Virus record (IMG/VR): IMGVR_UViG_3300032116_001009
Coordinates: 1 to 28,868 of that record
Strand: one strand, 5' to 3'
Origin: a virus
DNA: 28,868 nucleotides
Shown here: positions 1 to 28,868 of the stretch, piece after piece
Layout of the letters: each line of letters opens with the position of its first letter
How positions within the stretch are numbered: position 1 is the first letter of the stretch
Translations under genes and position numbers: made by a program
The notes under the pieces: model-generated
What the model saw: only the letters and a program-made list of their open reading frames with translations
Told to the model about the DNA's origin: nothing
Databases searched by the model: none

Positions 1-50
1 CTCAGGCGCGCAACAAACGGGCCGGACAGATATTTTATCAGAGGTGACCG

Positions 51-416
51 ATGCCCAAGGGAGGCCACCGCACCGGCGCTGGCCGGCCGAAGGGGGCGAA
101 GAACAAGCCGAAGGATGCGTACCAGCCGGCGCTCATTCCCCTCGATGGTGCGCCGCCCGGCCCTGACGCAGCGCCTTCGACGCCGACAGAGCGCGACCTC
201 ACGCCGCTGGAGTACTTCCTGGCGGTGATGAACAACCCGGCCGAGCCGGCGAAGCGGCGCGACTGGGCGGCGTCGATGGCGGCGCCCTATCTGCACCGCC
301 GGGCGATGGAGGAGATGCCCGGGAAGCGTGAGCAAGCGCAGGCGGCGGCGGAGCAGGAGGCGAGGGGGCAGTATGCGCCGCGCCGGGCGCCGCGGCTGAT
401 CGTCAGCAATGGCTGA
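51..416 (+). CDS. Phage terminase small subunit-like protein (TerS)
   Basis: Putative DNA-recognition subunit of the packaging motor, 121 residues. The N-terminus is very basic (MPKGGHRTGAGRPKGAKNKP), with the G-A-G-R-P-K-G-x-K-N-K pattern common at the start of phage TerS proteins. A central stretch (PLEYFLAVMNNP, about residues 52-63) and the following arginine/alanine-rich helix are also typical of short TerS-like proteins beside HK97-type large terminases. A GAGG ribosome-binding site at 41-44 lies 6 bases before the ATG. The stop overlaps the start of the large terminase gene by 8 bases, implying coupled translation. The 50 bases upstream hold a short AT-rich patch (TATTTTATC) but no convincing promoter. 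The function rests on position and N-terminal pattern; I see no classical HTH with certainty. Confidence 0.75.
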   Translation: MPKGGHRTGAGRPKGAKNKPKDAYQPALIPLDGAPPGPDAAPSTPTERDLTPLEYFLAVMNNPAEPAKRRDWAASMAAPYLHRRAMEEMPGKREQAQAAAEQEARGQYAPRRAPRLIVSNG

Positions 417-2097
417 TCTGCCGCAATGGTCCACGGCGTGTCCCGACTGGGAAGAGCGCATCATGGCGGGCCGGTCGCTGCTGCCGCTGCTGCCGCTGTT
501 CCCCGCCTCGGCGGAGGAGGCGCTGCGGATCCTCCGGACGCTGCGGATCGTGGACATCGCGAACCAGCTGACGATCGGCGAGGTGGCGCGGCCCTGGGTG
601 CTGGAGTTCCCCGCGGCGATCTTCGGTGCCTATGACCCGGACAGCGGCCGGCAGCTGATCAACCAGGCGTTCCTGCTGATCAGCAAGAAGAACTGGAAGA
701 GCGGCCTGGCCGCCTCGATCATGCTGACGGCGCTGGTGCTGAACTGGCGGGAATCGGCCGAGTTCCTGATCCTGGCGCCGACGGTGGAGATCGCCGGCAA
801 CAGCTTCGGCCCGGCTGCCGACATGGTTCGGGCGAGCCCCGAGCTGAAGAAGCTGCTGCATGTGCGGCCGCACCACCGGACCATCGTGCACCGGACCACC
901 GGCGCGACGCTGAAGGTGGTGGCGGCCGACAGCGACACGGTGTCGGGTAAGAAGGCCACGGCGGTGCTGGTCGAGGAGCTCTGGCTGTTCGGCAAGAAGC
1001 CGAACGCCGAGGCGATGCTCCTCGAGGCCACCGGCGGGCTCGCGGCGCGGCCCGAGGGCTTCGTGATCTACATCTCCACGATGTCCGACGAAGCGCCGCA
1101 GGGGGTGTTCAAGCAGAAGCTGGCGTACTTCCGGGGGGTGCGTGACGGGCGGATCGTGGATCCGCGGGCGCTGCCGGTGCTTTACGAGTGGCCCGAGCGG
1201 GTGCTGCGGTCGAAGGGGTACGAGGACCCGGCGCTCTGGTTCGTGACCAACCCGAACCTGGGCGCCTCGGTCGATGAAGCGTTCCTGGTGCAAAAGCGCC
1301 GGGAGGCTGAGGACGCCGGCGAGGCATCGCTGCGCGGCTTCTACGCCAAGCATCTGAACGTCGAGATCGAGTTCGCGCTGCGCGAAGGCGGCTGGGCGGG
1401 CGCCAGGCACTGGCCGCAGGCGGCGGACCGGACGCTGACGCTGGAGGAGCTGCTGCGGCGAAGCGAGGTGGTGACGCTGGGGATCGACGGCGGCGGCCTG
1501 GACGATCTGCTGGGCTTCGCCGTGCTGGGCCGCGAGCGTGAGACGCGCCGCTGGCTGCTCTGGGTGCGTGCCTGGGCGCATCGCGGGGTGCTCGAGCTCC
1601 GCAAGAGCGAGGCGACCCGGCTGGAGGGCTTCGCCGAGGACGGCGACCTGGTGCTGGTCGATGATCTGTCCGAGGCGAACGCGCAGGTGGCCGAGCTGGC
1701 GGAGCAGGTGCAGGAATCGGGTCTGCTGGCGAAGGTGGGCGTCGATCTCTGGGGCACGACGGACAGTGTGGATGCGCTGGCGGGTGCCGGGATCGAAGGC
1801 GACGACAAGGTTGTCGGCATCCAGCAGGGCTGGCGGCTGAACGGGACGATCAAGGCGATGGAGACGCGGCTGGCGTCGGGCACGCTGGTGCATGCCGGGC
1901 AGCCGCTGATGGGCTGGTGCGTGGGGAACGCGAAGGTGGTCCCGCAGGGCAACGCGGTGGCGATCACGAAGGCGGTCGCCGGCACCGCAAAGATTGACCC
2001 GCTGATCGCTGCCTTCTGCGCAGGGGCGCTCATGGCACGGAATCCGCCCGCGAAGGGCAACAGCATCTACGAAACACGCGGCATCCGCATCATCTGA
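409..2097 (+). CDS. Phage terminase large subunit (TerL)
   Basis: ATP-driven DNA translocase and headful or site-specific nuclease that fills the prohead, 562 residues, the usual length for the Terminase_1/HK97-like class. The ATPase half has a variant Walker A, SKKNWKS (residues 92-98), and a Walker B with catalytic acidic residues, VLVEEL (186-191). The C-terminal half shows RNase H-like nuclease acidic positions: D360 in LGIDGGG, D418-D419 in VLVDDL and D446 in VGVDLWG. The ATG at 409 overlaps the end of the TerS gene. The portal gene follows after a 10-base gap holding a strong GGAGGGGG ribosome-binding site. Order and motifs together make the call secure; the packaging type (cos or pac) cannot be read from this. 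Confidence 0.95.
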   Translation: MADLPQWSTACPDWEERIMAGRSLLPLLPLFPASAEEALRILRTLRIVDIANQLTIGEVARPWVLEFPAAIFGAYDPDSGRQLINQAFLLISKKNWKSGLAASIMLTALVLNWRESAEFLILAPTVEIAGNSFGPAADMVRASPELKKLLHVRPHHRTIVHRTTGATLKVVAADSDTVSGKKATAVLVEELWLFGKKPNAEAMLLEATGGLAARPEGFVIYISTMSDEAPQGVFKQKLAYFRGVRDGRIVDPRALPVLYEWPERVLRSKGYEDPALWFVTNPNLGASVDEAFLVQKRREAEDAGEASLRGFYAKHLNVEIEFALREGGWAGARHWPQAADRTLTLEELLRRSEVVTLGIDGGGLDDLLGFAVLGRERETRRWLLWVRAWAHRGVLELRKSEATRLEGFAEDGDLVLVDDLSEANAQVAELAEQVQESGLLAKVGVDLWGTTDSVDALAGAGIEGDDKVVGIQQGWRLNGTIKAMETRLASGTLVHAGQPLMGWCVGNAKVVPQGNAVAITKAVAGTAKIDPLIAAFCAGALMARNPPAKGNSIYETRGIRII

Positions 2098-2107
2098 CGG
2101 AGGGGGC

Positions 2108-3406
2108 ATGCCTTCCTGGCACGATACTGTCCTCAGCCGTCCTGCCGCCGAGCGCCCGCTCCGCGATGTCGGGGCGTCGGTGGATTACTCGCTGATCAAT
2201 AGCCCGGAGCAGCTCGGGCAGGCGTTGCGCATGGGCTCCGAATCGGCGGCCGGCGCGAGCGTCACGCCCGACAGTGCGATCCGGGTGGCGGCGGTCTATC
2301 GCTGCGTGGATCTGCGGGCCTCGGCGCTGGCCTGTCTGCCCGTGCATGTGATCGGCGAGGGGGCGGATGGCCAGGTCGGCCGCAAGGTGCCGGGGCATCC
2401 GCTCTCGCGCTTGCTGGGCAGCCGGCCGAACCGCCGCCACACGAGCTACGAGTTCCGGCGCCTGCTGGGCGCGCATGTGCTGCTGCGCGGCAATGGCTAC
2501 GCGCTGAAGGTGCGCTCCGGCCGCCGCATCCTCGAGCTGCTGCCGCTGCACCCCGATCGCGTGCGGGTGGAGGAGATGCCGGACCTTTCCATCCGGTACC
2601 ACTACACGCGCAAAGACGGCGCGGTGACGATCTTCGACCAGTCGGACATCTTCCACCTCCGCGACCTCTCGACCGATGGCGTGGTGGGGCATTCCAAGAT
2701 CGCGCTGATGCGCGAGGCGGTGGGCGTGGCGCTGCAGGCCGAGCGGTTCGGCGCGCGCATGTTCCGCAACGGCATGGGGGTTGGTGGTGCGCTGAAGCAC
2801 CCCGGGCGGCTGGGCGATGCGTCCTATGACCGGCTGCGGGCGGACATGGAAAGCCGCTACGCGGGCGCCGACAACGCGCACCGCTGGATGATCCTCGAAG
2901 AGAACATGTCGATCGAGAAGCTGGGCATGACCAGCGAGGACATGCAGTTCCTCGACAGCCGGAAATTCCAGCGCAGCGAGATCGCCATGTTCTTCGGCGT
3001 GCCGCCGCACCTCATCGGCGATGTCGAGAAGACCACCAGCTGGGGCAGCGGCATCGAGCAGCAGAACCTCGGCTTCCTGCAGTACACGCTCGGCGGCGAC
3101 GTGCAGATGTGGGAGCAGGCCATAGAGCGCGACCTGGTGGCCGAGGCCGAGGCCCCGCGCATCTACGTCAAGCTGAACGTCTCCGGCTTCCTGCGCGCCG
3201 CCGCGAAGGACCGCGCCGAGTACTTCAGCCGTGCCCTGGGCGCCGGCGGCTCGCCGGCCTGGATGACGCAGAACGAGGTCCGCGCGCTGGACGATCTGCC
3301 GCCGGTCCCGGGCGGCGATGAACTGCCCAAGCCGGCGAATACGGCACAGCCCGCGGCGCCTTCGCCGCCAGAGCCGCCGCCCGAGGAAGGAGCCGCGACC
3401 CAATGA
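2108..3406 (+). CDS. HK97-family phage portal protein
   Basis: Dodecameric ring at one capsid vertex through which DNA enters and leaves; 432 residues, typical for the HK97 portal family. Recognisable segments are SAIRVAAVYRCVDLRASALA near residues 57-76, the stem and crown region with FQRSEIAMFFGVPPHLIG (about 289-306), and the hallmark TTSWGSGIEQQNLGF that follows. The last 40 residues are Pro/Ala/Glu-rich and look disordered. It starts right behind TerL and its TGA stop overlaps the ATG of the protease gene (ATGA). Alternative functions are very unlikely. Confidence 0.95.
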   Translation: MPSWHDTVLSRPAAERPLRDVGASVDYSLINSPEQLGQALRMGSESAAGASVTPDSAIRVAAVYRCVDLRASALACLPVHVIGEGADGQVGRKVPGHPLSRLLGSRPNRRHTSYEFRRLLGAHVLLRGNGYALKVRSGRRILELLPLHPDRVRVEEMPDLSIRYHYTRKDGAVTIFDQSDIFHLRDLSTDGVVGHSKIALMREAVGVALQAERFGARMFRNGMGVGGALKHPGRLGDASYDRLRADMESRYAGADNAHRWMILEENMSIEKLGMTSEDMQFLDSRKFQRSEIAMFFGVPPHLIGDVEKTTSWGSGIEQQNLGFLQYTLGGDVQMWEQAIERDLVAEAEAPRIYVKLNVSGFLRAAAKDRAEYFSRALGAGGSPAWMTQNEVRALDDLPPVPGGDELPKPANTAQPAAPSPPEPPPEEGAATQ

Positions 3407-4254
3407 GCCTGCGCACTCTCCCTGCCATCCAGGCGTTCCAGAAGCCCGAGGGGCTGACCTGGGATGCGCCTGCCGATGCGCTGGCCCGCTGGTCGGGCGC
3501 CGTGGCGGCGGCGGACAGCTCCGACCCGGCGGACATCTCGATCTACGACGTGATCGGCGAGGATCCGTGGTCGGGCGGCGGCTGGACCGCGCGCCGCATG
3601 GCCGGGGTGCTGCGCGGCGTCGGCAATCGGGACGTGATGGTGAGCATCAACAGCCCCGGCGGCGACGTGTTCGAGGGCATCGCCATCTACAACCTGCTGC
3701 GCGAGCACAAGGCCCGGGTGGACATCCGGGTGATGGGCCTCGCGGCCTCCGCCGCCTCGCTCATCGCCATGGCCGGCGACCAGGTGACCATGGGCCGCGG
3801 TGCGATGCTGATGGTGCACAATGCCTGGGGCGTGACCGTGGGCAACCGGCACGACATGGAGGCGGCCGTCGCGGTGCTCGAGCCGATCGATGACGCGATG
3901 GCGGAGATCTACGCGGCGCGCACCAGCCGGCCGAAGAAGGACATGGCGAAGCTGATGGACGCCGAGACCTGGATGAGTTCCGGGCAGGCGGTCGAAGGCA
4001 AGTTCGCCGATGCGGTGATGGATGACGCGCCGGCGCCGGAAGCGCCCGGGGCACGCGCGGAGATCGCGGCCCGTCACCAGCTCGATGTGATTCTCGCGAA
4101 GCAGGGCATGCCGCGCAGTGAGCGCCGCAAGCTGCTTCGCGATCTGACCTCCAGCGGCACGCCTGGCGCTGCCGCTGACCCGGCCACGCGCGACGCTGGC
4201 CTTTGTGGTGCTGCGGCAGAGCTGCGGCGCCTTCTTGCCAACCTTCGCGGCTAG
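3403..4254 (+). CDS. ClpP-like (S14) prohead protease
   Basis: Serine protease that matures the prohead by cutting the capsid protein's N-terminal scaffold domain. The 283-residue protein has a ClpP-like core: SPGGDVFEGIAIYNLL (about residues 84-99), the nucleophile motif GLAASAAS with S116, and the histidine motif MLMVHNAWG with H139. D186 in MDAETW is the likely third catalytic residue. The segment after about residue 200 is a variable tail. It overlaps the portal gene by 4 bases (ATGA), and its TAG stop forms part of the TAGGAG ribosome-binding site for the capsid gene. A ClpP-type protease in this position is common in HK97-like phages. Confidence 0.93.
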   Translation: MSLRTLPAIQAFQKPEGLTWDAPADALARWSGAVAAADSSDPADISIYDVIGEDPWSGGGWTARRMAGVLRGVGNRDVMVSINSPGGDVFEGIAIYNLLREHKARVDIRVMGLAASAASLIAMAGDQVTMGRGAMLMVHNAWGVTVGNRHDMEAAVAVLEPIDDAMAEIYAARTSRPKKDMAKLMDAETWMSSGQAVEGKFADAVMDDAPAPEAPGARAEIAARHQLDVILAKQGMPRSERRKLLRDLTSSGTPGAAADPATRDAGLCGAAAELRRLLANLRG

Positions 4255-4266
4255 GAGCCCCGACCC

Positions 4267-5565
4267 ATGACCCATTCGACCAACCGCGCCCGCCTGCTGG
4301 GCGGCGCGCCCCGCGGCCTGATGTCCATTCGTGCGGATGCCGGCGCGCCGTCCACGACGGAGATCGCCGGCTTGATCCGTGAGGTGAACACCACCTTCGC
4401 GGCCATGAAGGCCTCGCACGAACAGCAGATCGCCGAGCTCAAGAAGGGGCTGGCGGATGCCGTCACCTCCGAGAAGGTGGCGAAGATCGATGCGGCGCTG
4501 CTGGACCAGCAGAAGGCGCTCGACGAAGCCAACCGCCGCCTTGCCGCCGTGCAGATCGGCGGCGCCGGTGAGGCCGGTGACACGCCCGAGGCGCGCCAGC
4601 ACCGCGACGCCTTCGCCTCCTTCGCCCGCCGCGGCGTGGTGCAGGCCGCTGCCACGACCTACAGCGACCCGAATGGCGGCTTCCTGGCCCCGCCGACGCT
4701 CGATCTCGCGGTGACGCGGATCCAGTCGCAGATGACCGCGATGCGCCGTCTGGCGCAGGTGCAGGCCATCAGCGCCAGCGCCTATGTCAAGTTCAAGTCG
4801 CTGGGCGGCGCCACCTCCGGCTGGGTTGGTGAAACCCAAACCGGCACGGCGCGCGGCGAGACCGCCACGCCGCAGCTGGCCCGCATGGAGTTCACCCCCG
4901 GCGAGGTCTACGCCGAGCCCTACGCGACCCAGCAGGCCCTGGACGACATGGCGGTGGATGTTGAGGCCTGGCTGGCCGGCGAAGTCGCCATTGAGTTCGC
5001 CGAAGAGGAAGGCTCGAGCTTCCTGACTGGCAACGGCGTCAACAAGCCGCGTGGCCTGCTGGACTACCCGAAAGTCGTGAACAGCGCCTACGCCTGGGGC
5101 AGCGTCGGCTACATCAAGAGCGGCGACGCTTCCGCTTTCATCGCCGCCAGTTCCTCCGCCGGCCCGGCCGATTGTTTCGTCGATGCCATCTACACGCTGA
5201 AGGCCGGTTATCGCGCCTCCGCGCGCTGGCTGATGAATGACCTGACGGCGGCGCGCGTGCGCAAGTTCCGCGATGGTGACGGCAACTATCTGTGGCAGCA
5301 GTCGACCCTCGCCGGCCAGCCCTCGACCTTCATGGGCTATCCGGTCGAGACGGATGACTACATGCCGGACGTGGCCGCCAACGCCTTCCCCGTCGCCTTC
5401 GGCGACTTCCGGCAGGCGTACCTGATCGTGGATCGCACCGGTGTGCGGGTGCTGCGCAATCCCTTCAAGTCGAACGGCCAGGTGGCCTTCTACACCACCA
5501 AGCGCGTCGGCGGCGGCATCCAGAACTTCGAAGCGGTCAAGCTGATCCGCAACGAAGCCCCCTGA
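4267..5565 (+). CDS. HK97-fold major capsid protein with N-terminal delta domain
   Basis: Main shell protein, 432 residues. Residues about 30-95 are a charged, heptad-like coiled-coil stretch (MKASHEQQIAELKKGLADAV and onward), the expected scaffolding delta domain removed by the upstream protease. The mature part probably begins near residues 110-130, before YSDPNGGFLAPPTLDLAVTR. Downstream come typical HK97-fold elements: EFAEEEGSSFLTGNGVNKPRG (E-loop/P-domain side) and LMNDLTAARVRKFRDGDGNY, ending with FKSNGQVAFYTTKRVGGG. A GGAG at 4254-4257 precedes the ATG. The exact cleavage site cannot be read from sequence alone. Confidence 0.95.
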   Translation: MTHSTNRARLLGGAPRGLMSIRADAGAPSTTEIAGLIREVNTTFAAMKASHEQQIAELKKGLADAVTSEKVAKIDAALLDQQKALDEANRRLAAVQIGGAGEAGDTPEARQHRDAFASFARRGVVQAAATTYSDPNGGFLAPPTLDLAVTRIQSQMTAMRRLAQVQAISASAYVKFKSLGGATSGWVGETQTGTARGETATPQLARMEFTPGEVYAEPYATQQALDDMAVDVEAWLAGEVAIEFAEEEGSSFLTGNGVNKPRGLLDYPKVVNSAYAWGSVGYIKSGDASAFIAASSSAGPADCFVDAIYTLKAGYRASARWLMNDLTAARVRKFRDGDGNYLWQQSTLAGQPSTFMGYPVETDDYMPDVAANAFPVAFGDFRQAYLIVDRTGVRVLRNPFKSNGQVAFYTTKRVGGGIQNFEAVKLIRNEAP

Positions 5566-5583
5566 TCCTCGGTTGAGCCTTCT

Positions 5584-5607
5584 GCGGGCCGGCGCGCGCC
5601 GGCCCGC
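5584..5607 (+). terminator. Perfect 24-base palindrome after the capsid gene, with short T run
   Basis: GCGGGCCGGCGC is followed directly by its exact reverse complement and then TTT (5608-5610). It lies 18 bases after the capsid stop and 32 bases before the next start. It would fold into a GC-only hairpin of about 10 pairs. The U-run is short, so partial termination or mRNA 3'-end protection is more likely than a full stop, because essential head genes follow. Confidence 0.6.
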
Positions 5608-5639
5608 TTTACATCCATTCGGAAAGGATCCCCCGCGCC

Positions 5640-6068
5640 ATGCGCGACCAGCTCTCCACCCTCCATGTCCTCAACGCCATCCCGCCCATCGCCGCGCGGA
5701 CGGACAACACGGCCATCGTGTCGGCCATCATCGACCGCGCCGGCTATGACAGCCTCACCTTCGGCATCGCGGTCGGCACCAACACCGACACGAACGCGAC
5801 CTTCGCTGTCACGATGGAGCACGGCGACGCCGCGAACCTTTCGGACACGGCGGCGGTCACGGCGGCCGATGTGTCCGGCACGCTGGCCCTGGCCGGCTAC
5901 ACCTTCGCGGATGACGCGGAAAGCCGGAAGGTCGGCTACGTCGGCGCGCGCCGCTATGTGCGCCTGACCATCACGCCCAGCGGCAACGATGCCGGCAACA
6001 TCTTCATTGCCGCGCTGGCGATCCTGGGCAACCCGGCGAACGCGCCGACGCCGAACCCGCCGGTCTGA
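5640..6068 (+). CDS. Conserved phage head protein, possible capsid decoration protein
   Basis: 142-residue protein of unknown proven function, directly after the major capsid gene. The sequence is beta-rich with a pattern I associate with a common phage family at this place: AIVSAIIDRAGYDSLTFGIA near residues 27-46, TFAVTMEHGDAANLSD, and RKVGYVGARRYVRLTITPSG near the C-terminus. A shell-decorating or head-stabilising role is inferred from position and beta-sandwich-like composition. It lies between two strong hairpins (5584-5607 and 6077-6098), suggesting its mRNA segment is separately stabilised. No catalytic motif is seen. Confidence 0.7.
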   Translation: MRDQLSTLHVLNAIPPIAARTDNTAIVSAIIDRAGYDSLTFGIAVGTNTDTNATFAVTMEHGDAANLSDTAAVTAADVSGTLALAGYTFADDAESRKVGYVGARRYVRLTITPSGNDAGNIFIAALAILGNPANAPTPNPPV

Positions 6069-6076
6069 TCGTCTGG

Positions 6077-6098
6077 GGGGCGGCTGAAGGGCCGCCCC
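6077..6098 (+). promoter_or_regulatory. Intergenic RNA hairpin without U-run
   Basis: GGGGCGGC (6077-6084) pairs exactly with GCCGCCCC (6091-6098) around a 6-base loop, 8 bases after the stop of the likely decoration protein. No T run follows, so it looks like an mRNA stabiliser or processing barrier rather than an intrinsic terminator. Confidence 0.5.
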
Positions 6099-6126
6099 TG
6101 CTGCTGCGTCGCGCGCGGGGTATCGC

Positions 6127-6750
6127 ATGTCCATCCTCACCATCATCACGCCGGCCTCGGCGGCGAATCAGCGGCTCTGCACGCTGGCGGCGGTGAAGGC
6201 CGAGCTGGGCATCTCCGGCGCGGGCGAGGATACCGCGCTCGACCTGCTGCGCGATTCCGCCTCCGCCGCAATCGCATCTTGGTGCGGGCGCGTGCTGGCG
6301 GAGGAGGTGGTGCAGCAGCTCTGGCGCCCGATCTGCTGGGCGGAGGTGCTGATCCTGCGCCGCCGCCCGGTGACGGCGATCTCCAGCATCACCGAGGATG
6401 GCGTCGCGGTGGCGGCCGGCGATCGCGAGCTCGATGCCGATGCCGGCATGCTCTGGCGCCTGTCGAGCGATGCGCGCAGCACCTGGCGCGCCTCGAAGAT
6501 CGTGGCCAGCTACACCGCCGGCTATCGCGTGCCGGATCAGGCGAGCCCCACGCTGCCGGCCGACATCCAGCGCGCCGCGGTGCTGACCGTGGCGGCGATG
6601 TACCACGCGCGCGGCCGGGATCCGTCGCTGCGGTCGGAATCCTCCGAGGGCGTTGCGTCACGTTCTTGGCTCGACCCACGCAGTGGGATGGAGGCGCTGA
6701 CGCCACAAGCGGCCGGGCTGCTGGCCCCATATCGCGAGGTCTCGGTGTGA
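6127..6750 (+). CDS. Head-tail connector protein, gp6/phiE125 gp8-like
   Basis: Adaptor ring protein expected to sit beneath the portal; 207 residues. The N-terminal half has the helical pattern of this family (CTLAAVKAELGISGAGEDTA, then LLRDSASAAIASWCGRVLAE), followed by a beta part (ILRRRPVTAISSITEDGVAV) and a conserved KIVASYTAGYRVP turn. The helical C-terminus contains AAVLTVAAMYHARGRDPSL. This helix-beta-helix order and the position after head genes fit phage gp6-like connectors. Its TGA stop overlaps the GTG start of the next gene. Confidence 0.85.
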   Translation: MSILTIITPASAANQRLCTLAAVKAELGISGAGEDTALDLLRDSASAAIASWCGRVLAEEVVQQLWRPICWAEVLILRRRPVTAISSITEDGVAVAAGDRELDADAGMLWRLSSDARSTWRASKIVASYTAGYRVPDQASPTLPADIQRAAVLTVAAMYHARGRDPSLRSESSEGVASRSWLDPRSGMEALTPQAAGLLAPYREVSV

Positions 6751-7082
6751 GCGGGCTGCGCGGTACCACCGGGCGGCTGCTGGCTGTTTACGGCCGCCCC
6801 ATGATCTACCAGCGCCGCACCGCCCCGGGCGGCACCTGGCAGCCCGTGACGGTCACGGGCAAGCTGCGCGCATACCGGCCGCAAGAGATTGCGGGTCTCC
6901 TCCAGCAGGGCGATGCCGAGGTGGTGATTGGGCCGAGCATTGCGCCCATCGCGGGCGTGCCGACGGCAAATGACCGCATCGTGGTCGATGGCGCGGCCTG
7001 GGCGGTGATGGGTGCCACGCCGCGCCATGTTGGTGCCGACATCGATGGCTGGACGCTGCATGTGCGCGGCGGTGCGCGATGA
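6747..7082 (+). CDS. Head-closure / head-tail adaptor-like protein
   Basis: 111 residues, starting at GTG 6747, which overlaps the previous stop as GTGA; a longer upstream reading of the same frame is only the shadow of the connector gene. The protein is beta-rich, with MIYQRRTAPGGTWQPVTVTG early and NDRIVVDGAAWAVMGATP later, the latter resembling the usual 'D.v.vdG..y.V' core of phage head-closure (stopper) proteins. It stands where that protein is expected, between connector and tail terminator, and overlaps the next ATG by 4 bases. The functional name comes from weak pattern plus order. Confidence 0.7.
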   Translation: MSGLRGTTGRLLAVYGRPMIYQRRTAPGGTWQPVTVTGKLRAYRPQEIAGLLQQGDAEVVIGPSIAPIAGVPTANDRIVVDGAAWAVMGATPRHVGADIDGWTLHVRGGAR

Positions 7083-7492
7083 GCAGCGCGGCGGCATACA
7101 GCACCATCCGGACCTATCTCGAGGCGCAGTGGTCCACCACGCCGCTGGCCTGGGACAATGAGAAGTTCAGCCAGCCGGACCCGGCCGAGCCAGCCCCCTA
7201 CGTTTTCGTGCAGATCACGGGCGGTCAGTACGAGCAGATGACGGTCGGCGCAGAGACGCGCACGGCGAACCGCTGGCAGGAAGAGGGCGAGCTGCTGCTG
7301 AGCGTGATCGTGCCGATGGGCACCTCGTCGCTACTGGCGCGCCAGATCGCCGATGCGCTCTTCGCGCTGTTCCGTGGCCTCCAGCTCGATGACATCGAGT
7401 TTCTGGATGCAAGCATCGGCCTGGGCGTCGCGGCGGAGGATCGCGGCCCGTGGTGGCTGCTGCCCCTGCGAATCAACTGGTTGCGCGGCTGA
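7079..7492 (+). CDS. Phage tail terminator-like protein (DUF4128-like)
   Basis: 137 residues. Sequence features fit the tail terminator/tail completion group: an N-terminal helix (YSTIRTYLEAQW), YVFVQITGGQYEQMTVG, a beta strand ELLLSVIVPMGTSS, then a helix with ARQIADALFALFRG and a final beta strand LPLRINW. Such proteins cap the tail tube and join it to the head. It is translationally coupled to the head-closure gene (ATGA overlap) and followed closely by a small gene. The DUF4128 assignment is from memory of the family pattern and should be confirmed by profile search. Confidence 0.75.
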   Translation: MSSAAAYSTIRTYLEAQWSTTPLAWDNEKFSQPDPAEPAPYVFVQITGGQYEQMTVGAETRTANRWQEEGELLLSVIVPMGTSSLLARQIADALFALFRGLQLDDIEFLDASIGLGVAAEDRGPWWLLPLRINWLRG

Positions 7493-7503
7493 AGGAGCCT
7501 GAC

Positions 7504-7698
7504 ATGAGCGAGACTTTCGAGGTTGTGCGCGGCTTCGCGACGCGGACGCGGCGCTTCCTGCCGGGCCAGCAGGTCACGGCGGCGGACCTGGATGGCGGCC
7601 TGACAGTGGAGGACTGGGCGCGGCTCGGCTGCCTCCGCGCGCCGGAGAGTAAGGGCAAGGCGGCCAAGATCGTGCCTGCCGAGCCCCCCGCGGACTGA
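7504..7698 (+). CDS. Small conserved phage protein of unknown function
   Basis: 64 residues from ATG 7504; a start further upstream would run inside the tail terminator gene. A GAAGGAG-like ribosome-binding site (about 7490-7496) precedes it. The sequence (start MSETFEVVRGFATRTRRF) has the look of a small SH3-like or hairpin protein, with FLPGQQVTAADLDGG followed by WARLGCL and a Pro/Lys/Ala tail. Small proteins of this kind often sit just before the tail tube gene in siphophages. I do not recognise a function. Confidence 0.65.
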   Translation: MSETFEVVRGFATRTRRFLPGQQVTAADLDGGLTVEDWARLGCLRAPESKGKAAKIVPAEPPAD

Positions 7699-7730
7699 GC
7701 TGCACCCCACCATGATCGGAGATCGATGAG

Positions 7731-9197
7731 ATGACGGACACCAATCGCATCCGCCTGACGGGCGTGCGGGAGACCACCCTGGGCACCACGCCCACCACGC
7801 CGCGGATGCGCGCGCTGCGGGTGATGAATGACGGGCTGAACTTCGCCGCGCAGTTCGAGAACAGCACCGAGCGCCGCGATGACCGCATGACGGCCGATCC
7901 GGTGAAGGTGGGTGAGGAGGCCGGCGGCCCGATCAACGTCGAGTTCCACTTTCCCCGCAGCGACAGCCTTCTGCGCGGCCTTTGGGAAAGCCTGTTCTTC
8001 GCGAATGCGGTGAACACCCCCGAGCGCGACAATGACGGCACGGCCGACAGCGTGATCACCGCGGTGACGGCCTCCACCGGCACCGTCACCGTGACCACCG
8101 GCGCCGCCTTCGTCATTGGGCACCTGGTGCGCCATACGGGCTTCGGTGTCGCGGCCAACAATGGCCTGTTCCGCGTCACCACCGGCGGCGCCACCAGCTA
8201 CATCGCGGTATCCCAGGGCCTGCTGGATGAGACGGCGCCGGCGGCGAACGCGCGCGCGAAGGTGGTGGGCTTCCAAGGGGCGAGCGCCGACATCACCGCG
8301 ACGGCCACGGGCCTCGCCTCCACCGCCCTGAACTTCACCACGCTCGGCTTGGTGGTCGGCCAGTGGATCAAGATCGGCGGCACGGGCGCGGCCTTCCAGT
8401 TCAACACCGCGCTGCTGAACACCTGGGTTCGCATCACGGCAATCACGGCGACGGCGCTGACGCTCGACAATCGCCCGGCCGGCTGGACCACGGATGCCGG
8501 CACGGGCAAGACGATCCGGGTGTTCTTCGGCGACCGCCTGGTGAACGGCCTGACCACCATCGGCCACTCCTTCGAGAAGGGCTTCATGGGCCAGACCACG
8601 CCCACCTACATCGTGCAGCGCGGCATGGTGGTGGACACGGCCGAGTTCAACTTCGTGCGCAAGCAGAAGATCACCGGCACCTTCAATCTCATCGGCATGA
8701 ATGGCGCGCAGTCGCAGACCTCGCTCGACGCCAGCCCCGATGCGGCGCCGTCCGTGGCCGCCTTCCCGATCATGGCCGGTTCGGCGCATCTGGGGCGGGT
8801 GAATGAGGGCGGCGCGCAGCTGACCGCGCCCAACTGGGTCAGCTCGCTGCGGCTGAGCATCGGCAACGCGCTGCGCCGCACCGAAGCGGTGGACGCGATG
8901 GCGGCGGTGGACATCGGCGAAGGCGCGTTCAGCGCCTCCGTGGTGGCCGAGACCTACTTCGGCGACAACGCGCTGCTCGCGAAGGCCATTGCCGGCACGC
9001 CCACCTCCATAAACTGGCGCGCGCAGGCCGGCAGCCAGGGCGTGGTCTGGGATCTGCCGCGCGCCACCATCATGCCGACGCCGGCGATCGGTGGCGCGGT
9101 GAACACCGATGCGATGCTGCCCTGCACCTTCATGGCGTCGCGCGATGACCTCACTGGCGCGCACTTCGCCATGGACATGCTCGAATACGTCGAATGA
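7731..9197 (+). CDS. Phage tail tube (major tail) protein, Phage_tube_2-like
   Basis: 488-residue building block of the tail tube. The N-terminus IRLTGVRETTLGTTPTTP followed by LRVMNDGLNF and a strand ending in GGPINVEFHF is the usual opening of this long tail-tube family. The C-terminus closes with ATIMPTPAIGGAVNTDAML and the LTGAHFAMDMLEYVE ending. Between about residues 109 and 250 lie two related beta modules (GHLVRHTGFG...FRVT and GQWIKIGGTG...VRIT), making the protein longer than simple tube proteins. GGAG at 7718-7721 precedes the ATG. It is followed by a strongly structured intergenic region and then the tail chaperone genes, the classical order. Confidence 0.88.
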   Translation: MTDTNRIRLTGVRETTLGTTPTTPRMRALRVMNDGLNFAAQFENSTERRDDRMTADPVKVGEEAGGPINVEFHFPRSDSLLRGLWESLFFANAVNTPERDNDGTADSVITAVTASTGTVTVTTGAAFVIGHLVRHTGFGVAANNGLFRVTTGGATSYIAVSQGLLDETAPAANARAKVVGFQGASADITATATGLASTALNFTTLGLVVGQWIKIGGTGAAFQFNTALLNTWVRITAITATALTLDNRPAGWTTDAGTGKTIRVFFGDRLVNGLTTIGHSFEKGFMGQTTPTYIVQRGMVVDTAEFNFVRKQKITGTFNLIGMNGAQSQTSLDASPDAAPSVAAFPIMAGSAHLGRVNEGGAQLTAPNWVSSLRLSIGNALRRTEAVDAMAAVDIGEGAFSASVVAETYFGDNALLAKAIAGTPTSINWRAQAGSQGVVWDLPRATIMPTPAIGGAVNTDAMLPCTFMASRDDLTGAHFAMDMLEYVE

Positions 9198-9199
9198 CG

Positions 9200-9220
9200 C
9201 TCCCGGCGTGATGCTGGGAG
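9200..9220 (+). promoter_or_regulatory. Hairpin just after the tail tube gene
   Basis: CTCCCGGC (9200-9207) pairs with GCTGGGAG (9213-9220) around loop GTGAT, with one G-U pair. It begins 3 bases after the tube stop. There is no T run, so it is probably an mRNA stabiliser or part of the larger folded region 9200-9286. Confidence 0.45.
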
Positions 9221-9234
9221 GCATCGCGCGGTGC

Positions 9235-9286
9235 GGCGGCTGGCCTTGTGCGGGCTTGGCCAGCCGCCTTCCCCGCAAGCCCGCAC
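9235..9286 (+). promoter_or_regulatory. Pseudoknot-capable RNA element between tail tube and tail chaperone genes
   Basis: A perfect 11-pair stem is formed by GGCGGCTGGCC (9235-9245) and GGCCAGCCGCC (9258-9268). Ten of the 12 loop bases, GTGCGGGCTT (9248-9257), are exactly complementary to AAGCCCGCAC (9277-9286). The two stems together make an H-type pseudoknot or two interacting hairpins. The second arm ends 20 bases before the chaperone ATG at 9307, just upstream of its GAGGA ribosome-binding site (9295-9299), so an effect on chaperone translation or on mRNA processing is plausible. Function is inferred. Confidence 0.5.
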
Positions 9287-9306
9287 CCCCGCATGAGGAC
9301 TGATCG

Positions 9307-9717
9307 ATGAAGGTCAAGCAGGCGCTGCGCGATCCGCGCGCCGTCGAGGGCGGCGTCTGGGTGCGCCCCGCCCCGGATCACCCCGAGTTCCGCGTCCGCG
9401 CCGTCGTGCGCGGCCCGCAATTCCAGCGGAAGCTGCAGGCGCTTGAGGCGTCCTGGCAGCGCGAATTCGGGCCCGGCGGCGTCCCCGCTGAGATCCAGCA
9501 GCGCGCGCTCGCGGATCTGCTGTTCGAGCACTGCATCATGGACATCGAGGGCCTCGAAGACTGCACGCGCGAGGAAGCGCAGCACCTCTGCGGCACCTTC
9601 GAGGGGCAGCCGCTCTACCTGCACTTCCTCAACGCCGTTGCGCTGGCCGATGCCCGCCGCGCGATCGATGCCGAGGCGGCGGCGGGAAACTCCGGGCCGC
9701 CCTCAAAGAGCAGCTGA
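9307..9717 (+). CDS. Tail assembly chaperone, short product (gpG-like)
   Basis: 136 residues, the unshifted product of a G/GT-type gene pair. Tail assembly chaperones coat the tape measure before the tube protein polymerises. The sequence is mostly helical after an N-terminal beta part, with WVRPAPDHPEFRVRAVVRGP near residue 18 and a conserved-looking LLFEHCIMDIEGLEDCTREE. Its last codons contain the slippery heptamer G GGA AAC (9684-9690), nine codons before the stop. Position between tube and tape measure, size, and the frameshift signal give the identity; the sequence alone is not diagnostic. Confidence 0.8.
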   Translation: MKVKQALRDPRAVEGGVWVRPAPDHPEFRVRAVVRGPQFQRKLQALEASWQREFGPGGVPAEIQQRALADLLFEHCIMDIEGLEDCTREEAQHLCGTFEGQPLYLHFLNAVALADARRAIDAEAAAGNSGPPSKSS

Positions 9718-9730
9718 GCGGCCGGGCGGC
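9684..9730 (+). promoter_or_regulatory. Programmed -1 ribosomal frameshift site: slippery GGGAAAC plus hairpin
   Basis: In the frame of the upstream gene the bases read G-GGA-AAC, a canonical X-XXY-YYZ heptamer very close to the GGGAAAG of lambda G/GT. Slipping back one base continues in an open frame with no stop back to and beyond the site. A GC stem GCCGCCC (9696-9702) / GGGCGGC (9724-9730) starts 5 bases after the heptamer, a suitable distance for a stimulator; an alternative stem GGCCGC/GCGGCC (9695-9700 with 9718-9723) also exists. Confidence 0.82.
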
Positions 9731-10052
9731 GGCGCATGAGATGCTCAGCGAACTGGCACAGGATGGCGATGCCGCCGCCGCTGCGTTGCTGCCGGCGCGC
9801 GGTGAGCCCGCGCGGATAGACCGGCGCTGGCGCTGGCTCTGGGATGCCTGGCTGGCGCTGGCGCCGTCGCGGCCGATGGTCTCGGTGGCCATGGCCGGCG
9901 TGCTGTCCCTGCCGCTGCCTTGGCCGCTGATCGAGGAATACGCCGATCGGCTGGGCTGCGACGTGGGCGAGCGGATGACGCTGCACGAGGTGCTCGATGC
10001 CCTCGATTCCACGCACCGCAAGCATGAGCGCGAGCAGCTGAAGAAGGGCTGA
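9690..10052 (+). CDS. Tail assembly chaperone, -1 frame extension (gpT-like part of the GT fusion)
   Basis: Read after slippage from CTC at 9690, it adds 120 residues to the first 128 of the upstream gene, for a fusion of about 248. The joining segment LRAALKEQLSGRAAAHEMLS is helix-like, supporting coding before the first internal ATG (9741). That ATG could start a separate 103-residue protein but lacks a good ribosome-binding site. The later part, LPWPLIEEYADRLGCDVGER then LDALDSTHRKHEREQ, matches the pattern of T-like chaperone domains (I/L-P-W-x-x-I-x-x-Y-A ... D-x-x-x-x-x-H-x-x-E). In lambda this part recruits the tail tube protein while the G part binds the tape measure. Confidence 0.75.
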   Translation, partial: LRAALKEQLSGRAAAHEMLSELAQDGDAAAAALLPARGEPARIDRRWRWLWDAWLALAPSRPMVSVAMAGVLSLPLPWPLIEEYADRLGCDVGERMTLHEVLDALDSTHRKHEREQLKKG

Positions 10053-10054
10053 CA

Positions 10055-10690
10055 ATGAGCGGCAGGGCCTTCGCGCGGCAGGTGAGCCTGACCTTCTCCG
10101 AGGCCGAGCTGTGGCCCCAGGTCCGCGCCCGGTTCGTGGCCTATGCCCGCGCGGACCGCGACCGGCTCATTGCCGCGCGGCAGTTCCCCAGCAGCTTCAC
10201 CACCTTCGTCAATGGCGCCGAGGGCGCGGACGAGACGACGCTGCGGCCGGATGGGGTGATCCTCTATCGCGGCCAGGCGCTCGGCCTCGCCATCGCCTAC
10301 GCGCTCGATTTCCTTGTGAAGCGCAGCCCTTTCCTGAGCGGCGACTACTCGCGCAGCTTCATGGTCGGTGTGTCGCGCAGTCAGGCCTTGGGCCGGGCGA
10401 TTCCGATGCTGCAATTCGACGCGGCAAAGGTTTCCCCGGACGCAACAGAGGCCTTCATCTACTCGCCGCTGCCTTACTCGCGCTTGGTCGATGTCCAGAT
10501 GATCGGCACGCGCCAGCTGCGATTCCGCGTGGAGCCGGGGCTCTATCAGGACGCGGCGCGGGCCGTGCGGCGTCGCTTCCCGGCGCTGGATGCGCGCCGC
10601 GAATACACGATCCAGCACCCCGACCGCGAGCGGCGGGAGGACGGCCGGTGGATCGAGTACCCGGCGCTGCTGATCCGACAGGTGCGGTAG
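10055..10690 (+). CDS. Putative neck/minor tail protein, possibly gp10-like
   Basis: 211 residues of uncertain function between chaperone and tape measure genes. The segment VKRSPFLSGDYSRSFMVGVS (about residues 88-107) resembles the 'k.aPvdtG.yr.Sw.v' signature of HK97-gp10-like or gpZ-like tail completion proteins. That signature was not found among the usual neck genes upstream (6747-7492), so this may be the displaced neck protein. The rest contains GVILYRGQALGLAIAYALDF and ends in a basic, arginine-rich domain. The gene starts 2 bases after the previous stop, and its TAG is part of the TAGGAG ribosome-binding site for the tape measure gene. An alternative is a dedicated tail-initiation protein. 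Confidence 0.5.
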   Translation: MSGRAFARQVSLTFSEAELWPQVRARFVAYARADRDRLIAARQFPSSFTTFVNGAEGADETTLRPDGVILYRGQALGLAIAYALDFLVKRSPFLSGDYSRSFMVGVSRSQALGRAIPMLQFDAAKVSPDATEAFIYSPLPYSRLVDVQMIGTRQLRFRVEPGLYQDAARAVRRRFPALDARREYTIQHPDRERREDGRWIEYPALLIRQVR

Positions 10691-10697
10691 GAGCATA

Positions 10698-13600
10698 ATG
10701 GCAACGATCAACGACCTCACCTATGGCGTGCGCGTGCAGGACGGTGCGACGGCGCCGCTGCGGGAGATCGCGCGCGCGGCCGACGCGGCGGGTGCGGCGA
10801 TCGAGCAGACGGACACGCGCGTCGGCCGGACGAATGCCACCTTCGCGGCGACCGCGGCGCGGCTCGATCCGGTGGAGCGCGCGATCGCGGCGGTGGAGCG
10901 CGGCACGCGCAGCCTGAGTGCGGCGATGGAGGCCGCGCAGCGCCAGGCGCAGGCCGAGGGCGTGGCGCAGGAGCGCCTGACGGCGGTGATGCAGGCCGGC
11001 GCGCGAGCGAAGGAAGAGGCTGCGCTGCGGGCGGTGCGTGGGCTGACGCAGGAGCAGCAGGCGCTGGCGCTGACCCGCGCGGGCTATGAGCAGCTCGCCA
11101 TCCAGATCGCCTCGACGGCCACGCGCAGCGAGGCCGGTGTGCGCGCGAGCAATTCGATTGCCGCGGCCAATGACAATGCCCGCGTCAGCTCCGGCCGATT
11201 TGGGCAGGCCATGGGTCAGGCCGGATTCCAAATCCAAGATTTCGCGACCCAGGTGAGCATGGGCCAGAACGCCATGGTGGCGTTCAGCACCCAGTTCGCG
11301 CAGTTCGCGGGCATCTTCGGTACGGCCGGCGCGCTGGCCGGCGCGGCCGTCACCATCGGTGTCATCGCCGTGCAGCTGCTCGGCGCCGGCGACGCGACCA
11401 AGAAGCTCAACGACGCGCTGCGCGGCAGTGAGGAAGGCTACAGCCGGGCGAACACCGCAGCCGAGGCCTGGCTGCGCGGGCTGAGCCAGGAAGGGGAGAC
11501 GATCCTCCGCCTGACCGCCTACTACGCCAGCCTCGATGAGCAGCGTCGGGCCTATGAGGTCCGCAGCCTCGAGGCGAGCCGGCGGCTCCTCCAGACGGAA
11601 TCGCTGCGCCTCACCGATGACGCGGCGGGCGGGCTCACTGGGCTCGCGCGCGGCGTGGCCAATGCGGAGGCGCTGGCGGCGTCTCGCCGGGCCCGTGGCC
11701 AGGCCGCCGGCGATGTGGATGCCGGCACGCGCGCTGCGGCCGATGCGCTGGCTGCCTTCAACGCGGCGCGGGCCGAGGATCCAGCCCGCGCGCTGGTGGT
11801 GCTCGCCGATGCGCTCACCCGCGCCGCTGCGGCTGGCGGGCCGCTCTCTGGCCAGATGCGCACGGTGGTCGAGGAGCTCGACAAGGCGGTACCGGCGGCC
11901 GATCGCCTCACCCAGCAGCTCGGCCTCAACGGCGCGCAGCTCGACGCCGTGCGCGGCTCGGCTGGCCAGGCGGCGGGGTCGGTGCAGAACCTGACCACGG
12001 CCATCGGCCGCGCTTCCGACGCGCTGCGCGGGCTGCGCCGCATCTCCACCGATGCGCCCTTTGCCGACATCGACCAGGACGCCGCGCGGATCGAAGCGCA
12101 GCTCACCGCGCTGCGTCGTGGTGGGATGGAGGCGCTGACCGCGACGCAGCAGCGGCAGGAAGTGGAGCGCGCCGGGGCCGAGGCGAACCGCCGGGTCTAT
12201 GAGGAGCAGCTGGCATTGCTGCGCCAAACGACGCTGACGCAAGAGCAGGCCGAGGAGCGAGCGGCGGCGGCGGCACAAGCCGCGCAGACCCGGGCGGAGC
12301 AGGGCGTGCAGGCCGCCCAGGCGCTGGCGCGCGAGCAGGATCGGCTGCGGCAGGCGACGGCCGGAGCGGGCAGGGAGGTGCGCAGCACGGGTGCGGCCTT
12401 CGCCGAAATGCGGGGCATGGAATCGGCCGACGAGATGGCCGGCAACATCATCCGCGGCAACTTCGGCAACGCAGCGCGCCGGCAGGCCGAGCAGGAAGAG
12501 CAGGCGCAGCGCCGCGCGGCCGAGGCGATGGAGCGCCAGGCCGAGCAGTCCGCGCAGAACATCTCGCGCTTCCTGAGCGACGGCTTCACCGATGCCTTCC
12601 TGAACGGCGAGCGCGGCTTCGCGGGGATGCTGGCCAGCCTTCAGCGGTTGGCGATCGCCACGCCGATCCGCATCGCGACGGAGGCTGCGGTCACGCCGCT
12701 GGTAAAGTCGGCGATGGGCTCGATCGAGGGCGCGGGCGGGCTCTCGGAGCTGTTCGGGCTTGCTCAGGCTGGGCGGCAGTTTGCGAGCCTGACGGGCCTC
12801 GGCGGTGGCGGCGTCGGGGGCAGCGTCACGGGCCTGTTGCAGACGCAGCTTTTTACGCCGGCTTTCGGGACCGAGGCGCTCACGCTCGGCGGCGCCGCCG
12901 GCGGCATCGGTGGCGGCTTCGCCCTTGGCAATTTCGCGGGCAGCCTGACGGCGGGCAACAGCGCCGCGCGGCGGCAGAACAGCCAGATCGGCAGCGGTGT
13001 GGGCGCGGTGGCTGGGACGCTGATCGGCGGCCCGCTGGGCGGCCTTGTCGGCGGCGCGGCCGGTGGCGCGATTGGCGGTCTCTTCGGCCCCGGGCGGGCG
13101 TTCTCCGGCGGCGACGCCCTCGTCGCGGTGAATGACAACGGAAGCCTCGCGGTCCAGGGATACGCGGGCAAGAACTTCGACCAGAGCGAGCAGCTGCTCG
13201 CCCAGGCGCAGCAGCAGGTGGACGCGCTGAACAATGCGCTGTCCGCCGCCGGGCTGCGCTTCGCGGCGGGCGCCTCGCCGGCGGGTGGCTTCGCGGCGGC
13301 CATCGGCGGCGGCGAGTCCGGCAATCCGCGCAACCTGATCGAATCCCTGACCCGCTCCGGCGTCACCAGCCTGCGGGCCGACGATTCTCGCGTGCAGGGC
13401 GCACTCGATCGCCTGTACGCCAGCGGTGGCGGCTCCATCGAGGCCCAGATCGCTGCGGCAAATGAAGCGGCGAGCTTCGCCGATGCCATAGATGCAATCG
13501 CACAAGCGGCGAAGGATGCCGAAGACCCAATCGCGGCCATCAAGCGCAGCTACGAAGAGCAGTTCAAGCTCGCGGGGCGCCTGGGCTTCGGATATGAGGT

Positions 13601-14126
13601 GCTCGCGGCCGCGCAGCAGAAAGCGATAGATGCGGCCACGGCGCAGAAGCGTGCCGAGGAAGATCGCGCGGCCGCCGCCCGCACCAACGCCGCCCGCGGC
13701 ATTCTGGATGATCTCACGCTGGGCGGCCTCGGCGGCCTCGATCCCGCAGCGCGTTCGACCGCGGCGCGGCTGAGGCTCGGCGGCGCCCGTGCGGCGCTGG
13801 CCGATGGCGCGACCACTGCCGAGCTGGAGGAATTCAGCCGCGTCGTCCGCCAGACGTTGCCGATCATCCAGTCGATCGAAGGCATCACCACCGGCTTCGC
13901 CGAACTGGCGCGCGGCGTCGCGGCCGATGCGCTGGCGGCTGCGCCTGGTTCCGATAGCGCGGGGCTGGCCGGCGTCATCAACGCGACCGCGACCATCGGA
14001 GACCAGATCTCCGGTGCTGTGGAGTTCGGCGCGGTGAGCACCGTGGCCGAGCTGCGAAACCTGGCAGAACAAGTGGCCCGCCTGGCTGCGCGCATGGATG
14101 CGCGCGAAGCCCGGGCAGCGGCGTGA
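10698..14126 (+). CDS. Phage tail tape measure protein
   Basis: 1142 residues, the longest gene here, in the canonical place after the chaperones. It sets tail length; at the usual 1.5 angstrom per residue it implies a tail of roughly 170 nm. The N-terminal 200 residues are alanine-rich helices with many Q/R/E (coiled coil). A hydrophobic segment (GTAGALAGAAVTIGVIAVQL, about 208-227) could cross a membrane during DNA delivery. Two further long helical stretches follow (340-420, 480-640). About residues 765-800 form a glycine-zipper segment (TLIGGPLGGLVGGAAGGAIG), another likely membrane-interacting part. No peptidase or lysozyme domain is evident. Confidence 0.92.
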   Translation: MATINDLTYGVRVQDGATAPLREIARAADAAGAAIEQTDTRVGRTNATFAATAARLDPVERAIAAVERGTRSLSAAMEAAQRQAQAEGVAQERLTAVMQAGARAKEEAALRAVRGLTQEQQALALTRAGYEQLAIQIASTATRSEAGVRASNSIAAANDNARVSSGRFGQAMGQAGFQIQDFATQVSMGQNAMVAFSTQFAQFAGIFGTAGALAGAAVTIGVIAVQLLGAGDATKKLNDALRGSEEGYSRANTAAEAWLRGLSQEGETILRLTAYYASLDEQRRAYEVRSLEASRRLLQTESLRLTDDAAGGLTGLARGVANAEALAASRRARGQAAGDVDAGTRAAADALAAFNAARAEDPARALVVLADALTRAAAAGGPLSGQMRTVVEELDKAVPAADRLTQQLGLNGAQLDAVRGSAGQAAGSVQNLTTAIGRASDALRGLRRISTDAPFADIDQDAARIEAQLTALRRGGMEALTATQQRQEVERAGAEANRRVYEEQLALLRQTTLTQEQAEERAAAAAQAAQTRAEQGVQAAQALAREQDRLRQATAGAGREVRSTGAAFAEMRGMESADEMAGNIIRGNFGNAARRQAEQEEQAQRRAAEAMERQAEQSAQNISRFLSDGFTDAFLNGERGFAGMLASLQRLAIATPIRIATEAAVTPLVKSAMGSIEGAGGLSELFGLAQAGRQFASLTGLGGGGVGGSVTGLLQTQLFTPAFGTEALTLGGAAGGIGGGFALGNFAGSLTAGNSAARRQNSQIGSGVGAVAGTLIGGPLGGLVGGAAGGAIGGLFGPGRAFSGGDALVAVNDNGSLAVQGYAGKNFDQSEQLLAQAQQQVDALNNALSAAGLRFAAGASPAGGFAAAIGGGESGNPRNLIESLTRSGVTSLRADDSRVQGALDRLYASGGGSIEAQIAAANEAASFADAIDAIAQAAKDAEDPIAAIKRSYEEQFKLAGRLGFGYEVLAAAQQKAIDAATAQKRAEEDRAAAARTNAARGILDDLTLGGLGGLDPAARSTAARLRLGGARAALADGATTAELEEFSRVVRQTLPIIQSIEGITTGFAELARGVAADALAAAPGSDSAGLAGVINATATIGDQISGAVEFGAVSTVAELRNLAEQVARLAARMDAREARAAA

Positions 14127-14136
14127 GGAGCCCTAC

Positions 14137-15249
14137 ATGACCACTCTTCCCCTGTCCTGGCGCGTGCAGCACACCAGCGACACGCCCGGAACCGGCACGC
14201 TGACGCTGAATGCGGCGGCGGCCAATCGCCGCAGCCTGAGCGACGCCACGGGCGGCGTCGCCCAGGCCGTGGGCATGGTGCTGTCCGTGCCGGGCACCAA
14301 CCAGTACGAGGTCGGTGTCACTACCTACAACGGCGCCAACCCCGGCACGCTCGCGCGCGGCACGCCGCTGTTCAGCAGCAATGGCGGCGCGGCGGTCAGC
14401 TTCTCGGGCGTCATCGACGCCTTCCCCTTCGACTTCCCCGGCCAGCGCCGCCGCGCGACCTTCCCCACCACCTCAACCGCCACGCTCGCCGAACTGGGCA
14501 CGACCCAGACCATGACGGGCAGCACGAATGGCACGCTGAACCTGCCGGCGCTTTCCACCGTGCCGGTCGGCGCGGGCTATCTGGTGATGAACCGGGGCAC
14601 GGCCGGCGCCTGGCTGACCATCGACCCGAATGGCGCGGAGACGGTGAACGGCGCCACCACGCTCATCATCTTCGCGGGTGAAAGCGTCGAGCTTTTCGCC
14701 ACCGCCACGGGCTGGCTTGCCACCGGCTTGCCGCCGGTGTCGCTGGTGCGGCGCCAGGATGCCAGCGCCTCCGCCACCATTGACTTCGTGCTGCCCGCGG
14801 GCTTCTCGGAGTTCGAGGTGCGCTTCAACGCGGTGCGGCCCGCCACCGATGGCGCGATCCTCGCGCTGCGCACCAGCGCCGATGGCGGCGCGACCTTCGC
14901 CGCGACCGCGAGTGATTACGAATACACATCGGAAGTCACGACGCCGGGGACCAGCAACGTGGCCTCGGCGCTCGGCGCCTCCGCCACCGCGATCCTGCTG
15001 ACCTCGCAGATCGATACGGGCATCACGACCAATTCCGCGATGGGCGACCTGACCATCTGGCCCGGCGACGGCACGCGCCGCGCGAATGTGCGCAGCTCGG
15101 CCGGCCACTACCACAACGGGCTGAGCGCGCGGGTGATGCACCGCACTTTCGGTGAGCGCGCCAATGCCACGGCCATCAACGCCATCCGCTTCCTGATGGA
15201 CGCCGGCAACGTCACCGCCGGCCGCTTCGATCTTCTGGCGCGGCGATGA
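14137..15249 (+). CDS. Tail fibre / tail tip protein with receptor-binding-like C-terminus
   Basis: 370 residues from ATG 14137, preceded by GAGGAG at 14125-14130; the frame stays open upstream but only inside the tape measure gene. The N-terminus (SWRVQHTSDTPGTGTLTLN, then NQYEVGVTTYNGANPGTLAR and FSSNGGAAVSFSG) is a beta domain I associate with phage tail attachment modules. The C-terminal half begins near ATIDFVLPAGFSEFEVRFNA and continues with DGAILALRTSADGGATF, a pattern found at the tips of many siphophage fibres. The stop overlaps the next start (ATGA). Receptor binding is inferred. Confidence 0.7.
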   Translation: MTTLPLSWRVQHTSDTPGTGTLTLNAAAANRRSLSDATGGVAQAVGMVLSVPGTNQYEVGVTTYNGANPGTLARGTPLFSSNGGAAVSFSGVIDAFPFDFPGQRRRATFPTTSTATLAELGTTQTMTGSTNGTLNLPALSTVPVGAGYLVMNRGTAGAWLTIDPNGAETVNGATTLIIFAGESVELFATATGWLATGLPPVSLVRRQDASASATIDFVLPAGFSEFEVRFNAVRPATDGAILALRTSADGGATFAATASDYEYTSEVTTPGTSNVASALGASATAILLTSQIDTGITTNSAMGDLTIWPGDGTRRANVRSSAGHYHNGLSARVMHRTFGERANATAINAIRFLMDAGNVTAGRFDLLARR

Positions 15250-16811
15250 GCCTGCTCGAGGCGGAGCTTCTCTCCCCGGCGCTTGTCCTGCCCGCCACGG
15301 CGGAAGCGGCGCCGGCCGAACAGGATCTCCGCATCGCGACCTATGCCTACGCCTCGGACACTCTCGATGTGCCGCCCAGCACGATCTGGTATCCCCGCAT
15401 CGTCGGCGGCGTGACCATCGAGCAGGATGCGCTGACGGCGCTGGGCGCCGGTGGCGTGATCGCGCTGACCGTCGCCGAGTTGCCGCTCGCGGACCAGGAT
15501 GGCTGGGCGGATGACATGGCCCGGTACAGCACCGCCGATGGCCGCGAGGTCGAGCTGCGCGTCGCCGAGGTCACCGCCCCGCGCGCCTCCGATTTCGGCA
15601 CGCCGCTGCGCGATACCACGCGCGTCTGGCTTGGCCGCGCGCGCCGGCTGGGGCGCATCGGCGGGCGGCGGGCAAGCCTCGCCATGGATGACATCACGGC
15701 CCGGCTCTCGGCCACGCTGCAGCCCAGCCGCTACAGCGGCGCGGGCGGGCTGTTCGGGCCTGCGGCGCTGGCGGATCGCCCGAAGCCGATGGCGCTCGGG
15801 CCGCTGTTCAACGTGGCGCCGATCGATCTCGGGCTGGTCGATCTCGGCGACGGCGCGCTGCCGACCTACCAGACTCACTGGCGCGCGGTGGTGGCGCATG
15901 ACGCGGTGCGGATCCGCGGCGTGAACCAGGTGGCGGTCGGCGTGGCCCCGGGCGTCGGCCAGTTCCGCGATTGGCCAGGCCTCGGCATGTTTCAGATCGG
16001 CGCGACGCCGGACGGCCCGGTGACGGCGGATGTGCGCGGGGAGGCCGATGGCTACCCCGTCACCACGGCCGCGATTCTGTGGCGGCTGCTGACCGTCACC
16101 GGCCCGCAATTCGCCCCGGGCGAGCGGGACAGCGATAGCTGGTCCTATGCGGAAACCGCACTCGGCGGCAGCGTGGGCTTTTGGCAGGGCGCGGAGGATG
16201 TCTCCGCCCTCGCGGCGGCGGAGCGCCTTTTGGCGGGCTCCTGCGCGGTGCTGGCGGGGGATCGGGATGGGCGGCTGCGGCTGTTCGACCCCTTCCAGCC
16301 GGCCGAGGTGATCCAGTTCGACCTTCTGCCGGTCGATCTGGTCGCGGAGCCCGAGCCGCTGGCCTTGCCCGCCGCGCTCAGCCCGCCCGCGCGGGAGGTC
16401 CAGATCGCCTGGGGTGTGAACAACGCGCCGCTCGCGGAGATCGGCACCGCCGCCAATGCCGCCCTGCGGCTGCGGCTGGGCGATGCGACGCCGCCGGTCG
16501 GCGTGGCCTCCAGCGCGCTCATCACCGCGCGCGTGGCGCAGCAGCGCGTGCTGCGGCTGCCCGGGCTCTACGCCGACGCCGGCGGCGCGCAGGGCCGGGC
16601 GCAGACGCTGATCACGGCGATGGAGCAAGGGCTGCGCGCCTGGACGGTGACCACGGATCGTTACCTGCACCAGATCAATCTGGGCGACACCGGCCGCGTG
16701 ACCTACCCGATTGCCGGGCTGTCCGGCGGCTTCGTCGGCGTGGTGGTCGCGCTCCGCGAGGATATCGACCGCCGTCGCGTGAGCGTGACCCTTTTCGGAT
16801 CTGGGGGCTGA
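15246..16811 (+). CDS. Tail hub/baseplate-like structural protein
   Basis: 521 residues, in the tail-tip cluster. Its N-terminal motif LLSPALVLPATAEAA recurs in the 17613-18977 product. A family-like central part follows: GREVELRVAEVTAPRASDFG, RRASLAMDDITARLSATLQP, YSGAGGLFGPAALADRPKPM and LGPLFNVAPI. The C-terminal third ends TYPIAGLSGGFVGVVVALRE and a short beta tail, as in hub proteins that close with an OB-like domain. It lies between a fibre-like gene and two receptor-binding-like genes. I infer a central tail-tip role; no enzymatic motif is seen. Confidence 0.65.
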   Translation: MSLLEAELLSPALVLPATAEAAPAEQDLRIATYAYASDTLDVPPSTIWYPRIVGGVTIEQDALTALGAGGVIALTVAELPLADQDGWADDMARYSTADGREVELRVAEVTAPRASDFGTPLRDTTRVWLGRARRLGRIGGRRASLAMDDITARLSATLQPSRYSGAGGLFGPAALADRPKPMALGPLFNVAPIDLGLVDLGDGALPTYQTHWRAVVAHDAVRIRGVNQVAVGVAPGVGQFRDWPGLGMFQIGATPDGPVTADVRGEADGYPVTTAAILWRLLTVTGPQFAPGERDSDSWSYAETALGGSVGFWQGAEDVSALAAAERLLAGSCAVLAGDRDGRLRLFDPFQPAEVIQFDLLPVDLVAEPEPLALPAALSPPAREVQIAWGVNNAPLAEIGTAANAALRLRLGDATPPVGVASSALITARVAQQRVLRLPGLYADAGGAQGRAQTLITAMEQGLRAWTVTTDRYLHQINLGDTGRVTYPIAGLSGGFVGVVVALREDIDRRRVSVTLFGSGG

Positions 16812-16812
16812 G

Positions 16813-17613
16813 ATGGCGGGCGCGTTCGGATATCAGGACCACATGCGCAGCGGCGTGGCGGTGAGCGTGGTGCTGGGCGCGGTGGTGGATACGATGCCGG
16901 CGGAATACTTGTCGGATCCACAGCCCGGCATCCGCGCGCGCTTCCTGCCGGCCTCGGGCTCGCTCACGCTGCAATTCGACTTCGGCCGCACGGTGACGAT
17001 CGGGCTGGTGGCGCTGGTCAACACGACGCTCGACGGCGGCGAGACGGTGCGCGTGCAGCTGAATGACAGCGACCCAACCTTCGCGACCGGGACGATCAGC
17101 AACACGGCGCACGCCGCGGCCGGGGCGGCCGACACGCGCGGCGCGGTGATCTGCCTGCTGCCGGCCGCCATCGCCGCGCGCTACATGCGCGTGCTGATCA
17201 CCAACATCGCGGGCGCGGTGCTCGACATCGGCTCGCTTGCCGCCATGGCGACGCTGCGGATGGAGCGCGGCGAGGAATACGGGGGGCGTGAGGGCCGCAC
17301 CTATCTCGGCGCATCGGATGCCAACCCCTTCACGGGTGCCTCCTTCCGCGTCGCCGGCCTGGGCAATCCGCGCCAGGTGGAGTTCGCCCTGCCATCCATC
17401 CGCCAGCATGAGGCGCCGGCCTTCCAGGCGCTCTTCGCGACGCTCTCGGCCGCGGATGATGTGGTCTATGTGCCGGAGGTCACGCTCTCGCAGGCCGATC
17501 TCAATCGGCGGTCGATCTATGGCCCGATGGCGAGCCCGACGGCGCAGCTTGGCCTGACGCGGACCAACTTCGCCTTCAGCCGCTTCGCTTTCGTCCTGAC
17601 CGAGCGCATGTGA
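16813..17613 (+). CDS. Minor tail protein with discoidin-like beta domain
   Basis: 266 residues. About residues 35-150 resemble a beta-sandwich of the F5/8-type C (carbohydrate-binding) kind: SGSLTLQFDFGRTVTIGLVA, then VRVQLNDSDPTFATGTI and AARYMRVLITNIAGAVLDIG. A second beta part includes FRVAGLGNPRQVEFALPSI and ends DVVYVPEVTLSQADL. The gene begins one base after the previous stop and shares the A of its TGA with the next ATG. A role in tail-tip assembly or host-surface binding is inferred from fold-like pattern and context only. Confidence 0.6.
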   Translation: MAGAFGYQDHMRSGVAVSVVLGAVVDTMPAEYLSDPQPGIRARFLPASGSLTLQFDFGRTVTIGLVALVNTTLDGGETVRVQLNDSDPTFATGTISNTAHAAAGAADTRGAVICLLPAAIAARYMRVLITNIAGAVLDIGSLAAMATLRMERGEEYGGREGRTYLGASDANPFTGASFRVAGLGNPRQVEFALPSIRQHEAPAFQALFATLSAADDVVYVPEVTLSQADLNRRSIYGPMASPTAQLGLTRTNFAFSRFAFVLTERM

Positions 17614-18977
17614 TGCTGTTCGATCCCGCTTTGGTCACGCCGGAGCTTGTGCTGCCGGCCTCGGCCGAGCTTGGCGGCCCGCTGGTGCGGCGCGTGCTGG
17701 CGCGCGGGCCGGCGCCGCGCGCGGCAGTGGTGCTGGCCACGCTGCGCGTGCGCGCCACCGCCGCCAGCGCGCTCGCCCCGCCGCGTGCGCTGATTGCGCC
17801 GGACTCGCTCGGTGTAAACGTCGCAGTCACGCGCGCGCACACGCCCACGACCGCAACCACGGTGCAGCAGGACGCGGCGGGTGCATGGGTTGAGGTCGGG
17901 CAGAATTTGCCTCGCTGGTCATCGCCGCTGCGGCGGCTGCGCGTAGACCCAAGCCGGACGAATGGTGTCCGCAACCCGCGTGGCGAAGGGTTGGTCGCCG
18001 GCACCTCCGGCACCCTGCCCACGAATTGGAGCAGCAGCACCACGGCAAGCGGCATCACTCGCAGCGTGGTTGGTTACGAGACAATCAACGGTGTGTCTTG
18101 TGTCGTGCTGCGCTTCGCCGGCACGGCCAGCGCAACGGCAGCCTTGCCCGTGCTGCTTGAGCCAGCGGCCATCATCGCCGCGACGGTTGGGCAGGTCTTC
18201 GCCGTCTCGGCATTGGTAAGGGCGACGCATCTCGGCGCAACGCCCGGCGTCCGGCTTTTGGTGCGAGAGGTGCCGACCGGCACCGACTTTGCGCAGACAA
18301 TCGATGCGACAACAACCGCGCAGCGGTTCGGCGTGCTGCACACCGTGGCCGGGGCCAGCAACACCAGTATCCGCCCCGGCCTCTCGGTGGGTTTCGCGAA
18401 TGGCCAAGTGATCGACAGCACTATTGCCGTCGGCCTGTTCCAGTGTGAGCTGGGCGGCTACGCGACGTTGCCGATCCTGCCGGTGGCGGCCTCGCCAGCC
18501 GCCACGACGCGCGCGGCGGATGCGCCGATCTGGACTCCCTCGGCCATGCCTGCCCGCGGCGCCATCCTGCTGCGCGGCTCATTCGCGGCGCTGGCGGGCG
18601 CCTCTCCGCTCGGTTTACTGCAGGCCGACGATGGCACCGACAGCAACCGCATCGTTGCGCGCGTGGCGGCCGGCGGCGGGCAGCCCGAGTGTCTCGTTAT
18701 CGCCAGCGGCGTGACGCTCGCCACGTTGACGCCGGTCGGTGTGCTTGCGCCGGGGGCGCAGTGGCGCGCGCTGCTTGCCTGGAGCCCCGGCGCCATCCGC
18801 TTCGGCACCTCCTCGGGCGGCGTCGTCACCGCCCCTGTTCCGCGTCCGCCAGGGCTATCGCGCGCGCTGCTTGGCCATGCGAACGCCGCCGGCACGCTGC
18901 CGCTGGCCGGTGAGATCATTGGCGATCTTTACGATGACTACCCGAGCGAAGCCGAGGCTCTTTCCCTCCTCGCCTGA
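17613..18977 (+). CDS. Tail fibre-like protein with carbohydrate-binding-type modules
   Basis: 454 residues from ATG 17613 (TGATG overlap with the previous stop); an alternative GTG lies one codon earlier. The opening LVTPELVLPASAELG repeats the N-terminal motif of the 15246-16811 protein, suggesting a shared docking element. A marker segment, SRTNGVRNPRGEGLVAGTSG then LPTNWSS (about 115-140), is typical of phage fibre proteins carrying a carbohydrate-binding-like domain. The C-terminal 150 residues (ARGAILLRGSFAALAGASPL onward, with WRALLAWSPGAIRFG) look like a concanavalin/LamG-type sandwich. The middle is visibly less GC-biased than the head genes, suggesting modular exchange. Confidence 0.65.
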   Translation: MLFDPALVTPELVLPASAELGGPLVRRVLARGPAPRAAVVLATLRVRATAASALAPPRALIAPDSLGVNVAVTRAHTPTTATTVQQDAAGAWVEVGQNLPRWSSPLRRLRVDPSRTNGVRNPRGEGLVAGTSGTLPTNWSSSTTASGITRSVVGYETINGVSCVVLRFAGTASATAALPVLLEPAAIIAATVGQVFAVSALVRATHLGATPGVRLLVREVPTGTDFAQTIDATTTAQRFGVLHTVAGASNTSIRPGLSVGFANGQVIDSTIAVGLFQCELGGYATLPILPVAASPAATTRAADAPIWTPSAMPARGAILLRGSFAALAGASPLGLLQADDGTDSNRIVARVAAGGGQPECLVIASGVTLATLTPVGVLAPGAQWRALLAWSPGAIRFGTSSGGVVTAPVPRPPGLSRALLGHANAAGTLPLAGEIIGDLYDDYPSEAEALSLLA

Positions 18978-18992
18978 TTCCGGAGCAACAGC

Positions 18993-21434
18993 ATGGCAAT
19001 CGTCGCGACGCTGCGTTTCGGCGCGGTCTATGATGTGCGCGCGCCCCGCTACAATCTCGGGGACAGCGTGACGGTCTGGGCGGATTTCCGCGACGACATC
19101 AGTGGCGCGCTCTCGGCTGCATCTGGCGTCGCCTTCGCTGTCGTGCGCGGAGACGGCACCACGGCTGCCGCGCCGTCTGTCGTGACCGAGGCGGCGGGGA
19201 TCTACCGCGCCACCTTCACACCCAACATCCCTGGCGTGTGGCAGGTGTCTGCTTCCGGCACGGTGATCGGGCTTGTGTCCACGATGCGCGAGCTTGCGGT
19301 GGCGGATCAGAGCGTCTCGCCAACCCTGTTTCCGCTCGCCGCGCCTGCCGCGCCGCTGCCGCCGATCGTGTGGAATGCCGTCGCCTACACGCCGCCATCC
19401 GGCTATGCGCGGTTGCTCAATACCAAGCTCACCGAGGTCGAGGTGTCGCTGCTCGACTTCGCCGCGGCGGGCGAGACGGACATCGCGCTGTGGCTGCGGC
19501 GCGCGCGCGATGCCGGCGCCTTCGGCGGGCAGCGGATCATCAGGATGCCGGAAGGCAACTTCACGCACAGCAGCATTGATCCGCTGGGGGCCGGCTACGG
19601 CTTCAACCTGACGGGCTACAGCAACTTCTGGCTGCGCGGTGCAGGACGCGGCGTGACGGTCATCCAGCCCGTGGCCGGAACGGATATGAGCCTGTTCCGG
19701 CTGAGTACGCTGAGCAATGCGCGTTTTTCGGATTTCACCTATGACGGCGACCGGGCAAACCAGACCATCCCTGACCCCACCCGGCCCAACAAGCACGGCA
19801 TCGGTATCTCCGCGCTGACCAATGTGCAGTTCCAGCGCCTGGATATCCTCAACGCCCAGGCTTACGGCATCGGGTTTCAGACGGGCAACTTTATCGATCT
19901 GACCGTTGAGGATGTGCGGATCATCGGCGCCGGCACGGATGGCATGGACATCAAGAACCCCGGCGGCCTCAACCGCAACATTCGCATTGAGGGCTGCTAC
20001 TTCGAAGACTGCGGCCGGGCCTCGACCACCGTTGCGAAAGCATGGTGCGATGTGCGCGGCGCGGGCACCACGGTTAGCAACTGCGTCTCGCGCCTGACCA
20101 GCGCGGCCATCACCGCCGCAAATCATGCGCTGTTCCGTGTGCGGCCGGACGATTCCTCGCTGATCACCTATGAAAACGCGACGGTGTTGCCTGAAGAAGA
20201 GGCGACGGTCACGGGCGTGACCAGCGGGGCCACGGCAGTCATCAATGCGCGCTCCGGTTCCTCGACCCTGGCTGTGGGTGGTATCAGCCTGCGCGATGTC
20301 GTCGGCACATTCACGGCAACCGAGCGCATCAATTTCAGCAGCGGCGGCTTCGGCTTCGTGCGCTCCTACTCGCCGCCGTCTGCGAATGGTGGCGGCGGCG
20401 CGGTGCTGATCGGCTGCCAGGCGCAAGGCCCGACCGATGGCGTGTCCGGTGTCGGCTTCGTGGTGCTGGATGAGGATGTGTCGCTGATCGCCCCGCGCGC
20501 CGCCGATGTGCGGACGGGCATCAGCGTGCAGACCGGCGGCATTCGCTCCAGCGTGGTTGCGCCATTCATCGCGCGCGCGGAGATCGGCATCGACTACCGC
20601 GCGGGCGGCGGGCGCTGCTTCGGCGGCAGCTTCACCGACATCACCGATGCGTCCATCGATATAGTGAGCGCCAACGACATCACCATCGATGCGCCGGCCA
20701 TTGCGGACAGCACGCGCGGCGTTCGGCGCAATGCGACCAGCCTCCGCACGCGCCTCACCAACCCGCAATTCTCCGCCGTCACCACGCCGCTGATCAATTT
20801 CGACTACGGCGACCAGCCCAGCACGCTGCCGCGTGTGTCGGGGCGTTCCGGTTCGCTGTTCTCGATCCTTCCAACCCCGAGCTATGCCACCGCCGCCGCG
20901 CTGGTCGGTGGGGCAGGCGGCGCGGCAAACAGCACGATCTACTTCTGCCCGATCCCGATCTTCGACCGCACCTCGATCCTGCGGCTCGGCCTGGTGATCG
21001 GGACCAGCACCGCCGCGACTTTGGGCAAACTGGCCTTGTATCGCGACATCGCCGGATCGCCGGCGGGCGGCAGCGCCTCCAACCTGATCGCCGAATGCAG
21101 CGGCACGGTGGATTTCAGCGGCACCGCAAACACGCAGATCCGCGTGAGCTTTGCCTCTGCCATCATCCTCGAGCCAGGCCTCTACTGGGGCGCTGTCGTC
21201 TGCAATGGCGGCGCTCGGCCTTACACGGTGCCTGTGACTGGCGCGATGGGCGAGTGGGCGCGCTTCGTCGGCATCAACAACGGCGCATCGATGTTTGCCG
21301 GGACAGGCGGGCAATGCCGCGTCAGTTCGACCTCGCTGGTCGATTACAACGCGGCCTTCCCCGCCATCGGCCCCGCTGTGGATTTCGCCACGACGACGCC
21401 GGGGTCGCCGTGGATCGGCGCATGGGAGGGTTGA
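18993..21434 (+). CDS. Tailspike protein with parallel beta-helix
   Basis: 813 residues, the last structural gene. An Ig-like N-terminal domain (about 1-110; GIYRATFTPNIPGVWQVSAS) precedes a linker and a pectate-lyase-like beta-helix from about residue 150. Short repeated turns are visible there (NFWLRGAGRGVTVIQPVAG, then RLSTLSNARFSDFTYDGDRA and RNIRIEGCYFEDCGRASTT), continuing to about residue 600. A C-terminal beta domain follows (FDRTSILRLGLVIGTSTAA; ILEPGLYWGAVVCNGG). Such spikes bind and often cut capsule, O-antigen or other surface glycans. Catalytic residues cannot be assigned from sequence alone. It probably sets host range. Confidence 0.8.
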   Translation: MAIVATLRFGAVYDVRAPRYNLGDSVTVWADFRDDISGALSAASGVAFAVVRGDGTTAAAPSVVTEAAGIYRATFTPNIPGVWQVSASGTVIGLVSTMRELAVADQSVSPTLFPLAAPAAPLPPIVWNAVAYTPPSGYARLLNTKLTEVEVSLLDFAAAGETDIALWLRRARDAGAFGGQRIIRMPEGNFTHSSIDPLGAGYGFNLTGYSNFWLRGAGRGVTVIQPVAGTDMSLFRLSTLSNARFSDFTYDGDRANQTIPDPTRPNKHGIGISALTNVQFQRLDILNAQAYGIGFQTGNFIDLTVEDVRIIGAGTDGMDIKNPGGLNRNIRIEGCYFEDCGRASTTVAKAWCDVRGAGTTVSNCVSRLTSAAITAANHALFRVRPDDSSLITYENATVLPEEEATVTGVTSGATAVINARSGSSTLAVGGISLRDVVGTFTATERINFSSGGFGFVRSYSPPSANGGGGAVLIGCQAQGPTDGVSGVGFVVLDEDVSLIAPRAADVRTGISVQTGGIRSSVVAPFIARAEIGIDYRAGGGRCFGGSFTDITDASIDIVSANDITIDAPAIADSTRGVRRNATSLRTRLTNPQFSAVTTPLINFDYGDQPSTLPRVSGRSGSLFSILPTPSYATAAALVGGAGGAANSTIYFCPIPIFDRTSILRLGLVIGTSTAATLGKLALYRDIAGSPAGGSASNLIAECSGTVDFSGTANTQIRVSFASAIILEPGLYWGAVVCNGGARPYTVPVTGAMGEWARFVGINNGASMFAGTGGQCRVSSTSLVDYNAAFPAIGPAVDFATTTPGSPWIGAWEG

Positions 21435-21436
21435 GC

Positions 21437-21739
21437 GTGAGCGACGATCTGGGCGAGGCCGCGCGCATGGCGGCGATTGCGGGCGGCATGGGCGGCGCCG
21501 CCCGGGTGCTGGTGGCGATGCAGGGCGGCGGCCGGCGTCTGCCGCTGCTCGCGCTCGATTTCGGCCTGGGCGGCATGCTCGGGATTGTCGCGGCCGGCAT
21601 GGCCGTGTGGTGGGATCCCTCGCTGCGGGAGATGGGCTACCCGGTGCTGATCGTCGCCGCCGCGGCCGGCGCTGCCGGGGCCATCGGCACGCGCATCCTC
21701 GACCTGTTGGTTGAGGCGATCCGCCGCCGATTGGCCTGA
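21437..21739 (+). CDS. Putative holin / small phage membrane protein
   Basis: 100 residues from GTG 21437, two bases after the tailspike stop; the longer upstream frame is a shadow of the spike gene. Two strongly hydrophobic segments are visible: LPLLALDFGLGGMLGIVAAG (about 35-54, running on to AVWW) and LIVAAAAGAAGAIGTRILDL (about 72-91). A short acidic N-terminus (SDDLGEAARMA) precedes them and a basic C-terminus (EAIRRRLA) follows, a typical holin charge pattern. The endolysin gene lies two genes downstream. The holin call rests on size, topology and context. Confidence 0.6.
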   Translation: MSDDLGEAARMAAIAGGMGGAARVLVAMQGGGRRLPLLALDFGLGGMLGIVAAGMAVWWDPSLREMGYPVLIVAAAAGAAGAIGTRILDLLVEAIRRRLA

Positions 21740-21779
21740 GACCCTCGCGGCGCGCATCCCCAAACCGCGCAGCGAGGTA

Positions 21780-21807
21780 GGCGGGCGCCGGCCAGGCCGC
21801 GCCCGCC
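21780..21807 (+). promoter_or_regulatory. Intergenic RNA hairpin before the second lysis-region gene
   Basis: GGCGGGCGC (21780-21788) pairs exactly with GCGCCCGCC (21799-21807) around a 10-base loop. It lies in the 120-base gap 21740-21859, in which I see no gene. No T run follows. It could shield or separate the downstream lysis messages. Confidence 0.4.
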
Positions 21808-21859
21808 GCCGAATCCCGCGCCGCCCGGCATGGCGGCCTCATCACGACAGGAGACGACG

Positions 21860-22204
21860 ATGGACGAGGTGTGGAGCGCGCTTGGCGTGCTGCTGGCCAC
21901 GCTGCTGGCGGAACTCGCCCGGCGGGGCCTCGCGGTGCTGCGCAAGGCGGAGGATCGCCAGACCGTGGTCGGCGCCGCCGCCCGTGCCGCCGGCCAGGCC
22001 GTGGTGGCGCTGCGTGAGAACCCGGCCGCGGCTGCCGCAACTGATGCGCTGGTGCGGCAGGGTGCCGCCTATGTGACCGCCGCCGCCCCGGCCGCGCTGG
22101 GCCGCCTGGGTGTGCCGGCTGCGGTGGTCGAGGGCATGGTGCGCGGCGAGCTGGGGCGCCTGCTGGCGCAGCCCATGGTGCCGCCGGTGGAGCCGCGGCG
22201 GTGA
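21860..22204 (+). CDS. Small protein of the lysis region, possible LLH-type holin or accessory
   Basis: 114 residues from ATG 21860, preceded by AGGAGA (21848-21853); this ribosome-binding site decides the start over an upstream in-frame ATG at 21830. A short N-terminal hydrophobic helix (VWSALGVLLATLLAELA) is followed by basic and alanine-rich helices (RTVVGAAARAAGQAVVAL-like region, then AAYVTAAAPAALGRLGVPAA). One N-terminal membrane helix plus a helical tail is the architecture of LLH-family holins. It overlaps the endolysin start by 4 bases (GTGA). It could equally be an accessory or anti-holin to the 21437 product. Confidence 0.5.
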   Translation: MDEVWSALGVLLATLLAELARRGLAVLRKAEDRQTVVGAAARAAGQAVVALRENPAAAAATDALVRQGAAYVTAAAPAALGRLGVPAAVVEGMVRGELGRLLAQPMVPPVEPRR

Positions 22205-22788
22205 GCCCGTGGCGCCGCCTGTTCGGCTGGCTTGGTGCGGGGCGGCCCGAGGCGCCGGCAGCGCCGCCCGTGATCGCGGCTGGCGTCCCCGTCTTGACCG
22301 TGGGGGAGGCGCCGCAAGCGCCTCCTTCACCGCCCGCTGTCTCCGACCATATGGCGATGGCCGCTGACCTGGTGGCCGAGTTCGAGGGGTTCCGGTCAAC
22401 CTCTTATCTCTGTCCGGCGAAGGTCTGGACCATCGGTTACGGCACCACACGATGGGGTGACGGGCGCCCGGTCTCGTCGGGGGAGGGGCCGATCGACCAG
22501 GTTGCCGCGCGCCGGCTGTTGGCGAATGACCTGCGCCACGCGGATCAGGCGGTCGCCGATCTGGTCACCGTGCCGCTGTCCCCTGGCCAGCGGGCCGCGC
22601 TGATCAGCCTGATCTACAACATCGGCCGAGGCGCGTTCGCGCGCTCTACGTTGCTGATGCACCTCAACGCGGGCCGCCTGGACGCTGCCGCCGGGGAGTT
22701 CCTGCGCTGGAACAAAGCGGGCGGCGTTGTCCTCGGCGGCTTGGTGCGGCGCCGCTCGGCTGAGGCGGCGCTGTTCGCCAAGGGCTGA
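22201..22788 (+). CDS. Endolysin, GH24 lysozyme family
   Basis: Muramidase that cuts peptidoglycan glycan strands at lysis; 195 residues, starting at GTG 22201. After a Pro/Ala-rich, apparently unstructured N-terminal 50 residues comes the lysozyme domain, with catalytic pattern E62 (AEFEGFR), C71 (SYLCPAK) and T77 (WTIGYGTT). The spacing E-8-C-5-T replaces the aspartate of T4 lysozyme by cysteine, as in P21-like endolysins. The conserved LSPGQRAALISLIYNIGRGA and FLRWNKAGG follow. No secretion signal or SAR helix is evident, so export would need the holin(s) upstream. It ends the late operon, followed by an intrinsic terminator. No spanin gene was recognised. Confidence 0.93.
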   Translation: MSPWRRLFGWLGAGRPEAPAAPPVIAAGVPVLTVGEAPQAPPSPPAVSDHMAMAADLVAEFEGFRSTSYLCPAKVWTIGYGTTRWGDGRPVSSGEGPIDQVAARRLLANDLRHADQAVADLVTVPLSPGQRAALISLIYNIGRGAFARSTLLMHLNAGRLDAAAGEFLRWNKAGGVVLGGLVRRRSAEAALFAKG

Positions 22789-22815
22789 GCCCGCAAGGAT
22801 TCCTTGCGCACTTCC

Positions 22816-22848
22816 AAGCCCCGCCAGCGCGAGCCGGCGGGGCTTTTT
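22816..22848 (+). terminator. Rho-independent terminator of the late operon
   Basis: AAGCCCCGCC (22816-22825) and GGCGGGGCTT (22836-22845) form a perfect 10-pair stem with a 10-base loop, running into TTTTT (22844-22848). It lies 28 bases after the endolysin stop. This is the best intrinsic terminator in the window and marks the end of rightward late transcription. Confidence 0.9.
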
Positions 22849-22869
22849 GCGTTCTGGCACCGGATCGAA

Positions 22870-22880
22870 GGTTAGCAACC
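22870..22880 (-). repeat. GGTTAGC element, copy 1 (arm-type/operator-like)
   Basis: GGTTAGCAACC. Its GGTTAGC is the exact reverse complement of the GCTAACC at 22985-22991 and 23603-23609. Including flanks, AAGGTTAGCAA matches the reverse complement of TCGCTAACCTA at 9 of 11 positions. Candidate integrase arm site or repressor operator. Confidence 0.5.
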
Positions 22881-22919
22881 CGGCCTGATCTTCGATGATT
22901 CTGCCGTAGTGTCGAATTC

Positions 22920-22979
22920 GCGCACCACCCGGCCTATGGCATTGGCGCGCATAGGAAACCGCGTTCCCTCCGGGTGCGC
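22920..22979. repeat. Nested inverted repeats, candidate recombination core
   Basis: Outer arms GCGCAC (22920-22925) and CCGG (22929-22932) pair with CCGG (22970-22973) and GTGCGC (22974-22979), leaving a 3-base bulge. Directly inside, CCTATG (22933-22938) and CATAGG (22950-22955) form a second dyad with an 11-base centre. A 23-base dyad of this kind has the size of a tyrosine-recombinase core site. Whether it is the core is inferred. Confidence 0.4.
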
Positions 22980-22982
22980 CAG

Positions 22983-22993
22983 TCGCTAACCTA
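22983..22993 (+). repeat. TCGCTAACCTA direct repeat, copy 2
   Basis: Eleven bases identical to 23601-23611, 618 bases away on the other side of the GIY-YIG gene. Both copies continue into a GCG-containing tail (AAGCG here, GCGC there). Possible integrase arm site, operator, or mark of insertion of the nuclease gene. Confidence 0.6.
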
Positions 22994-23028
22994 AGCGGCA
23001 TTTTCGCCTTGTTTTGCAATCGCTTAGG
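22990..23028 (-). repeat. Inverted repeat downstream of the GIY-YIG gene
   Basis: CCTAAGCG (22990-22997) and CGCTTAGG (23021-23028) are exact reverse complements around 23 bases containing two TTTT tracts. It lies 12 bases past the leftward stop at 23040. It could end leftward transcription weakly, though no U-run follows it in that direction, or be part of attP. Confidence 0.4.
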
Positions 23029-23039
23029 GCGCCGGAAAT

Positions 23040-23543
23040 CTAGTCCGCGTCGGACCCCTCGGTCGGGTTTGCGAACCCCTTGTCCTTTTTGTTCTCAACC
23101 GGGGCCAGCTGGCGGATGAGAAGCCGCTCCAAAGTGACGCGCTGGCGACCCTCGATGAATATGTAGTGCGCCCGATCGAACTGCCGGCCGTTCATCCGGT
23201 GACTGTCTATCCGCCGCGCGCAGTTCTTGCTCTGCCCGACGTAAGTGACCTTGCCGCCTCGGATGAGCAGATAGACGCCCTCGTCAGCCATCGTCTCCCT
23301 GACGGCTTCCTTCAGCCGCGCGAGGCTCCACGCCTTTGCGTCGTTCTGAGGGCGGCGCTGCTTTCGCAGCATCTCGCCCGGCGAGTTCATGGCCTCTCGA
23401 TACTCATCGCGGAACTGATCGGTTCCCACTGGAGCCCGTAGCCGGATCGCTGCTCTCCCAGGCACGCGGAGGTAAACTCTCTGCTGGCCATGCCTGTCAC
23501 GATACATGTGGCAGTAGCGATACCGAACGCCGTTCAAATCCAT
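23040..23543 (-). CDS. GIY-YIG nuclease-like protein with an integrase-type N-terminal segment
   Basis: 167 residues. The C-terminal half is a GIY-YIG domain: G89-V90-Y91 and Y101-V102-G103 form the two signature strands, with R111, H115, metal-binding-type E139 (TLERLLIRQL) and N151 following at fitting distances. Residues about 11-52 (HMYRDRHGQQRVYLRVPGRA then AIRL) are about 50% identical over 42 positions to the N-terminus of the adjacent integrase. The two genes differ clearly at the DNA level and this one is less GC-rich. It has its own probable promoter, 66 bases from the integrase stop, and lies between TCGCTAACCTA repeats. It may be a homing-type or site-targeted nuclease. Unlike typical free-standing GIY-YIG proteins it carries a likely DNA-binding front. 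Activity and target are unknown. Confidence 0.85.
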   Translation of the reverse strand: MDLNGVRYRYCHMYRDRHGQQRVYLRVPGRAAIRLRAPVGTDQFRDEYREAMNSPGEMLRKQRRPQNDAKAWSLARLKEAVRETMADEGVYLLIRGGKVTYVGQSKNCARRIDSHRMNGRQFDRAHYIFIEGRQRVTLERLLIRQLAPVENKKDKGFANPTEGSDAD

Positions 23544-23570
23544 GTGGATACGCCCCGAAAGTGAGGCGTC

Positions 23571-23599
23571 ACTATAGCAACGAAAGGCCGCGTTAGCAA
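23571..23599 (-). promoter_or_regulatory. Sigma70-like promoter for the GIY-YIG gene with overlapping palindrome
   Basis: On the minus strand TTGCTA (23599-23594) is followed after exactly 17 bases by TATAGT (23576-23571), giving 4/6 and 5/6 matches to -35 and -10. The start codon is 28 bases beyond the -10. The -35 lies inside the dyad GTTAGC-N5-GCTAAC (23592-23608), so a protein bound there would block the promoter. Confidence 0.6.
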
Positions 23600-23611
23600 T
23601 TCGCTAACCTA
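23592..23611. repeat. GTTAGC/GCTAAC dyad containing TCGCTAACCTA copy 3
   Basis: GTTAGC (23592-23597) and GCTAAC (23603-23608) are exact inverted repeats 5 bases apart. The right half belongs to TCGCTAACCTA (23601-23611), whose last three bases are the complement of the integrase stop codon. Operator-like or arm-type site overlapping the GIY-YIG promoter. Confidence 0.55.
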
Positions 23612-24637
23612 GCGCTTGATCCGCGACATGGCCGTCTCGGCCATCGCGCGCTGCTCGGCCTCGCGGGTGTATCGCTGCACCTCGGCCAGGGTGCGGTGGC
23701 CGCTGATCGCCATGATCTGGCTGGCGGTGCAGCCCGCCTCGGCCAGGCGGCGGCAGGCGGCCTTGCGGAGGCCGTGCGGGCTCAGGCCGGCCGGCAGCCC
23801 GGCCTCGCCACACCAGCCGATGAACCGCATGTAGAACCCGTTCGGGCTGTAGGGCTTTCCGCCCGGCGTGAGCAGGAAGGAAAGCTGGCCTTCGGGTATC
23901 TGCGCAAGCTCCGCGGCGAGCTGCGGGTGCACCGGGATGTCGAGCCGGGCGGCCGTCTTCTGCTGCGTCACCTTCAGCCATCCGCCGGCCAGGTGCTGGC
24001 GCCCCATGCGAACCACGTCGCTGCGGCGCTGGGCGGTATAGAGCAGCAGCGCGAAGGCGAGGCGGGGCTTGCTGCCGCTCGGCCAGCGCGCCTCGAACTG
24101 CGTGATCTGCGCCTCGGTCCAGGTGGCGATGCTGCCCTCGCGGTAGGCGACGCGGGCCACGTCCCGGCTGGGATCGTCCTCGCGGAGCCCCGTGGCGATC
24201 GCGTGCTGCATGAGGGCGCGGAGCATCCGGCGCCTATGGTTCGCTGCGGCCGGGGCGGTGCCGGCGTCCTGGGCGACGATGGCGCGCAGGTGCTTCGCCT
24301 CCATCATGGCGGCGGGCAGGTGGCCATAGGCCGCGCGGAGCCGCTCGAGGATGCGCCGATAGGTGCGTTGCGAGGATGGGCTGAGAGCTGCCCAGGCGGC
24401 CGAGGCGTAGTAGCTGGCGGCAAGGGCGTCCAGGCTGCCTGGCGCGGCGTGGCGCGGCGGCAGGCGCGGGCCGGGCGCCTTCGCCGGACCGCTCAGCCCC
24501 GCCTGATAGGCGGCCAGGAACTCGGCGCTGCCCGGTTCGCCCGGCAGGCGGATCGCGGCGCGGCCGGGGATGCGCAGGTAGTGGCGCCGGCGGCCGTGGC
24601 GGTCGGTGTAGCTGTGGACGTGCTTAAGCCGGACCAT
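23609..24637 (-). CDS. int: Tyrosine-type phage integrase
   Basis: Site-specific recombinase for integration and excision; 342 residues from ATG 24637. A longer reading starts at 24709, but its extra 24 residues are proline-rich shadow of the Xis-like gene, while 24637 aligns with the N-terminus of the GIY-YIG protein. Residues 1-50 form a beta-rich segment (YTDRHGRRRHYLRIPGRAAI), probably arm-site binding. A helical core-binding domain (about 65-160) and the catalytic domain follow. Catalytic residues visible are R204 (TAQRRSD), K227, H288 and R291 (SPHGLRKAA), H314 (SGHRTL) and nucleophile Y323 (VQRYT). It overlaps the HTH gene by 14 bases, the usual int-xis coupling. Confidence 0.95.
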   Translation of the reverse strand: MVRLKHVHSYTDRHGRRRHYLRIPGRAAIRLPGEPGSAEFLAAYQAGLSGPAKAPGPRLPPRHAAPGSLDALAASYYASAAWAALSPSSQRTYRRILERLRAAYGHLPAAMMEAKHLRAIVAQDAGTAPAAANHRRRMLRALMQHAIATGLREDDPSRDVARVAYREGSIATWTEAQITQFEARWPSGSKPRLAFALLLYTAQRRSDVVRMGRQHLAGGWLKVTQQKTAARLDIPVHPQLAAELAQIPEGQLSFLLTPGGKPYSPNGFYMRFIGWCGEAGLPAGLSPHGLRKAACRRLAEAGCTASQIMAISGHRTLAEVQRYTREAEQRAMAETAMSRIKR

Positions 24638-24884
24638 TGCCACTGAAGATGCTGTCCCAGGGGTTGGCGCCCGGGGTGGAGGCTGCGGTGCCGGCGGTCT
24701 GCTCGTCAACCCAGCGGTCGAGCGCGCGCCGATCCCAGCCGACGCGGCCGGGGCTGAGGCGTATGGCGGCCGGCGCTTTGCCGTCCGCGACCAAGCGGGC
24801 GAAGGTGGCGGTGCTGATGCTGAGGTAGGCCGCGGCGAGGTCCTGGGAAAGCACGCGCGGCCAGGCGGGGAGGGTGTCAGGCAT
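24624..24884 (-). CDS. AlpA/excisionase-like small HTH protein
   Basis: 86 residues from ATG 24884, chosen over an ATG at 24911 because a strong AGGGAGG ribosome-binding site (24893-24899 on the minus strand) lies just before it. The sequence fits a MerR-like winged helix of the AlpA/Xis type: VLSQDLAAAYLSISTATFAR for the helix-turn-helix, then LVADGKAPAAIRL and the wing PGRVGWDRRALDRWVDEQ. Such proteins bend att DNA and direct excision, or regulate int. Its position immediately before and overlapping int supports excision control. The last 20 residues look disordered. Confidence 0.82.
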   Translation of the reverse strand: MPDTLPAWPRVLSQDLAAAYLSISTATFARLVADGKAPAAIRLSPGRVGWDRRALDRWVDEQTAGTAASTPGANPWDSIFSGNGPA

Positions 24885-25137
24885 CGCGCCGCCTCCCTGA
24901 AATCGGGTCATAGCCGGCAGCCGCGACGCGCGTGATCACGTCACCCAAGACGCCGGGGAGGATCGCGCCTGTGGCGTCGAATGCGTCGGGGCACAGACGC
25001 CGCCACAGGGCTGCTCTGGCGGCATCCTGGCGCTCCGGCACGCACAAGCCTGCCTCCCCCGCGAGGCATCCATCAGGCGGGGCGCCAAGCCAGATGGGCG
25101 CGTGCTTGCCGCAGACTGGACAGGTCGCGCCGGTCAC
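24877..25137 (-). CDS. Small cysteine-containing protein of unknown function
   Basis: 86 residues starting at GTG 25137, which overlaps the nuclease stop as GTGA; the long reading upstream is a shadow with arginine/proline-rich nonsense. The start reads (V/M)TGATCPVCGKHAPIWLG, with CxxC at residues 6-9 and further cysteines at 24 and 32, a possible zinc ribbon. The rest is helical (AARAALWRRLCPDAFD, GVLGDVITRVAAAGYDP). It ends in ISGRRRDA, overlapping the Xis-like gene by 8 bases. Coupling to its neighbours and composition support a real gene; I do not recognise the family. Confidence 0.65.
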   Translation of the reverse strand: MTGATCPVCGKHAPIWLGAPPDGCLAGEAGLCVPERQDAARAALWRRLCPDAFDATGAILPGVLGDVITRVAAAGYDPISGRRRDA

Positions 25138-25523
25138 CAGCACCACCCCTGCCGCTGCCCGCGCCCGTCGTAGGGGCGGGCCAGACCCTCCTGAATAAGG
25201 ATCATCGCCACGTCGCGGCCCTGGCTGGTGCGGACGGTGGCGAGGGTGCGCCGGTAGCGGTCGGACCCGCCGCGCTCGATCGTCACGCCGGCGGCCACGA
25301 TCTGGCGTAGGCGCTCGGTGGCGCGGATGGCCAGCGCGATCTCGGCAGCGCAGCGACCGTGCAGCTCGGGCGCATCGAGGCCGCGCAGGCGGATTGTCTC
25401 GCCGTCGAGGCGGATGGTGTCGCCGTCGATCACCTGCACATGGCCGGCAGGGGCGCGCTGCGGCTGGGCGTTGGCGGCGCCGGCGAGCAACAGCAGGGCG
25501 AGGGGGAGGGTGCGGCTGATCAT
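25134..25523 (-). CDS. Secreted thermonuclease-like (SNase) protein
   Basis: 129 residues from ATG 25523 (ATGA overlap with the upstream stop). A signal peptide is plain: MISRTLPLALLLLAGAANA, with likely cleavage before QPQ. The mature part is a compact staphylococcal-nuclease fold: VQVIDGDTIRLDGETIRLRG, then LDAPEL with metal and catalytic residues R/D, and the SDRYRRTLATV segment typical of the family's 'D.YGR.la.v' motif. Such enzymes cut DNA and RNA with calcium. Export would place it in the periplasm or outside. A nuclease with a signal peptide inside an int-xis operon is unusual and suggests lysogenic conversion or defence against incoming DNA, which is inference. Confidence 0.85.
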   Translation of the reverse strand: MISRTLPLALLLLAGAANAQPQRAPAGHVQVIDGDTIRLDGETIRLRGLDAPELHGRCAAEIALAIRATERLRQIVAAGVTIERGGSDRYRRTLATVRTSQGRDVAMILIQEGLARPYDGRGQRQGWCW

Positions 25524-26467
25524 GCGGGCACCCCATCGTGTAGTATGCCGTCGAGCAGTCGGCCGGCGGCCTTCTTGCCCACGCGATACATCCCGCCGGG
25601 CGGCGGACCCTGCTCGATGCACTTCAGGTCGAGATCGTAGGCATCTTCTTCGGGGATCCACTCGCCCCATTGCTTGAACAGGAACGGCACGCCGGCGTCG
25701 GCGCACTGTTCCCGCAAGCTGCGGTGCCAGTCGGGATGCGAGGGGCGGGCGCCGGCGCCGGATTCGCCGCCGGAAATGACCCAATCAATGCTTGCCGAAA
25801 GCGCCTCGGGCCCTTCGCAGCACCCTTCGCACATGACTGATCCGGCCAGCGCGTCGAGGCGCGGGGAATGCTTGATGCAGTCGCAGCGTGGCCAGTCGTC
25901 CCCGGCGGGCCATGCTATCCGCGTCAGGTCCACCGGCCCGAGCAGCGGCTCGCAGGACAGGAAGCGCTTCGCCGCCGGCACCGACAGCAGATGCGGGATG
26001 CGGCGGTTCGCTTCGGCCTGGTTCTCGACCGTGGTGCCGAGCCAGACGTTGGGCCAGCCCGCGCCCCATGGCTTGGTGCCTGTGCGCGCGTCCGGCAGCA
26101 TCTCCTCGATGTTCTGCGGGCGCTTGGTCAGCAGAAGCCAATCAAGGTGCGGGGTGTTCTCGATGTAGTGCCAAAGATCCTCGCGCCAGCGCGACGGCAC
26201 CTGGTTGTCGAACACGTCCGCGAGGCTAGCGCAGAACACGCGGTAGCGTCGGCCCTCGCGCTCGGCCTTGCGGTTCCACGCAAGGGGCTGGCGCCAGGTG
26301 CTCTCCGCAGTGCGGCGCCGATCGGCATGGGGTCCCCAGGCTACGCCGAGGCGATTGGTGGCCAGCGCCTCGGCATAGCAATGATCGCAGCCGGGGCTCA
26401 CCTTCGTGCAGCCGATCCACGGGTTGAAGGTGTGGTCAGCCCATTCGATCTTCGTGTTCGCGGTCAT
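25520..26467 (-). CDS. Phage Gp37/Gp68 family protein (DUF5131), radical-SAM-like
   Basis: 315 residues from ATG 26467, which overlaps the methyltransferase stop (ATGA); the longer reading upstream is a shadow. The N-terminus TKIEWADHTFNPWIGCTKVS leads to a CX6CX2C cluster (C20, C27, C30; PGCDHCYAE). Later come LLLTKRPQNIEEMLPD, NVWLGTTVENQAEANRRI, KRFLSCEPLLGPVDL and WVISGGESGAGARPSHPDW, all hallmarks of the Gp37/Gp68 family, whose biochemistry is not settled. An extra cysteine cluster (CDC ... CEGCC) lies between the last two. It is coupled to a C5-methyltransferase, so a nucleic-acid modification role is plausible. Confidence 0.9.
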   Translation of the reverse strand: MTANTKIEWADHTFNPWIGCTKVSPGCDHCYAEALATNRLGVAWGPHADRRRTAESTWRQPLAWNRKAEREGRRYRVFCASLADVFDNQVPSRWREDLWHYIENTPHLDWLLLTKRPQNIEEMLPDARTGTKPWGAGWPNVWLGTTVENQAEANRRIPHLLSVPAAKRFLSCEPLLGPVDLTRIAWPAGDDWPRCDCIKHSPRLDALAGSVMCEGCCEGPEALSASIDWVISGGESGAGARPSHPDWHRSLREQCADAGVPFLFKQWGEWIPEEDAYDLDLKCIEQGPPPGGMYRVGKKAAGRLLDGILHDGVPA

Positions 26468-28011
26468 GCCGCCATCCTTCTCGGCTCGCGTTTCAGATTG
26501 GCGCGCAGCAGCGCGGTGGCGGGCGGCGGGGAGACGCTGTTGCCGATCAACCGGATGATCCTCGTCTTGCCCAGCGGCGCGCCGTCCGGGCCCGTCCAGA
26601 GATAGTCGCCCGGCAGGCCCTGCGCCGCCGCCAGTTCGCGCCAGTGCAGCATCCGCATGCCGATGTCGGTGATGACGTGCGGCACGCCGGCGACCGTCAC
26701 CAGGGCGAAACGCTCCTTCGTGGTCGCGGTGCCGAGCGGCTGATCCAGGCGCTGCCCGATGTTGGTGCCGTTGTAGCGCAGCAGGAAGGCGGCCACGCGC
26801 TCGGCGCCCTCGGCCTCGGCGGGGGACAGCGTGGCGGTGACCAGCTGCTGGTGGCTGCCGGCGGTCATGATGGTGGAGACGGGGCGCCGTGCGGAGTGCC
26901 CGACCACGCCGGTGTTGTGCTGCGCCAGGAAGGCGGCGACCACGGCGTGGTGGTGCGTCCCTGCCATCACCGTGCCCAGCGGCTTGTCCAGACCCGGCAC
27001 GCGGGGCGCCTGGCCTTCGCGCTCGCCGTAGCCGACCTGGATCAGCGTCGGGGCGACCAAGCCGAATCTGGCCGCTCCGGCCATGACTGTGTGGGTCGGC
27101 TCGGTCACGGGTTGGCCGACGCTGTTCTGCTGAAACTTGGTCAGCACTGGCGCGATCAGCGCATGCTCTCCGCGGTTCGCGCAGGTGATGGTCGGCATCG
27201 GCTCGCCCATGCCGCGTCCCCGAAATCCGCCGGTGTGCGTGATCGAGACGATGAACGGCTCGGCCGCCTCCAGCACGAAGCGGCGCACGCCGTGGGCAAT
27301 CCGCGCCTGCGTCTTGTCGGCCAGCTCCTTGCCGCGCGCGAAGATGCTGGGGCAGGGGATCGACCAGTCGATGCACTCCGCCGCCGTGCGCCAGGGCGCC
27401 TCGAACATGCTCGGCCTGCGGCTGTGCGTCGGCTGCGGCCAGGTGATCGGCTCACCATCGCAGCGCGCCACGATGAACAGCCGGGTTCGGGTGGTGGGCG
27501 CGCCGAAGTCGGCGGCGCAGAGCTGCCGCCACTCGACCGTGTAGCCCAGCCCGCGCAGTCGCCCGCACCACGCCTTGAAGCTCCGGCCGATGCGATCGGG
27601 GCAAGGCTGGCCGTTCGGCAGCAGCGGCCCCCAGCCCTCCATCTCGGCCACGTTCTCGACGCAGATGATGCGCGGGCGGACGCGCGTGGCCCAGGTGATC
27701 ACCACGCCGGGCAGGGCTCGCACCGACTTCCAGCGCGCCGCGCCGCCGCTCGCCCTCGAGAAGTGCCGGCAATCCGGCGAGGCCCAGAGCAGCCCGACCG
27801 CGCGACCCGCGCAGGCCTCGCGCGGCTCCACCTTCCAGATGCTGGCCTGGGCGTGGCGCGTCGTCGGGTGATTCGCGGTGTGGACGGCGATGGCCGTCTC
27901 GTCATGGTTCACGGCGAGATCGGGATGCCGCCCCGTCGCGGCGAGGATGGCGCAGGACGCGCCACCGCCGCCGGCGAAGAGGTCCACGATCATCTCATGC
28001 GGATGGATCAC
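26464..28011 (-). CDS. DNA (cytosine-5) methyltransferase
   Basis: Methylates cytosine in DNA at C5 with S-adenosylmethionine; 515 residues from GTG 28011 (GTGA overlap), or from ATG 27993. Motif I is DLFAGGGGAS (residues 10-19). Motif IV is ASPDCRHFSRASGG with nucleophile C81, where PDC replaces the usual PPC. Motif VI is ENV (119-121), motif VIII TRTRLFIVARCDG and motif X LIGNSVSPPPATALL. The region about 265-440, where the target-recognition domain lies, is built of repeated units marked EPMPTIT, EPTHTVM, KPLGTVM, RPVSTIM and QPLGTAT. No restriction enzyme is seen next to it, so it is probably an anti-restriction or regulatory orphan enzyme. Confidence 0.93.
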   Translation of the reverse strand: MIHPHEMIVDLFAGGGGASCAILAATGRHPDLAVNHDETAIAVHTANHPTTRHAQASIWKVEPREACAGRAVGLLWASPDCRHFSRASGGAARWKSVRALPGVVITWATRVRPRIICVENVAEMEGWGPLLPNGQPCPDRIGRSFKAWCGRLRGLGYTVEWRQLCAADFGAPTTRTRLFIVARCDGEPITWPQPTHSRRPSMFEAPWRTAAECIDWSIPCPSIFARGKELADKTQARIAHGVRRFVLEAAEPFIVSITHTGGFRGRGMGEPMPTITCANRGEHALIAPVLTKFQQNSVGQPVTEPTHTVMAGAARFGLVAPTLIQVGYGEREGQAPRVPGLDKPLGTVMAGTHHHAVVAAFLAQHNTGVVGHSARRPVSTIMTAGSHQQLVTATLSPAEAEGAERVAAFLLRYNGTNIGQRLDQPLGTATTKERFALVTVAGVPHVITDIGMRMLHWRELAAAQGLPGDYLWTGPDGAPLGKTRIIRLIGNSVSPPPATALLRANLKREPRRMAA

Positions 28012-28310
28012 GCCCGCTCCTCCGCCATCTTGGTCAGTTCCGCGGCCATGTCGCGGAGGTGCGCGGCGGTGGCGGAGGGCTTGATCTCCACCACCACCAG
28101 GCCGTTCGTGATGCCGGCGCTGCCGCCGCGCAGGCTGGGGGTGGGCGGCAAGGCGGCCAGCTGGGCGAGGGCGGCGTCGCGCTCGATGGCGCAGCGGAGG
28201 CGCACGGTGCCGGGCGCGATCTCCACGATGGCGCCGGTGTCGTGCCCCGGTGACGGATCGCGCCGGACATGGGCGCTGCGCTCGGCGGCGGCGGTGTTCT
28301 GGCCGGTCAC
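28008..28310 (-). CDS. Small phage protein of unknown function (100 aa)
   Basis: Starts at GTG 28310 (GTGA overlap with the membrane-protein gene) and ends inside the methyltransferase start. About residues 25-75 look beta-rich (GAIVEIAPGTVRLRCAIERD; GLVVVEIKPSA), ending in a helix (TAAHLRDMAAELTKMAEERA). No known motif is recognised. A longer reading upstream would run through the neighbouring gene and lacks support. Tight coupling on both sides supports coding. Confidence 0.6.
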   Translation of the reverse strand: MTGQNTAAAERSAHVRRDPSPGHDTGAIVEIAPGTVRLRCAIERDAALAQLAALPPTPSLRGGSAGITNGLVVVEIKPSATAAHLRDMAAELTKMAEERA

Positions 28311-28477
28311 GACAGAGCCTCCCGCAGCGCCAGCAGTAGCCGGCCCCACTCGTGCCATGCCCACCAAGCGCCGAGCCCGGCCAGCGCCGCGACGGCCACC
28401 CAGAACAGGCCGATGCCCAGCGCCATGGCGATGACCATGCGGCGATGCGATTCGATGCGCTCGCGGGCCCGGCTCAC
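28307..28477 (-). CDS. Small single-span membrane protein (56 aa)
   Basis: Starts at GTG 28477, overlapping the previous stop as GTGA. A basic N-terminus (SRARERIESHRR) is followed by one long hydrophobic helix (MVIAMALGIGLFWVAVAALA, continuing into GLGAWWAWHEW), then LLLALREALS. The charge pattern predicts N-terminus inside. The long upstream reading of the frame is a shadow of the next gene. Function is unknown; small membrane proteins of early operons may act in superinfection exclusion. Confidence 0.6.
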   Translation of the reverse strand: MSRARERIESHRRMVIAMALGIGLFWVAVAALAGLGAWWAWHEWGRLLLALREALS

Positions 28478-28821
28478 GCCACGATCCCCTTCGACCGCAG
28501 AGGCTGATCCATCAGCCGCATCGCCTCCTGCCACATGCGATGATCCCCGCGCTCGCTCGGCACCGACGGGTTCGGCGTGACCTGCCGCTCGCCGTAGATG
28601 CGCAGGATGTGCGCGTGCGCCAGCGAAATGCGGCGCTGCCGATAGAGCCGGTCCAGCACCTTCACCACGTCGTCCGGGTCGCATGGCCGGATGCCGCCGG
28701 CGCCGAAGCGCGCCCCGGCGCCATCGCTGCGCGCGCTCAGCATCTGCATCGTCCAGATCCACGCGGCATCGGCCGAGCGGAACGGCTGGGGCTCGCCCCG
28801 GCGGGACAGGGCCGCGCTCAC
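28474..28821 (-). CDS. Conserved phage protein of unknown function (115 aa)
   Basis: Starts at GTG 28821, overlapping the stop of the truncated gene upstream. Two parts are visible: ADAAWIWTMQMLSARSDGAG near residue 18, and a helical middle to C-terminal part DPDDVVKVLDRLYRQRRISL followed by AHAHILRIYGERQV and MWQEAMRLMDQPLRSKGIV. I associate this pattern with hypothetical proteins of alphaproteobacterial phage early regions; no role is known to me. The basic helical content would suit nucleic-acid binding, but that is a guess. Confidence 0.65.
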   Translation of the reverse strand: MSAALSRRGEPQPFRSADAAWIWTMQMLSARSDGAGARFGAGGIRPCDPDDVVKVLDRLYRQRRISLAHAHILRIYGERQVTPNPSVPSERGDHRMWQEAMRLMDQPLRSKGIVA

Positions 28822-28868
28822 TTCGCCGGCCCTTCCTGCTCGGCGCGGATCAGCATGGCCACCTGCTG
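28818..28868 (-). CDS. C-terminal end of an early gene, cut by the window edge
   Basis: The last 16 residues (QQVAMLIRAEQEGPAK, then TGA) of a leftward gene that continues beyond the window. The stop overlaps the GTG of the next gene by 4 bases, the same coupling as elsewhere in this operon, which is the main reason to call it. Nothing can be said of its function. Confidence 0.5.
   Translation of the reverse strand, partial: QQVAMLIRAEQEGPAK

Follow-up and report, generated by a model that had tools for sequence, protein, structure and literature searches.

A small GIY-YIG nuclease encoded beside the tyrosine integrase of a tailed phage carries an N-terminal domain of the same family as the N-terminus of that integrase, and the recurrence of such matched pairs across three classes of arm domain suggests a recurring and as yet undescribed means of directing nucleases to viral insertion sites. 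The window, by which we mean the whole stretch of DNA analysed here, is a virus record of 28,868 bases; it is assigned to a tailed phage because it holds terminase, portal, head protease, major head and minor tail protein genes, and an endolysin gene is also present. An AlpA-like HTH gene, a tyrosine integrase gene and the gene for the GIY-YIG protein make up its integration module (22.8-24.9 kb, minus strand). The nuclease (167 aa; 23040-23543, minus strand), assigned from Pfam, Foldseek and its catalytic residues, joins an integrase-type N-terminal domain (residues 6-54; 23382-23528, minus), recognised by BLASTP, profile and model, to a GIY-YIG catalytic domain (residues 86-155; 23079-23288, minus) delimited from the alignments of relatives and the model. 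The integrase (342 aa counted from ATG; 23609-24637, minus) matches Pfam Phage_integrase (4e-16) and the PHROG integrase family (5e-36), and the best solved match of its model in Foldseek is full-length lambda Int (E = 7.5e-14, 338 columns); R204, H288, R291 and H314 are conserved, and the ATG at 24637 suffices as its start, a longer TTG start at 24709 being unnecessary. Its N-terminal arm-type domain (residues 2-50; 24488-24634, minus) was defined from the model and from conservation in integrases. Directly upstream of int, the AlpA/excisionase-like HTH protein (24624-24911, minus) matches PHROG excisionase and transcriptional regulator families at 2e-8, together with Pfam HTH_17 (7e-5) and AlpA (5e-3), both below cut-off. 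A candidate attP region, about 190 non-coding, AT-richer bases (22846-23039; 58% GC) between the nuclease stop and the endolysin terminator, was designated by position and composition rather than by an identified att core. Elsewhere in the window, a DNA methyltransferase gene recognised by a PHROG match (26464-28011, minus) may protect the phage's own sites, and a 1,061-codon open frame (18855-22040, minus) runs antisense to the late genes and is most likely a by-product of the 70% GC.

The likeness between the two N-termini, to which the earlier note had drawn attention, is real. BLASTP aligned nuclease residues 6-69 with integrase residues 2-65 without gaps (E = 5e-14; 26 of 64 positions identical, 40 of 64 positive), and this was the sole significant segment, the proteins being unrelated outside their N-termini as that note had held. 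Its count of 21 identities in 42 positions agrees with the 23 in 49 obtained over the core residues, and its placement of the two genes at 23040-24637 proved correct. The score of the domain pair stands 21 standard deviations above the shuffled-sequence mean, and the nuclease domain matches an integrase-only profile at E = 3e-15. The common domain spans about 50 residues and is predicted to be beta-beta-beta-alpha in both proteins: the AlphaFold model of the nuclease places strands at 11-15, 21-25 and 33-35 and a helix at 42-53 (pLDDT about 92), and that of the integrase places strands at 7-11, 17-21 and 29-31 and a helix at 38-49, the two predicted layouts being offset by exactly four residues. 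Different folds, which the earlier note had named as an outcome that would count against it, were not seen at this level, the comparison being one of predicted secondary structure rather than of superposed coordinates. The integrase model has an N-terminal three-stranded sheet and helix before a lambda-type core, and the nuclease layout is the same; as modelled, the nuclease domain is thus laid out and placed like an integrase arm-binding domain. A structural-library search with the nuclease model also brought up an entry named 'Integrase family protein', at 32% identity across 50 columns (E = 0.05, prob 1.00). Neither window protein matched the curated Arm-DNA-bind models of Pfam.

The catalytic part of the nuclease matches the Pfam GIY-YIG model at E = 3e-4 (score 21.4, slightly below the cut-off of 22.6), and the solved structures closest to its model in Foldseek belong to UvrC GIY-YIG domains (E = 5.6e-4, prob 1.0), with the core modelled at pLDDT about 95. 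Features of the GIY-YIG superfamily are present in the protein: the two motifs that give the superfamily its name, the conserved Tyr, Arg, Glu and Asn, and the predicted GIY-YIG fold. Y91, Y101, R111, H115, E139 and N151 vary little or not at all among its relatives. Judged by these residues, the active site is intact. The only PADLOC matches, to PDC-S14 and UzuA across the GIY-YIG part, were partial and weak.

Attachment-like repeats lie around the nuclease gene. GCTAACC occurs four times in the window against 0.73 expected, a count attained in 0 of 100 shuffles, and the occurrences at 22870, 22985 and 23603 fall within about 740 bases, on either side of the gene; the six-base core GCTAAC occurs five times in the window, four of them in this nuclease-flanking zone. 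The candidate arm-type repeat GCTAACCT is found twice in the candidate attP region (22869-22876, minus; 22985-22992, plus) and once overlapping the int stop codon (23603-23610, plus), and a candidate half repeat, GCTAAC, stands upstream of the nuclease start (23592-23597, minus). Within the non-coding intervals 22846-23039 and 23544-23611 combined, an eight-base motif seen three times was attained in 6 of 500 shuffles and the six-base GCTAAC count in 59 of 500; because the motif was picked after looking, the GCTAAC(CT) repeats are candidates only. Among other loci with related nucleases, L079 shows the order tRNA-Met (407-485), TTACGCAA repeats, nuclease and integrase, L128 has tandem CTTTAC[GA]GCGG repeats directly after the nuclease stop, and L021, L017 and L048 have weak repeats only. 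The nuclease gene thus sits among att-like repeats in three inspected loci: the window, L128 and L079.

The domain is the standard N-terminus of an integrase family, termed RHG here, found in phages phi2LM21, Rivra and Pam5 and in Mesorhizobium and Shinella, and it is kept at integrase starts in rhizobial phages and in genome-encoded integrases. Compared with the adjacent integrase and with 20 other integrase loci, the nuclease domain gives its highest score, 124, with its neighbour; the best of the others reaches 112. A few otherwise rare residues are common to the nuclease domain and its neighbour. The earlier note's description of a copy of the neighbouring integrase's domain was nevertheless too strong, given that the identity of 23/49 to the neighbour is equalled by that to the integrases of L161, L162 and L156 and that GC3 is 67% in the nuclease's domain versus 92% in the integrase's. 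Identity and GC rule out a recent duplication of the integrase N-terminus; as far as alignment and composition tell, the nuclease domain belongs to the integrase-domain family and is only slightly closer to its neighbour than to other members.

The fusion of an RHG domain to GIY-YIG turned up once only, in the window. Across 583 genomes (the class of G120 and the family of G116), the RHG domain was found only in integrase-sized ORFs of 345-520 residues, and a search of these genomes for a second fusion gave just integrase-sized ORFs and UvrC; a degenerate DNA pattern for the fusion, narrow in that it required the codon CAC for His18, which is CAT in the window, found no match in viral contigs. 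RHG-integrase loci fetched from genomes had no such nuclease nearby. Scans with the nuclease or the integrase alone as query were empty, in viral as in genome contigs, because such scans recover close relatives only. No close relative of the window phage appeared in the viral and genome contig scans, no empty-site relative was found, and an alignment-based genome scan returned one locus, which served as the starting point for the whole-genome search. Two further observations concern this integrase family. On the Mesorhizobium plasmid pMLb (L007, 2968-4121), an RHG-type integrase is seemingly broken into pieces, its N-terminal domain being annotated as a separate 71-aa protein; and in two rhizobial phages with RHG-type integrases, phi2LM21 and Rivra, a gene for an HNH endonuclease (L004:1834-2211 and L005:1878-2216) lies directly upstream of the AlpA-like and int genes.

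The matching of nuclease and integrase domains recurs beyond the window. A profile-guided scan of IMG/VR with the GIY-YIG part gave relatives with many different N-terminal regions, and among 76 non-redundant relatives, eight carry an integrase-type N-terminal domain and 68 are without an arm-type domain. A tyrosine integrase adjoins seven of these eight nucleases, and in every one of the seven linked pairs the arm class is the same in the nuclease and its own integrase: RHG in the window, lambda-Int Arm-DNA-bind_1 in L021 and L128, and AP2-like in L017, L048, L079 and L181, where 'AP2-like' is a label taken from the sequence pattern and some integrases match Pfam Arm-DNA-bind_4 only weakly. 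An integrase was present in the fetched flank of 7/8 arm-type nucleases versus 18/68 other relatives (Fisher p = 1.4e-3), and a class match of 7/7 was attained in 1 of 200,000 shuffles, a value that treats related cases as independent, because pairs within a class may share ancestry. The nucleases of L021 and L128 score 22.0 and 23.4 against PF09003, the lambda Int arm domain (cut-off 22), and their adjoining integrases match it at E = 1e-11 and 7e-10. The nuclease N-termini of L017, L048, L079 and L181, all adjoined by AP2-like integrases, match integrase-N-terminus-only profiles at E = 2e-7 to 4e-16; the AP2 and lambda integrase profiles contain the integrases of the tested pairs themselves. 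The true pairing has the top total score within its class (1 of 24 for AP2, 1 of 2 for lambda), and the own integrase outscores the domains of other nucleases in L017, L079, L181, L021 and L128, but not in L048. That own-pair similarity mostly exceeds nuclease-nuclease similarity suggests that the correspondence has been retained or repeatedly renewed. The three classes require at least three captures, unless the classes are one diverged family; the AP2 class, judged by sequence, may have a single origin, and the best tree of the GIY-YIG domain (67 columns, too few to count origins) scatters the arm classes. In L021, L128, L079, L048 and L189, the nuclease and int genes follow each other head to tail with an overlap or a near-overlap, which suggests co-expression.

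The prospect, raised in the earlier note, of a generic module occurring far from integrases was largely dispelled by this linkage and by the confinement of the RHG-domain hits in the 583 genomes to integrase-sized ORFs. The exception, L015, is a weak AP2-like match on the Methylovorus plasmid pMsip01, of which about 2.5 kb of flank was read. The L015 protein (2291-3199) has a weak AP2-like N-terminus, a GIY-YIG middle and a LuxR-type HTH C-terminus, is annotated merely as a LuxR-related regulator, and precedes SOS peptidase-like, umuD and umuC genes. A final viral scan yielded no additional pair. The interpretation put forward in that note is partly supported, by the arm-type layout, the intact active site and the recurrence, and has to part with a recent copy of the integrase domain; a nuclease that would share the DNA sites of the integrase, cut att or arm DNA, compete with Int or home is putative.

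Other domains of the integration module are likewise fused to GIY-YIG. An AlpA-type HTH precedes it in L020 (3656-4273), L109 (3599-4321) and L064 (3518-4255), with an integrase in each locus, and DUF4224, whose function is unassigned in Pfam, precedes it in L067 (1455-1934), L116 (3809-4285) and L236 (1201-1893), each with an adjoining tyrosine integrase. Sinorhizobium phage NV1.1.1 encodes, beside its integrase, a GIY-YIG domain preceded by an HTH-like N-terminus whose match to HTH_17 is not significant (E = 0.06). The AlpA and DUF4224 fusions hint, suggestively only, at a role as recombination directionality factor. In L183 and L189 (4695-5261), a GIY-YIG gene without an arm-type domain overlaps the start of the integrase frame.

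We give an even chance to the proposal that the gene product is an integration-site-directed GIY-YIG nuclease, Odn- or homing-like, aimed at the arm-type DNA of related elements. This proposal draws on the observed domain identity, predicted secondary structure, catalytic residues, int linkage, three-class recurrence and repeats; the DNA binding, cleavage, target and outcome described next are what we infer. The arm-class N-terminal domain would deliver the nuclease's C-terminal part to the arm-type DNA that surrounds attachment sites, and the GIY-YIG domain there would nick or cut this DNA. The most likely targets would be related phages or prophages with similar arm sites that do not carry the nuclease gene. 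The outcome could be exclusion, the cut att/int region being lost, or homing of the free-standing kind, in which the cut would be repaired from the nuclease-bearing genome and the nuclease copied together with its int-att neighbourhood. The site specificity of the nuclease may differ from that of Int, because the domain is equally identical to other integrases, and descent and class in common with the integrase, as read from sequence, do not prove a common specificity. Self-targeting is the main difficulty: the integrase and candidate arm sites are in the nuclease's own genome, and cutting them would harm the phage, a problem that diverged specificity, modification or timing could solve. Counted against an att-directed reading are the 68 of 76 relatives without an arm domain, the single RHG fusion and the post hoc choice of the repeats. 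More broadly, and tentatively, as a possibility to which we attach less than an even chance, the integration module of temperate phages may have, besides integrase and excisionase, a dedicated third component in att-directed nucleases, with a domain repeatedly acquired from, and kept matched to, the integrase or excisionase that they accompany, policing att sites against rival phages or controlling the phage's own integration.

A different role, which we consider rather unlikely, is that of a regulator of the phage's own integration and excision, occupying sites as Xis or a truncated Int might, with GIY-YIG nicking att so that re-integration is blocked, or serving in binding only. Such a role would accord with the int-adjacent relatives that carry AlpA or DUF4224, which are domains of other integrase-adjacent proteins, with the head-to-tail arrangement of nuclease and int, and with the candidate repeats in the nuclease's own upstream region. 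However, the catalytic residues are retained throughout, which is unexpected for a pure regulator, an AlpA-like protein is already present in the window, and the nuclease appears dispensable because the RHG-integrase loci from genomes do without it. Similarly doubtful is an ordinary phage homing endonuclease that captured its DNA-binding domain next door and whose present target is unrelated to att. Homing endonucleases with AP2 domains are known (AP2-HNH; PMC10448857), the GIY-YIG clade is modular and comes with a variety of N-terminal regions, and adjacency alone eases the capture of a domain from int; yet even in diverged pairs the class match is to the integrase that now adjoins the nuclease, and a similarity that is mostly greater within pairs than between nucleases fits a single forgotten capture less well. 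Chance resemblance or an annotation artefact, which the shortness of the domain (about 50 residues) might invite, has a negligible probability and is refuted by E = 5e-14, by the 21 standard deviations over shuffles and by the recurrence in other phages, where curated Pfam models back it.

Should the nuclease be aimed at arm sites, as the att-directed proposal holds, attachment sites would be a phage-phage battleground, as replication origins are for Odn; nucleases adjoining integrases would be explained, and a source of sequence-directed nucleases with sites readable from the att region would become available. The three-class recurrence leads to a testable prediction, namely that the nuclease and integrase of each pair recognise the same or related motifs. 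A search of open-access papers brought up Odn and AP2-HNH and no description of an integrase-matched nuclease; the words integrase, AP2 and AlpA are absent from a 2006 survey of GIY-YIG nucleases, and integrase arm domains do not come up in the available sections of a 2023 study on nuclease genes of phages, which treat AP2-HNH and RepA_N.

Among known systems, the free-standing GIY-YIG homing endonucleases of the Seg/I-TevI type share with the window protein the catalytic domain, the phage location, a modular binding part and sporadic occurrence, but have NUMOD, zinc-finger or HTH parts, and the portions of the reports available mention no matched integrase arm domain (PMC2988022, PMC1564403). 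The AP2-HNH homing endonucleases likewise combine an AP2-like DNA-binding domain with a nuclease domain; their nuclease is HNH, however, their AP2 domain is C-terminal, and the available part of the source describes no pairing with an integrase (PMC10448857). The Arm-DNA-bind domains (PF09003, PF14657) belong to the recombinase, whereas here such a domain belongs to a nuclease; the nucleases of L021 and L128 score at or above the PF09003 cut-off, and the predicted layout of the window domain is similar. Odn (ICP1 Gp88) has been demonstrated to be a chimeric nuclease; its N-terminus shares 42% identity with RepA_N of the satellite PLE1, and the enzyme is directed to the satellite's origin (PMC8263062). 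The window protein resembles it by analogy, as a GIY-YIG-superfamily nuclease with an N-terminal DNA-binding domain like that of another protein; Odn differs in joining the replication-initiator domain of a parasite to a T5orf172 nuclease domain (PMC8263062). In the window nuclease, whose cleavage is putative, an integrase arm-type domain takes the place of RepA_N, so that the likeness to an Odn-type fusion is one of analogy only, and the integrase that it resembles is the product of the adjacent gene in the same genome.
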